Assembly: GCA_951394045.1 (NCBI GenBank)
Contig: OX595985.1
Location: forward strand, 1,054,001 to 1,118,000
Reading direction: 5' to 3'
Source of the DNA: Nitzschia sp. DOCU1
Lineage: Eukaryota > Bacillariophyta > Bacillariophyceae > Bacillariales > Bacillariaceae
DNA: 64,000 nt
Both the position numbers and the translations under genes were made by a program. Shown in pieces: positions 1-64,000 of the stretch. The notes under the pieces are model-generated. The model did no database searches. It was not told the DNA's origin and worked only from the letters and a program-made list of their open reading frames with translations. Within the stretch, counting starts at the first letter, position 1. Every line of letters starts with the position of its first letter.

Positions 1-1
1 G

Positions 2-355
2 CTATGGAACTACCCCACCTGTGCCTCTTGCGGAACAAAATGCGTGTTTGAAATGCAGTTGCTCCCATCGTTGCTGCACATTCTACAAGTAGACCAATTT
101 GCCATGTCAGGAACGACTTCGGAAGGCGAGGGTGTCAAGATCAACGACTTGCTTTCGAACGGAGTGAACTGGGGCTCGGTGGCAGTCTTTACCTGCCCAA
201 ACCCAGCTTGCGACTCGGCTAGTGGAGCTTTGGTGATCCAGGAAAGCGTCGATGAAAAACCTGGAGTGGATCCTGGTGATCGAGACTTTACGCCCACCAT
301 GGCGGTCGTGGAGGACATGGAAGACGACGCAGACTTCGAGCCCTATCAAAATTGA
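2..355 (+). CDS. PDCD2-like protein, C-terminal fragment (cut by window edge)
   Basis: The reading frame is open from base 2 to the TGA at 353-355, so only the last 117 residues are present. The fragment starts in a Cys pair (TCASCGTKC) followed by FEMQLLPSLL, then NWGSVAVFTCPNPAC. This is the usual order of the PDCD2 C-terminal domain: a C-x2-C knuckle, an FE-Q-LPSLL block and a tryptophan-led strand before a final C-x4-C. PDCD2 proteins act as chaperones for ribosomal protein S5/uS5 or in the cell cycle; here that role is inferred from the family. The upstream exons lie outside the window. The 3' end and 3' flank are repeated in degenerate form just downstream. Confidence 0.8.
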   Translation, partial: LWNYPTCASCGTKCVFEMQLLPSLLHILQVDQFAMSGTTSEGEGVKINDLLSNGVNWGSVAVFTCPNPACDSASGALVIQESVDEKPGVDPGDRDFTPTMAVVEDMEDDADFEPYQN

Positions 356-465
356 TTAGTGAAACAAGTGATGAATGCCAAAGAAAGAGTTTCTATCATT
401 CTAGTAGAGTATGTTACGGTGCAACTACAGTTTCATGTTCTTTGTTGTGCCATGTCGATTCAAGA

Positions 466-706
466 CGACGTTGACAAAGGCCCAAAGTGTAACCGGGTGA
501 TCGGGACGTTACGCCCAGAATGGCCGTGACGGAGGACATGGAAACAGACGCGGTAGATTTATAACCTAATCAAACCGATAAACAACTATTATTGGAACGG
601 CTGATTACTGTACTCCTGGAAGTGTGGCACGCCAAAGAATGAGCTTCTAAAATCTAGAGTATGTTATTACGATACTACTGTCACATCGTTTTGTTGTAGC
701 ATGCAA
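466..706 (+). pseudogene. Degenerate tandem copy of the PDCD2-like gene tail and 3' flank
   Basis: Bases 466-706 realign with about 247-450. Shared blocks include TTACGCCC, GGAGGACATGGAA, GCCAAAGAA, AGAGTATGTTA and TTTTGTTGT, in the same order and orientation. The first copy encodes the last residues and stop codon of the PDCD2-like protein. The second carries substitutions and small indels that break the frame, so it is a partial gene tail plus 3' untranslated sequence and not a gene. It fills the gap between the PDCD2-like stop and the stop of the convergent gene at 736. Confidence 0.65.
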
Positions 707-735
707 GTCAGTGTGGCTTAACCTTGTAGTATGAC

Positions 736-3309
736 TTACAGTTGCAATGCACAGCGACGTGCCCCTGCATTGTTGAGACGGCGGGCTTTTCGTGCCGGCG
801 CCATGTCATCATTTTCGCTCCCCTTGGGGGTCCAACCAGGGGACAGACGAGGGGGTGTACTGCGAGTTCTCTTTCGCGATGGACTAAAACGATGGGGCCG
901 ACGGGGCGACACCTGTGATCCACTGGACAGCACCAGTGGAGATCGAAGTTCGGGGCAGTTTCCACTCGAGAAATGGGCGGTATCAATAGGCTTGACAACA
1001 GCCAACTTGCCACCCATTGGCTTGATGGCTGACCTAGCTCGTATTGGTTGCTTTCGAATGGTACGACGAGGAGGATCGGCAGTTCCAGCATCATGGAGAA
1101 CGTCTTTTGAATTCAGGTCCGGCTTACCACTCGAGGTAGGCACTCCGTCCATAATGTCCCACTCCTCTTTGTCCGCATCGACCGTCTTCTTCAATGCCTT
1201 CGAGCGCACAGGAATGCAATACATCGAACTCAAGTCTAATTCCTGCCCCAACTTTTCATCAACAAGGCGCCATCGAGGCCGTCCATTGGAACGCTTACGG
1301 TCAGGACCAAACACTCCATCTTGGTACATGGGAGCGAGATGACACCACTTCAAATCGGGAATATAGGTCAACACAAACCTGTCAAGAATTGGGATAAGAA
1401 AGTGAGAAAACTTGGCAGGCATCACACGGATCCAATAAAATGGCACTTCGGCAACTTACCAATAGGAATATTCACGCCCTTCACATGGAGCATCTTGTCG
1501 TAGCTTGACAACTTTGTTGAAGAGACTGGCTTCTTTCTCAACCATAACAATGGGCTTTCGAGACTCGCACTGGGATTCCCACTGTTGATATTCCGCTTCA
1601 TATAGCTCCATGGCACGACTATGGTGCTTGCGTGCCTCGATGGCCACGGCACCATAGCGTTCTTTCTTGGTGTCAGAAAGTTTGTTCCATCGAGCGTCTA
1701 GTTCGGCTTCACTGGCTGCAGATCGGTCGTTGAGATCGGGGTACACTTGACGGATATGGTTCTTAAAAATGTCAATTGCAATCGGTGGCTCGGGGGGTGG
1801 CTGGGGAGCATCCGGATGTCGAACGATAGTTTTTTGTGGCTGCGGCGCCGGCAAGAGCAGTGGCGCTGGAGAATATGGTTTGATGGGAACGGCAAGTGAT
1901 TTTCGGACATGGCGTGGGTTCCTGGCCGTCTTGCGATCGAGCTTATAGACCATCATGTAGCTCGGTTCGCCCCCATCCACACTTGAATCATCTGGAAAAC
2001 TCCAGTGGCAATATGGATCGCACAAGTCATCTGTTTGATCCAAATTGGATACTTTGATCCTAGTTCCAGCCTTGAGTCTAGAGGTTGCCATGAGTTCCGG
2101 CAATCGATTCCGATTTGCCTCGACAAGTTTCTTGCAAGGCAGAGCCATCTTCTTGGCTATCTTAAGGCATGTATCGTTCTCCTTGGCGACAAAAAACTTG
2201 GTAGGTGAAGTATTCTTCGACTCGATAGGAGATTCAGTAACCGGAATATGCAGAATAGTTCCTTTCATGAGTCTTGCGCTCGGAATGATATCGGGGTATA
2301 TATCCTTGTTCAGGAAAATAATGTCCCAGACATCCACCTTTTTAACACGTGCTATCTGAATAGGAGTTTCTCCTGGGCGCACGACCTCATAGGTCGTCAG
2401 CGGACTCGAGATGATATCGGAAGGCATAGCTAGAACCTCTGGTTTATCCGGGGACGTCGGCGGCAGCGGCTCGGCGCATACGGCAGTACTTTCCGCACTG
2501 GAGGTGCTAAAAGTAGGGCTCACAGAACGCTCTGACTGCGCCTCTCCATCGCCTTGCTTGGCGGGCTGCTGAAGAGTAACAGCGCCCACTCGTACAAAGC
2601 CTATCGACTCGTAAAACGGAATTGAGTTATCCGTTGCTTGCAAAGCAATGTAATCATAATTCGCACTGCCACTTGCTTTCTGAAACTCGAGTTGCTCAAT
2701 CACGAGTTCCACCAGCTTACGCCCACACCCCAGGGCTCCCAGTAGAGTAATTTCCGCAATGTGCGGCCAAACAATGCCTTCATTGTAAGGGTCCCCGAGG
2801 CGCACAGTCTGCTGGAGCTCTCGGGCAAGACTCCCGTCACGATCCACACTGCGTTGCTTCTTTGGCCGATGTCGGACATCGTCTTCGTCTTCTGAATCAG
2901 AATCATCGTAGTAAAACGCCAGTTCATGCAACGAGTCCCATCGGAAAGATTTCTGCCAGTTCGTAAAGGTCGTCACCGAGATGAATCCCTGCAACATTCC
3001 TTCTTCGGATCGAACAATATAGCCAAAGCACGGATCGTCCACGTCCAATCTGTCCGCGATGTACTCGAGACTGAGCGGTTTCGAGGAGCAGCGGTTTGCA
3101 GAAGTTCGCTTCATGGCTTCTGTGCACAGTAGCACCATCTCTGCCATGGCTTCCTTGAACTGATCCCGGTCTCGGATCTCCTGCAGGACGCTTCCTTTCA
3201 AATCTTTTTCGCACTTGCGCACATCCTTCATCAAATAACTGGGCGGCCGGAGCGGCTCCTGAGGCCGCCTGTGTGCATTCCAGCCAGGAACAGGAAGATT
3301 ACTGTCCAT
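736..3309 (-). CDS. GNAT acetyltransferase-LysM-LysM-HMG-like fusion protein
   Basis: Two exons on the minus strand, 3309-1460 and 1378-736, separated by an 81-nt intron (gtaagt...ttgacag). The joined frame gives 830 aa. The start is the ATG at 3309; upstream in-frame codons are not ATG. Residues ~90-245 read as a GNAT fold, with a GALGCGRKLVELV acetyl-CoA loop and a final IPFYESIGFVRVGAV strand, interrupted by an acidic insert. Residues ~304-355 and 370-419 look like two LysM modules (YEVVRPGETPIQIA; FFVAKENDTCLKIAKK). Residues ~510-580 resemble an HMG box (RWNKLSDTKKERY). A WCHLAP-containing C-terminal region and a basic tail follow. The overall make-up suggests a nuclear acetyltransferase; the substrate is unknown. 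LysM in such a setting is odd. The gene converges on the PDCD2-like gene. Confidence 0.8.
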
Positions 3310-3971
3310 GGTCTCCACCAAAATCACAATGCTTTAACTCAATGCGAGGCAATGCCAGAGAGGTGATATGAAAGAACAAGAGCAACGATGATGGGTGTGG
3401 TTTGCAAACGCGTGTTGTATGGTTTCGACGAAACAACACGAGACTATCGCGTAATGCCCATTGCGTTCAAAAGCCTATGAAGCGACCGTAGAACAAGGTC
3501 TGGCGATCGGTGAAGAAAGTGTACCAGACCGTACGTAAGGGCCGCCGTAGAAATGCAGTTCCTACGAAGACGGCAGGCGCGAGCAGGGCAAGCTAGCATT
3601 GCACCAATCACAACATTCCAAGTGGTCGGAGCTCCCTCCACTATTTGGGTGCGCGCCATTTTTTTTTCGAAGTTGGAGAAGCTGACAAAACTCGCGATGG
3701 GGTCTGCCGGCATCAGGGCTACGACGACAGCTACTACAGTACGATGGAGGGCCACTTTGTCGTCTATCTACAGCCTACTGTTCGAAAGCCATCTTGAATC
3801 GGCATTGCCCACGCCCAGAAACAGACGACATTGAGATCATTGGCACTCGCTTTTGTCATTGCACGTACTAAAGCTCAGTTTCATGCCATGTCCGCTTTCT
3901 CCGTAGGGTTATGAGTTCGCTAATGGTGCGGCTTGGAACAATAGACGGGGGATTGATCGACTAAAGTAAAG
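3310..3971. other. Intergenic, no confident gene
   Basis: This 660-nt gap upstream of the GNAT fusion holds overlapping open frames on both strands (about 3444-3760 minus and 3553-3834 plus). Both encode arginine-rich or hydrophobic residues without a recognisable domain, and the minus frame lacks an ATG. The start region of the GNAT gene must have its promoter here. Confidence 0.4.
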
Positions 3972-4292
3972 TTATGACTCAGTCGATGGTGATTGTTGCA
4001 ACAAGACTCGGCGTTGGCTTTCATAGACTACCTCAAGCTGGTCTTTCACGAAGGGGTTGCGGGGATAGTACGACGCACTAGAGTCCTTACTATTGCTCCT
4101 TGGAGGAAGTGGAACATCGATAAGAAATCTTAATTCACCTCCCTCGATGCATCGTTGGCTTGGTAACGCAATCGTATGGGCATCCCGAGTGACGCCGATA
4201 GGTGGAATGGGCCTAATAGTAGTACAATTTGACTTAAGAAGCAGAACCAGACGCTTGCAGAAATTGATGCCACTTGTGGAAATGTGGTGCAT
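3972..4292 (-). CDS. Hypothetical 106-aa protein
   Basis: An ATG-initiated frame of 106 codons lies just downstream of the EngB gene on the same strand, with 47 nt between the EngB stop and this ATG. The composition looks protein-like (an RFLIDVPLPPRS segment, a polar C-terminus) but no domain, signal peptide or clear membrane segment is recognised. It could equally be an open stretch of the EngB 3' untranslated region. No function is proposed. Confidence 0.25.
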   Translation of the reverse strand: MHHISTSGINFCKRLVLLLKSNCTTIRPIPPIGVTRDAHTIALPSQRCIEGGELRFLIDVPLPPRSNSKDSSASYYPRNPFVKDQLEVVYESQRRVLLQQSPSTES

Positions 4293-4339
4293 AGTTTCCA
4301 AAAGCCTAGCTTGCTAGAGCATCAAACACAAACCCCAAA

Positions 4340-5727
4340 TCACCGGCTGTGTGGCACCAACGCGGCCAATTCTTGCTGCAGCTCAAGCACCCCGGCTTGA
4401 CCTTCCATTTGCGCACTTACCAACATAATTGGCAAGGCACTGGGTTGTCGTCGGAGACTATCGGATAATTGTTGACGCACCAATGCTACTCTCCGAGCCA
4501 GATCGGCCTGACTTACCAGATCACACTTGGTCAATACCAATTGAATTGGAGGGAGTTCCCTTTTCTGTGGTGAAGAGTGTCATGGGAAGGCGAGCAATGC
4601 ACACCTTGTCAGAAATGCTTTGCACTTAAAAAAGCAAACCCCGTCAAATCACACACCTTGGTCACCACCGCTCCTCTCTTCGAGTCGGCAGCAGAATCAT
4701 CCCCCTCCATCAATGATTGTTGCATCGATTCTAGAAACTCAACGTCAGTCTTTTTTAGTCCGTGTCGAGCGTCGATCAACAACAGAATACGTTTCAACGA
4801 TTTTCCTCGACCGATAATGTACGCTTTCATCAAGGACTGCCACTCTTTTGCTTTTTCTTCCGAGGCAAAGGCAAACCCATAACCAGGCAGGTCAACCAAT
4901 ACCATGGAAACTTTTGCGTCGTTAACCTTGGAAGAAAGCTGGTAAAAGGATATCTCGCGTGTTTCTCCTGGTTTCGCCGATGTAGCAGCCTTGAGACCCT
5001 TTGGTAATTTGGCTGTCCTATATGTCGGGCGACGTCTCCGATGACCTAGTCGAGAAGACGACGGTGCATCTTCCTGCTCGTCATCAGTTGCGTTGCGGGC
5101 AATCCCATGAAGCAAAGCATTCAACAAGGTTGATTTACCGACATTGGACCGTCCCGCAATAGCCTACACATAACAAGCCCAAACAATTAGTAATCGTCAG
5201 TAGTACATTGGTACTCAGGGATTCCTCGCGGGTCTTACCACTTCGGGTATCAATGGCAAAGGCGTCGGGAAGGCATCCTCGGAACGACCTACACTCGCAA
5301 TCAATTTGACAGGAAACCGCCGTATCGATTTGCCTGCTTCTGTCTTTTCATTTCGATTCGGAGCTGGAAATGGAGGCGGTGGCGCAGTCGACTGATGTGG
5401 ACGGCGTGCAGAGCGCAATTCCTCCTTTTCTTCTCGTTCCGTCAAAAACTTGGAATCTTCCTTGTTTCGACGGTATTTTCGTCGTTTAGTGCGTTGCGGC
5501 TTACCCACACCGACATGCTGAATATAGCTGAGTATGGATGGATGAACTGGAGTTTGCTTGAAGAGTGACCTTCCGCTTGAAATGTCGTTGGAGAGGTAGG
5601 AAGTGGAGGCAATGAGGCGCCTCGAGCAGATTGTTGGAAGCGTGGATGATGGCGCTCGCACTACTGGTAGAAAAGCTGGAAGGTTTGGTGACAGTCGTAA
5701 ACAAGATCGTATCGCAAGTCTTTTCAT
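4340..5727 (-). CDS. EngB/YihA-family GTPase, organelle-targeted
   Basis: Three exons: 5727-5239, 5163-4657 and 4564-4340, with introns of 75 and 92 nt (gtaaga...gtgtag; gtgtgt...ccacag), both phase 0; 406 aa. Residues 167-174 are the P-loop GRSNVGKS, followed by the G3 motif DLPGYG and the G4 motif TKCDL. These are typical of the TrmE-Era-EngB family, whose members help assemble the large subunit of bacterial-type ribosomes. The ~160-residue Arg/Ser-rich, acid-poor N-terminus (MKRLAIRSCLRLS) resembles a mitochondrial presequence, so the target is probably an organellar ribosome. An insert of about 45 residues, including an RRRR run, lies between G1 and G3. Diverges from the enoyl-CoA isomerase gene. 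Confidence 0.9.
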
Positions 5728-6076
5728 GGCAAAACAGGACCTTCAATAGCTTTCCGGCTTGTGAAGAGGTTGTAAGCTCGTTGACCTTCTTACTACAGGT
5801 ATGCTTTGGCTTCATGTTGTCAGCGTCGTTTTCCCATCATCGCGTTTTTCGGTGGCGATGGCGGATGGCGGCAATTTTTGCCGCCGTGGCGGGACGGAGG
5901 GCAGACGGACCCTTTGACAAAGATCGGGCGGGTCATCGAGGAAAAGATTTCACTTGTGTCATGTCGTCGTAATCTACATTCTCATCACAATCCACATCTC
6001 TGTCGTCGCAACGCGTTGGGCCAAACTAGGACAGAACAGAGCACAATCCGATCAAGTGTGTGAAAGATTCAGAAAT
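5728..6076. promoter_or_regulatory. Divergent intergenic region, EngB / enoyl-CoA isomerase
   Basis: This 349-nt gap separates two outward-facing start codons and must hold both promoters. No recognisable motif or extra gene was seen. Confidence 0.4.
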
Positions 6077-6955
6077 ATGACTGTGCGAGATGGTTCTTCA
6101 TCTCGCGGCACGTTGCGGTTGTGTCGACGTGGCCGCACGGATTCCATACTCGTGGTGGCCTTGAATCGTCCCCAAGTCAAAAATGCTGTGAATGATGACG
6201 TTTATGAAGATTTGATTGATGTTCTCCATCAAAGTGCGAAGGATGACTCCATTTCCGCCCTGGTCTTGACCGGAAGCGGATCTTATTTCTCGAGTGGCGC
6301 GGATCTCAAATCAAAGAATTTCTCGCCCGAACCAGCGGGCCGCAACATGTTGCATAAACCCACCGGTCGGTTTATGTTGAAGTTGATTGAGTATCCAAAA
6401 GTCTTAGCGGCGGCTGTTAATGGACCAGCGGTGGGAATCGGTGTAACTTTGTTACTCCATTGTGATCTTGTGTATTGTACTACATCCTCCTCGTTTTGGA
6501 CCCCCTTTTCTCGGATCGCACTGGTACCAGAACTCTGCAGTTCCGTCACGTTTCCAGCACGGATGGGCCTCTCAAAATCAAATGAATTCTTTCTCTTGGG
6601 AAAGAAGGTTGACGCTACGACTGCTGTAGATTGGAATATATGCTCCCGTATTGTAAAGGACGTGGATCTGTCGGGAGACCCCTTTCATCCTCAAAGTTTG
6701 GCCAGCAAAATGTGCGAGGAAATCGACGATCGATTGCTTTCCTTGCCTGCTGGGGCAAAAACTGCTCAGATATTTGTAGCCATGGTACGGGGACGTCAAA
6801 GACGGTACTTGCAATCGGTTTGTCAAGACGAGTGCGGGCAGATGGACGCGAGATTTGACTCGGGGGAAGTGGAACAAGCCGCTGCCCAACTTTCTCTCTC
6901 AGCTGCTAGCAGTGTCACGAAAGAGCGACCTACGAGCATGAGGAGCAAGCTTTGA
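6077..6955 (+). CDS. Peroxisomal delta3-delta2-enoyl-CoA isomerase (ECI2-like)
   Basis: Single exon, 292 aa from the ATG at 6077. The frame is open upstream to 5954, but that would add a hydrophobic leader out of keeping with a peroxisomal enzyme. Crotonase-fold marks: SSGADL (oxyanion hole), NGPAVGIGVTLLLHCDLVY, and VPELCSSVTFP, where the Glu matches the catalytic acid of ECI2-type isomerases. The enzyme moves the double bond of 3-enoyl-CoA to the 2-position so that unsaturated fatty acids can enter beta-oxidation. The last three residues are SKL, a canonical PTS1, which places it in the peroxisome. A true hydratase is less likely given the single-Glu pattern. Confidence 0.85.
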   Translation: MTVRDGSSSRGTLRLCRRGRTDSILVVALNRPQVKNAVNDDVYEDLIDVLHQSAKDDSISALVLTGSGSYFSSGADLKSKNFSPEPAGRNMLHKPTGRFMLKLIEYPKVLAAAVNGPAVGIGVTLLLHCDLVYCTTSSSFWTPFSRIALVPELCSSVTFPARMGLSKSNEFFLLGKKVDATTAVDWNICSRIVKDVDLSGDPFHPQSLASKMCEEIDDRLLSLPAGAKTAQIFVAMVRGRQRRYLQSVCQDECGQMDARFDSGEVEQAAAQLSLSAASSVTKERPTSMRSKL

Positions 6956-7268
6956 TGATTCAGTCGACGAGGAACATGTCGGGTGACATACTTCTTCGAG
7001 AGAAGCGCAAGCACGGGGCTATCCAGCGAGTCAAATATTAGAATGCCTCCTGCACGTCCAAGTGGCGTTGTCGGCCTTGGCGATTTCCGACGAAGGTGAT
7101 TACTAGCACCGGTACGGTACAAAGAAGCTGCTGATACTATTACGGGTAGCTGGACGCGAGTTGTTACCACAGCTTTTGAATAAGTTGTGTATGGATTCAA
7201 AGCAGGTGATCACTTTTTGTCCTAAACAAACCAAACAAAACATCGAATCTTTGTAGGACGACCACCAA
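6956..7268. other. Intergenic, nothing seen
   Basis: A 313-nt gap downstream of the isomerase. Minus-strand open frames here overlap the isomerase C-terminus, lack an ATG and resemble no family. Confidence 0.4.
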
Positions 7269-7562
7269 CTATTTCGGTTGTGTCATTTCTTTCTCTTCCT
7301 GTGCCTTTAGCATTGCTCGCGTTGCTATCCACTCCAAATGTGCATCCCTAGTAGACGCAAGCGCCGTCTCTGAGAACTGGGCCTTGGTGGCTCGAATGAT
7401 GAGGGGGGCTAGATGAGTACGAAGTATTGTATGTAAATGCACAGCATAGGTATGCATGCGATGCCGACGCGACGCGACGGACGCGCGCAGGCGTGCTTTC
7501 ACCATTGCCTCCAAGCAAAAAACGACGAGCCGCCACTTTCGAACGCGAATGGTGCCGAGCAT
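7269..7562 (-). CDS. Hypothetical 97-aa basic helical protein
   Basis: An ATG-started frame of 97 residues, divergent from prefoldin 6 (139 nt between starts). It is basic and predicted by eye to be mostly helical, with a hydrophobic RLVVFCLEAM start and an ATRAMLKAQEEKEM end. Possible internal splice signals exist, but none restores a better frame. It could be a small mitochondrial protein or a chance open frame in the prefoldin promoter. No function is proposed. Confidence 0.3.
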   Translation of the reverse strand: MLGTIRVRKWRLVVFCLEAMVKARLRASVASRRHRMHTYAVHLHTILRTHLAPLIIRATKAQFSETALASTRDAHLEWIATRAMLKAQEEKEMTQPK

Positions 7563-7701
7563 GCAGTCGATGCACCTCAATCAATGGAGCTCATCTATCA
7601 ACCCCATACGCCATACGCCCAGACATTAAGAGTGAATCCTTTGTTGGCCGTTCATTCATCCAGCGAAGCGTTACAACCATTCTTTCTCTCGATCACATAA
7701 C

Positions 7702-8115
7702 ATGGCAGCATCCAATCCGGGCGGCGCAATGGCCGCGGAAATCGACGAAGAAGTGGCCAAGTTCCGCCAGGTGCAAGAAGATCTGAACAAAGTGCGGAAT
7801 GACCTGCAAATTGTTTTGGGGCAGCTGGCGGAGAATGAAATGGTCCAACAGGAGCTGAATCTTTTGGACGGCAACGCCAACATCTACAAAATGGTGGGGC
7901 CAGTGCTTATCAAGAATTCTCACGAGGACGCCAAGGATACAGTCAAAAAGCGCTTAGAGTTTATCACCTCGGAGAAGGACCGACTGGAAACAAGGGCGAA
8001 GGATTTGGAGCAGAAAGGCATGGGCATTTCACAAAAGGTTCAGCAGATGCAAATGGCGTTGCAGCAGGCGACAGTCGCTGCGGTTCAGCAAATTGCGCAG
8101 CAACATGCGAGTTAG
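7702..8115 (+). CDS. PFDN6: Prefoldin subunit 6 (beta-type)
   Basis: Single exon, 137 aa, the usual length for the family. It has the beta-prefoldin layout of two long coiled-coil helices flanking a short hairpin: residues ~15-60 and ~75-130 are heptad-rich, and the centre reads NIYKMVGPVLIK, the conserved turn of prefoldin 6. Prefoldin is a cytosolic hexamer that hands unfolded actin and tubulin to the CCT chaperonin. The C-terminus is Gln/Ala-rich. Ends 118 nt before the convergent NOC2 stop. Confidence 0.92.
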   Translation: MAASNPGGAMAAEIDEEVAKFRQVQEDLNKVRNDLQIVLGQLAENEMVQQELNLLDGNANIYKMVGPVLIKNSHEDAKDTVKKRLEFITSEKDRLETRAKDLEQKGMGISQKVQQMQMALQQATVAAVQQIAQQHAS

Positions 8116-8232
8116 TACGGTGACCATATGATTCTGCCTGGGGTTTCTGTTCAAAAGTGGTGCGTATAGGATCCATGGATTCGTTTGAGAAAAGTAAACT
8201 ATGTTACACTATAAACGCAACTTTGGCTTCGT

Positions 8233-10833
8233 CTACTCTTCATCGTCGGACCAGTGAATTCCCTCTTCGACTTCGTCCTCTTGGTCTAGTGCATCCTCGT
8301 TCAACTTCCCAACAGAGGCACTCTTTTGCTTCTTATTCTTCTTGTTGGCCCGCTTCTTCTTTTGGGGCGTGGCTTCTTCTTCATCACTATCTTCATCGGC
8401 GGCCTTTCGCTTCGACTCTGTTTGTTTCTGAATCGGTCGAGTGGCCGCTTCCAAGCGCTGCTCCTTCGCCAACGCCTGCTTGTACCGCTCTCCCATCGAC
8501 GGTGTGTTGACGGGCTTAAGCACTTCCAACTGCTTGACGTCCTTGGGGGCAATGTCGTTAAGTTTGGCGCGCTCTGTGATTGCTCGACTAGAGTAGCGAT
8601 CACACAAGTCAAGGCAGCCTTTGGCATAGGCTCTCCATCTCGCCGATCTTGTTTCCTTCGAAAACTAAAGGAGAAGTGAGAAATAATGTCGTTGGTGATG
8701 CAATGCCATGGCCCCGTCCCACTCTTTCGAGCTTACCTTGCGAAGTCTTTGACAAATCCGAACCGAAAACTCCGGGAAACCTGCCGAGTATTGATACAGA
8801 TCGACCTCGCGATTCAACAAGACGAAAACTTCCGAGACGCACATTTCCATCTCTTCCATCGTTCGAAGGGGATTGTCTGCGCGAAGACGCAGAGTCAAAG
8901 CCAGTGGCTGCACATTGCTTTTATTAACTTTCTTGGGCGGTTGCGATAATTCCTTCAAGTCAAATACATCGAGAAGAATCGACGTTGTGGGAAGAAAAAC
9001 TTCGGCCGCCGCTGCCAGCTGTTGCAACAACCTGACGCAGTGCAATCGCAAAGGCAAGTACCTCGCCGACGGCATGAGTCGAACTGTCCCCAAAATGACT
9101 TGCGACAGAGGGAACAGCAACGACTGTAGAAGCTGCTCTTCTCCACCTGCACCAGAGCCTGAGTTGGATTGGCAAGCTTCGGTCAATACGGCTACCCAAA
9201 GTTTCAAACAGTGCAAGTATTGCCAACAGTATACTGCACCCATAGCTTCAGTAGTTTTCTTCTGCATGGCCGCCCGCAGGTGCAGCGCCAGTTGGCGGAT
9301 GTACATAAAGGCGTGCTGATAGGACGAGTGATAGTCCAAGCTGTACAGTTCCACGACACAATTACCCATGAAGGTTAGTGTAGGCAAAGCCGAGGTAACC
9401 GACGACGCCGTTGCAAACTTGGCACGCTGGGCATAAGCCAGATACAGCTTCTTGAGACATTCCTCAATAAATGGGAACGGTTGTGTCATTGCCAGTTGAC
9501 GGACGCGAAGGAAGGCATGCAGACGAACCACTTGATAGTCTTCAGAGGAGTCAATCGGGGCGCTCCAAAGTACAGTCAACGTCTTCAGCATCGATTCAGC
9601 GAGGCGAGGGAATGGAGTCATGTATGGGACATAATCGCTCAGAGATTTAAGCACAAAGACAACCAAATCAGGCTCCTTTGCCTCTGACAGAATGTGGATG
9701 GTAGCTTTCAGAAAAGTGAAGAGAATAGGCTTCAGATCGTCCCACCGGGCTGACTTTTCCAAAAGCTTAGGGTTAATGGGCTCATTGGGATCGACGGTCA
9801 TCTCTTCGGTTTCATTGTCGTCTGTCTCGCCAGCGTCCTTTGAACCCTTCTTGATCTTGGGGTTTTCCTTGGACTTGGATCCTTTGCCTAGAAGATGATA
9901 GTGAAACTCTTCATGCAGTCGAGTCAAAGAAATAACCATAATACGATCATAGACATCGGGCGATTCAAACTGGTACAACTTCCCTCTGCCTTTTTCTTGC
10001 TCCTCTTCCGCGTCTGCTAAATGACACGCGGACTTGAAGGCATTTGTAAGCTTTCGAAGTGTTTTGACACCGTGCATCCGAAAGGTACCCTTTTCCATAG
10101 TCTGAAGAAGTTTCGTGGTGACCAGTGTCGCATTTTCTTTCGATGAAGGTTCCGATTCTTCAAGGTCATTGCTCTGCTTACGCTTGCTGTCCCTAGTATC
10201 GTCGCCCTCCTCTTCTTCGTCGTCATCGCTTTTGTTTCCATACTCAAGCAAAGATTCTTCATTCTCCTTCAGGAATTCATGAAACTCAGGATCCTTCTTT
10301 TTCAACTTCCCCATCTCAGCCTTCATTTTGCGCTCGGCTTCTTCGATGTCGTCTTCGCTATCGCTATCCGACTCGGAATCACTCGATTTCTTGGCTTGCT
10401 TCGCCCCGTTATCAGCCGCCTTTTTTTGCGGGGCCTCATCTTCGTCCGAGTCGTCACTATCGCTGTTGCCATCGCTATTCTCTTCACTACCCTCAGAATC
10501 GTCGTCTTTGCCTTCTTCGATTTCTTGTTCTTCCAAATCTTCATCGTCGTCGACTCCGTTTTCAAAGGTCTCGAAAAAACTGTCCATATCCAAATCTCCC
10601 AAGTTGGCCTTGGATACAAAGTCCGATTCTTCTCGCTTTTGATTTAATTCACGCGAGTAAGAGTTAGCATCGTCCTTTGCTTGGTTCCGGCCAGCATCCT
10701 CTCCATCCACTTTGGGGCGTTTGTTGCCTTTTCGTTTCAATTTGCCCTTGTTGGTGATGGTTCCTTTCTGGAGTCTGGCTTTGACACCACCACTCGAGTT
10801 GAATTTGCGTGTTCGTTTCGACTGCTTGGCCAT
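8233..10833 (-). CDS. NOC2: Nucleolar complex protein 2 (Noc2/Rrp-type ribosome export factor)
   Basis: Two exons, 10833-8737 and 8664-8233, with a 72-nt phase-0 intron (gtaagc...cttttag); 842 aa. The true ATG is MAKQSKR at 10833. The N-terminal third is very acidic with Asp/Glu/Ser runs and basic nuclear-targeting patches. The conserved Noc2 region follows: PEFHEFLKENEESLL, the HEEFHYHLLG block, then helical-repeat segments with YVPYMTPFPRL, YIRQLALHLR and QYLHCLKLW. The C-terminus is Lys/Glu-rich. Noc2 pairs with Noc1 or Noc3 to escort 60S precursors from nucleolus to nucleoplasm. The upstream neighbour is the divergent deacetylase gene. Confidence 0.93.
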
Positions 10834-11278
10834 GTTGTAGAATTGGATAGCAGACAAATACAAGTTTCTGCTCTATCGCAAGATCTTAATGTGTTGACGT
10901 TCTCAGGGTATGCCAAGAAGAACAACAATGATGACAACAAAGAGGGCGAGGCGATTCTTGGATGCAGATTTTATTTTGGTTGGATTGGACCGCATCTCGT
11001 GCAGATTTTCCTTGGATAATCAAAATTCCATTCGTCGTAATTCCCTTCGAACGCCGTACAAACGTATGAGCCAATCAAAAGAATCCAATCAAAAGAATGT
11101 GCGACCTATTCGAACAATCCAAAACACACCACTGCAATGACGGCATCAAAAGAAGATCCAGCGACGATGATGGACATGAAAGGAAAAGGAGGTGATATAC
11201 CTGCGGCTAGCATAGATAGACCGAGCCTTTCAGTAGCATCACCGAATTGCATCGAATAAAGCGATACGTGTATCCACC
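10834..11278. promoter_or_regulatory. Divergent intergenic region, NOC2 / deacetylase
   Basis: A 445-nt gap between outward-facing starts. No ORF of interest and no recognisable repeat. Confidence 0.4.
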
Positions 11279-12445
11279 ATGGGTGCTTTATCCAAAGTAG
11301 TCCGCACTCGAGCGAACGTCCAGCTCGGAGTCGCTGCCATTATCGTAATGATGAAGACGCTTGCGGTTGTTTCGGCCTTGACGGTACCCGTTCTTTTTGA
11401 CTCGTCCAATGGCTTGCACCGCAACATTTACTATCATCCGGAGCAGCCTGCTCGAATCGATACATGTATCAATAAGCTGAAAGATCAGCCAGGTATTGAA
11501 CTGATAGACATCTCCCCGGACTCGAACGCAATAGCCGAAAATGTTTCCAGCAACCCTTTCACCGAGAAAGAACTGGCTTACGCCAAGGATATTCTGCTCA
11601 AGACCCATTCCCCTGAACTCATTACAAATATGGAGAATCGATGTCGGGAATCTCGCCTTCGGAGAGTTCAAGAGGGACGAGATCCGATGGGCTTTGTCGG
11701 AAATATTGATGAAGATACTTATCTCACGACGGAGTCATTCGATGTCTGCCTTCGCGCAACGGCAGCCTGGATCCGCGCTGTGGATCTAGCCATAGAAGGC
11801 AGCGGAGAAGGCATATCCGCGGCCATGGCCCTGATGCGTCCTCCTGGGCATCATGCGAGCTATCAGACACCCAATGGGTTCTGCTTGATGAACTTTGCAG
11901 CAGCAGCAGCCATTCATGCAATGGAAACAAATCCCCGGTTGAAAATCTCCATTTTTGATTGGGACGTTCACTACGGGCAAGGTGTGGCCAAGATTCTTCA
12001 GAAATTTGAAAGGGCTCGATATGTATCTATCCACCAGTCGCCAGCGTTTCCCTACCTCGGTGGAAAATTCGAAGTCAGCGGCGATCACAAGAACATTATG
12101 ACGATACCCATAATTGCGGATACGACTTGGAGTTCTGGCTACCGAGATAAACTTGAGAAGGCAGTGTTGCCATTTCTTTCGTCAGATGGCTGGCAACCGG
12201 ATCTTATACTTATATGCGCCGGCTATGATGCCCTGGATAGCGATGAATTAGCCAGCGTCGGCCTTGTAGCGCGGGACTATGGAGAAATGATCACTATGCT
12301 GAGAGCCCATGTCTGCACTGGCAACCGTGGGAACACTCCGATTGCCTTGGGATTGGAGGGGGGTTACCAGCTCAGCGAAATTGCGGGGGGCGGCAACCTA
12401 GGCGATGCTGTGCTCGCAACTCTGCGAGCACTTCTTGACGAATGA
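11279..12445 (+). CDS. HDAC-superfamily (class II-like) deacetylase with hydrophobic N-terminus
   Basis: Single exon, 388 aa. Arginase/deacetylase-fold marks are complete: the HPEQPARI entry motif, MRPPGHHA (charge-relay His pair), DWDVHYGQG (zinc-binding Asp and His), AGYDALDSD (third zinc ligand) and EGGY (catalytic Tyr). It probably removes acetyl groups from lysines or small acetylated amines using zinc. The N-terminus has a basic stretch and then a hydrophobic segment around MMKTLAVVSALTVPVLF, so the enzyme may be organelle-directed or use the Met at residue 25. The active site starts soon after, so the hydrophobic stretch could also be the first beta-strand. Nuclear histone deacetylation is not assured. 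Confidence 0.88.
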   Translation: MGALSKVVRTRANVQLGVAAIIVMMKTLAVVSALTVPVLFDSSNGLHRNIYYHPEQPARIDTCINKLKDQPGIELIDISPDSNAIAENVSSNPFTEKELAYAKDILLKTHSPELITNMENRCRESRLRRVQEGRDPMGFVGNIDEDTYLTTESFDVCLRATAAWIRAVDLAIEGSGEGISAAMALMRPPGHHASYQTPNGFCLMNFAAAAAIHAMETNPRLKISIFDWDVHYGQGVAKILQKFERARYVSIHQSPAFPYLGGKFEVSGDHKNIMTIPIIADTTWSSGYRDKLEKAVLPFLSSDGWQPDLILICAGYDALDSDELASVGLVARDYGEMITMLRAHVCTGNRGNTPIALGLEGGYQLSEIAGGGNLGDAVLATLRALLDE

Positions 12446-12735
12446 ATGGCAGGCTGCATTCTACGATGCGGTAGCACTTCACTAGCAACGCCGCTCTATT
12501 GTATCCCCTTGGCACGGCCCTTCAAGCTGTTGGTGATTGCGTTGCTGTCGTGACCTTGACTACGAATACGCGTGAGGACTAAACATCTGCAATAGCGAGG
12601 GTTTGCTACTACAGGCTAGATTACCAAGCCGACTACTCTACTAGATAGAACAAGGTGCTTCTGGCACTTTAATTCCCTTCAGAACTGACTAATAATGCAT
12701 TTTAAACTAAATACAATGCCCCCATAATGTTTCGT

Positions 12736-13251
12736 TCAGCTCATGGCATTGGAAGCCATTTCACAAATCTCAGCCAGTGATATCGTCAATGCTGGTCGGG
12801 GGAGGCTTGTACATTTTGGCAACAGGAGCGGCAGCGGATACATGGAAGACGGGCTAGAGACCTTTTGAGCTTTCTTGAGACTGCCGATGAGCGCGTGCCG
12901 CCGACAACTGTCCTCGACATACAAATTGGCCATAGCCCAATGGTGTGGACCAATGAAGTTTTGAATGCATAGGATGATTGATCTTTGGAGTGGTTGATAG
13001 GAAGGATCTCCTGCTCTATTCTTCTTTACGCACTCTGAGATGATCATTTTCACTTGCATTGCCATGATCGGCGGGGCAGATATCTTTAAGTATTCAAGAA
13101 GGGCGTTGGTGTAAAATATGAATCTTGCTTGGCGCTTGTTTTGTATTTGCGGCCGTTGTGCTTTCCTGGCCGCTGGGAGAATCTTGCAATGTGAGGACGA
13201 AAGTATCGCTTGATCAAACATGGTCAAGCCTTGGGGTCGGGAAGTCGACAT
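12736..13251 (-). CDS. Hypothetical protein with KIX-like helical region
   Basis: Single exon, 171 aa from the ATG at 13251. Residues ~40-115 (RFIFYTNALLEYL, VKMIISECVKKNRAGDPSY, QPLQRSIILCIQNF, GPHHWAMANLY) follow the pattern of short KIX-like three-helix domains seen in Mediator subunit 15 and in many stramenopile proteins: a KNR-GDP turn, then a helix ending in HW. KIX domains bind transcriptional activators. The assignment is pattern-based. The C-terminus is rich in Pro, Leu and Ser. It converges on the deacetylase gene, 290 nt away. Confidence 0.5.
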   Translation of the reverse strand: MSTSRPQGLTMFDQAILSSSHCKILPAARKAQRPQIQNKRQARFIFYTNALLEYLKISAPPIMAMQVKMIISECVKKNRAGDPSYQPLQRSIILCIQNFIGPHHWAMANLYVEDSCRRHALIGSLKKAQKVSSPSSMYPLPLLLPKCTSLPRPALTISLAEICEMASNAMS

Positions 13252-15180
13252 GATTAATTGTAGATAGGGTCTGTTGAGGTGTTTTTGTGAGCCTCATCAA
13301 TTGTATCATTTCGGACTCTACATCATCCAGAAACGTGGCCTCGCGTTGAGTTCGGCTTGCGAACGTCGAGATGAGGTCTTCGGTTCGGGTAGCAGGGCCA
13401 CGTACTTAACGAAGTGGTGCCCCAATGAGAACATTTGCATAAATATGGTAGTCCGCCGTCACTCACATCGGAAAAGTTGTGCATTGTGCACAGAGTTCTC
13501 ATTGATGTGGATACATTACTGCCTTCAGTATCTTGCTTTGCGTTTCACTGACCAAGTTGAAGGAAACTGAGTACCGCACCGAACACAGAGGCATATTCTA
13601 GGAGGTATCGAGTTCGGGTTAATAACCTTAGCGAGTTCGGATACGCCACATTGTTCATTTAGAAGTTCGGCCACAAATCCCACTTTTCAGCAGCCATCGT
13701 GGTGCTAGCGCTAACTCGATATTTCTTCCGGAAGCCCCGTTTCGTCGCATGCACCACTACAGCCGGTGGCGTGGTCGGTTCGGATAACGCAACATCCACA
13801 ACAAGAACCACCGGGGGGCGACGGAGACTCATTCATCCAGTGATAAAAATTAGGCCACGCACGCACGGCGACGACCTGAAGAAATGAGAATCATCTTTAC
13901 TTTAGTAGCAACAAGAATGGGAATAGCATAGGACACAATCGAAGTTTCTGAACTCATGACGTTGGTAGGCCGGCCGGGGTTCGGGTGCGCTACAGTCCTT
14001 CTGGTGCTGGGGAGCTATTTTGCAATAGCAGGTTACTATTCCTCCATCCAGACCCGGCAGGCACTGTCTGTACTCCAGGAACATTCGCACTCATCATTCA
14101 CAAAATTGCCACCGAGCTGCGTATGCGATATCCAGTCATTTGCGACCTGCTGGTGGAGTTCGCATCATTGGACTACCCTGGTTGCATATGTTCTTCTTGT
14201 TCTCAAAAGCGCCGGAGTGGTGATATGTAGCTAACACTAGTAGTACTCTAGCTAGTAGTAGTCAGCAAAGGAGAATACTCGGGTACTACTCTAGTAGATA
14301 AAGGAGATTATTCGGGTAATTGCAAAGATGCCAGGTACGTGTATGGCAGTGCTTGTGCATAAACGAGTGGTAGACGACGTACTCTCTATGATAGTACCAT
14401 CGTCCTTCGCACTGCGAATCGAGGAACTATGAGAGCGAAATTACAGTCCTCGAATAGACCCATCCGATCCGCAAGATAGATCACTGACCTACCTACAGAG
14501 GAAACGCACCGAACCAGATTTCTAGAGCCACGATGATCTCTAGTAGTAACGTCGAGATTTTAAGTTAGAGATGGCAAAACCACGTTTGATCGACAAACAA
14601 AGACAAAACAGAAGAAGGGGCTGGGGCGCATGATGCCAACATAGTATACTATTAGACTACCGGTGGGCTTTACTACTTTCACCCCAACTTCCAAGTATCA
14701 GAGGAGTCATCCGCTTGGTTTCGCATCGTCACAACTTGAACGACTTATTCTGCTGGCTGAGTTTCTCTCTTTTGTAGAGTATTAGTTTATGCTAATGGGA
14801 TGGCTACTAGTAGCAGCAGACGTCTACCAAACGGTAAGCTTAGATGGAATCAAACGCTTGTCTTTCATTGACTGACTAGCTTCCAATGCGGAAGTACCGG
14901 TACTAGTTCAAGATAAGGAAAAGTCGCCACACTACTTCGCTGCTTTATCGTAGTACTCTTGTTGTTGTAGAAGCGCTATATAATCATTATTTATTATGCG
15001 GCCTTGCGGGAGACTTATGACGCAGAGGAAATGGTTCCACACCTTTCCCCCAACCACTGTCTGTCTATTGAGAACCCGCTAAGATAAGAAGAGTATGTCA
15101 TGCAACGAGTCCAGTCACGTATCATGTTCCGTTAGATGCGGACTGCATACCGAGCTGCGATCCCCATTCCGCCGAGGCTT
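13252..15180. other. 1.9-kb gene-poor stretch with short direct repeats
   Basis: No convincing gene was found on either strand; open frames are short and without domain character. From 14230 the sequence is rich in CTAGTAG-type motifs. A 19-base unit is repeated at 14267-14285 (AAAGGAGAATACTCGGGTA) and 14300-14318 (AAAGGAGATTATTCGGGTA). The stretch ends just after the convergent-side stop of the Aurora kinase gene. Confidence 0.5.
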
Positions 15181-16143
15181 TTAGCTAGGCCGGGCGAACT
15201 CCTTGACCCAAGGGTGGTTTGGAACATCGGCGAGAGCCATGCGTGCGTTTGGTTCCTTGACTAGAAGCCGTCTGATCAGATCCTGGGCGCCCTCCGAGAC
15301 CCGTGGCTGTGCTGGAAAGTTGAGGTCGACACGAGAGATTCGTCGGTAGGTAGCCGTGTGGCCCTCGGCTTCAAAAGGAGGACTGCCGTACAAGAATTCA
15401 TAGAGAAGGACACCAAGACTCCAAATGTCTACTTTCTCGTCGTGGTCACGGCCTTCCACCATCTCGGGGGGAAGATAGTCGAGGGTACCACAAAGAGTGT
15501 TCCGTCTGGAAGTCGGCGCATGGACGCTCCATCCAAAGTCTGCGATCTTGATCTCCGCATGAGCCCCCAGCAGTAAATTTTCAGGCTTGATATCACGGTG
15601 AATGACGTGCTTTGAGTGACAGTAGTCCAAAGCCAAAGCAAGGTCCCGAATGTAAGTAGCGCTCGTTCTCTCCGAGAAAGATCCCTTGTTGGTCAATCGC
15701 TTGTATAGTTCACCACCAGGCGAGTACTCGAGGATCAAATAAATCCGCTTGTCGTCATAGAAGTAGCCATACATACGCAAGATGTTTCGGTTGCGGAGGT
15801 GAGATTGGATTTCGATCTCCCGACGGAGCTGATGCTCCACACCAGCCTTCAAGAGTTGCGACTTTCGAAGGACCTTAATGGCGACAATGTACTTGCTCAC
15901 TTTTTCGCGGGCGAGATACACGGAACCGAATTTGCCGCGGCCGAGAGGCTTGCCGATTTCAAAGTCATCTAGACACCAGCGCTGACCGTTGCGAGCCTTG
16001 TTCTCATTTGAATCAGCTGCTGCTGCGGCGCTCTTCTGAGAAGAATGAGAATGACTCTTGCCGAAAAATGATTCCTGGCGAGGTTTGTGATTCGTCCAGG
16101 AGGAGGATTGGAGATTCTCCTTGTTGAATTGAGCCGAAGCCAT
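15181..16143 (-). CDS. Aurora-type serine/threonine kinase
   Basis: Single exon, 320 aa from the ATG of [10 protein letters not shown] at 16143. A short disordered, basic N-terminus leads into a full kinase domain: [11 protein letters not shown] (Gly loop), VAIKVL (Lys), [11 protein letters not shown] (catalytic loop), DFGWSV and the Aurora activation segment [16 protein letters not shown], whose Thr is the autophosphorylation site. DFGWSVH and LDYLPPEM separate Aurora from PKA and PLK. Aurora kinases control centrosomes, kinetochore attachment and cytokinesis; which subtype this is cannot be told. It diverges from the phosphatase gene. Confidence 0.95.
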
Positions 16144-16670
16144 TGTAAGCGAACGATACGATGTGGAAAGCAACTAGAGGATGGAACGGAAAGAAGTGCT
16201 ATCACTTGCAATAGGAGAGACTGTCTGCACTGCAGTAATTTGTGGAAACAATGCGATATCGGTCCGATATTGGTGCATCCCCTCTCTCTCGATCCCTTTG
16301 GCGACAATCCCCAAAACGTTGTTGTTTGAAGCTCCACCATGTGGAAGCTCGACAGGCTCATTATCCTAATTGTTTTCTCATTTACGTATAAACATTTCAA
16401 CAGCCTTTCATGTGTTCCACGCCCGCAGCGCTTTTGCATTCCAATAGGGAGAGATTTTGCAAGAGTAGATTGGTCCTCTTAGTCGTTGTTGATGACGTGT
16501 TGTTTGGGGGTCCGTCGGTCACCCTTTCTTCTTCGCCTCCTTGTTTCGACGGCAAAATGACGATGACACAAAAAACAAACCTCGTCTCCTTGTCTCTAGT
16601 AGTCGTGAAAGTACGGGACATCTCTATTGAACTGATCAGCTAGCAAAGCGGCACATATCATTTCAAAAAC
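16144..16670. promoter_or_regulatory. Divergent intergenic region, Aurora kinase / phosphatase
   Basis: 527 nt between outward-facing starts, pyrimidine-rich around 16500. No gene or clear motif seen. Confidence 0.35.
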
Positions 16671-17507
16671 ATGGGAACTGTTCATGGAGTTTACTTGAAG
16701 TATGTCGGGTTATCTGCTTTGAGTTATGCAGGATATTCCCTCCTGGCCGACGAGTCGTCCTCTGCTGGTGCGGGACGAACAATGACCGAGGAAGATGCGG
16801 CAAACTCCCGTTCACTGATCAAGATGTTACCTGCCATTGTCATGGGATACTCCACTGTCTTGAATGGGGCTATCGCGATGTTATTCAAACTGGAATGGGG
16901 GATGGGCATAATAGGCAAGGACAAAACCACGGGGCAGATTCCGATGTGGAGTTATGTTCTCTTCTTTCCTTTTCATGTCCCGACGATCATGTACACAAGG
17001 ATCCACTCTCAAATCAGTCGGACAAAAGTAAAAGACCCCAAGACGGGTGATATGAAGTCCGTGCCTGTTCCTTCTGCTTCTGAAGTCCAGAAGGGATGGT
17101 GGGTTGGTGGTTGCCATGCTGATGACTTGGGCCACAAAGAGTGGGGAGGGATCATTGATTTGACTGTGGAATTCCCAGAGGTTTGCCGGGATAACACCAA
17201 GCACTATCTTTCGGCGCCGACGTGGGATGGTGTGCCGCTTTCTCCAGACGATCTGGAATCGGCAGCTAATTTTGCAGTGGAGGCCCACAAAGACGGGGAT
17301 GTTTTGGTGCACTGTGCTCATGGAAGGGGGCGATCGACCACGGTCATGTGTGCGTGTTTGGTAAAGGCGGGGTTGTTTTCAAATTGGGAAGAAGCGTTTG
17401 AAAAGGGAATCAAGCCATATCGCCCAGTTTGCAAGTTAAACAAGCGAATGAGGGAGAACCTGGCCTATTGGCAGGCCAAGTATGTCGACGGCAAGAAAGC
17501 ATTCTAA
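16671..17507 (+). CDS. Membrane-anchored dual-specificity phosphatase-like protein
   Basis: Single exon, 278 aa. The signature HCAHGRGRST (C215, R221) is the Cys-based phosphatase P-loop, and the preceding WWVGGCHADDL and GGIIDLTVEFPE blocks match the DSP/PTP-like fold. The N-terminal half has hydrophobic segments at ~8-25, ~50-72 and ~90-107, so the enzyme is probably tethered to a membrane with the catalytic domain at the C-terminus. The substrate (phosphoprotein, phosphoinositide or phosphatidylglycerophosphate) cannot be decided. The general acid Asp may be in the PTWDGVPLSPDDL loop. Confidence 0.8.
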   Translation: MGTVHGVYLKYVGLSALSYAGYSLLADESSSAGAGRTMTEEDAANSRSLIKMLPAIVMGYSTVLNGAIAMLFKLEWGMGIIGKDKTTGQIPMWSYVLFFPFHVPTIMYTRIHSQISRTKVKDPKTGDMKSVPVPSASEVQKGWWVGGCHADDLGHKEWGGIIDLTVEFPEVCRDNTKHYLSAPTWDGVPLSPDDLESAANFAVEAHKDGDVLVHCAHGRGRSTTVMCACLVKAGLFSNWEEAFEKGIKPYRPVCKLNKRMRENLAYWQAKYVDGKKAF

Positions 17508-17900
17508 AGAACTACGATTACACTCATTTTGCTGACGCTAGCTAGGTACATAGTGTTGTCGGTTCTTCTGCTGTAGAGGCGGAAAAGTGGTGATTGTGCG
17601 ACATAGCGTTGCCCTCTGCCATGATGAGTGAGTCGACATTGGGCAAAATGAGTAACGGGCGCGGCGAGGCGCGTTTGCCGTCGACAATGTCATAGGGGTT
17701 CTGACGCTCTACAATATAAATGATGCAGACGGAGTGTGCAATTTTTGTAATTGGTTGTGGTTATTTACATGGCTGTGCAGCTTCGTATGAGTTGCAGAAG
17801 GACTTTCGACATTCCAAGACGAAGGACTCAAAAAAGTCTACGGATTGAACGATCAAATGCGCGTGCGTTGCATTGGGTGGGTGAGAGGACTGGAGGAAAC
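17508..17900. other. Convergent intergenic region, nothing seen
   Basis: 393 nt between two stop codons. It holds only 3' flanking sequence; no hairpin or ORF of interest was noted. Confidence 0.4.
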
Positions 17901-19244
17901 TTAAAGCATGTCATACTCGGCAAGGACCGTTTCGATGCTTTCGATAATGACATTGCCCAAGTCTTCGAAATCCTCGTCGTCCCACATGAGAGGCATTCGG
18001 CAATCGCATGCCCGGGATAACATTTCTGCAGTTTGAGGAAGCGGCTCATCAGCTGGGGCGAAACCCCAGTTGACAAAGTTTCGGGCGTTGGACTTGTGTC
18101 CGAACAATTCCACGGGAAGGCCGTGCGCACTGCATTCTCGCAAAAACGATTGGACCATTTCTGGGGTGAACTTCTTGTCAAGATTGAATTGAATAGAGTC
18201 GTGGACCATTCGGGTAACGCCAGGCGTCAATTGAGGAATGTAAATGTGATCGCCAACTCGAGATTCCAATTTTTCAACCAAAGCGTTATATCTTCGGTTG
18301 TATGTTTCAATCCGTGGCTCAAGGGTTTTGATTTGCGGTCTGATGACGGCAGCAGCAAGGTTGCTCATTCTGATGGAGTAGTTGGGAAGAGCTTCAGGCT
18401 TGCCTTTGAAGTGCTCGGGCCCTGGGACCGTGGTATGTTTCGAAGCCAAACCTTCATAGGCACCGGCGATAACAGCAGTTTGGGCAGCGATATCGGGATC
18501 ATCAGTCAAAAGGAAACCACCCTCTCCCGAGTTGATCATCTTGTAGGATTGGCTGCTAATGGCGCAAGCGATACCCTTGTGCCCAGAGTGCTCTCCTTCC
18601 CAGAAAACACCGAGGGAATGAGCACAGTCCTCCAAAAGGATAGCGTCGTACTTATCGCACAAATTTTTGATAGCTGTCATGTCAGCAAGCTTTCCTCGCA
18701 TGTGAGAGATCAGCACATGATTGCAGTCGGGGTGTTCCTTTAGTTTCTTCTCTAGGTCAACGACATCGATGACATGATCCTTGTTGGATTCGACGTAAAC
18801 AGCTTTTCCTCGGGCATGCTCAATAGCACTGGGGACGGCTCCGAAAGTGAAGGCATTACTCAAAACTTTGCCGCCAGGCTGAAGTCCCGTGGTCTTCAAC
18901 AAAAGCATGAGAGCGGACCCACACGAGTTGAGGCCGACGCAGTACTTGAAGCCAGTGTATTCGCAGATTTCCTTCTCACACATGCTGACAACCGATTCTT
19001 CGCCAGGAGCAACATTGTATCGGTAGAGACGACCAGACTGCATTAGTTCCAGAGCAGCCTTTTGTCCTTCCTCTGGGATCGGATCAGGGGTCTTAATATC
19101 ACGGGTAACGTAGGCCCGGTCCTTCAATTTGTTAGCAATCTTTTGCACGTTGCTGCTGCTAATGGGATTGGTAAGAAGAGCGTCCGTACGCATAATATCA
19201 GCGCCGAATGCAACGCAAGCGACGGCTATAAAAGAGATCTTCAT
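17901..19244 (-). CDS. DegT/DnrJ/EryC1-family PLP aminotransferase with N-terminal signal-like segment
   Basis: Single exon, 447 aa. Fold-type I aminotransferase of the sugar-aminotransferase family: YCVGLNSCGSAL (phosphate cup), TFGAVPSAIEHA, LLEDCAHSLG (Asp on the PLP ring nitrogen) and SQSYKMINSGEGGF, with the Lys forming the Schiff base. Family members aminate nucleotide-linked keto-sugars or make aminocyclitols. The N-terminus MKISFIAVACVAFGADIM resembles a signal peptide or anchor, which is unusual for the family and points to the ER or a plastid route. The end of the protein lies within about 400 nt of the convergent phosphatase gene. Confidence 0.88.
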   Translation of the reverse strand: MKISFIAVACVAFGADIMRTDALLTNPISSSNVQKIANKLKDRAYVTRDIKTPDPIPEEGQKAALELMQSGRLYRYNVAPGEESVVSMCEKEICEYTGFKYCVGLNSCGSALMLLLKTTGLQPGGKVLSNAFTFGAVPSAIEHARGKAVYVESNKDHVIDVVDLEKKLKEHPDCNHVLISHMRGKLADMTAIKNLCDKYDAILLEDCAHSLGVFWEGEHSGHKGIACAISSQSYKMINSGEGGFLLTDDPDIAAQTAVIAGAYEGLASKHTTVPGPEHFKGKPEALPNYSIRMSNLAAAVIRPQIKTLEPRIETYNRRYNALVEKLESRVGDHIYIPQLTPGVTRMVHDSIQFNLDKKFTPEMVQSFLRECSAHGLPVELFGHKSNARNFVNWGFAPADEPLPQTAEMLSRACDCRMPLMWDDEDFEDLGNVIIESIETVLAEYDML

Positions 19245-20868
19245 CTTGGAAATTGTACCGTGTAGAAGAATAGATAAAATTCACCTGGGGGGATAACAGT
19301 CTGCGGGTCAGGATTGAAAGTGTGACGACAAGTCGAAGGGAAGACATCGCAATCAATAGTAAACGATGTCCCTGCTGTTTCGGGGGTAGAGTACACAGTA
19401 CAGCAGTAGCCAATTTGATCCTTCGACTTCGATCTGGGGCAACATCTTTGGTCGTCGAACTTGAGGTTGTTGAGACCGACGAGGTCGTCGGATGACGGTG
19501 ACTGCCGACGACGAGTTAATGGATCTGTCAGCGTTATTGGTCGTCGAACAAGCGGGAAGCAACAACCCGGCCAAATGCTCGACGTCCACCCTGGTGATAA
19601 AACGAGCGCAAGAAGAGAGCAAAAGCAAGCAAGTATGTCGTTCTTACCTTTATGCAAAAATAATGACGAGTTGTTTTTCTTTTGTTGAAAAAAGATTGGG
19701 AAGAGTGCGTCGTTTTGCAGTTTGGCGAACGCAATCTAATCTCATTGGAAAATTCCGTGCGAGCTCCCTTTGTCATTTTGGACATCCTGCAGCACCGCGA
19801 TGGATTACAGTACGTTGAAAGGGAGCGAAATCCGGGTTGTTTGCCGACGTTGTGTCGGTAGGAGGTCCATTTTAATTGGACAGAAGCCATTGGCGGTGCG
19901 ACGACGTCTGCGCCAGACTACGACTTCGCGTAAATAGAACGAGCCCTGATTGGTCAGCGCTCTGGCGCACGGGCAGCGTCAACAAAGCACCGCCACGCAG
20001 TCACTTTTTAGATATGAATTGTGGTGTCGCCACGTCGATGCTACAAATGTGTATCCTAGCATCTGCCGCATAAAAATCGTTGCTGAGGACGCCTCGAGGA
20101 ATTAGATGAGAGGTCTCAATTGTTTTACTACTTCGTGTAATACAAAGTAGTGGAGCTGTTCAAAGAAGAAGTCGTCTTTGACGACCGAAGAAAAGAAGAA
20201 GAATATTCTTCGCCATCATCTCCCTTTCTTCATCTACATACAGTAGTAGTTCGTGGTCTTTCTACGACAATCCTCATACCAAGAGACATGCCGTCGTGGT
20301 TCAGTTCTGCATTCGATAGTGCTGGAGGAGAGGCGTCATCATCGGCGCCTTTTAACAACTCTGTCGTCGCGGCGCTACATCATCACCATGAAATACTACT
20401 TGTAGTATCATTACTACTACTACGGAAACAACAACACTGCACGACAACCCTCTCCGCAGATCCCACGACCACACCAGCATAACAAAGAAAGTAACACCAA
20501 GGAATTATATGGATCTTACACTTCGTCTACTGAGACTTCTTGCTGCTGCACTAGAGATGTCACATCGCCACGATTACCACAGATACGAGTAGTGAAAGTA
20601 TTTTGGAACCAAGTGCTTCGATATGATAAAATGTACATAGTAAGGCCATTGGATGAGTCCCATGAGTCAACGATTGACTTGGATGATGATGACGTCAGAC
20701 CCCACACCGAAGCCAAAATGTCCATCGGCACGATGTTCATTCTGTGACCCTGGAGGAATACTGTGCAGTGTCATTCCAACAACAACAACAACAACACCGC
20801 CTCGTCATCTACCATTGAATATCGATTGGATACTAGTCGGCATCTTGACTTCCAGTCAGGCTTTTACC
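19245..20868. other. 1.6-kb intergenic region with no confident gene
   Basis: The minus strand has a Cys-rich open frame reaching the aminotransferase start, but without an ATG. A GTAAGA donor-like site near 19648 (minus) could belong to a 5'-UTR intron of that gene. On the plus strand a 65-residue frame begins at an ATG at 20288 and ends in Thr-rich low complexity. None is strong enough to call. Confidence 0.35.
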
Positions 20869-21549
20869 ATGCGCCAAAGTCAGTTTCTTCGCTTCGGCAG
20901 TTTGGTGATGATGATCGGAATGGTGCATTTCTCAAGCGTTTCTGCGCTCATTCCCCATCCCCACTTTTCTTCGCTATCGGGATTCAGGCCGTCCTTGGGT
21001 TGTAAATGCGGGTTGTATCGCCGGGGCAGGGCAACGACAATCGCCATGGCAAATAACGTCACGCAAGAATTTCGCGACGCTGCACCACAACTACCAGCGT
21101 TAGGAATATCCTTCGGAATCGACGAAGTCAACGGAGGTCTCCTTGCCTGCGACATGCTTGCCATATTAATCGCCTCGCAATTGATGGGACTGCTAGATGT
21201 TGTGAACGATCCCGAGTTTGCACGAAACGGCGGGTGGTTCCAACCGATCCCTGCGGTGCCCTCAACGTTGGGAATCCTTGCCGAACGAGTCGCCTTGAAT
21301 GGTGCGCTCTGGTTTCCATCATCATTTGTTCGAGTTTCCCTCTCTACGAAGAAGGACACCGAACAAGCTGGTTCGGATTGGTTTCTAGACGCCTTACCGA
21401 CGCTGATCTTGTTCAGCACGTTTCGAGTTGCCATTGGTATTGCAGTTCTTCATGATGAGGCTGCCTTGCTCCACAGTCTTCGCGATTGCTACTTTGTTGG
21501 TCTGGCGACGGTATCATTTCGCTTCCTGATTCAACGATATTTCGGTTGA
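20869..21549 (+). CDS. Hypothetical membrane protein, possibly plastid-targeted
   Basis: Single exon, 226 aa from the ATG at 20869; the frame stays open upstream but that part is low-complexity. The N-terminus is a signal peptide-like segment (FLRFGSLVMMIGMVHFSSVSA) followed by a Ser/Arg-rich stretch, as in diatom plastid presequences, although the residue after the likely cleavage is Leu and not Phe. The mature part has hydrophobic segments near LLACDMLAILIASQLMGLLD, GILAERVALNGALWF and TLILFSTFRVAIGIAVL. I do not recognise the family. Confidence 0.65.
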   Translation: MRQSQFLRFGSLVMMIGMVHFSSVSALIPHPHFSSLSGFRPSLGCKCGLYRRGRATTIAMANNVTQEFRDAAPQLPALGISFGIDEVNGGLLACDMLAILIASQLMGLLDVVNDPEFARNGGWFQPIPAVPSTLGILAERVALNGALWFPSSFVRVSLSTKKDTEQAGSDWFLDALPTLILFSTFRVAIGIAVLHDEAALLHSLRDCYFVGLATVSFRFLIQRYFG

Positions 21550-22175
21550 AGAAAAAGGGTGGGATTGGCAGTATTGCTGTTCCTAGTCCTGTGGCACCCT
21601 ATGAACAACTAGCACCGTCTCGAGAAGAAGCAAACACGACCATGGCACGCCAGATACACGAGTTTTTACATGTCGTTGTCGTCGTTGTCGAAGCGTTGAT
21701 TCGACTTGAATGTTGGGTCCCATTCTGTGACAGTGGTTTGTATTGTACAAGACAGTATATCAGCCACTGGGAGCCCACGCCCTGTGTGCCCTATGGCGGG
21801 AGTAGAGGCGAGACCGGATTTGCATATCTTTCTTTGGACACCATGCCCGCGAATCATGGTATGTATGCTAGAATTGCTTAGGTGACGACGCACAATAGTG
21901 AGGTACGCAATCTTTTGAAGAGGAAAAGCAACGGTTGACATAGATTATTTCTCGCATTCTGGCAAGTTTGTACTTCTACAAATTGTTTCACCTCTCCACT
22001 CTGGTTAATTATCCATCACCTCCTCTAAATTAAATAGTGGAAAACCACACCACGCAACCCTATTATCTTTACATAGCTCCTGGGAGACAGAGATGAGACT
22101 GCGATGAAGATCTTAGCTCCTGGGAGACAGAGATGAGACTGCGATGAAGATCTTGGGGCAAAAGAAAAAATGCTG
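21550..22175. repeat. Intergenic region with a perfect 40-bp tandem duplication
   Basis: Bases 22074-22113 are repeated exactly at 22114-22153. The pair ends 22 nt from the 3' end of the tRNA-Ile gene. The rest of the gap shows no gene. Confidence 0.85.
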
Positions 22176-22249
22176 TACTCGTAGTGGGGATCGAACCCAC
22201 GACCTTGGGTTTATTAGACCCACGCTCTAACCAGCTGAGCTATACAAGC
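22176..22249 (-). tRNA. tRNA-Ile (anticodon AAU)
   Basis: The minus strand folds into a 74-nt cloverleaf: a 7-bp acceptor (GCTTGTA with TACGAGT, containing G-T pairs), a GCTC/GAGC D-stem, a TGGGT/ACCCA anticodon stem with loop CTAATAA (anticodon AAT in DNA), a GTGGG/CCCAC T-stem with loop TTCGATC, and discriminator A. No intron and no encoded CCA. It is identical to the gene at 39134-39207. Confidence 0.95.
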
Positions 22250-22463
22250 GATAGTATTGGAGCTATTTTTATAATTCAAAAAGGCTAATGTGTTGATGCG
22301 AAAACTTGCAGTACATGTCATCTCATCATCGCCGTTTGGTGCATTCATTGATAACGATCACAGCTGGCTGACCCCACAACCTATACCTTTGGCTCTGATC
22401 ATTGGAAACTTTCTTCCCTTTTAGAACCTGCGTCAACAGAAATTGGAGTATCGAAAAGAAACG

Positions 22464-23237
22464 ATGGTTCGGTGGGCGCTCGCATCGATGTTTTCGTCAT
22501 CACTTCTTGTGCTTATTTTCGGGTTTTGTTTTTATTACGCGGAGGCTAATGCCGAGGAAATCAGCATGGGGACAACGCTGGTGGCGCTGAAGTATGACGG
22601 GGGAGTCGTAGTGGGTGCAGATTCGAGGACATCTGTGTTTCCGATGGTCAGCAATAAGTTTGCCAAGAAAATCAACGTGGTTGTCAACACTGACGAAGTT
22701 TCGTGTGCCATCTGCCGCTCGGGCAGTGCCGCCGATACTCAGTTTCTAGCCGATGCTGCAAAGGAAAACTTTCTATCACGTCGCTGGAAAGATAACTTTC
22801 TCCACCCAACAGTCTCGCAAGTTGCCCACTATTTACGACACAGAATGAGATCGGATTCCTCGTCTCGGACATTCCAAGCCAGCCTGATTTGTGCCGGAAG
22901 GGACGATAGTGGCGGCAGAATATTTGCCATTGCTGTGGATGGCGGGGCGATGCTCGAAGAAGACGTCTTTTGTGTGAGTGGTTCTGGTTCAACCTTTTTA
23001 GTTGGTTATTTGGATTCGTTGAATATGAATCCATCGAAACTCTGTTCAGAGAGGGAGGCGATTGAGTTGGTGTCAAAGCTGCTAAAGTTGAGCATGACAA
23101 GGGATGGGGCGTCTGGCGGTTTGATAAGGATGATAGTACTGAAGAAAGGGGGAACACAAGAGCTGGTCGAATATCCAGAACCAGGTGTACTTGTGGAGCT
23201 GCCAGGATTTGCAGAAGCATCGTCAGTGGAAATATAG
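22464..23237 (+). CDS. 20S proteasome beta1-type (PSMB6-like) subunit with signal peptide-like N-terminus
   Basis: Single exon, 257 aa; the only plausible ATG is at 22464. Taking Thr37 as mature residue 1 (sequence SMG/TTL), the catalytic set falls exactly in register: Thr1, Asp17 in VVGADSRT, Lys33 in FAKKIN, plus the CRSGSAADTQ and RDGASGG blocks of beta1. Beta1 gives the caspase-like activity of the proteasome. Instead of a normal propeptide, the first 30 residues form a textbook signal peptide: a charged start, a core around SSSLLVLIFGFCFYY and EANA before the cleavage point. This would leave a six-residue propeptide. Function outside the cytosol or nucleus (ER or periplastid space) is inferred only from this. 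Confidence 0.88.
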   Translation: MVRWALASMFSSSLLVLIFGFCFYYAEANAEEISMGTTLVALKYDGGVVVGADSRTSVFPMVSNKFAKKINVVVNTDEVSCAICRSGSAADTQFLADAAKENFLSRRWKDNFLHPTVSQVAHYLRHRMRSDSSSRTFQASLICAGRDDSGGRIFAIAVDGGAMLEEDVFCVSGSGSTFLVGYLDSLNMNPSKLCSEREAIELVSKLLKLSMTRDGASGGLIRMIVLKKGGTQELVEYPEPGVLVELPGFAEASSVEI

Positions 23238-23984
23238 TGGGGCCAGGACCAAAGGGTCGGCGACCTGCAGTATCAAGCGTGTGTCCCTGGTTGTACCTGG
23301 TACAGCCCACAACCCCAGAGTGTTAACCTTTTGTCACCACGTGGCTTGGAGTCGAAATCGATCTTATATGCGATGTTGGTCAAATCTTGGAGTTGCATGC
23401 ATTCAACAATAGGGCCACGGAAACCAGTTGCTGTAGTGTGGGGTCCTATGGCCGTTGTAAGACGAAGTGGGGCGCTTGCTGCATGTGAAGGAGAAGCATC
23501 TATTCTTCTTGGCCATCGCATGGACAGTGTAAAGCTACGCCCTCGCTATAAAGTAAACATCGAAACGGGTCAAGAGAAGAAGACGAACTTGATAGTAGAG
23601 CAAAAGGTTTGTAGGCCCCAAAACTAGCACAACAAATTTATTGCAGTGGTCCTGGTATTAGCTTACTTTATTTGTAGAGTATCTCTCTCCATTGGCTCTT
23701 ACCCGGAGTAGCTTGTGGGATAATATAGACGATCTCGGTACATTGCTCTTTTTCGATGTCTCCGAGACATTCCGCGCACGTCTTTCGGGCGGAAGGCGTT
23801 CCCGTGGCCAAGTGATGCGCAAACTGTAGCGGTGGTATCTTTCCCAGTCACGGACCGGCGCCGGCGGGATCATGATCGATGGGGGATCCTCGGCGGCAAG
23901 CATCATGACGACACTCCACAGCAAACATAAAGTCCACTTTGAAAGCAACGCCGACGTAGAGAATCTGAACCGTATCTATTTGCA
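23238..23984. other. Intergenic region upstream of the MATE gene
   Basis: 747 nt. Short ORFs occur on both strands, one minus-strand frame starting at an ATG at 23521 (82 aa), none with recognisable features. It must include the MATE promoter. Confidence 0.35.
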
Positions 23985-25737
23985 ATGGGTGATTCCGAAG
24001 CAGGAAACGAAGCCACCCCGTTGGTGGCAAAGAAAGCGTTGGTGGGAGAGTCGACCGAGCCCAACACTGACGTCCTTCCACCGTTTCTAGACGATGTCCT
24101 GGATACTGTCAAACTTGGAGTGCCGATTTTTATTTCCATGTTGTCGTGGGTTGGAGTAAGTCAAATTGATCCTACCATCCTATCCGATCGACCATACCTT
24201 GCTAACTCGCAGTTCACTGCGTGCAGATGAAAACAACGGATACGGCGCTTCTGGGACACGTATCTGGTGAATCGCTTTCGGCCGCAGCGTTGAGTGATCT
24301 GTGGACCATGTGCTCTGGCATATTGATTCAAGGACGAGTCCTCGATATTTTGGTTGGCGGAGCAGTTGGCGCAGGCAATCCAAAGCTGGCAGGAATCTAC
24401 CTTCAGGTGGCGTACGCGGTAATCTCGGTTGTCGGAATCTTTGTCATTATTGCATGGAATTTCACAGAACAAGTTTGGGTGACTTTTGGCAGTGACGCCG
24501 AGATAAGCAAGATGGCTGGATACTATGCGTCGGTTCTCTCCTTGTCTATTCCAGGGCAGCTAATCTTTTCGCAGCTATCACAGTTTTTCTCGGCGCAACG
24601 AATCATGCACCCAGAAGTCAATGCGTCTTCTTTTGCAATGGTTTGCAATTTGGCATTTGGACTTATCTTCGTGTTGGGCATTCCGATTCCAAATTTTGAA
24701 GGCTACGGCTTTGTGGCATGCCCTTGGGTAACCACCAGCGCAGTGTACATTCAACTTCTGCTTGTCTGGTATGTTTACATTTTTCACCAAAGACTGCATG
24801 AACCCTGCTGGGGCGGATGGTCTCTTCAAGAAATAACTTGGGCCCGAATAAAGACATTTTCGGTACTATACTTCCCCGCTGCGTTTGGTGTGGCGTCGGA
24901 TTTCTGGCGCGTCGCTGTGATTGGCGCTATTGCCGCGACGCTTGGCGAAGAGGAGGTCGCAGTCTTTAACACGTCATATCGAATAATGTGGATTAACTTG
25001 GTTCTGGTGGTTGCATTGGCAGGAGCATCTGGAATCAACATGAGTATGCGTCTCGGTCGACTTGACTCCCGCGGAGCCAAACAATCTGGTCACATCGGAG
25101 TTGGAATGAGTTCGGCTGTCTGCCTGATTATTGGCGCCTTGGTTTGGTCTCAGATTAGGGCCTTTGGCCAAATCTTTACCAACGATCCCATCTTTCTCGA
25201 CATGTTTGCGGAAGTGCGAACTCCTTTCTGTATCACGTTAGTGTTGATGAATATCGCGATTGCCATCGAAAGGATCCCATATAGCATGGGCAGGACACAA
25301 GGTTTGTAGTTGATCTTACGCGTTTGGTGTCTTCTCTTTCTATGAGTCTCTAACAAATGTTTGCTCGTAATATAAAGAGGTCTTCTGGTACGGTCTTGTT
25401 GCCTCGTGGGGAGCTCAAGTGCCTGCTGTCCATCTTTGTACAAAATACTGGAGAATGGACCTGATTGGACTCTACACCGGAATGGCCATTGGTTACGCTG
25501 TTCTGGTGATCCTGTATAGTTGGATTGCTTTTACGAGGTAAGTCATTTCCTAGTTTGAATGGCAAGGTTATTTTCACAACGCAAGGTCTTACCAAGCAAT
25601 TTTCTGTCTTTGTCCTTCTCCTGCTCTGCTATGTGCGTCGGTTGTCGTTGCTCTGCCCATTTCTGGTTAGTGACTGGAAAAAGTACGCCCAGCTTGCAAG
25701 GCTTCGTTCAGAATCATCATCGATGGGTGACGAATAG
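23985..25737 (+). CDS. MATE-family multidrug/toxin efflux transporter
   Basis: Four exons: 23985-24155, 24227-25301, 25378-25537 and 25671-25737; 490 aa. Introns of 71, 76 and 133 nt have GT-AG ends. MATE marks: an N-terminal VPIFISMLSWVG helix, then TDTALLGHVSGESLSAAALSD, and paired six-helix halves including GAGNPKLAGIYLQVAY and the second-half block GASGINMSMRLGRLDSRGAK. The C-terminal helix pair is GLVASWGAQVPAVH and YTGMAIGYAVLVILY, with a short cytosolic tail. MATE proteins exchange H+ or Na+ for organic cations or metabolites across vacuolar or plasma membrane; the substrate is unknown. Confidence 0.92.
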
Positions 25738-26007
25738 GGGGGAGGAAAAAGTCTTATTGAAGTAATTCTTATATAGTTAATGATTCTACAGGCACTGATA
25801 CCGAATGGACATGACCGTCATATCAGCCAGGTGGAGTGCATCTTCACGTCGTAACGCATCCATTCAAGCAGCAAGTGCATGGTGGTACATATATCAACGC
25901 GTTGGTACAGAGGTTCTAGCTTGAAATACAGGGTGCGAGTGCAATGCCCAGGTCGGGGCTAGAAGATTCCTCTTCCACTAGCGCACGAAGCAAAAGCGGG
26001 GCAGCTT

Positions 26008-26709
26008 CTACACCGACACTTCCTGTGAAAGAATGGTCTCGACTTGCTTGTCGGCCTTCTTGCAACCAGAGAATAGACCCGCGAAGATTTGGAAGAAGCC
26101 CTTCTTCTTCTTCTCCGCCTTGACTGGAGCTCGAGCTGGAGCTTGCTCAGGGGCTTGCTCAGGAGCGGCCTCAGGGGCAGCACTTTTTGCCATGGCCTCT
26201 TCAGCAGCGGCCTTCTTCGCCTGGGCAGCATCCCTTGCAAGCTTTGCGCGAGCCACCTTTTGGATTTGGGTTGCCTTTTCGTTTTCAAGCTTTTCTTGCT
26301 CAATTTTTTCGTGGCAGGACTTGTGCGAAAACTTTCCAGGCTCTCCCTCAACTTCTACGCTTTCTTCGTTGTACAGGATGGGTGTTTCACAATGAGAACA
26401 AGACCCCTTGGATCCAAATCCACAGCACGCAAGTGTGGAGAAATCGAAGCAAGCAAACGAGTTGGTAACCTCCGAAGGATCGCAAGACACCTGGACGTCA
26501 TACTTTTCGTCCGTCTGAGCGGGGGTTTCAGCCCCTTCATCAGTGGCCTTATCTTCGGTCTGAGCGGGAGTCTCCTCAGGGCTTGGCGCTTCTTCATCGC
26601 TTGGTGCTTCGTTGCTGTCCGCTTTGCTAGGAGCGGTCATCATCTCACTCTCAACAGCCGCAGGCTCTTCTGTGGTCGTGGGAACGGTGTCTTCTGCTTT
26701 GGGAGCCAT
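26008..26709 (-). CDS. Acidic protein with LIM-like zinc knuckle and IQ motif
   Basis: Single exon, 233 aa. Residues ~1-70 are Glu/Pro/Thr-rich and disordered. Residues ~95-135 have a Cys/His pattern (CSHCETPILYNEE, then FSHKSCHEK) like half of a LIM or LIM-like zinc finger. ATQIQKVARAKLARDAAQ is an IQ-type calmodulin-binding helix. An Ala/Pro/Glu repeat and a basic-aromatic tail (KKKKGFFQIFAGLFSGC) follow. That tail resembles KKSFFATMCSCFGG in the small protein at 34734-35136. It may be a membrane-peripheral adaptor; the function is unknown. Confidence 0.7.
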   Translation of the reverse strand: MAPKAEDTVPTTTEEPAAVESEMMTAPSKADSNEAPSDEEAPSPEETPAQTEDKATDEGAETPAQTDEKYDVQVSCDPSEVTNSFACFDFSTLACCGFGSKGSCSHCETPILYNEESVEVEGEPGKFSHKSCHEKIEQEKLENEKATQIQKVARAKLARDAAQAKKAAAEEAMAKSAAPEAAPEQAPEQAPARAPVKAEKKKKGFFQIFAGLFSGCKKADKQVETILSQEVSV

Positions 26710-27329
26710 GGTGGTGTACTAACTTTTATTTGACGTCGTTAACGCGTTGATAATGAGAATGTCAAGTTACGATTCGGAGTGTTGATAGAAAAATGCTTCC
26801 AACAGCTCCTTTTCTGTCCAATTTTTTTAAGGAATCATGTGACGAGCAATAGAAAAGGGGGCGGGAGTCGGTAGTCGATTGGCATCAAGTGATGGTCCAG
26901 CGAGGAGAACGGTCGCTCAACGTCTAAGCAAATGAACGTTGCGACATATTTAGCAAGAATAAATAGAGCCTACCACACGTTGCGACGTCGCTGTTTGGGA
27001 AATTTTGAGGATTTGCACGTGCTTTCAGCGGCGATATAGCGCACCTTTTGTATGTAGACCGCGCCAGGCAGTCCTTTTGTAGTGCGGCAACGTGACGGTG
27101 TACGAAGCCCGTCTGTCCTCGTAGGACTCCCTCCAACCAAACGACGAACACACAAAAAAGCACCTCCGAAATTCACGGAGCGACGATGAGTGCTGTCGTA
27201 GCCGTCGAAAGAGACGTATTGCCATCTCACTATGGCGCCGGCAATTCGGTAGGGAAGCGTTGGCACTTTCGTCGATGAAGAATTTGCACTGAACAAGGTT
27301 TAATCCTGTTCTACTATACTTTTGCCACC
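26710..27329. promoter_or_regulatory. Divergent intergenic region
   Basis: 620 nt between the LIM/IQ-like gene (minus) and the CIR/RP9-like gene (plus). Minus-strand frames here lack ATG starts or domains. It must hold both promoters. Confidence 0.35.
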
Positions 27330-28379
27330 ATGGTTCAAGGAATGGCATTTTTGTCCAAGAAGGGCTTCAACCCACATAACCAAGTCAATCGAAAACAGGT
27401 TTATGAAGCCCAGCAACAGTCGAAACTTGAGAAAGAGCGAGCACGTCAGCGGGAAGAGCAACTGAAGCGAGAACGGGAAGATGAAGAGTTGTGTGCTGCC
27501 AGACACAATGGCGATGGCTCACAGGCGCAGCTTCGATTTATGTACGATGCACCCCCGGGACTGGAGACCAAGGAAGAAAAGCAACAAAAAAAGGAATCGA
27601 CGACGAATTCGAATGATTTAACTCAAGTCCAACCCGGGGACGATCCGGCGGCTGCTGCATTTCGTCGTATGCTGGCAGCGTCAGCTTCATCGGCAGAAGA
27701 GGTACCGGAAGGGAGTAACGAGGCACACACTGGTGATGAAGAGAAGAAGCTGGGCTTTGCACCTGTGCTGCAGGGGAGTACATTGGAGCGTGAGCTGGAA
27801 AGGTCCAACGATACCAGATCAGCGTTGGAGAAGGCAGTTGGTCGCAAGGATCGCGGGAGTGTACTCACGCTGGAAGAACAGGTAGCACGCTTCCCCCAGC
27901 TTAAAAACGCTCCGATGGCAAAGGGGATGAGCGCCACTGATGTCAATGTGAGCTTCAAGCCATTAGGCGCTGAGTTGCGCAATGTCAAGTGTTTGGCTTG
28001 TGGGGTCTGGGGCCATTCCAGAGGCGATAGGGAATGTCAGCTGACAGGGTGGGATCCGTTTAGCGTGCGTCCACTCGAATCAACAGCGGCGTCCTCGTCG
28101 ATTCGACCGACACAGACCGAATTGAAATCAGGCCGAAGTACTGCCGACGATGACAACGCTCGCCGGAAGTCCAGTCGTAGTGACAGTGACGACGCCTCGT
28201 CAGCTAGTTCATCTTCGTCTAGCGACGACGATAGCCGAAGAAAGCGAAAACGAAAGCACCGCTCAAAGCATAAGAGGAAAGAATCCAAGCGGAGTCGACG
28301 GCATCGCTCCAGGTCGCCGTCGCGGCGATCCAAGAGTCACAAGTCGAGTAAAAAGAAGCGATCAAGGCGTGACGACTAA
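27330..28379 (+). CDS. CIR-N / RP9-like pre-mRNA splicing-associated protein
   Basis: Single exon, 349 aa. The N-terminus (FLSKKGFNPHNQVNRKQVYE followed by a charged coiled coil) is the CIR_N domain. Residues ~190-245 carry the RP9/PAP-1 block: LKNAPMAKGM, VSFKPLGAELRNVKCLACG, WGHSRGDRECQLTGWDPF, with a CCHC-like knuckle (C-x2-C-x4-H-x4-C). The C-terminal 90 residues are an Arg/Ser/Lys-rich nuclear tail with SRSPSRRS repeats. Such proteins act in the spliceosome and as corepressor partners. Confidence 0.85.
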   Translation: MVQGMAFLSKKGFNPHNQVNRKQVYEAQQQSKLEKERARQREEQLKREREDEELCAARHNGDGSQAQLRFMYDAPPGLETKEEKQQKKESTTNSNDLTQVQPGDDPAAAAFRRMLAASASSAEEVPEGSNEAHTGDEEKKLGFAPVLQGSTLERELERSNDTRSALEKAVGRKDRGSVLTLEEQVARFPQLKNAPMAKGMSATDVNVSFKPLGAELRNVKCLACGVWGHSRGDRECQLTGWDPFSVRPLESTAASSSIRPTQTELKSGRSTADDDNARRKSSRSDSDDASSASSSSSSDDDSRRKRKRKHRSKHKRKESKRSRRHRSRSPSRRSKSHKSSKKKRSRRDD

Positions 28380-29295
28380 CTAGGCTATAGAAACTTAAAG
28401 CAGCTACTGAGCAAGTACTAAGCAATCTTTTCACTCTACAGTACCGGTCAACCTGGAACATTTCTTTGGGAGGGCACTGTCGTCCACTCGAAGGCATCTA
28501 GAATCGCGATCAGTGCTCGAATTGGAGATGTCTATGTGCCATCGCACTTGATGCCAGGGGCCACCAACCAACGATCCGAATTCGAAGCACGGGTTCTGCA
28601 ACTCGCATTGTTCTGCAGCAGGCGATCAGATACGAGGCCAGCCAAAACGTTCGGTTGCCACTAAATCTACCTTTCCGTGACCATGGTCATTCATCAGAGT
28701 TCGAACAGTATGGAGATGAAGGCATGTGTTGTGTTGGCGGCAAAGAGGGTTTGCTACTCCTCTCTCTACCGGTAGACTACCTATTGAATGGATGACTTCT
28801 TGGACTAGGATGCTGTGACTGAATAATGACCGAGGGTAACGCAAAGGGCATATCGAAATGAGAAGGCCGACATCCTCGTTGACATCCAATCAGATGACCC
28901 GATTTCTCGGAGGGAGGCGAGAGACAGTTCTTCCGCCGGCGCAGGAATAAAATAGCGCAGCAAATCAGCGAGCCGCCGGGCATGATGATGACAATAGAAG
29001 AGCAAGGAAAAACAAGAAGAATTCGTCGATATACTTTTACTCATCGGAAGACAATCGGCCTTATTTTGCATCTTGCCCCCGTCAGTGACAGTAAGCCAGT
29101 TGACGTATTTGTTGCGGAGGATAGCGAGGGAAGCTGGAAGTTATCAATTCAACGAAATTTTAAGATTCGCGTCAGTTGAACAGGGAAGCCTATTTGTCGG
29201 TCGTCCAATCCGCCCGAACCAACGTTGAAGTACTTCGACTTGCTGAAATCTTGCTGATGTCATTCTTGCCCTGATCCCAAATCCCAAATCCCAAA
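28380..29295. other. 0.9-kb intergenic region, no confident gene
   Basis: Short open frames only, mostly minus strand and without recognisable domains. Direct runs of CAAATCCCAAATCCC lie just before the next start. Confidence 0.35.
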
Positions 29296-31104
29296 ATGAC
29301 GCTATATGATTCTTCCGCGGGACGAACCAAGTCCTACCTTTCCAAGGTCCCAACGAGCGCTAGACGGGATCAAAAGGAGACACGAAAATCGAACGTGAAA
29401 GACTCGCTCATGAAATTCTTGGATGACTGTGGTGACGAAGATCTGTTGATGGGCGTGGCCAGTCCAAGTCCCGTAAAGAAAAAGAACAACATGTCGTTGA
29501 GCTTGAGCGAGCATGGTCCTCGATCATCGGCATCTTCAACGCCGTCCAAACCGCTTACAGCGGCCCCCAAGCGACGAGCAACAAAAAAGGATCACCTTCT
29601 GGGCAAAAATAATGATCTTCCGTCCCCCAGTAACCCTATGACACCAACCAAAAACTCATTATCCCTTTCTCGAAGTGAGCACGGTACACCTTCCACGCAA
29701 AAGGTTTGCTCCAGGAATCTGACAAATCCCAAGCCAAAAGTCGATGAAGATAGTTCTAGCGACGACGGAAGTTTTGCGGCCGACGAAGGAGGTACGCCAC
29801 TGGACGGAGCAAAAAGTTCGGGAAGCCGATCATCGTCTTCTCGCAAGAAAGATCTGAGCAGCAGCAGTCGAAGCCAGAGCAAAGACACAAGCCGGCGGTC
29901 CATCAAATCTCACTCGTCAGTGTCATCGTCTCGAATACGACGCCAAACCTCGGAAAACGATAAACACCGAACTCATCGATCAGATAGTACACGCAAGGGC
30001 ACAAGAGATGTCCGAAGAACAAAGTCCGAAAGTGCTGCTCCGATGAATTTGGGCGACCTTTTTGCCGGCGCTGAGAAGGCCAGCAGTAGCGGCCGAAGTA
30101 GGAGACGTAATACGTACGACGACGACAATCGATCCGTGTCTAGTTCTCGATCAAGCTTCACGACCATGACGGCATCGCGTACTGGTAGATCGCTGGGGCT
30201 GGATGCAGGGCCTCTGAATGCCTTCTTGAATGCGGGCGAGCGACGGCCGTCAATGGTCGGATCGAGTGCGGCTTCTGTGGGGCCCGGAATTTCGCCAATG
30301 GATCACCAGCCGGACGAAAAATATTTACGCCTCCGTAAGGAACGACAGGATGCAATTTTGGACCAAGCCAAAGGGGATAGATATAAAGCGAAGAAGGAAT
30401 CGGTGTCGACAGACACTACTGAGGATGTACACGCGAGTTTGCACGATGGAATACCGGACGGCGAAGACGACGACCAACCCATGGTAAAAAACAAAAATAC
30501 CGCACTCAAGCGATTCAAGAAAGGTATATCAAAAACAGGAAAAGTTACCAAGAGTACAGCCAAAGGAACAGTCAATGTGGTCCGTGATCCCAAGCGCGCT
30601 GCCATGAAAGTCGGAGGATTCGCGAAAGATGTCGGCAAAGAAACCGCGCAAATGGTACTGAATCCCAAATTAGCAGCGAAGACTGCCGTATCCTTGGGTA
30701 AGGATGTTACCAAAGGTACTCTCAAGGTGACCCAGAATGTTGGAAAAGGCGTGGCAAAGGGCGGTTTGGGTTTGACAAAGACGGTTGCCATGACGGGTGT
30801 AAATGCCACCACCATGGTTGTCGGTACTGCATGGGACGGAGCCGGAAAAGTTGTCAATGGTGCTACAGGTCTGATTTTCAAACATGGAAATGGAGAAAGA
30901 GATGAAGAGTTCGCTGACTACAACGCATCCGAGCTTGAGAGTCGCCGAAAATCTGGAATGTCCTTGTTGGATCGCGTTTCGAATGCAGCAATAAATACAA
31001 GCTCTGCCCCCGTCGATGACAAGCGTCGGGCATCCCGCATGACCAGTCAAAGCATCCCTACTCTACTGGTGGACAATCATACGAAACAGTCTTGGGATTT
31101 TTAG
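29296..31104 (+). CDS. Low-complexity protein with amphipathic Lys/Gly/Thr/Val repeats
   Basis: Single exon, 602 aa. The first ~330 residues are Ser/Arg/Lys/Asp-rich and disordered, with a duplicated SLSLSEHG / SLSRSEHG motif. Residues ~395-530 change to repeated amphipathic stretches (KVTKSTAKGTVNVVRDPKRA, GFAKDVGKETAQMVLNPKLA, GKDVTKGTLKVTQNVGKGVA), each near 11 or 33 residues. This pattern recalls lipid-surface-binding 11-mers of synuclein or perilipin type, but that is only a resemblance. No catalytic domain was seen and the family is not recognised. Codon use and base composition look like those of the neighbours. Confidence 0.7.
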   Translation: MTLYDSSAGRTKSYLSKVPTSARRDQKETRKSNVKDSLMKFLDDCGDEDLLMGVASPSPVKKKNNMSLSLSEHGPRSSASSTPSKPLTAAPKRRATKKDHLLGKNNDLPSPSNPMTPTKNSLSLSRSEHGTPSTQKVCSRNLTNPKPKVDEDSSSDDGSFAADEGGTPLDGAKSSGSRSSSSRKKDLSSSSRSQSKDTSRRSIKSHSSVSSSRIRRQTSENDKHRTHRSDSTRKGTRDVRRTKSESAAPMNLGDLFAGAEKASSSGRSRRRNTYDDDNRSVSSSRSSFTTMTASRTGRSLGLDAGPLNAFLNAGERRPSMVGSSAASVGPGISPMDHQPDEKYLRLRKERQDAILDQAKGDRYKAKKESVSTDTTEDVHASLHDGIPDGEDDDQPMVKNKNTALKRFKKGISKTGKVTKSTAKGTVNVVRDPKRAAMKVGGFAKDVGKETAQMVLNPKLAAKTAVSLGKDVTKGTLKVTQNVGKGVAKGGLGLTKTVAMTGVNATTMVVGTAWDGAGKVVNGATGLIFKHGNGERDEEFADYNASELESRRKSGMSLLDRVSNAAINTSSAPVDDKRRASRMTSQSIPTLLVDNHTKQSWDF

Positions 31105-31245
31105 TTTCTTTCGTCGCTACTAGTTGTGTCTTAATTTCTGCCGAAAACTATACAATTCCTACTTCCACCGCCTAGCTAGTAGAGCGACTTGGTTTATTTC
31201 ATTGCTTCCAATCTAGGCCCTTATCATCCTAAAATATCGCGACAC

Positions 31246-31548
31246 TTAGCCTACTGGCCTCCCAACAACTTTGACCCCTGGCATTTTCAGTAATTTGACT
31301 TGCTTTTGGCCATGCCGTATCTTGTGTTCAATGGTACGAAAATCATTCCGCTTGACTTGCTCTGACTGTTTCCGAAATTCTTCCCTGGCAAACGACGACG
31401 ATGTTTGAGGGTCTTGCCACAGGCTGGTCAGACGAATTCTCTGGGCGTCACTAGCAGCTGCCAATTGGTCCTTTTTGCAGGCTTCGCGCAATACCGTTCT
31501 GTATAGGCTAAGGACTTCCTTTTGCAACCCCGAAAGAGCCTTTTTCAT
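31246..31548 (-). CDS. SDHAF1: LYR-motif succinate dehydrogenase assembly factor 1
   Basis: Single exon, 100 aa from the ATG at 31548. It opens with SGLQKEVLSLYRTVLREA, the SDHAF1 form of the LYR motif. FAREEFRKQ, then a basic helix (IEHKIRHGQKQVKLL) follow, as in the family. SDHAF1 binds the SdhB iron-sulfur subunit in the mitochondrial matrix and recruits the HSC20 co-chaperone through LYR. The length is typical. An extra 5' exon is not needed. Confidence 0.85.
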   Translation of the reverse strand: MKKALSGLQKEVLSLYRTVLREACKKDQLAAASDAQRIRLTSLWQDPQTSSSFAREEFRKQSEQVKRNDFRTIEHKIRHGQKQVKLLKMPGVKVVGRPVG

Positions 31549-32176
31549 CTTGGACAGAATCAACTCGTTGAAACTTTCTGGATCGGATATTGTCTTCGCG
31601 CGTCGGAAAAGGCTAGTAGCGTTGTCTACCTTAGTAAACCCTGGTCAGTTGCGACAGCTGAAGGGACGAAAACAAGAAATGTAATGCAGCGAAACCCAAA
31701 TCAGCAACGCAACACGAAGTGACGACTGGAATGATCAGTTCGACTTCTTTAGTTTTGGCGGGAAACGGCAGCGCGTTAAATACGGTAGGTACGATTCATG
31801 ATTTAACGCCCGGTGAAACGGCTGGGTTCTGAGCCAAAGTTACACCGAGGGAGCAACGCAAAAAGGCGGCGGCAGCAGCGAGCACAAACGAAAAGGCACC
31901 GCTGCGGGAGGAATTTGAGAGCGAAGCCTCCTTCGATGTGAACAACAACATACTTGTTTGCTGTTGATGGCACATGCAGCCTAGGAACTATTGTCATCTC
32001 GCTTTCCCTTGCTTAAGTTGCCCTCCTGATCCTAGTGGGCTCTATTGTAATCTTTGGATAACATCGCAATCTGCCCTCGTTTGTGCCGTTTCTTCGCTGA
32101 AATTCAAGTTCCATCGTATACATTTGGCCCATCGAACAGGGGCCTTTCTGTCTCCAGGCCGAAAGTGTCGTTCAAT
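31549..32176. promoter_or_regulatory. Divergent intergenic region, SDHAF1 / LRR protein
   Basis: 628 nt. The LRR frame is open upstream to 32054 without an ATG. Nothing else was recognised. Confidence 0.35.
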
Positions 32177-33601
32177 ATGTCAATGTCTGAAGATGTGCTG
32201 GCCATGACGTTTTCATCGGATCACTCTCCCACAGTCTCGATCGATGGGATGTTAATGGACAGCCAGACGACCGCTGCTGTGCTGAAGGAAGCAAAACGCC
32301 GCCCGAAAGTGAAGGAATTGATCATGCGAAGTGTTACGATTGACGATACAGTGGCGCAGGCGGCTGAAGAATTGTTTGCAGACAAGAAGCGAGAATGGAA
32401 GAAACTGGAGTTAATCCATTGTACTGGCCATAACGCTCGAGTGATAAAGGCCAGTATTTGCCTTACACAACACTTCGCCTTCACAGGAAGCGTTCCAATT
32501 GCCCACAATCCGCGTTATTCTCTAGACCTGGAATGCATGAAAGCACTTGGGGATGCGCTAAAGGACTGCAAGACATTGACGGTTTTGAGTTTGAAGGGCA
32601 GTCGACTTGATAGGCCTGGTCTCGAAGCCTTTGGTGCGGGCTTGGAGAAGTCAACCTCGTTGCAGACTCTTCAATTGAGCCACTGTGCGATGGAAGTCGA
32701 AGATGTGTCCGTCCTGTCTTCAGCCCTGCAGAGGAATCAGCATCTAACCGCTCTATCCATGGCACACTGCAAGATTGGAGTAGCACCATTATCGGAGGAG
32801 TCCACGAACCAGCTTTGTTTGCTCCTGGAAAGTATTGTTTCGCATCCCACTCTCCAGGTACTAAACCTATATGGCATGTATTGCACCGAACGTGCCATGG
32901 ACGCTCTGAGTAGCTTATTGCGAGCACCGCGCTCGGCCTTGTGGCACCTCGGCCTCAAGAACAATGTCCGACATCCCGACGACAAGCTAGGAGTTACCAA
33001 TTTGTTTCGGGCTCTCGAGGCAAACACAGCTTTGACATACCTCCAAGTCTCGGGGAACAATGTCGACGATCAAGACATGGAGCAGCTTTCTCAAATCATC
33101 ACGGAATCCAACACGACCCTTCGCGCTTTGATCTTGACTGCCAATAACATCGGCGACGATGGCATCTATTCTTTTGCGAGAAGGCTCCACGATATGCGAG
33201 GACTTCGATTTTTGGACGTGCAACGAAACCCTTTTACAGAAGAGTCGAAAACTGCCATAATAGCCGCTCTCAAAGAGAATACCGAGCTGGAGCGCTTGGA
33301 TTTAGATGGCAGGTTTGAGGAAACCAAGGCCTACTATCTAGGTCTCAACAAGGGCGGGCGGCGGTTGCTGCAAGCTGGCAACAACACCCCGCTGGGACTC
33401 TGGCCTCTGGTCTTGGAGAGGGCCAATCGGCTGCCTTTCAGCCGAAGCTTGCCCCATGCTCATTTGGATGTCCTGTATAATCTCGTTCAAGGCCCTGCTG
33501 TCTTCCAATCTACGACGACGGACAATGCTCGTTCTAGTACCAAGAGAACTCGAGAGAGCAAGATGGAGGAGCCGACAAAGAAGCGCAGTCGCACTTCTTG
33601 A
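32177..33601 (+). CDS. Leucine-rich-repeat (ribonuclease inhibitor-like) protein
   Basis: Single exon, 474 aa from the ATG at 32177. Residues ~120-390 contain about eight RI-type LRRs of 28-30 residues (for example LTVLSLKGSRLDRPGLEAFG, LQTLQLSHCAMEVEDVSVLS, LTYLQVSGNNVDDQDMEQLS, LRALILTANNIGDDGIYSFA). The C-terminus has a conserved-looking RLPFSRSLPHAHLDVLYNLV segment and a basic tail (KKRSRTS) that may be nuclear. There is no kinase, NACHT or membrane part. It is probably a protein-interaction scaffold; the partner is unknown. Confidence 0.85.
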   Translation: MSMSEDVLAMTFSSDHSPTVSIDGMLMDSQTTAAVLKEAKRRPKVKELIMRSVTIDDTVAQAAEELFADKKREWKKLELIHCTGHNARVIKASICLTQHFAFTGSVPIAHNPRYSLDLECMKALGDALKDCKTLTVLSLKGSRLDRPGLEAFGAGLEKSTSLQTLQLSHCAMEVEDVSVLSSALQRNQHLTALSMAHCKIGVAPLSEESTNQLCLLLESIVSHPTLQVLNLYGMYCTERAMDALSSLLRAPRSALWHLGLKNNVRHPDDKLGVTNLFRALEANTALTYLQVSGNNVDDQDMEQLSQIITESNTTLRALILTANNIGDDGIYSFARRLHDMRGLRFLDVQRNPFTEESKTAIIAALKENTELERLDLDGRFEETKAYYLGLNKGGRRLLQAGNNTPLGLWPLVLERANRLPFSRSLPHAHLDVLYNLVQGPAVFQSTTTDNARSSTKRTRESKMEEPTKKRSRTS

Positions 33602-34733
33602 GGCTTCGAGGGATCTACTGTTGGGGTGTCCCGTTTCGGAGTGCGTTGAAGATTCGACAACTTACGTGCAGATTCAACTCTTCGCACAGCTTGAGACGAG
33701 GATCGCATCGGGCAATCGCACTTGGACTGGGTTCTACTCAATCTGCAGGCGGTAGTTTTGCCATAGCTTTTCTCTGGTCTTGGTCGCAGGCTACCATGGC
33801 GCGTCAGAGGCATCACAACGACTGGATGGTTACCCTTCAGAAGGAGCCTGAGACGGTGACTTTATTTCGATGTGCCAGGTACCTAGCAACAGCGACTCCG
33901 CGACGCTAATGGCGCGTTTCGATACAGAATTTCGTCTGTCATATGGTTTTGATTCTGTCCACTTTAGTTGATTAGCGCACGAACTGAAAAGAATCAGCCT
34001 TCTCCCCAGACTGCCACTCGTGGTACTAAAACCGAGCAGTTCCTTCGAGAGGTCGAGGAAACTAACGGAAAGAACGCAAAAGTATCGAAGCATTACCAGC
34101 AGACTGATATACCCATTACTACTAAAGAGTAATTCCGAGTATAAAGTAGAACTACCAGGGATTCTACTTGTGAAATTAACTACTATTTAGTGCAGCGTGG
34201 AGTACGCCGCACTGACGATCGAAGAGGATCGATATCTTCGTTCGGCGGATCGATATGTAACCTACTCTAGGACAGTATCACAAACCTTTCGACTAGTATG
34301 GACCTCTCACCAGTTTAAGGATCGTCAGTGCTACCATTTCGTACGATACGATAGAGTACATGTCCTATTATCATATTCAGAGACGATGCGGCCGAGTTCT
34401 GCGCTCTTGCAAAGACGATTTCGCCAAAAGAATCTCAACACTGATGCGTCATCCAGGGGGGGCTGGCGCTCCTGAAGAATTTTCATGTGTACGGTATTCC
34501 GTTGAACAAAGTATCGTTTTATGAAAAATATCTTCTGGGTGCCGCCCGGCGCATTTGTGTACTGGGTATACGCCATTTTTACGAGGGAAACCCCTTCAAA
34601 TCATTCGGATCTCACCGACGTACGCAGAATTCGATGCCATCTTCTATCCTCCACTTTGAAGCATTCTCATAAAACCACTGCTGTTCATAAAACAGAACAT
34701 TCCTCGTTCCCGTGCCCACCAAAACTAAAAACG
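33602..34733. other. 1.1-kb intergenic region, nothing recognised
   Basis: Several short frames, none with a domain. It includes TA-rich stretches near 34130-34190 and the promoter of the small two-exon gene that follows. Confidence 0.35.
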
Positions 34734-35136
34734 ATGACTGAAGGTAAGAATTGCTTTTCTAGGTTTCCTAAAACAACAAGGACGATTGGTGTAATAAAGG
34801 GAACGCCAGGAAAATCATTTTGCAAATTCTAACGTGGCCGTCTTTCCCCTTCTTGCTTTGACAACACCACCAGCTGAAACTACCACCCCCACCCCGGCCG
34901 AGACCAAGGAGGAGACAGCTCCTGCGACGGAGCCTGTCAAGACCGAAGAGCCTGTCGCTGCTGAGAAGAAGTCTTTCTTTGCCACCATGTGCAGCTGCTT
35001 TGGAGGCGCCAAGGCGCCTGCTGACACCGACCCCAAGGAACCCGCCAAAAAGGAAATCGAGGCCGAAGAAGTCGAAAAGGAGGAAGTCGCCGAGAAGCCA
35101 GCCAACGAAGCTGCCGCCGAAACCACCGCTGCCTAG
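34734..35136 (+). CDS. Small acidic protein with Cys-rich centre (two exons)
   Basis: Exon 1 is only 10 nt (34734-34743, MTE plus one base). A 130-nt intron (gtaaga...caccag) leads to exon 2 at 34874-35136; 90 aa. The protein is Thr/Pro/Glu/Lys/Ala-rich with a central EKKSFFATMCSCFGGAK motif. The motif is like that at the C-terminus of the LIM/IQ-like protein at 26008-26709. The Cys pair next to basic and aromatic residues could be a palmitoylated membrane-attachment site. Function unknown. The splice model rests on frame continuity and consensus ends. Confidence 0.65.
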
Positions 35137-35642
35137 AATGGTCCCAGCCGACTTGTTAATCTCATCGTCGTGAAGTCCATGGCGACTTCGGTATGCCATG
35201 ATGTTCCCGCGACGTAAATGAATGTGTCAGAAATTTAATTGATTATAAAGTGTGTTTAAGTGCAACCGTAGGTAATCATGAATTGCGCTATCTAGTACAA
35301 AGAATTGGTTTGTGCAACGGCCCTGCTATCAGCATGTTAGGGATCTCCAATTACTCTTGTTCAAACCAATATGTTTGTTAAAAACATGCACCTGGGGCGT
35401 CATCGTCGGAATCCGATGATCGGATCGAGCGAGAACGATGATGTCCGCCTTCCGAAGAAGATCTACGCGCCGCATCACAAGATTTATTTTGTTCTTGTGG
35501 AGACGAACGCGCCGGCCCAGACCCTTTCGGCCGGCGCGCGGCAGGTGCTCTGAACGATGGAATTTGGAATCTGCACGATGATTTCCTGAATTGCTATCTA
35601 ATTCCAACAACCATCGAAAAAGCTAATCGGATATTTACCCAC
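35137..35642. other. Intergenic region with GC-rich hairpin
   Basis: A perfect 9-bp inverted repeat, GCGCCGGCC at 35509-35517 and GGCCGGCGC at 35529-35537, closes an 11-base loop. It lies inside a 60-codon ATG frame (35371-35553) that I do not call as a gene. Confidence 0.5.
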
Positions 35643-37313
35643 GAGACTGAATTCGGTCTCAGAGACCGAATTCGGTCTCGCTTTACTACTTACATACCTC
35701 TACAGCCGTTGAGTTTCAATAATTTTCTCCATTAATTAATATCTGAATCACATTTGTATTGGGTTGGATTCGGCATAAAAAGGCCGCATTCGTGTAGAGG
35801 GAAAGCCGCGCAGATAGCTTTTTGTGAACCAGAAGTGGAAAAATTTTGCGCGCATCATTAAAAATTGGCTCCATCCGAAGAAGACCATGGGCATTGGGGC
35901 CATCGTTTCTACCCTTTTCACGGATGCTCCACCCATCTGGCGACATCAGGGTGCGGTAACAATCAACCAGATGGGGTTTGGAAGTTGTCTGGCTTGTTTG
36001 GCTTGCGTTTGATGGGTGGAAAAGCCAAGGAAAGTGCCAAATGGCAATGCGTTCCCCAACATCGCTGTTTCTGCTGGAAAGTTGGTGGTAATTGAAAACA
36101 AGGGCCCCATTGATGGCTCTTTTCGACCCTATTGGTTGCCAAGAGCAACACTGGACTTCAGTGGAGGAAGAAAGGCTGCAGAAAGAATGCTGGCAGCGTT
36201 TCAGCCAAGGACACTCGGGCCCCCCTGATGAACTTGGCGGCTGTCAACTACTGTCCCCATGGTTCACCCCCCTGAAACTGTCCCACAACCATCAGGGACA
36301 GTCATGGAAGTAGCTGGGAGCTCGGGCATGGTATTATTTGCATTAGAAAGGGCAGTGGACCCCAAAATGTTGAGCTCCACCTCGCTCAGTGGCAAGAATT
36401 TTAAACAACAATCCACCTTTTTGAGCTGTTCTTCATGAGATATGGTGTCAAAAACATTATATCGCCCTTGGCCAACAAACAAAATCAATGAGGGAAGGCG
36501 TTTCATGTGATGGGGGCTGGTGTTGAATTGGATTGTAGCTTTTATATCTACAATCTAAGGACAAAGGCCACGTGCTTTTGCCACTGGATTTCTAGATTGC
36601 ATGGTGCCCCCTACTGGTTAGAAGGGCTAGTTTCTAGATCAAGACTTGAGGCTGTTTTATTTGCATTATACTACACAACAATCAATCAACATTCAGAGGA
36701 TTTGGCGGCTGACTGGTGGCCATTCCACGCTTTCACATGCCGCAGTGCCAGCACCAAAATGTGCATCATGGTTAAGAATGCAGTCCATATCCTTTGCAAT
36801 CCAATTGAAACACTTGAATTCGATGCAACCAGTTGGAGACATGATCACCAATCAATATTTGAATGAAGAGAAAGATGCGAAAGATGGTCAACAGAAGTGT
36901 AAATCCTGCTCAAGGCGCCGACCAACATCCCAAAAAAATGCACATTTCGAGGCGCGCAGCTTGTCAAAACTGGGGTCGTTATGCCCGGAGGAAGCATTGT
37001 AGGCGTTCACCAAGGGTTGGGGTGATTGCAGATGCACCCTGGAGCAACCCTGTGTAGATATTGCTTCCCTGAACATCGTATTCAGGTTGAGCAAGCTGTA
37101 GATAGTAGAGACTGAATTCGGTCTCGGCAGCCCCTCAACAAATTGCCAACCAAAAGTGGTCTCGTTCGTAGCTATAAAGCAAAATAATCATATACATGTT
37201 ATATATCAAAATAAAGCTCGACAAGAGTAGAGTTAGAATATGCTGTCTACAGTTTTGTATACATTGAATGATTTTTAGGTATGGTGGGAAGAACCGAGAC
37301 CGAATTCGGTCTT
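35643..37313. repeat. Repeat island bounded by an 18-bp palindrome (four copies)
   Basis: GAGACCGAATTCGGTCTC is its own reverse complement. It occurs exactly at 35662-35679, with one change (GAGACTGAATTCGGTCTC) at 35643-35660 and 37108-37125, and with the last base changed at 37296-37313. The first two copies are adjacent (one base apart); the last two enclose a 170-bp AT-rich piece. The 1.4-kb interior has no intact gene. The arrangement suggests a decayed or non-autonomous mobile element, but no target-site duplication was established. Confidence 0.7.
36480..37100 (+). pseudogene. Possible remnant of a piggyBac-like transposase
   Basis: In shifting plus-strand frames the order is: a tryptophan/aromatic segment near 36700-36800 (ADWWPFHAF, NAVHILC), then a QYLNEEK segment, then Cys pairs (QKCKSCSRRRPTS at about 36890) and ATLCRYCFPEH near 37040. 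A helical region followed by a C-terminal cysteine-rich finger ending in LC-x2-CF is the layout of piggyBac transposases. Stops and frameshifts are frequent, so this is at best a remnant. The identification is tentative. Confidence 0.3.
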
Positions 37314-37461
37314 TTTTGCGGGAAAACATCCGTAATAATAAAAGGCGCGCCTTTCTCTTCATGACGATGGAACACTTTGCGGCACATCCAACATCATTGA
37401 TCGCATTACCTCACTCAGTGTTCGACGACATCAACAACTAACGAGACTGAACAGTTCAAGC

Positions 37462-38193
37462 ATGGGAAAGGCAAAGAAAACAAGAAAATTTGCGGTGGCA
37501 AAGAAAGTCATCAGCCCTAAGGATACAAGGGTCCGAGAGAATTTGGAAAAGGCGAAAAAGAAGGAGGAACTTCAGAAAAAGAAAGCAGAGCCGAGACAAG
37601 TCGAGCAAGCGAACTCCGCGCTCTTCTTTCAATACAACACGCAGCTTGGCCCGCCTTACCACGTCCTTGTGGATACGAACTTTATTAACTTCTCCATACG
37701 GTATGTTGGAACCGCCTCGTCACATTTATCACGGCCGCATTCTACATGATTCTCACCAGTCCTGATCGAACAGAAAAAAACTAGACATGGTGCGAGCAAT
37801 GATGGACTGTTTACTTGCCAAATGCATTCCTTGTATTACCAACTGCGTGATGGGTGAGCTTGAAAAGCTCGGAGGAAAATATAAAATTGCTTTGAGACTC
37901 GCTAAGGACCCTCGCTTCGAGCGGGTTCCCTGCAATTGCAAGGGTTGCTATGCCGACGACTGCCTTGTGAATATGGTTAAGCAATGGAGATGTTTCATCG
38001 TGGCGACCTGCGATAAAGAGCTCCGTGGACGCATCAGAAAGATTCCAGGCGTTCCATGTATGTACATTAGCGGGTACAAGTACACCGTCGAAGTAAGTTC
38101 TTCATTTGTGGTACTTGTGATAGCAACCGTTTGAGCGAATCTGACTTGTTTGAACCACAGCGTATGCCGGAGGCTTTTGGAGCCCCTCCTTAG
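37462..38193 (+). CDS. FCF1: rRNA-processing endonuclease Fcf1/Utp24
   Basis: Three exons: 37462-37700, 37774-38092 and 38161-38193; introns of 73 nt (gtatgt...gaacag) and 68 nt (gtaagt...ccacag); 196 aa. The N-terminus is basic. The PIN domain carries [12 protein letters not shown] (first catalytic Asp), [36 protein letters not shown] (acidic pair) and [22 protein letters not shown]-x-C-x2-C cluster in [12 protein letters not shown] marks the family zinc site. Fcf1 acts in the SSU processome, cutting pre-rRNA at sites A1 and A2. The last exon codes only 10 residues. Confidence 0.95.
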
Positions 38194-38450
38194 AGCAACG
38201 AGGAAGGGTTTCCCCCTCCGTTGGCATCACAACATGCCAACTTGCTTGCATTACCGATATTCCCTCGTCCTGCGAGAATTAACTAGATTGAGGAGACATC
38301 CGGCGGCGCTGTTACAGAATCCGCATATTCCGTGCAAAAATATGCTAAGCCATAGCAAATTTTGGCAACACCACTCTTATTCACTAGTAGAGATAATTAA
38401 ATAGTATTCTTGGCAAGGTTCATCGGCTTGATCTGTCCATGATGGAGGTT

Positions 38451-38905
38451 CTAGTATAAGTAGACCAACCCGTAGAACAAAGTCCAAAATAATGTAAAGG
38501 ACAAAGCAGACTGCTGAAGATTCGCCGTGAGATACGACCACCAATTTTGCCGTGTATAGGAATGAAGTTGGAAATTCATCTTGAGACCACAGACCAGCGT
38601 CAGCACCAGCAGATGCAGTAGGACAAAGCAAGCTGTGGCGAAAAGCCGGGCGTACGGTGAGATTGCGATAGGTCTCAGGCATTGATTCCCCCAAAGCAGA
38701 TGTCAACAGTCCACTTACCCAGACCTTCCAAACCAGTTAAACCGCAAATCCCAGAAATGCAACCAGACGCAATCCCCATTACAGACCGAATCTTGTCGAC
38801 ACGCTCCACGTTATACCGAAGGGAGGTCATGTCAATGACATCTTTCTCGTCGGTATCTTGGGCACCCGGCGCCCCGCCATCAAGTCCAGCCATAGGATCA
38901 ATCAT
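38451..38905 (-). CDS. EMC6: ER membrane protein complex subunit 6
   Basis: Two exons, 38905-38719 and 38632-38451, 86-nt intron (gtaagt...ccacag); 122 aa. After a short acidic start come SLRYNVERVDKIRSVMGIAS and ISGICGLTGLEGL, the signature first membrane helix of EMC6. A second helix (CFVLLHLLVLTLVCGLKM) and the C-terminal pair LFWTLFYGLVYLY follow; the FTLFWTLFYG ending is diagnostic. EMC inserts tail-anchored and multipass proteins into the ER membrane. It converges with FCF1, 257 nt away. Confidence 0.92.
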
Positions 38906-39133
38906 CGTTTCGGAGTTTCGTTCTGTTGGATTAATGCAAAGACAAAGGGACTACAGCAGATCGATTGTCTGAATCCAAGATAAATAGAAAGTGTACTGTA
39001 GTGAAAGCGAGATGAGAGCCGGATTGATTTTTGGCTGTGCATGCAGTGCATCAACGAGAGACGGGGGGGGAGATGGCAACACGTTCCAATGTATATGAAT
39101 TCAAACTTTCCACATTAAGTACACATTGTACCT

Positions 39134-39207
39134 GCTTGTATAGCTCAGCTGGTTAGAGCGTGGGTCTAATAAACCCAAGGTCGTGGGTTCGATCCCCACT
39201 ACGAGTA
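39134..39207 (+). tRNA. tRNA-Ile (anticodon AAU)
   Basis: 74 nt, identical in sequence to the minus-strand copy at 22176-22249, with the same cloverleaf (anticodon loop CTAATAA). No intron, no encoded CCA. A short T-run suitable for Pol III termination is not obvious immediately downstream (ATCGTTTTGG at 39210-39219). Confidence 0.95.
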
Positions 39208-39855
39208 CAATCGTTTTGGATTACGTCGAGCATAGTAGCTTCCGATGTTGTCGCTTTGGACTAGTAACTCTAGAGTAAACGAGAGTTGCGAGGGACTCGA
39301 AGAGAGGTGGAATACTGGGTTGCCAACTGCTGGAGACATACTCCGAAGCGGAGTTACGAGGAGTTGTCAATAATACTAGTACTAGGGAGACGGTGAGGAG
39401 GCTCTTAATAGCAGCTATTGCCTGCTCTAGGCGAATAATAACATTAGCTGGCCGATGATATACGAAGAGGATACTGGGAGACGAGTTGTTGCAGCGGAAC
39501 TTCCCGTCTTCATATTCATCGTCGTCTTAGTAGTCCCATCGTCACAACCTCAGCGTGCCATCATCGCGAGAGGACGACGACGACGACGACTGCACCAATT
39601 TCTGACTCCTTCGAATGGCGCGATCTTGGGCGACGACGAGAGAGAGATCGAGTTGCATCGCCATCATCTCGTTCTCCACTCGACTTTCTATTTGGTCAGT
39701 ACACTTATTTGTATCCCTTCAGACCACTTCGTTTCACTCTTGCAAGAATCGGCTACCGGTAGTAGACGCGGTCTGTTGCGATAGGTCACCGCACCGGTGC
39801 TATCTTTCCGCAAGCAAAGCTTCTAAGGGATATCCAATGGCAGAAAATCATCATC
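39208..39855. other. Intergenic region with a GAC microsatellite
   Basis: 648 nt between the tRNA and the SGNH hydrolase gene. A (GAC)n run lies at about 39573-39590. No gene was recognised. Confidence 0.4.
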
Positions 39856-41532
39856 ATGACCTCTACGGCTTCCAGGTTCAGCATGGGACAGGTCGTACTG
39901 CAATGGTCACTGGGCATGTTTGTCTCGACCCCCATTATTGCCGTTCTTCAAGGCTCCTATCACCTAAGTGAATATCGGGCCTATCATGGGGACGCTCCTC
40001 GTCCTGCCATGCCTGCCCGTGGTGTTGCGGTTGCAGTGGAACGAGGCGTTTTGCCGAAGTTTCTCAGCAATGAAAAACCACTACGTCTCTTGGTGGTAGG
40101 TGACTCGTTGGCTGCGGGTGTGGGGATGTCGAAATCGGGGACGCCAGTTTTGCCCGAATCGATTGCACGAGCACTCTCCAAAGCTTGTGGAGGACGTGCT
40201 GTGTACTGGACGTGTGTGGGAACGCCAGGAGTTTCAGCCTCTCAAATTGTACAAGACATTCATCAAATTGAACCACATCGGCCGGGGCGTCTAGATCGTC
40301 TGTATTGGGAATGGAAAGCCAAGCGACGAAAATGGCAGGAACGTCAAGCATTGCGTAGGCGATTGACCGAGTTGGAAAGCACGAATGACCTCGAGGAAGC
40401 GTCAATCAAGAATCGGAATTATTTCAAGGATTGGTGGGAGGCACTTCGCAACGACCCAGAAAAGAATCCCAAACGTGTCCGCGAAACTACCGTTCAAATT
40501 GTCCAGGAGTGGTGGTCGCAAGTGACTCGTCGCCTTCGAGCTACTAGGGAACGAGTCAAAGAGGATTTGACGGATATCAAAGAGATTGTTCAGACCCCGC
40601 AAAGCGACGACCAACAGGAGAAAAAAGAAGACGAGCTTATTCGTAAAGGGCTTCTCTTTCAAAGAGATTCTCTTGACCCTGAGGTGGCGGCGCAGTACTA
40701 CGACATTGCCGTAGTGTTGACGGGCCTGAATGATTTGAAGGATGCATTCATGCCGCACATGACGGCTGGCGCAAAGTCGAGTCTCAAGGACGGTACAAAA
40801 CGCATTGTGGGGGGTTTGCGTAATCAACTTCGAAGCATCGTCGGTGCCCTAGAAGGGAAAATGGACTTTCAAATCGGCAAAAAGGATAATGAAGATGAGT
40901 CGGCGGCGGAGGAAGAGCCTCCCATGGAACAACAGCAACACGCTGATGGGCTAAAGAATTTGCGAAGGCCATTGGTGGTGGTTCCGGAACTACCGATAGC
41001 ACCTGTGAAAATCTTTCATTTGGTGCCCCTTTGCTGGTTCTTAGTTCCTCTATTTCGAGCGATGGAGAACAACAAGCGATTTCTGAGTTCATCATTTCCG
41101 GAGTATGTCGTCTTTATCCCCCAACCCGATTTGAAATGGTGGGCGGACGTGGAAGCAGGGCTAGGGCCGATAAGAGAAAATATACGTCAAGAACGTTTGC
41201 TGCTGAGAACTACAGATATTACCCAGAACGCCCGGGAAAGAATTCAAGAGCTCATGCGCAAGCACTACTATCCAGATGGAGATGACGATGAAGCAGAGGG
41301 AGTATTAGATGACATGCATGGCCCCGAGAGTCAACATCGGGATGAACACAATCCGCATCACCCCCACCATCATTCCGATCACCATGTGGTACCGGCCGAT
41401 CGCTCCGCTGCGTCGCAAAATGGGACCGGCTCACCCTATGTTGCGATGGACAAAATGCACCCAAACGACGAAGGCTACGAGCTGTGGGGGAGGCATATTG
41501 CTGCTGCCATTCTGGAACATTGGGATCGTTAA
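39856..41532 (+). CDS. SGNH/GDSL-type hydrolase
   Basis: Single exon, 558 aa. Block I LLVVGDSLAAGVG gives the nucleophile Ser, VVLTGLNDLKD is the block III Gly-x-Asn-Asp region, and DKMHPNDEGYELWGRH supplies the catalytic Asp-x2-His near the C-terminus. About 200 charged, Arg/Glu-rich residues (two coiled-coil-like stretches, ~140-260) are inserted between blocks I and III, which is longer than usual. A His-rich segment (HNPHHPHHHSDHH) precedes the last block. The N-terminus is hydrophobic (VVLQWSLGMFVSTPIIAVL), suggesting a membrane anchor. It is probably an esterase or lipase; the substrate is unknown. Confidence 0.88.
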   Translation: MTSTASRFSMGQVVLQWSLGMFVSTPIIAVLQGSYHLSEYRAYHGDAPRPAMPARGVAVAVERGVLPKFLSNEKPLRLLVVGDSLAAGVGMSKSGTPVLPESIARALSKACGGRAVYWTCVGTPGVSASQIVQDIHQIEPHRPGRLDRLYWEWKAKRRKWQERQALRRRLTELESTNDLEEASIKNRNYFKDWWEALRNDPEKNPKRVRETTVQIVQEWWSQVTRRLRATRERVKEDLTDIKEIVQTPQSDDQQEKKEDELIRKGLLFQRDSLDPEVAAQYYDIAVVLTGLNDLKDAFMPHMTAGAKSSLKDGTKRIVGGLRNQLRSIVGALEGKMDFQIGKKDNEDESAAEEEPPMEQQQHADGLKNLRRPLVVVPELPIAPVKIFHLVPLCWFLVPLFRAMENNKRFLSSSFPEYVVFIPQPDLKWWADVEAGLGPIRENIRQERLLLRTTDITQNARERIQELMRKHYYPDGDDDEAEGVLDDMHGPESQHRDEHNPHHPHHHSDHHVVPADRSAASQNGTGSPYVAMDKMHPNDEGYELWGRHIAAAILEHWDR

Positions 41533-41836
41533 CGAAATCAGTTACACTGTATCGAATCTCACCAACGTCGTGTAGAGAAGGTGGCGTTCTAATGGGGCTA
41601 GCGCGGCATCCTTTCCAGTCGCTTTGACCATATGAAACGCACCATTTCATTGTATTTCAGTCTATATTAGTAGTCTTTCACATTACTCCATGATAATGCG
41701 TAAGTATGACAGTGGCTTTGAATACAACTGCCTACTCTTGGCCTCATACCCCCTATGACATGCTGCCGCTTAGAATGGATAAATGGCCCGCGATATTGCT
41801 CGTGCGCAAGAAATTTACACTTCTGGCATATGATCC

Positions 41837-42940
41837 TCAGAAGCATTCCTCGAGAAATTCTTGGAGCTCACCGATCTCCGAGATGTCATCAGGGATTCTG
41901 GGCTCTTCGAAATCATACTTCTCGTATTCGACATAAGTTATGGGTGGTACATGCGGGCACTGAAGTGGGAGAGTCTTTACGGTCTCACGGGGCACAATAC
42001 TCGGCGAGGCCGATACTTGTCGAGGGATATTCCTTCCTTGCAGAGGGGACGGGAAGCACGTTTGACGAGGTGTGAGGAGCATCACAGGAGGATACGGCCC
42101 GCTTTCGGTCGCCACAGCAGCATCGGGCGTCTCACAGCGACTCGTCGTCCCCACTTCGTTGCTGGCGTTAAGATGACCCTCCTCGAGAGACACCTGTGAA
42201 ACATTCACATGGTAGGACACAGACTCGATCACAGCAGGAATATTTGCATAGTGTGAAGAAGGAGGAGGATGACATCGTATTTCTGTGTGCGGATATGGGG
42301 ACGATATACCCACGTCAGGCTGGACGTTCGGCGCCTGCTCTTCTTCTTCGTCGTCGTCGTCTCCTGTTGCACCAGCGATGGCGATGTTGTTCTTGCACTT
42401 CTTCTTCTTTGCCATCTTGGCTTTGGTGCTCGAACGGTACTGCAAAAAGAGAGTATCACGGAATAACGATCCGATCTGTGGGTTGAAACCAACTTGCCTT
42501 GTGAGTCACGATCGCTCGAGGCTGTGATGGGATGAATTAGAGACAGTTCTGTTTACCTTCTCTCGCGCAAAGGCGTCGTCTACCTGCCACCATTGTCCTT
42601 TCTCGAATCTAATGAATGTACCATCGGGGAGGGCGTGTATTGCATCAATGATGGCGGTGGTGATTCGCGATTTCTCGGCCTTGTTGTTCGCCCTTGAGTA
42701 TGGGGCGAGGAAGTGATTGACCAGAGCTTTGAGATAAAGGTTTCCAGCCGACATTGAACATACTTTGCCCCGCCCGCATAATATCGCGTGTTCCCCAGGA
42801 TGGTACTTTGGACCGAGAGCTATCCTCCGAAGCTTCTTCGATTTGGGAAACTGTTCATGCGGCTGCGTAAAAGCCCCGGCTGATGCGCTGCTGTGAATGT
42901 CGCTGGTGCTCACTGCCATTGTCATTTGCTGATTGACCAT
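41837..42940 (-). CDS. DUF6824-domain protein
   Basis: Two exons, 42940-42557 and 42475-41837, 81-nt phase-0 intron (gtaaac...cccacag); 340 aa. Residues ~45-145 fit the DUF6824 pattern common in diatoms: HAILCGRGK, a GN-x-Y core, KSRITTAIIDAI, then FIRFEKGQWWQVDDAFAREK joined across the intron to IGSLFRDTL and QYRSS. An alternative acceptor a few bases earlier breaks the FRD block, so this splice was chosen. The rest is disordered, with an acidic Asp/Glu patch and a C-terminal acidic IGELQEFLEECF. Its role is unknown; a transcription-related function is often assumed. Confidence 0.85.
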
Positions 42941-45001
42941 GATGATTTCTTCGTAAGAAGTTTTTTGTCCTACTCTAGAGTGCTACCGGTAGAACGTTTG
43001 GTGTTGCTATTGTATTCTTCTGGGCTATTTTGAGACTTGTATTTGCTCTGAATGTGTGCCCTGAATGTGAACAGCCGTTTTGTGATCCGCCTTCACCAGA
43101 TTAATAATGCGAACGCCTAACCAGTGGGTATTGGATCGCATTTTTGGTTTTATCTTGTGCAAGCAGTCTTTTAGCATGGGACTGGTGATTCCGGGGCATA
43201 AATATGCGCTGCGTGTGGGAGATTCAAGGGCACACACCGTGGTTCGCGTTGGATCCTCATTTTTCTTGGGGCGAAGGACCACTCGTCTGAAATGTTGCGG
43301 TGGTAGGTCTACCAGGGGTAAACGTAAACGAAGAAAGGCTGAATTTTCGCCTCTGCATATTCAACGAATTCCATGCGAAGTCGAACCGTGTAGAATATGC
43401 CGACAATGAAGGCTATGCGATTATGTCCAGTTGCAGTAGCTAAACGAATTAAGGGACACAATATCTATTGATGAAATGGCTCCTATGTGTGCTTTAGTGT
43501 TCTCGGCGTCCTTTCAGTACCGCAAACAGTGTCCCATTCTGGCCCCTTCTACTGGCGAAAAGGAGAACAGCGAATTCTTCTGTTCTTCGGGCACCTGATA
43601 AGGTCCCGCATGCAGGGGATCGAGCATGATGGTAGTATTACTGTACGTTTTTGTTACGATACCTCCTCCAGCAACAAATCGGATTCGGTCATGGTGTTGG
43701 CATTTTGGCTCGCGACAAGCAGTTATTTCAGTTTTCTCTCTCCCCACCATACAGGGGACTGACATAACAAGTAATGATTAGGGAGCTTTCGCCATGGGCT
43801 GGGTGATAAAATACGGTCGTTCGTTACCGGTAGCCTCTAGTTAGTACTAACTAACGTCATACAGGTACTTCAAACACAACAAACAAGCCTCGGGAGACTC
43901 CTCGCACTCTCCAAACGGAACAATTGGTGATGAGTGTTCGAGAGACGCGGCCCAAACAACAACACAACAATGACCTCTGAAGCAGCACTCGTCTTCCTCT
44001 TTTCTTCGTGTTGAAGAAGAAGCCGTACTGCGCCTCGACGATGGCGAAGAACAAGAGCACATATTTCCTTCAAGAACAAGGAGCGAAAGGATACACTATC
44101 TAGATAGAGACATGGCCCAAGCAATTACTATATGGCTTGTTAGCTACATCCCCCCCCCCCCCCCCCGACAAGTAGGAGTACCACTAATAATAGGAGTGAG
44201 AGGACGAAAAGCGAACAATGGTGTACTACTCCAACCGATTTCGGCCGCTGTTCTTTTCGGCATACCACGTTGTTGTTGGAAGAAAGGACGAGGTCCTCGT
44301 CAAACGAGGAGGAATCCGGCGCCGGATTCGGATCTTGTCACTATCATCACGATCAGGAGGAGCGTCCATGATTCGTGGTTTCGGGACGACTGACAAAATT
44401 TTCCTGTCTGATATCAAAATTGAGGGGTCTGAATTGGCCCAACGATGGGGTATCGTCCCAGCACAAGGCAACAAGATCATGGAACTTCTTTGAACCACGC
44501 CCCCTCCCCCCCCCCCCCCCCCGCTGCACCAGCACACCACCAGTACTACTACTGCAGCTTCTTCTACTGGTACGAGTAGCCACTCTGTTTGAAACGTTTC
44601 CTGTCACATGAATTATTATACTGTTGTCTTTTGCAGTTACTTTATTGCTTTTGTTGGTACTACCTATTAGACAATGATCCTCGTCAAAGTGAGTCAACAA
44701 TGGAATATGCGCATGTGGGGCTTTCGCGAAGCACAGCGTCGGAGGGAGACGTGCCGGCTTGCGCGTTCGACTATTTTGACTCACGCGCCTCAGTCGGCCA
44801 CGCTGACCTCGTACAAAAAAGTGAAGAGCTCGTGCCATGCAGCATTGCTCGCGCATCGCGTTGCGGCGCGCTCATCGATCCTCCAACGACCATGACGATG
44901 ATTGGCATTTCTGGGTGATTACCATTGTTTGAATTACCTCCCTGCCATACCGCTCGCTTGACTTTGTCTCCATTTTTATCTTAAAGAGAGAATAAAGGAT
45001 C
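42941..45001. other. 2-kb gene-poor stretch with two C17 tracts
   Basis: Homopolymer runs of 17 C lie at 44150-44166 and 44506-44522, about 340 nt apart. Frames of 80-100 codons exist on both strands (for example an ATG frame at 43107) but none shows a domain. The 3' end must include the AP-4 beta promoter. Confidence 0.5.
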
Positions 45002-47645
45002 ATGTCGGGTTATCCAGGTGGCATTCCTGCTGGCGTTCATACGGCGCAGCCAGTGCAATTCCCTCCGCACAATCCTGCCAACATTCACGTGCCGGGCATG
45101 GCTCCTCCTCCTGGAGCCCCCGCTACTGGAGGAGCCCCGGTGCCGGATTCGTACTTTACCGAGTCCAAAAAGGGCGAAGTCAATGAGTTGCGCAATCTCT
45201 TGCGTAATTTTGCGACGGAGCGAGATCCGCAACGAAAACGCGACATTATCAAAAAGGTCATTGCGTACATGACGCTGGTGAGTACGATAGTATGATATGA
45301 TAGTGAACAGACAACGCAAGTCGCATGCCGTAGAACTTGACTCACACGAGTAATCCCAGGGCATTGATGTTTCTCGCTTGTTTACGGAGATGATGCTGGC
45401 GATCGAAACGCGTGATTTGGTGATCAAGAAGATGGTGTACTTGTACCTGTGCAACTACGCCTACTCGCACCCCGAGTTGGCACAAATGTGCACCAACACC
45501 TTGCAGAAGGATTGCGGCAATGAGGACCCCATGGTGCGTGGTTTGGCGCTGCGTAGTTTGTGCTCCTTGAATCTGCCGCAGATGGTAGAGTACATTAGTG
45601 AGCCACTGCGCAAGGCGCTCTCGGACCACCACGCCTACGTTCGCAAAACGGGCGTCATGGGGATTTTGAAGCTTTTCTACCTGGACAAGGAGAGCTTTGA
45701 TCAGTGCAACTTTGTCGATATTCTCTATGATATGTTGCGGGACGTGGACTCGTCCGTAGTGGCAAACGCGATTACCGTGCTCAACGAAGTCATGGCCAAG
45801 TCGCCGAATGGAGGAATGGCGATCAACCGCGCCATCATGTTGCACTTGTTGAATCGCATCCACGAGTTCTCAGAGTTTGATCTCGTGCAAGTATTGGAGC
45901 TAGTTCCTCGATACATTCCGGCCAATGCCGAAGAAGGATTCCAGATTATGAACTTGCTGGATCCGGTGCTGCGTACGAGCAGTTGTTCAGCCGTGTTGGC
46001 GACGGTTCGAGCGTTCTTGTCCATTGTGGACGAAATCGCGGGTGACGAGAAACAGGAAATGAAACAACAGGTTGTTGCTCGGGTCAAGGCACCTTTGATT
46101 ACGCTTGTTGCCAGTGGAAGTTCGGAACTGCAGTTTGTCCTGCTCAAGCAGATTGAACAGCTGGTGGACTTGTGCCCCGGATCCTTTGACGACGAGTTCC
46201 GACAGTTTTACATTCGATATCATGAACCGGCACATGTCAAGTATCTCAAAGTAGAAATTATGCCGCGCCTTGCCAACCCGGATACAGCGCCAGACATTGT
46301 GGCGGAACTTGCCGAAATGGTCAATGACAACGACACGACGCTGTCACGCTTAGCAGTGCGCAGTCTGGCAAAAATTGTAGTTCGAGACACGGGAGGCCCG
46401 GGCTGTGCCGAGTCGATTGCTCAGCGTATGGTGGAAATGCTGGACTTGAATATTGAACACGTTCAGTCGGAGGCGGCGACGGCATTAACGCTCATGATTC
46501 GAAAACATGCCGAATTGAAGCCTGTTGCAGCCCCGTCCCTGGCCAGGACTCTCAAGTATGTGCAGGAACCAAGTGGAAAGGCAAGCATCATCTTTTTGTT
46601 GGGTGAATGTGGGGATATCGTTCAAGACGCCCCGTATGCTTTGGAAAAGCTGATCGACAACTACGAAAATATCCAGGACCCCGTCGTCAAACACAACTTG
46701 TTGAATGCGACAATGAAATTATTCTTTATCCGGCCGCCCGAGGTGCAGCGAATGTTGGGTCGGCTTTTGCACAAGGCAACGGACGATGTTACATCGCAGG
46801 ATTTGCATGACCGTGCGCTTTTGTATTATCGGTTGCTCAGGTCGGGCGCCGATCCCAAGACAGTTATCGCGCCCGTCATCCAAACTCATACGCAGATTCC
46901 ACACGTCTTTTCGGAAGACGATGACAAGAAGGTGAGGGCGGAACTTATGGAGGAGTTCAATACCCTGGCTACCATATACGGAAAGGCGTCTGTCAATTTC
47001 ATCCGTCCCGACCACCAAGTGTTTTATAAAAAGCAGCCGCCAGAGCATCCTCTTGATAGCAATCCTGTCGCCGCAGCTGACATTGTTAGTCATGTTCCCA
47101 TGGCCCCTCAAGAAATGCACCAGCCCAATGTCCCATCACAGCCCGTGGAGATGGCGCCGCACCCAACAGCGCAGCTTTCTTCCAACTCCGATGCTATGGT
47201 TGCCGACTTGTTGGGTTTTGATGGGCCAGCGCCTCCTGCCCCGGTGCCCGCCGCTCCTCCAACGGCAACGGGGATTGCGTTGGCACCTGGTGTCGGTATG
47301 ACGGGAGAAGAATATCAGGCCAAATGGGGCGCCATTGCTGATTCCGATGCTTTTGTTAGTGTGGTCCCCTTGCGATCCCTACCGGCAGGGACGACTGTCG
47401 TGGAGCAGGCATTGGCTGCAGCCAACGTCTACACCATGGCAAGCGGAGAATTGCCCGCAGAACTCAAATTTTTCCTTTACTGCCAAGATTTGTCCACGGG
47501 AAGGATGATCTTGATTCAATCGAACATTAGCAAAGGCGACCCCGAGCCGAGTATGATTCTGACTGTCAAGATTACTGGTGGAGGAGACGGGCAAACTATG
47601 GTGGACCAGCTGACAAGTATTATTCAAGGTGCGCTAGGTTGGTAA
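45002..47645 (+). CDS. AP4B1: AP-4 complex subunit beta-1
   Basis: Two exons, 45002-45277 and 45360-47645, 82-nt phase-0 intron (gtgagt...atcccag); 853 aa. A Pro/Gly-rich leader precedes an adaptin N-terminal solenoid (KKGEVNELRNLLRNFA, YMTLGIDVSRLFTEM, KDCGNEDPMVRGLALRSLCS, DHHAYVRKTGVMGILKL). An Ala/Pro hinge (~residues 680-740) and a short C-terminal beta-appendage (YQAKWGAIADS...) follow. The layout and the compact single-lobe appendage match AP-4 beta better than AP-1/2 beta. AP-4 sorts cargo at the trans-Golgi network without clathrin. The hinge shows no clathrin-box (L-L-[DEN]-[LF]-[DE]) that I can see, in keeping with AP-4. Confidence 0.88.
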
Positions 47646-47724
47646 TCATGCGATGCTCTCTACAGAATGGAACCACAAAACAAATCCATTCTTGCTTCGT
47701 GAGATAAACAAACTAGACGACCTT

Positions 47725-49236
47725 TCAAAGCTTTGCCTTAGCATTTTTACCATCGGTGCTTAGAAGCCCTAAAGCTATGACACCGAGCATTGTTGCAGCA
47801 CCTGCCACGGCGCACTCTATGCCTGGCGTGTCCGTAAAAGTGTCAGTGACAATCCCAAGAATGAATGGGACAACAAGGTAGGTCCCATCCCCAAACGCCT
47901 TGGGCAAAGCCAATGCAGTGGCTTCCCCGCCTTTGGGAGCTTTCTCCTGCGCCAAAGCCACCAATGCGGGAGATTGCGCAGATGCCCCGGTTGACCAGGC
48001 CAAGACAGCAGTTGAAAATGCAAGAGAATTCGAGTCTAGAGTAATGGAGCCAACAGTGGCCGACAGGGCATTGTCGTCAAAGCTCGTCGTGAGCGCCACG
48101 GGGATGAGGATAAGTCCGACGGCGCAGAGAAGGCCACTCAGCATGGCTGTCGTCTGGGCACCGGCACGATCCGTGAGGTATCCTCCAACAGGAGCCCCGA
48201 TAAGGCCGCTCAATCCAGCTGCCGATAGCAAGGCTCCCGCCGCAGCCGCCCCACCGGGCAATGTCCCTGCTGCTAGCACTGGGATGCTAGCAATTTTAGC
48301 AGCAAAGCCAAAGCTCGCTCCGCTTTGGCAAAGTGCAATACCACGCCACTGGTTCTGAGAAAGGAGACCAGCCCAGTCCGCTTCTTCTATCCCCGTAGCG
48401 GGTGCTTCTCCGTTGTTGGATTCCATGGTACCATCACTTTCTAACACGGTCTCGGGCAAGAAACAGTACATCATCGCGGCAAGGACGGCCGCAGCTGTGA
48501 CACAGAGGAACGCCGCTCGAGGCCCATATTCCTCCACCACAATACCTCCAATGGGAGCTCCAATTGCAATGCCCAAGGCTACGCATGCTTGCTGTGCCGC
48601 TAAAGCCCGCCCTCTCAATTCGGGTACTTGGTTGGCCAAGTCCGCAAGCATTCCTCTTTCGCCCGACTCGGATATACATCGTCCTGCTCCAAGACCAAGA
48701 CGCGCTATCAAAAGCATCGGAAGCCCAGTCGCTAGAGCTGTACCAAGATCAGATATGGCAATTACTGCCATCCCAAAAATCATTGCTGGTTTACGAGCCT
48801 TGTCGGCAAAATTGCCTCCCGCTTTGGACAACAATAGGAATGCCACTGACGGAATCGAAATGACAATACCATTTGCGGCACTCGAAAAGCCAAGTTCCTT
48901 TCCATATAAAGGGATAGAGGGGATGACGGCGCCCACGCCAATAAAAAGAAGAAATTGAGACAATAATAGCAGAATTAAGGGCCCCCGTACATTTTGGCCG
49001 GCTGGAACATCACCGTCGGACTCAGATTCTTGCATTGGGTTGTTTCTCGCCATTGGCCTGGAAGCCGTAAAGGGACTTCCAAGCTCCAACCAGTTGTCAA
49101 TCCACCGCATGTTCGATGGAGCTACGATTTTTCTCGAAGACAACGCCCCCTCGGGTCTAATTGATGAGCGAAACGGAGACACAATGTAACTCCTTTCTGC
49201 AAGGAGAATACCGATATAGAGAAGTCGTAATGCCAT
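47725..49236 (-). CDS. Major facilitator superfamily transporter
   Basis: Single exon, 503 aa from the ATG at 49236. An N-terminal ~90-residue presequence (MALRLLYIGILLAERS, then Ser/Arg-rich) may direct it to an organelle. Twelve hydrophobic segments follow in two halves; the loop 2-3 motif reads GNFADKARKPAMIFGM, close to the MFS G-x3-D-R-x-G-R consensus, and its repeat is GYLTDRAGAQTTAMLSG. RLGLGAGRCISESGERGML and GIAIGAPIGGIV fit the drug/H+ antiporter branch. The substrate is not predictable. Convergent with AP-4 beta, 79 nt apart. Confidence 0.88.
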   Translation of the reverse strand: MALRLLYIGILLAERSYIVSPFRSSIRPEGALSSRKIVAPSNMRWIDNWLELGSPFTASRPMARNNPMQESESDGDVPAGQNVRGPLILLLLSQFLLFIGVGAVIPSIPLYGKELGFSSAANGIVISIPSVAFLLLSKAGGNFADKARKPAMIFGMAVIAISDLGTALATGLPMLLIARLGLGAGRCISESGERGMLADLANQVPELRGRALAAQQACVALGIAIGAPIGGIVVEEYGPRAAFLCVTAAAVLAAMMYCFLPETVLESDGTMESNNGEAPATGIEEADWAGLLSQNQWRGIALCQSGASFGFAAKIASIPVLAAGTLPGGAAAAGALLSAAGLSGLIGAPVGGYLTDRAGAQTTAMLSGLLCAVGLILIPVALTTSFDDNALSATVGSITLDSNSLAFSTAVLAWSTGASAQSPALVALAQEKAPKGGEATALALPKAFGDGTYLVVPFILGIVTDTFTDTPGIECAVAGAATMLGVIALGLLSTDGKNAKAKL

Positions 49237-49683
49237 GGTATTGATAACAGGAGAGACTAGCAGCACTTGCTAGTTGTATCACCGCATTGTCTTCGTCGTC
49301 TTCGTCGTCTTCATCGTCGTTGCTGGCTATTATTTGTTATTGCGGCTGAGGAGAGACTTTCTCGAGTTGCACCACGTTGAAGTTGCGCTCTCGAGATGAA
49401 TGATAGCAAACGCTCGTGCGTTTGGCGAAACTTGCTACCGACAGCCCGCAGACCGCTGTTTAATGTAAAATGCGCACGCGCAGCACAGACGAACACTTCG
49501 ACTAAAATCCGTCTGGCCTCTTACCGTCGTTGATTTCGTTTGCAGTGTGTGGCACAACCACGCATTTTTTTTTCTTTCGAAACGGATGTTTCATTTTTTC
49601 TTCGTCACGTCGGTGTTGTTCAGGTGCCATTGAACGAGACTTTCTCCCTTCAGTCTCCATACGTTCACTTTCTTACTTCCAAA
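49237..49683. promoter_or_regulatory. Divergent intergenic region with GTCTTC/GTC microsatellite
   Basis: 447 nt between the MFS and CMS1 starts. A (CGTCTT/CGT)n-type run lies at about 49287-49320, near the MFS 5' end. No gene. Confidence 0.45.
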
Positions 49684-50442
49684 ATGGGCGGTGACGACCT
49701 TGGCAGTGACGATGAGTTTTTGACGGCTCCGATCATTGCAGATCCCGGCGACGACTCGTCGGTCGGCGGAGAATCCGTAGAAAATACCTCCAAACCAATG
49801 GCGGAGAAGCGGGTTGCTCCAGAGCTCTCTTCAAAAGAAGCAAACACGTCCAAAAAGCGTCGAAAGGTTGGAGGTGACGCTCTGCGAGAGCTTGGCTCGA
49901 ATGTTAAAGACTTGCCCTTGGAAACCCAATCCAAGCTCCTCTCGGACTTTGCTGGCACCAGTTTCCTTCCCCATCACATGACGCGGCTCAACGACGACGA
50001 TGAAAGTATCGCAAAGCGAATCCAAGGACTTGTATCCAAGAAGAAACTGAAGAAATGGAAGGAAAAAGAGTCTCCTTGCGTTATTATCATTTGCATATCA
50101 GCTCGTCGAGCCGTGCAAGTGTTGAAAGAGATTGCACCGTTGAATGTCCGCGCTGCGAAGCTGTTTGCAAAACACATTACAATCGAAGATCAGATAAAAC
50201 AGCTACAAGAGTCTCCTTTCGGAATTGCTGTCGGAACACCGCATCGTATACTCACTTTGGCGACGCAAGGTGCCCTATCGTTGCAAAAAACCCAGAGTGT
50301 CGTGTTGGACACTTTTTTAAACGACAAGAAGTATTCGGTTTTCACCCTTCCCGATACCGTGCCGCACGTTCAAGACTTTTTGAGGACTCATGTGCAACCA
50401 GAGTGCCAGAATCGGAAGGATCTGCGTGTTGGCTTTGTGTAG
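49684..50442 (+). CDS. CMS1: CMS1-family ribosome biogenesis protein
   Basis: Single exon, 252 aa from the ATG at 49684. It begins with an acidic region (GSDDEFLTAPII) and a basic patch (KKRRKVGG). It then matches CMS1/CMSS1: CVIIICISARRAVQVLKEI, KLFAKHITIEDQIKQLQ, GIAVGTPHRILTLATQGAL and a C-terminal Asp-aromatic block. The fold is a DEAD-box helicase-like domain without an ATP site. Yeast Cms1 belongs to the 90S pre-ribosome. Frame upstream of 49684 is open but has no ATG. Confidence 0.82.
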   Translation: MGGDDLGSDDEFLTAPIIADPGDDSSVGGESVENTSKPMAEKRVAPELSSKEANTSKKRRKVGGDALRELGSNVKDLPLETQSKLLSDFAGTSFLPHHMTRLNDDDESIAKRIQGLVSKKKLKKWKEKESPCVIIICISARRAVQVLKEIAPLNVRAAKLFAKHITIEDQIKQLQESPFGIAVGTPHRILTLATQGALSLQKTQSVVLDTFLNDKKYSVFTLPDTVPHVQDFLRTHVQPECQNRKDLRVGFV

Positions 50443-51368
50443 CTATGAAGCGCGCATGGAGCGTTCAGGCTTACGCTGGAGTCATTCGCACAATGGAAAC
50501 AGGGTGTCACAATGATTAAATCGATGTATTTCTTTGCTGGGTGAATTGGCATAGATCTACATGGTATCAATGGGTCGACGGATCATGAGGTAGACTCCAG
50601 AGGTTCACCCTTGATCGACAGGACCTGCGACGACCTGTTTGAGCCATAACTTGCAGCAAACGTTGGTAGAGGCCCAGGTTGCCAACGCCGCACTTTTAGA
50701 AACAGGAAGATATAACCATATTGATGTGGCCCCAATACTGGCTCAGCTATGAATGATCCACCAATAGTCTTTCGAGTCTTGTCAAAGTAACAACCATTCT
50801 CGGCCTCTTAGTGCTGGAGTGTCTGCTCCATCTTTGTAGTGAGCCAATGCCTTTAGAATAGTATTGTTAGTTAGTAGTAGTACTATTAAAGCAGAAAGTA
50901 GTATGACTAGCTTGATGTAGTCACTGTCAAGTGTTGCGGTGGCACAATATTGAAAGGCTACACTGCTTAGGGAGGAGGGGGCGAGAGGCGGACGGAAGTT
51001 AGTACTACAGAGAGTACTTGGGTTATTGTATAGGCATGTAGGGTATATCAGCACATCGGGTGGTGTACTGACGTCATTGATCCCATTTTACTCTTCTCGG
51101 TCATCGTCAATCGCGCACCACCGTCCTATTTCATATCGTGGTCGCTATCATACCTCCTTTGACCAGCCACACCTCTAGTCGGATGACCGCCACATCATGT
51201 TACGAACCACTCATCACACAATGGCGGCAGCCCTTCACTGACGCCGCTGGGTACCACGATAGTCTGCCCTGAATCAGCAACATTACATCATTAATTTCTT
51301 TTCGCCTTGGGTTACTCAGTCGGCCCCAGACACAAGAGAGAAATCATCGATCGAATAGCAAAAACAAG
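50443..51368. other. 0.9-kb intergenic region, nothing recognised
   Basis: No gene-like frame. Short TAGTA-rich repeats near 50870-50900. It includes the promoter of the PsbP-like gene. Confidence 0.35.
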
Positions 51369-52343
51369 ATGCATCGAGTTTCTACAGTGCACGTGGTATC
51401 GGTGTTTTACCTGATGATACTGAGTAAAGTGCAAGGTTTCGCAACTTTCAAAAATACTAGGTATGGCCTACCGTCAAACGAGAAGCCATTCCCTGATGCA
51501 CTGATCGGAACGCTCCCAATGACCACAAACGACAACGAGGAGCCTTTGAAAGACGAAGAGCCGGTCCCGAGTCAAGAAAGACGACCGGCAACAGCAACGG
51601 ACATGATGAGAGCCATGGGGACTTCCCCAAGGAGAATTGTACTTTCTTTTATTTCCGCGTCTGGCATTGCTCTTGCGGGAAACTTCCTGGGAGTTACAAG
51701 CAACCTGCTGGCTTCCATCCCAGAAAATGCTGTGGAAGCGTCGGGCCTTGACACATATTTCCCGCGTGGCGATTTCAAGAGGTGCCGTTCTAAAGGCTAT
51801 TCCTTTGTAATTCCAAAGGAGTGGGTAGCGGATACCTTCGTCGAATTGGCCAACGCTCAGCGCCAAGTCCAGCCCCTTGACTACCAAATGAAGCGACGCG
51901 ATGGAGGCGGTGGGACTATTCCCGATGCCGCTTATGGCCCGCCTAGTCGGCTAAACAAAAAAGGCGTGTCTGAATCAGGAGACACAAACGTCTCTGTCAT
52001 TGTTACCACGGGTCTACGAGGATTTTCCTTGCAGAATACACTCGGCCCGCCAGACACTGCAGCAGAAAAACTACTTCGCCTGTCGATTGCTCCCGAAGGA
52101 AGCGGACGTGTAGCAACTCTCCTTAAGGCAACAGAAGATTTCTCGCGCAACGTATATCAGTTTGAGTATACGGTTGACCGCGGGGAGAAAGGCCCGCCCC
52201 TTCGGAACATTTCCGTTATCGCTGCTAGTCCATCGGGGGACAAACTTTACACGCAAACTGTAGTAGCGCCGTTGGAGCGATGGGAAGACCCAATATTTGC
52301 CGCAAAACTCCAAAAGATTGCATTGAGCTTCCACTTGACCTGA
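51369..52343 (+). CDS. PsbP-domain protein of the thylakoid lumen
   Basis: Single exon, 324 aa. Three targeting layers can be read: an ER signal peptide (HVVSVFYLMILSKVQG), cleavage before Phe (FATF, the diatom plastid rule), an acid-tempered transit stretch, and a twin-arginine hydrophobic segment (SPRRIVLSFISASGIALAGN) for passage into the lumen. The mature part has the PsbP fold: YSFVIPKEWVAD, VSVIVTT near the middle, YQFEYTVDRG and the final LYTQTVVAPLERW. PsbP-like proteins assist photosystem assembly; the specific paralogue is not determined. Confidence 0.85.
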   Translation: MHRVSTVHVVSVFYLMILSKVQGFATFKNTRYGLPSNEKPFPDALIGTLPMTTNDNEEPLKDEEPVPSQERRPATATDMMRAMGTSPRRIVLSFISASGIALAGNFLGVTSNLLASIPENAVEASGLDTYFPRGDFKRCRSKGYSFVIPKEWVADTFVELANAQRQVQPLDYQMKRRDGGGGTIPDAAYGPPSRLNKKGVSESGDTNVSVIVTTGLRGFSLQNTLGPPDTAAEKLLRLSIAPEGSGRVATLLKATEDFSRNVYQFEYTVDRGEKGPPLRNISVIAASPSGDKLYTQTVVAPLERWEDPIFAAKLQKIALSFHLT

Positions 52344-53396
52344 TTCCTGTGAAATTTTGAGCTAGTTGACCAATTCTTGACGTTCGTGTTTGCACGGCGA
52401 AGAATTTTTCGTCAGTGCAACACGAAGAGAGCCTATGGATTCAGGAGCTGATTCTCTGCTAGGAAAACACGTTGGCCCGTCCGACATTGGGTGGTGATAG
52501 CATGCATGATTCTGCGATAAGAATCATCATAGACGATTGAGTCGAGGATGAATCTGCTTCACCACCAACGAACAACCCCTAGAAATTCTATGAACGTAGC
52601 AGGTCTATCGTCAAGTGGTATTCCAACAGCAACATCTATGTCCTGTTTCTAGCGAACGTCGGAGCGACACTGAACTCCTCCACCTAGCAATTGCAACAAC
52701 GCCACTGCCCCTCTCTAGTCGTAGAAATTCCATGCAAGCGGCTTCTTGGTTCCATCCCCGTCCAGAACCATGACCATCATCACCGCAATCATAGTAACTA
52801 GAGCCAGGTGCACCTCTCCTACCGGTACTTTGTTTGTATTCATTCGGGTAGATTTGATTGATTTGCGACCAAAGGTGCACGCTAACCCCTACAATAGCGA
52901 CAGAGTGTAGGTAAAACTCTTCAAAGGGTCAATTAACAGGCATATATTTCGTCCGACGCGCGCACACATACATTGCGTCCGAATCCTATTATGACAGGGG
53001 GCTATTGAAAAAGACTGTTTTCGTATGATAAAGGGGTCATAGGAGGTATGAACGGATAAAATTGTCCGTTCAACGAATGAGGGGAGGTGCGCGAAAAGCG
53101 ATAAAACGTCTTTGCGCGGAGCGAGGTGTCCAGCTCCAAAAATTCTGAGCGCGCCACAGCACGTTTTATCCAAGTGGATTAGGATTTTTGCGTACAACAC
53201 GAGTTATCGCTGGCGGCGCATTCTCGGAGGTGGACACCTCGCTCCGCGCGCGAACGGTTTATGGAATCCGCTCTAGTAGAAACTCAAAAATGTTGAAAGA
53301 ACGCCTGGCTTCACTTTTCCCACCATTGTGGGTTTTGACTTGTCGCATGTTTGATTGGATCTATAGCTTGTTTGCTTTGTTTGTTGGAAAGTAAAT
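52344..53396. repeat. Intergenic region with a 24-bp inverted repeat
   Basis: GCGCGGAGCGAGGTGTCCAG (start of the arm at 53114-53137) pairs with 53226-53249 with one mismatch over 24 bp, enclosing 88 bases. A second inner pair, GATAAAACG and CGTTTTATC, lies inside or beside it at about 53099 and 53162. It could be a large hairpin or element end. It lies about 150 nt upstream of the next start codon. The rest of the gap holds no gene. Confidence 0.65.
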
Positions 53397-54218
53397 ATGG
53401 ACTTAGACTTTCTTTGTTGTTGCGGGGGTTCATCGGGTGCGAACGACGATGACAATAGCTATGATGGTAAGTCTGGGGGTGGCGGAAAACGAAGGCGACA
53501 AGGCCGAGGTCGCTCCAGGACCCCAAGAACAAACACCAATGCCAGTTTTGACGAGGGCAGCACAACTTCAAGAGACAACTCCCCCTTCTCTTTCTCGAGT
53601 TGGTGGTGTCGGACACCAGAATGTGGCGCAATGCATGTGCTACCTATCGAATCCGATGACGCTGCTGGTGCTCAAGGTCGCGATCACAATTTATCTACTG
53701 TTCAAAGCTCACGTAGACCGAGAAAAAGAAAATCCGAGATTCAAATGGGAACGCCTCCGTCTCTTTCCGGTACGCGAAGTATGAGTCGAAGTGATGCCGC
53801 GTCGTCGGAACGTGGAACTCCTCAGTCAGAGAATTCTGGAGATCACAGGATCATCTCGACATCAAAGGGCCCATCGGGTCTGCTACGTCCACCGGGTTCG
53901 CCTCCTAGGTCACTGAAATCAAGAACTTCTCGGGAGAGGAGAATCGCATCTTCGGGTAGAAGTTTTCATCAAGACACGGCTCGGTCGCGAACTCCTTCCT
54001 GGGGCGCTTTATACCAACGAGTCGTCAGGTCCAGAGAGAAGTCGATGGAAGGAGAGCCAATGCCGCAGTCAAGGTTACCCGTTGTGGTAGATAATTCAGT
54101 CGACGGGAACTATGATTCTCTCAGAAAGGGGTTGCCCTGCGACAAGATCATTCCACCGAGAAACGACTCATTTCCCGTGTTTCGACAGCTGGGGTGGCAA
54201 ATGCGAAGAAGACAGTGA
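53397..54218 (+). CDS. Hypothetical disordered protein with N-terminal CCC motif
   Basis: Single exon, 273 aa. It begins MDLDFLCCCGG, a likely S-acylation site, followed by basic Arg/Gly and Ser/Arg/Pro low-complexity sequence with RSRTP repeats and a Cys pair (WWCRTPECG). It has no recognised domain. The N-terminal acylation signal and the basic disordered body suggest a peripheral membrane protein, but nothing more can be said. An overlapping ATG frame at 53437 is a shadow. Confidence 0.5.
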   Translation: MDLDFLCCCGGSSGANDDDNSYDGKSGGGGKRRRQGRGRSRTPRTNTNASFDEGSTTSRDNSPFSFSSWWCRTPECGAMHVLPIESDDAAGAQGRDHNLSTVQSSRRPRKRKSEIQMGTPPSLSGTRSMSRSDAASSERGTPQSENSGDHRIISTSKGPSGLLRPPGSPPRSLKSRTSRERRIASSGRSFHQDTARSRTPSWGALYQRVVRSREKSMEGEPMPQSRLPVVVDNSVDGNYDSLRKGLPCDKIIPPRNDSFPVFRQLGWQMRRRQ

Positions 54219-54809
54219 GATTTTTGAGTAGCTCGATCTAGGGTCGTCGAATGAGAAAGGAGTCGGACGCTGATTCCAAAACGGGGAGAGAGATCAAAGG
54301 GACTGGCGTATATGGGGAATTTCGTTTGATGTTGCAACTTGTTTCGACAATGCTTCTACCTATGTGTATCTGATACTATGTTTACCAAAGTGTCATGAAC
54401 GTTAGCGGGGTAGTTATTTTATTTTTATGAGCTTCATAAAGTGAAAATAAAATTTGATGAATCATTGAAACTGAACTGAGAGCTTAACGTCCACATACTC
54501 TCTCTACTACTAGAGATGAAGCCGCTACCATCTTAAAAGAGTGCATGGACCAGTCGAGTCAGTCGCATTTCGTAGAAGATTAGGGGGTTCCTATCGACCG
54601 TAGTGAATTCGTGGGGGAATCGAACCCCTTTTCAGAACGCGCATTTCTCGCGCGTAGTAGTGGAAGGATATTCTGTGTGCTGGCAAAATCGAGCGAACCA
54701 AAACGACGACTGTCGAAGCACCCTTCATCACTCTCCGCCTCTGTCGATTGGTGTCGGAGACTGTTCACTTCTACAACCGTGGAAACACCGGCACTCGCTG
54801 CCTTGGAGC
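54219..54809. other. Intergenic region with a T-arm-like tRNA fragment
   Basis: 591 nt. Minus strand at about 54610-54628 reads GGGGTTCGATTCCCCC, a T-arm shape, next to a GCGCG hairpin, but no acceptor or anticodon arm fits around it. No gene otherwise. Confidence 0.35.
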
Positions 54810-55727
54810 ATGTTGCGACGGTCTTTATCGCAGTTGAAGAATCAAAATAATCGATTGTTTAGAATGGCGTCGTCAAATGTCAACGAGCCTTCGGAATATT
54901 CTTGGGTCTCTCGCCTGAGCATTAGGGAGATGAAGGAGATAGTTCGCGGAATGCCAGAAGAAAAGAGTTGTTTCGAAAGAGCTGATTTGGAAAAGTTGGT
55001 CGCAAGCAAGTTCCAGTCGATGGAAGAGTACAAGTCGAGTCGGAACGGTGAGCCAGCCACTTCTACAAATCCTGACAGCCTCGAGGCACTAAAGACAAGA
55101 ATCCAAACAGTGCTGTCGCAAGACCGAGGAGCATTGAATTTTGAACACTATACGCCAGGAAGAGAGCACCAGGAACGAATGAAGAAACTTGCCAAGCTTG
55201 CGCCAGAAGTGTATGACAATCCCGATATAACTCCACGGTCCCAATGGTTCAGGCACCCTCGGTGGAGGCAGAATAGCCAAATGCCCCCATACCACGTCCA
55301 TTTTCGGGACGAGATGCAAGATGTTCTGCGATACTTGTACCAGGCATACACCGCCCAAGACTCCTCGCATCAATGGCAGCAACTTAGACATGCTGTTTCC
55401 ATCTTTCATGGATCCATGCGGGGCCTCAGTGGCCACGTTAGTATCGAAGAATATGCTTGCTTCCCTGTGTACCAGCGGCTCTACCCGCACGTCGATATCC
55501 GATTTTTGTATACAGATCACAAGGATTTGCACAGAGCGGAGCAAGGGGCCAGCAAAGCTCTCACTCGCTTGGTGGAAGGGCAGAAGACAGCGACTATTTC
55601 TCGAGAGCAAATTCTGGAAACCCTGAAAGTGCTCCTGGACTTTGATGATCATCTTATGGCTCATCTCGGGGAAGAGGAGGAAATAGTTGTGCCGATGTCC
55701 CTGACTGAGAAAACCATCCACTTTTAA
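54810..55727 (+). CDS. Hemerythrin (HHE) domain protein
   Basis: Single exon, 305 aa from the ATG at 54810, the first ATG in the frame. Residues 1-20 (MLRRSLSQLKNQNNRLFRM) resemble a mitochondrial presequence. Residues ~30-70 hold a helical SAP-like element (WVSRLSIREMKEIVRGM). Residues ~160-300 carry a four-helix HHE pattern: SGHVSIEEYACFPVYQRL, FLYTDHKDLHRAE, LLDFDDHLMAHLGEEEEIVV. The His and Glu spacing suits a di-iron site. Such proteins sense or buffer oxygen, NO or iron; the exact role is unknown. Confidence 0.78.
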   Translation: MLRRSLSQLKNQNNRLFRMASSNVNEPSEYSWVSRLSIREMKEIVRGMPEEKSCFERADLEKLVASKFQSMEEYKSSRNGEPATSTNPDSLEALKTRIQTVLSQDRGALNFEHYTPGREHQERMKKLAKLAPEVYDNPDITPRSQWFRHPRWRQNSQMPPYHVHFRDEMQDVLRYLYQAYTAQDSSHQWQQLRHAVSIFHGSMRGLSGHVSIEEYACFPVYQRLYPHVDIRFLYTDHKDLHRAEQGASKALTRLVEGQKTATISREQILETLKVLLDFDDHLMAHLGEEEEIVVPMSLTEKTIHF

Positions 55728-56465
55728 AGTTGAATCTATAATACGCGGCTGTTGCTACCCAAAGAGGCGATGGTACCAAGAATCGATCTCGTGCAACAAG
55801 AATGCAAAGTGTGGCGAGGAGGGAAACCGAAGAACCATCGCTGTTTCATGTGATCCTGTTTTAAAAGGCGACAATTTGATTGAGAAAACTTTTTATTTTG
55901 ACGAGATCGAGTACTCGTCCCGGTACTGACTATGCCAAATGTTTGAATGGGAACTACTATTCTAGCGAGCTGCTTCACTCTCTACTCTTGCTCTAGATAA
56001 GCACCATAATGTGACCAAAGCGACCAGCTAAATAGCAACGCTAGTAAAGTTCAGCTATAGTGATAGTAATAGTAGTATCGTATAGCTTGAGTCGTAGAAT
56101 TTGAGGGGTTGGTCCGAACGGAAAGTTTACCAACTATCGTGTAGTCCAGGCTCATCGTCCACGGTCGCAAGCTAATGAAGTAGCGCGCCATTTTTGAATT
56201 AGACGCTTGGAAGGGGGAAATTAACTGCTATTTACCGTAATACATGACCGTCTGTCTAAATAGCTCCAAATTTCCCTCCAGCGGGATCGGTTCTCTGTGT
56301 ACGTTGATGGCTTCTTCGCTCGCAATCCTCTTCTTCACATCCAAACTGATTTCCTTCAAAAACAAATGACGGGATCTTCACCGCTCACTTTCTAGAGCGG
56401 TCCCTCTTATTGCATTGCATTGCATTGTCTCTCTTGTTTAGCTCGGTACCGTACGCACAAGCACC
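55728..56465. promoter_or_regulatory. Intergenic region upstream of the PHD/AlkB/SRA gene
   Basis: 738 nt without a gene-like frame. TA-rich and TAGTA-rich sequence at about 56040-56100. A TTGCATTGCATTGCATTGTC run lies at about 56410-56430, just before the start. Confidence 0.4.
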
Positions 56466-59400
56466 ATGCCGCCCCAGGATGGCATTGCGATGACGACGGA
56501 AGAAGCATGTGCTGGTGCTTTTGAGCAGCCTCCAGAAAAGTCCTTCATCGTCGACAATAACAATGCCAATGACGATGGCACCTGGCAGCCACCGTCCGCA
56601 CGATGGCGCCAATGCAAGCGCAACCAGCACTGTGACACCTCTCACGACAACGAGTCTCGGGACTCGAACAAGCATCACTTGCAGGAAGACAATGAGGCCG
56701 AGAATATGGACTGGGTTTGTGCCGAGTGCAATGAGGCGGAATGCTTGGTAGACCCCAGCCCCGAGTTATTATTGTATTGCGACGGAGCCTGTCGCCGTAC
56801 CTTTCATTTACCATGCGCAGGCTTGTCTCAGGTTCCTTGTAAAGACGAAGATTGGATCTGCAAAGACTGTACTGGATCGCGGCATCGATGTGCCTTTTGT
56901 GAAGAGTACGGGAAAGATAATGTGGATGTTTTCGGCTGCAGCAAGGATCATTGTGGACTCTTCTTTCATGAATCTTGTCTAGCATTGAATGATGTTCCTG
57001 TCAAAAAGATGGAACAACCGGTTACTCGCAATGTCAGTCCGAGGAGTGTCGAAGAGGGTGCCATTAGTAGCACTAATTGTGCGGTTCCTTCCTTTATTTG
57101 TCCGGCACATCATTGCTGGACGTGCACGCAAAAAGATGCTCTTGAGAAGGAACAAAAAGAAGACGAGGCCGAGAAGAAACGCGGCAAGAAAAAGCAAACG
57201 AGCATTTATCAATGCAGGAAGGATGGCCGCCTCCATGTAAGATTTATTTGTTGTTGGATTTGCTTCTTGAGTTGTGTCGTGCTGTGCATCGTTCCACGTA
57301 CTAAACAACTCGCTGTTTTCATTTCGTTAAAGCGCTGCTTGTATTGTCCTTGGGCGTACCACGTGGATTGTTTGCCTCCAACCAGTCAAGTGAATGAGTT
57401 GGCCATTTTGTGCCCAGAACATTCCATGACGAAAAAGCTTCCAGATCTAGATCCTTCCACTTCCGTGCAAGCCGAGGTGGAGGATAAGATTGATCGAAGA
57501 ATACTAAAGCTGTGTGGACAAGCAAGCTTTTGTCGGCAGCTGCCAAGCGGTCTGGCTGGTGGTCGAAGAGGAGGCATTGTCGAAGAGGAGGCATTGCCTT
57601 TGCCCTTTTGCGTCCCCGCAGACATACTAGCGGCGGTGTACTCCCGACCCGCGGGCAATAACAGGAACAAAAAAGCAAAATTTGGTGTTCCTCAAAAGAA
57701 ACGAGAGCCACCAGCAAGAAAAAGCCGTGTGGCGAAAAAGAAATCTTTTTCTTGTGCTCTAGGGGCTAAAATGCCAGCAAAAATATCCCATGCGAAAGTC
57801 ACGCCCAAGGCTAAAGCAAAAGGCAGGAGTGCTCCTCAAAAGAACCGAAAGCTATCGGCAAAGAAAGGCCTTGTAGTGAAGAAATCTTTGAAAGACTGCA
57901 AGGATAAAGAAGGTCGCTCTCGTCCTCTACTGGCTGGAAAGCTAGCAAAGAAACGATCCCCTGCCAAAGCCACGCCCAACGCCAACGCAAAAGTCAGGAG
58001 TGTTCCTCAAAAGAACCGAAAGCCATCGGCAAAGAAAGGCCTTGTAGTGAAGACATCTTTGAAAGACTGCATGGATAAAGAAGGTCGCTCTCGTCCTCTA
58101 CTGGCTGGAAAGCCAGCAAAGAAACGATCCCATGCCAAAGCCACGCCCAAGGCCAACGCAAAAGTCAAGAGTGTTCCTCAAAAGGACCGAAAGCCACGAC
58201 CGGCAAAGGAAAGCTGTTTGAAAGACTGCATGAGTAAAGACAGTCGCTCTCGTCCTCTACCGGCTGGAAAGCCAGCAAAGAAGCTATCCCATGCCAAAGC
58301 CAGGCCCAAGGCTAAAGCAAAAGTCAAGAGTGTTCCTCAAAAGGACCGACCGGCAAAGAAAACCCGTGTGGTGAAGAAATCTTTGAAAGCCTGTCCTCTA
58401 GGGGCTGGAAAGCCTGCAAGGGGATTCCATGGGAAACTCACGCCCAATGCTAGAGTATCGCCCAACCAAGAAATGGCGGTGGAGCGTATCGTCGCTACCA
58501 TCCAGACGTATGACGCCAACACGAAAAGATGGAGCAGTCGAGACACATTGTTTTCGGCTCCCACGAGCTCGCAAGGCGCTGGAAAATGTTTGGAGAAGAA
58601 GTTGCATCGAGGCGGAACCATTAAGATTTATCCTTCCATGCTATCCGAGACTGAACTGACGGATGTTTCGAACGATTTGCTGAGTGACGAGGGCGCAGGC
58701 TTCTTTCGGCAGTACAGGATCCAAGGAGACGATGAGCCCCGCTGCCATTTTCATATGCACAAACATGCCACGCCCAACTTTGAAGATCCACAGCCTGGTT
58801 ATGCGTATATGGGTAAACAGATCAAGATGAAGAGCATCCCATTAGCCAATTTTGGTGGAGTTGCGAAAGTGTCACAGAGAATGGCGGAAACTTGTGATGT
58901 TGCTGAATGGACTACTGGTGTCCATGCCGTGTTGTACCGAGATTCCAAAGACAAGATGGGTTTCCATGCTGGTAAGCTTTTTAGAGGGGCGTTCCGAAAT
59001 CCATGATAGAAGACTGACACCATGCCTATTTCTCAATCCATTTTGTCTGACGGCAACAAAGACAACGACCAAGGTGAACAGCTTATTCTGGCTGCAGTAA
59101 TCAAAATGCCTACTAGGCAGATTCGTGTCGTTCGGGTTCGGCCAAGCTCAGGAGTAGAACTCCAACACGGAGATGAAGATATCGAGCTGTTTCTTGAAGC
59201 AGGTAGGTCTAGTGTGCGATTGATATGCATTATTTTACAACTGATGTCTTCTAACGATTCATGCGCTCAATTTTTCAGGGGACGGCTATTCCATGGATGG
59301 TAAGAGCGCCTTTTAGTCTGTGGTACTGCGTGCGATTGTAGCTCACTTGTGTTTTGACTTCCAGGTGAAATGCAAAAGCACTATTTTCATGGTGTGGCTG

Positions 59401-60224
59401 ATGCGCGAGGGCCAAAACGTCGGGTGCTTACCACAGCCGAGCCACAAACGCCCAAACCAACAAGGTCTAGTGATGCCGCTCCAATTACCCCCTCCCCGAT
59501 TGCAATGGGGAATTCTTTTACCGGTGCTGCCGTTGGAGGATCAGAAACTCAACGAGCCATGCCCCGCGGATCCGAAGTCAATGCCGAAGCCGAGGACGAT
59601 AGGCGGCTGGTCCTTGTCTTCCGCAAGGGGAAAAAGGTTGTATTTAAAAACGACACTGGTGTTGCATGTGATACTCTGGCACCGAGGAAAGGTCGTTACA
59701 ATCGGTTTGGCCAAATTCCAGGCTTGGACGAGGGCAAGTGCTACATCCGATATGAAATGATGACTCTGAATGGCCATATCATGGCACAACGTGGCATATC
59801 CGGCAACAAGGATTTTGGCTGCGACGCCATGATTGTGTCGGGCAAAAGACCGGACAATTTGGGGCATGACAAACTGTTTAACCTCGAGTACTTCGTTGAG
59901 CAAAGCAAGGGGGCACTTGGAGTTGTGAAGAGCTATGAACTTGGCAAGCCAATTCGTGTTTTTCGACCAGAGGACTCCAACTATCACGAGCTCCAAGCCA
60001 TTGGCCCCCACCCAAAATTTGGAATTACGACCTGCTATCGCTATGATGGGCTGTATTTTGTAACGGACAAGGAGGAACCCAAAGAAAAGAATGGGCCTTG
60101 GAAGTTTAAGCTTGAAAGAGCGTCATCCAAGAACAAGATTTCCAATGACCTTTATATTGAACACTGCATTGCGATGGGAACGATGAGGGATGAAGCAAAA
60201 AAGCTTATATCAGCCTGCACCTGA
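56466..60224 (+). CDS. PHD-finger / AlkB-type dioxygenase / SRA-domain fusion protein
   Basis: Five exons: 56466-57236, 57333-58971, 59062-59202, 59279-59299 and 59365-60224; introns of 96, 90, 76 and 65 nt; 1143 aa. Residues ~85-135 are a PHD finger; ~142-290 form an extended PHD-like Cys/His cluster that is completed across intron 1 (RLH/RCLYCPWAYH). A Lys/Ala/Pro-rich region (~365-570) contains 57-residue tandem repeats. Residues ~640-880 match an AlkB-type Fe(II)/2-oxoglutarate dioxygenase: GVHAVLYRDSKDKMGFHADN (H802-x-D804), GDGYSMDGEMQKHYFHGV (distal H866) and RR876-877. Residues ~965-1110 form an SRA/YDG domain (MIVSGKRPDNLGHD, KPIRVFRP, YRYDGLYFV, WKFKLER). Likely a nuclear enzyme acting on modified DNA or chromatin; the substrate is not shown by sequence. 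Confidence 0.88.
57834..58400 (+). repeat. 171-bp coding tandem repeat (57 aa unit)
   Basis: The phase-locked start CCTCAAAAG recurs at 57834, 58005, 58176 and 58335, i.e. periods of 171, 171 and 159 nt. Each unit codes NRKPSAKKGLVVK, SLKDC, RSRPLLAGKPAKK and HAKATPKANAKV-like segments. The unit is Lys-rich like histone H1 tails. The repeat is in frame with the PHD/AlkB/SRA protein. Confidence 0.85.
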
Positions 60225-60336
60225 ACAGAACTATGTGACGATCTACGATGTTTAAAAGTAGAGGAGGGTGCGTCCCTATAACTACATATTAGATCATTCT
60301 GTATATCATTGTCGTTTGGTAACCTTCTATCACAAT

Positions 60337-61507
60337 CTAACTACGGTAGCAATTAGGTCTGCTCTTAGTTTTGCATGACTGCCCAAGTTCTGCAAATGGC
60401 AAAGCAACCAAGGAATGCTTTAGTCTATTCTTTCCTCCCTGTGAAAAACTAACACTGCCCAACCAAAGGGTGTAGAAGGACCCAATGCTGGGCGGACTGG
60501 CCGACCGAAAGTTCACCACCCAGTTATGTGTAACATTGGCCCTGGAAATCTTGTCGAGCAATGCGGTCTGCAGACCACACAGGTTATACATATTGCTACA
60601 GTAGCGTAGTTTGAGTAGCACCACTTCAAGAAACTCCAAGATGCATACCGGTACTCTCATCCAACGTTGGTAGACTCGCGGAACGTGCCGGGATAGATCG
60701 AGCATTTGAGGGCGGATCCTCACTTTGTCAAAAACACGATGCCGGATTTCTCGAATTTCTGGGGGGCTCTTCTTGTCGGCCGGGTAGCTCAGAAACAACA
60801 GCCGGCCAGGTGGATACAACTCTCTCACCAGTCACCCAGTACTGCCGTACTTCTTGCATTCGTTCATGGCACCACCGGATGTCGTCGCTGTCCATTTCGT
60901 TGATGGGGCCATCTGTCATTGTAAAAATGGTGGTCCGAAGGTAGTCGTCCTCGCACAAATGCGCCAAAGCACAGGAAACATCAACCACATGCCCCAAAGA
61001 CAGAGAGGAAAACGGATCACCCTCGAGCATCACAGACACTATCATATTCGATTCTTGTTCATGTCGTTCATAGGCGCCACACACGCGGGGGCATACGCGT
61101 ACGATTTGCTCGGGCTTCCCATTCGACTTTGATGATGTCCTCTGGGTCAATCCTGGTCATTTTGACTACGGCATGCAAGTCACCGCGGTGAAACTTACCA
61201 GCGGTTGCCAGGTCTTGTTTCCAACCATACGCCGCCGACGCAAAGGGTGCATAGTGGCACAGCTCCTCCAGCAAGTCATCATTGCGCAACTCGGGAAATC
61301 CTTCATGGGCCCGTGCACTTGTTGTTTCTCGATCTGACCCAAATGATATTCACTAGCTGCTTGCAGTCGCGACAATGCATATATAGCGGCAATCAACTCC
61401 TGCGTAGGATACTTTTTGAATATGTCGACCACACCATGGTCGTGCGCCGAATCCAAAATTTCTTGGGATCTTTTTAACGCATAGGTAAGTAGTACTGTTA
61501 CTGACAT
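60337..61507 (-). pseudogene. Decayed class-3 (alpha/beta hydrolase) lipase
   Basis: Conserved pieces lie in order on the minus strand but in different frames: an ATG at 61507 with ELIAAIYALSRLQAAS; then LRNDDLLEELCHYAPFASAA and GDLHAVVKMTRIDPEDIIKVEW; then ESNMIVSVMLEGDPFSSLSL; then ELYPPGRLLFLSYPADKK, RIRPQMLDLSRHVPRVYQRW. Frameshifts are needed at about 61310, 61090 and 60820. The middle of the fold is absent: the S-x-R-G-T block and the G-H-S-L-G nucleophile elbow cannot be found, so an internal deletion removed the catalytic serine. The final frame closes with a stop at 60337. It is head-to-head with the AFG2-like gene, 30 nt between starts. Confidence 0.65.
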
Positions 61508-61536
61508 ACCTATTGATTTACATATCTCTATGTGGC

Positions 61537-64000
61537 ATGAGTGAGGCTTGCGTCATCATTGTGAGTACATATTCCGCAGGATCCCGGCCAGCACTGAAGC
61601 ACTACAGACATCCAATCGATCTCACGAGAGCCATCATTTATCCTACATTTTTGAGTGACGACGACCATGAGGATTGGTCCGGGACGTACATTTCGGCGAT
61701 GAGCCTGATGGTGGAGTCAGAGGGAAGATTGATCAGAGGTACTTGTCGCTGCCTCTTGTTGCGAAATGACCAGGCGACATCGAGGCGAAGGCGTCGACCC
61801 GTACCAGGAGGAGTATCGGGTGAGACCAAAGAAGCCCTTGGATTTTCGTTTCCTGCCGCTGCAATCGTTACAGACCGCGACGACAATTTATGGCTCTGTC
61901 GTTGGAGCAGTTCTGGTTGCATTCTGGACGCTGGAAGAATCCTTTGCTTTCAGAGATCCACTTTGATCCATGCGATTGATTCGCAGCAGTCGGCGTCTTG
62001 GATAGCCGTATCGACGCTTGTTGCTGGTAGAGCGTCCAACCTACTGTCAACTTGGGGCCATGAACCAACTACAGAAGTGACTGCATGCTCGGATTCTCAC
62101 AATCATGCTAAGATTCAGCGATGCCTGCTTCCAGGAGAGTCTGCCATGGACGTTTCGGGGCGTTTGCTGGGCATTGGCGTACCTCCTGTGCCTCTACTGT
62201 CGCTAGTTGTCAGGCCTGTGGGCAGGACAGACTTTTCTCCGACTCCATTGCAACAGGCTTCTTGGAAACGACAATTGGCTGGACGTCTTTTGCTATTCTA
62301 CGCCGGGAAGTACACTTGTACAGTAGTAGTCGGGGATTCTGACGAGAATCAAATGCGCTTGACCGTGGTATCGGTAGCAGCACGATGCATTTCGGATCAG
62401 GCACTCTATATTGTACTCCCAAGTACTCGTATATCTCTCGAGGTGCCGGTGCTTGATGTCGATGCACAAAAAGCTAATGACATTGCGCCAACAATGCCCC
62501 AGGTGCCTCTTGGTGCATCGCCAATCACCCAATTACTTTTATATACTGCCACTTGTGTGCGTCAGGGCATTCCTGTACCACGAACTTTCTTACTGAGTGG
62601 CCCAGCAGGTGTTGGAAAGACACATTCAGTACGTCAAACTTTGGATCTCTGCCCATTTCCCGTCAAGCTAGTGTCCTTGAGAGGTTCAGAGGTCGTGCAG
62701 CAGCATTCCAACAGTGCACACGCCCTTGAGCAGCAGTTTGAGCGGGCTGCGGCAAATGCTCCTGGCGAGAAAAAGGTCACGGTAGTATTCTTGGACGAAT
62801 GCGATGCGTTGGTGAGCGTCGATACTATAGCGGCGATGCTAGCAACTCTGCTAGACAAGGTGGCTTTTCAATGGGCCAACATGGTAGTGGTCGGGGCTAC
62901 CAATCGCATCGATAGTATCCCCGGCTACTTGCGTCGAGCAGGACGATTCGATAAGGAGATTCCGTTGATGCCACCGAATGCCAAGGAGCGCGCGGCTATA
63001 CTTTGGAGCATTTTACAGGAGGTGCAACCCAGTGAAGCATTCACAAAGCAAGCTCTGCAGAGGGAGGTCCAACGGATTGCTGAGCTCTGTGTTGGGTATG
63101 TTGCTGCGGATTTGAATGCGCTTGTACACAAGACTTCCTTGCTCGTAGCTCAACGTGAAGGTGCCGAAAGCCTTTTGATGATTCATTTGCTAGAAACGGC
63201 AATGTCTGAAGTGGGGCCGTCTGCCTTACGGGATGCATCTCTATCCTCTCCACCCACAATCACGTGGGACGATATAGCTGGGGATCCGGGAGGTGCCAAG
63301 ACAGCCTTACGGCAGGCCATTGAATGGCCGCGGATCAAGGCTGAATCCTTTGCGAGGTTGGGCCTTGTACCACCTAGGGGCATACTCCTACATGGCCCAC
63401 CTGGGTGTGCGAAAACCACCTTGGCCCGAGCAGCCGCTGGTGCATCGGCAGTGGCCTTTTTGAGTCTTAGCCCAGCCGAAGTATATGCTTCGAGTTATGT
63501 CGGTGAAGCCGAAGCGGTGGTGCGACGAGCCTTTGCGCTTGCACGATCGGCGGCACCATGTATTTTGTTCTTTGACGAAATGGACTCAATCTTTGGAGGA
63601 ATCCAAGGTGGAGGTCGTGGCAGCTCTGCGGAGGCAAGAGTACTTTCGACGTTTCTGAATGAAATGGATGGCGTTGACAATCAAAGAGGTGCAGATGGTG
63701 TTCTGGTATTGGGAGCGACGAATCGCCCATGGACCTTGGACTCGGCCCTTATGCGTCCTGGTCGACTTGGGGATAAAATCATCTACATACCTCCGCCAGA
63801 TGCCACTGCTCGTCGCTCTATTTTGGAAATGCAGTTTCAAGGATTGTCCAAGGATATGGATTTCGATTTCCTCGCCAACGATGACATGACAGGTCTCATG
63901 ACGGGTGCCGAACTCGTTGGCGCCTGCCAAGAGGCAAAGTTTCGAATGTTGCGCAGTGCCATTGAATCGGGCAATGATATTATTTCATCATTTTCAGCCT
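61537..64000 (+). CDS. AFG2/SPATA5-type tandem AAA ATPase (truncated by window end)
   Basis: Open from the ATG at 61537 to base 64000 with no stop, so the C-terminus lies outside; 821 residues are visible. About 300 N-terminal residues lack a recognised fold. The first AAA module has GPAGVGKTHSV, VVFLDECDAL and an SRH arginine block (GATNRIDSIPGYLRRAGRF). The second has GPPGCAKTTLARAAA, ILFFDEMDSIFGG and ATNRPWTLDSALMRPGRL followed by IIYIPPPD, typical of AFG2 and its SPATA5L1 relative. Such proteins release assembly factors from pre-60S ribosomes. Both Walker B Glu residues are kept. Confidence 0.85.
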   Translation, partial: MSEACVIIVSTYSAGSRPALKHYRHPIDLTRAIIYPTFLSDDDHEDWSGTYISAMSLMVESEGRLIRGTCRCLLLRNDQATSRRRRRPVPGGVSGETKEALGFSFPAAAIVTDRDDNLWLCRWSSSGCILDAGRILCFQRSTLIHAIDSQQSASWIAVSTLVAGRASNLLSTWGHEPTTEVTACSDSHNHAKIQRCLLPGESAMDVSGRLLGIGVPPVPLLSLVVRPVGRTDFSPTPLQQASWKRQLAGRLLLFYAGKYTCTVVVGDSDENQMRLTVVSVAARCISDQALYIVLPSTRISLEVPVLDVDAQKANDIAPTMPQVPLGASPITQLLLYTATCVRQGIPVPRTFLLSGPAGVGKTHSVRQTLDLCPFPVKLVSLRGSEVVQQHSNSAHALEQQFERAAANAPGEKKVTVVFLDECDALVSVDTIAAMLATLLDKVAFQWANMVVVGATNRIDSIPGYLRRAGRFDKEIPLMPPNAKERAAILWSILQEVQPSEAFTKQALQREVQRIAELCVGYVAADLNALVHKTSLLVAQREGAESLLMIHLLETAMSEVGPSALRDASLSSPPTITWDDIAGDPGGAKTALRQAIEWPRIKAESFARLGLVPPRGILLHGPPGCAKTTLARAAAGASAVAFLSLSPAEVYASSYVGEAEAVVRRAFALARSAAPCILFFDEMDSIFGGIQGGGRGSSAEARVLSTFLNEMDGVDNQRGADGVLVLGATNRPWTLDSALMRPGRLGDKIIYIPPPDATARRSILEMQFQGLSKDMDFDFLANDDMTGLMTGAELVGACQEAKFRMLRSAIESGNDIISSFSA

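Follow-up and report, generated by a model that had tools for sequence, protein, structure and literature searches.

An AlkB-type oxygenase joined to PHD fingers and an SRA domain in the diatom Nitzschia sp. DOCU1

In the diatom Nitzschia sp. DOCU1, a single gene is predicted to encode a protein in which PHD fingers, an AlkB-type 2-oxoglutarate (2OG)-Fe(II) oxygenase and an SRA domain follow one another in one chain. The gene occupies positions 56466..60224 of the window (the whole stretch of 64,000 nucleotides that was analysed), on the forward strand, as do all features described below. The parts of this protein are known, and their combination is apparently undescribed. The protein is probably a DNA oxygenase that is directed by DNA methylation.

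Gene model and domains

The gene has five exons (56466-57236, 57333-58971, 59062-59202, 59279-59299 and 59365-60224). All four introns are GT-AG and the spliced translation is open over 1143 aa. Exon 2 stays open throughout, reaching from PHD finger 3 to the histidine of the HxD motif, and exon 5 runs from the distal histidine through the RxxxxxR motif to the end of the SRA domain. Because these two exons each span domains, the fusion could not have been created by any single mis-set intron. Paralogue comparison showed introns 2-4 to be GT-AG in all five AlkB-SRA copies of the genome; in the four paralogues these introns are kept and, past the linker, the frames stay open down to the C-terminus. 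In addition, the open reading frame of an MMETSP transcript from another source (homologue P0065) carries a partial AlkB region together with the SRA domain. At the level of sequence, the linkage of PHD, AlkB and SRA in one chain is confirmed as genuine and not an artefact of the gene model. A Pfam profile search of the 1143-aa protein placed PHD, 2OG-FeII_Oxy_2 and SAD_SRA all over their cut-offs, in agreement with the original prediction, which had joined these three domains in one chain. As a separate observation on composition, CpG observed/expected stands at 0.98 for the window as a whole and at 0.83 for the gene, which gives little sign of methylation-driven CpG loss.

The original prediction had named one PHD finger. 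A PHD reader is present, and three fingers were found by Pfam in place of one. Finger 1 (aa 84-135; 56715..56870), taken alone, is the weakest Pfam match among the domains of the gene: the general PHD profile matches the whole protein with an E-value of 1.7e-5 over three stretches, of which 96-135 is the best, and PHD-1st_NSD at 98-135 (E 6.6e-6) scores 26.6 bits, just below its cut-off of 27. Finger 2 is of the NSD type (aa 139-215; 56880..57110; PHD_NSD, E 2.4e-9). Finger 3 is of the variant NSD type (aa 255-288; 57228..57425; PHDvar_NSD, E 7.8e-7) and is split by intron 1 (57237-57332). The PHD_NSD and PHDvar_NSD matches stand in tandem, both above cut-off, which is the mark of an NSD-type PHD module. 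Between the PHD fingers and the AlkB domain lies a lysine-rich linker, for which a 171-bp tandem repeat of 3.7 copies codes (57785..58393; Tandem Repeats Finder).

The AlkB-type oxygenase extends over aa 688-944 (58623..59624, across introns 2-4). The Pfam profile 2OG-FeII_Oxy_2 (PF13532) covers 688-874 (E 2.4e-13; 51.2 bits against a cut-off of 31.2), and the rest was placed by alignment. In the spliced translation, the iron ligands H802-x-D804 (58965..59063, with the D804 codon split by intron 2, 58972-59061) and the distal ligand H866 (59388..59390) stand where they had been predicted. The 2-oxoglutarate motif R938xxxxxR944 (59604..59624), which that prediction had omitted, is invariant in alignment A4. 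Among the 91 homologues collected, the residues are kept in every one that covers the position (HxD histidine 76/76, aspartate 78/78, distal histidine 77/77, each RxxxxxR arginine 79/79), and homologue alignments give HxDxxQxE as the signature of this family. The Fe(II)/2OG residue set is shown by these alignments to be complete, with a predicted active site that is intact.

The spacing from H866 to R938 is 71 residues, and it is 15 in the homologue P0001. Judged by dN/dS and pLDDT (below 50 in a structure model of exon 5), the stretch between the distal histidine and RxxxxxR (aa 867-937; 59391..59603) is mostly an insert. A reading in which the second 2OG arginine is missing, with RRVLTTAE soon after H866, was rejected, since the homologue alignment puts RxxxxxR beyond the insert.

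In the AlphaFold2 model of a homologue, the AlkB part forms a double-stranded beta-helix that is nearest to human ALKBH2 and ALKBH3, which are DNA dealkylation oxygenases (~20% identity). The diatom protein differs from these in its fusion to an SRA domain, its signature and its variable insert before RxxxxxR. A phmmer search with the AlkB region of the window protein alone found no match in the PDB to E 1; matches were obtained via the family profile only. TET/JBP enzymes have the same 2OG-Fe(II) chemistry, and 5mC oxidation may be common to both, whereas the diatom protein is of the AlkB type, with no Pfam match to Tet_JBP (PF12851) among those listed to E 1.

The SRA (SAD/YDG) domain lies at aa 971-1110 (59703..60122; Pfam SAD_SRA, PF02182, E 8.8e-14). 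Domains of this type are known as readers of methylated DNA, and PHD fingers are of the histone-reader type. The SRA part of the homologue's model has an SRA fold, nearest to TagI and then to UHRF, and structure prediction agrees with both domain assignments. TagI is a bacterial modification-dependent restriction endonuclease, in which the partner is an endonuclease where the diatom protein has AlkB. The diatom SRA likewise differs from those of UHRF1/UHRF2 and SUVH proteins in being partnered by an AlkB oxygenase and in its pocket loop; RING, ubiquitin-like and SET domains had no Pfam match in the protein, listed to E 1.

In SUVH5, the flipped base is stacked between Tyr416 and Tyr428 and read by Asp418 (PMC4740795, in part). 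Alignment with SUVH5 places Arg1019 of the window protein opposite the stacking Tyr416, and Asp1021 opposite Asp418. Tyr1033 is the likely counterpart of Tyr428, read by eye after a loop that is about two residues longer. In alignment A3 (nine rows), the aspartate at the Asp418 position and the later tyrosine are invariant, and arginine replaces the first tyrosine in 9/9. The R-x-D motif is found in 15 of the 25 rows of alignment A2 (a pattern match at another site in P0029 was excluded), so this side of the pocket varies within the family. The position of Tyr1033 is aromatic throughout the 76 homologues that cover it (Y 70, F 4, W 2), and Asp1026, seven residues before it, is kept in 75 of the 76 covering. 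By these alignments, the pocket loop is remodelled relative to known 5mC readers, and 5mC binding by the SRA domain is plausible.

The same pocket has a bearing on a different reading, in which the SRA domain would recognise a base other than 5mC, such as 5hmC or a bulkier one, or would mainly grip DNA, and the AlkB domain would act on RNA, another adduct or a protein. This is unlikely. It draws on the remodelled loop with its variable R-x-D, on the second pocket aromatic and on the many substrates of AlkB enzymes. In UHRF2, which prefers 5hmC, the pocket is made wider by one extra residue inserted in this loop (PMC4740795, in part).

The family in diatoms and the copies in this genome

Three protein searches gave 33, at least 15 and at least 76 proteins, with overlap; the latter two scored the candidates sharing most words. 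Both Pfam domains are carried by 26 of the 33 proteins of the first search. The collected homologues comprise 63 whose alignment takes in the HxD histidine as well as the YDG aspartate of SRA, 13 with AlkB only, 13 with SRA only and 2 with neither. Two members come from the culturable diatom Cylindrotheca closterium, and others were found in Nitzschia sp. Nitz4, a Bacillariaceae MAG, Mayamaea pseudoterrestris, Epithemia clementina and Amphora coffeaeformis, and under the labels Psemu1 and CCRYP (P0043), which we take to be Pseudo-nitzschia and Cyclotella cryptica. These searches confirm the AlkB-SRA core as a conserved predicted family, the named members of which are pennate and centric diatoms. 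In a quick tree, the five copies of this genome form one clade (support 100) beside a Nitzschia protein (87; long branch, placement unsure).

The rest of the protein differs among members. An SGF29-type Tudor domain stands instead of PHD in P0019 and P0040 (Mayamaea). P0089 has PHD and PWWP, together with a last AlkB strand recognised by eye and a sub-threshold SRA; its PHDvar_NSD match is also sub-threshold and its PHD is a different one. The Amphora member carries DUF6824. A CW-type zinc finger read by eye in the N-termini of P0010 and P0012 was rejected, having no Pfam match to E 0.1. A viral origin was also considered and rejected: of 19 pattern matches in IMG/VR, five were confirmed, each confined to the SRA region of the query (residues 258-453), and no viral AlkB-SRA was found in this one scan.

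A search of NCBIfam gave no match. The JGI name of P0063 is 'SAD/SRA domain/2OG-Fe(II) oxygenase superfamily', and databases thus already show both domains for some members. Among the matches listed in the open-access literature, to which subscription comparative genomics is mostly external, no title or start of an abstract describes an AlkB-SRA fusion, and SRA and AlkB do not occur in the main text of a survey of diatom DNMTs (PMC9998398).

The Nitzschia sp. DOCU1 genome (52.1 Mb, 63 contigs) has five SRA matches, with all five candidates scored, and all are in AlkB-SRA genes. Against L007, the oldest copy, dN/dS of the window gene is 0.27 in the AlkB core, 0.27 in the RxxxxxR strand, 0.48 in SRA and 1.26 in the insert. 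The corresponding values of the other three copies are 0.24-0.26, 0.20-0.27, 0.35-0.47 and 0.95-1.26, with the insert computed for aa 868-934 in all four copies. These values against L007 point to purifying selection on AlkB and SRA and to near-neutral change of the insert. Constraint is weaker in the six pairs of young paralogues, with dN/dS at 0.65-0.90 for the AlkB-SRA part as a whole, 0.26-0.89 for the AlkB core alone and 0.54-1.08 for SRA alone; over the whole part these pairs evolve almost neutrally.

The PHD module has matches at six loci of the genome. Three are AlkB-SRA genes (the window gene, L006 and L008), and L007 and L009 are AlkB-SRA genes without PHD. In L057 the module is followed by SET (E 8.7e-25), with AWS matching below threshold, which makes L057 an NSD-type histone methyltransferase gene; L058 gives the same PHD-SET reading by eye. 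In L056, ~36 kb downstream of the window gene, the module runs into a BTB domain (8.7e-5). The donor GTAAGATT after the exon of PHD finger 3 is identical in all six loci. The likeness to NSD/ASH1-type methyltransferases thus includes three PHD fingers, the start region and intron 1, which the window gene has in common with L057 and L058, and the difference is AlkB-SRA where SET stands. The common start region and intron 1 indicate that the PHD part was copied at the DNA level. Since Pfam found no NSD-type module over cut-off in the 19 AlkB-SRA relatives scanned, we infer that the SET genes were the source of the module and the AlkB-SRA genes its recipients.

The PHD exon is itself constrained (dN/dS 0.37-0.40, window gene against L057 and L058). 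It is closest to that of L056 (dS 0.10), with a dS of 0.23 to L006, and the AlkB-SRA part of the window gene is closest to L009 and L006 (dS 0.030 and 0.036). By these comparisons, the window gene and its sister copies are mosaics. The five copies lie within segmental duplications of differing extent. A transposon is disfavoured as their vehicle: the end points of the duplicated blocks differ per copy, which speaks against their having moved as a single unit.

Such a history would also fit a functionless duplicate, either selfish or in decay, to which the duplications, the mosaic structure, the relaxed dN/dS of the young pairs and, in L008, YQS in place of YQC at the PHD finger 3 border could be ascribed. 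That explanation is nonetheless very improbable, given that each of the five AlkB-SRA copies keeps an open frame and GT-AG introns, that dN/dS against L007 is 0.24-0.27 in the AlkB core and that the catalytic residues are unreplaced across the family where covered.

Candidate substrates on methylated chromatin

The reading that is favoured here, tentatively, is that of an ALKBH2/3-type oxygenase on methylated chromatin, which would chiefly remove 3mC and 1mA left by methyltransferases. The SRA domain would hold methylated, or methylation-derived, DNA, while the PHD fingers and the basic linker would set the protein on nucleosomes. The AlkB domain would then flip a nearby base and oxidise it. 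The likeliest substrate would be N3-methylcytosine (and 1mA) left where cytosine methyltransferases work, and the SRA domain would focus repair onto methylated DNA. DNMTs have been shown to produce 3mC, and ALKB2 to co-evolve with DNMT1/3 (PMC9246332, in part). The main DNA substrates of ALKBH2 and ALKBH3 are m1A and m3C, with m5C a lesser one (PMC11065319, in part). In this genome, C5 methylase matches were found at seven places, two of which are neighbouring pieces on C6; one match looks DNMT2-like by eye. These methylase genes, the AlkB fold of DNA-repair type, the intact active site and the SRA domain in the chain speak equally for 3mC repair and for 5mC oxidation. That the co-evolution of ALKB2 concerns DNMT1/3 counts against the favoured reading. 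Ten PF13532 matches lie elsewhere in the genome. None is one of the five AlkB-SRA loci, which are absent from this list probably because introns split the domain. The other AlkB genes may already repair 3mC, which also counts against the favoured reading, as do the SRA pocket loop, unlike that of known 5mC readers, and the almost neutral evolution of the young paralogue pairs. On balance, 3mC repair is slightly favoured over 5mC oxidation.

It is possible, if rather doubtful, that the protein is instead a TET-like eraser, in which the SRA domain would bring AlkB to 5mC for conversion to 5hmC, 5fC and 5caC, making it an AlkB-based oxidative demethylase. The primary paper on m5C oxidation by AlkB-type enzymes is reportedly that of Bian in 2019. 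A review describes AlkB, ALKBH2 and ALKBH3 as able to oxidise m5C, but places m5C among the minor substrates of ALKBH3, which weighs on the other side (PMC11065319, in part). Reader and oxygenase are on the same chain across a conserved family, and Cyclotella cryptica, with ~59% CG methylation (PMC9861306, in part), has a member by its label (P0043). In a profile search of the genome, Tet_JBP had no match, with the control also undetected. The same holds for DME, the absence of which speaks against a demethylation pathway of this kind. The two UDG-family matches in the genome are both of the UNG type by their GQDPYH motif, and so no TDG was seen. These searches of the genome take each exon by itself, and a domain divided between exons can escape them. 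Because controls went undetected and the AlkB search missed the genome's own AlkB-SRA loci, the absences of Tet_JBP, DME and MT-A70 are weak.

In Haslea ostrearia, stress was shown to lower 5mC with 5hmC unchanged, and an absence of 5hmC in diatoms was suggested, against the eraser (PMC9033121, in part). As far as the available portions of this paper go, it is contradictory on TET: a thesis is cited for homologues in P. tricornutum and their absence is later suggested. Because such homologues are cited, the 'TET-independent' part of the original prediction is not settled. A wider proposal, that the diatoms' own 5mC oxidase is an ALKBH2/3-type AlkB with an SRA reader, TET-independent, with histone readers swapped per lineage and with the sole SRA domains found in the genome, is likewise rather unlikely.

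The other mark that the original prediction had offered for removal was 6mA. Some AlkB enzymes act on N6-methyladenine (PMC11065319, in part), but Phaeodactylum tricornutum has 5mC only (PMC12695648, Nature Genetics 2025, in part), by which 6mA is disfavoured. MT-A70 had no match in the genome, with its control also undetected. A 6mA demethylase is accordingly a far-fetched candidate.

Diatoms methylate their DNA and lose methylation under stress, and AlkB-SRA is a direct candidate for a part in how they erase or tolerate cytosine methylation. If 3mC is repaired, the reading of methylation would be physically linked to the repair of methyltransferase damage. If 5mC is oxidised, the function of TET would have been invented independently. 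Lastly, one AlkB-SRA core that is joined to NSD-type PHD fingers, to an SGF29-type Tudor or to PHD and PWWP suggests that chromatin targeting changes in evolution.

Neighbouring genes and other AlkB and methylase loci

The gene for the PHD-AlkB-SRA protein is preceded on the plus strand by a gene for a putative hemerythrin-type protein (window 54603-55727), recognized by eye in the translation. Downstream, also on the plus strand, a putative tandem AAA+ ATPase was read by eye from the DNA (window about 62500-64000), and this stretch extends past the window end. Elsewhere in the genome, AlkB domains were found in a 718-aa frame (L011) and a 957-aa frame (L016), each seemingly with a methyltransferase region in the same frame; by eye, L016 looks similar to ALKBH8. 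Two matches to C5 DNA methylase have unusual N-termini by eye: CCHC-type zinc knuckles lie ahead of the match at L018, and the frame of L024, 885 aa in length, includes a long run of charged residues.

Histone readers in AlkB-SRA relatives

The AlkB-SRA relatives P0019 and P0040 (Mayamaea) carry a C-terminal SGF29-Tudor domain. In the homolog P0089, SRA is joined to a C-terminal PHD and PWWP. These histone-reader pairings are apparently separate from one another.

Likely origin and partners of the PHD module

The NSD-type PHD module of the window gene likely originated from a pair of PHD-SET (NSD-type) histone methyltransferase genes, L057 (C1:3489000-3498500) and L058 (C1:5398500-5408000), which resemble each other and whose PHD exons differ by a dS of 0.118. 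Downstream of the window gene, at a distance of ~36 kb, lies a second chimera with this module, L056 (G000:C1:1144000-1153500, minus strand). Here the module is joined to a BTB/POZ domain; the PHD module occurs on differing partners.
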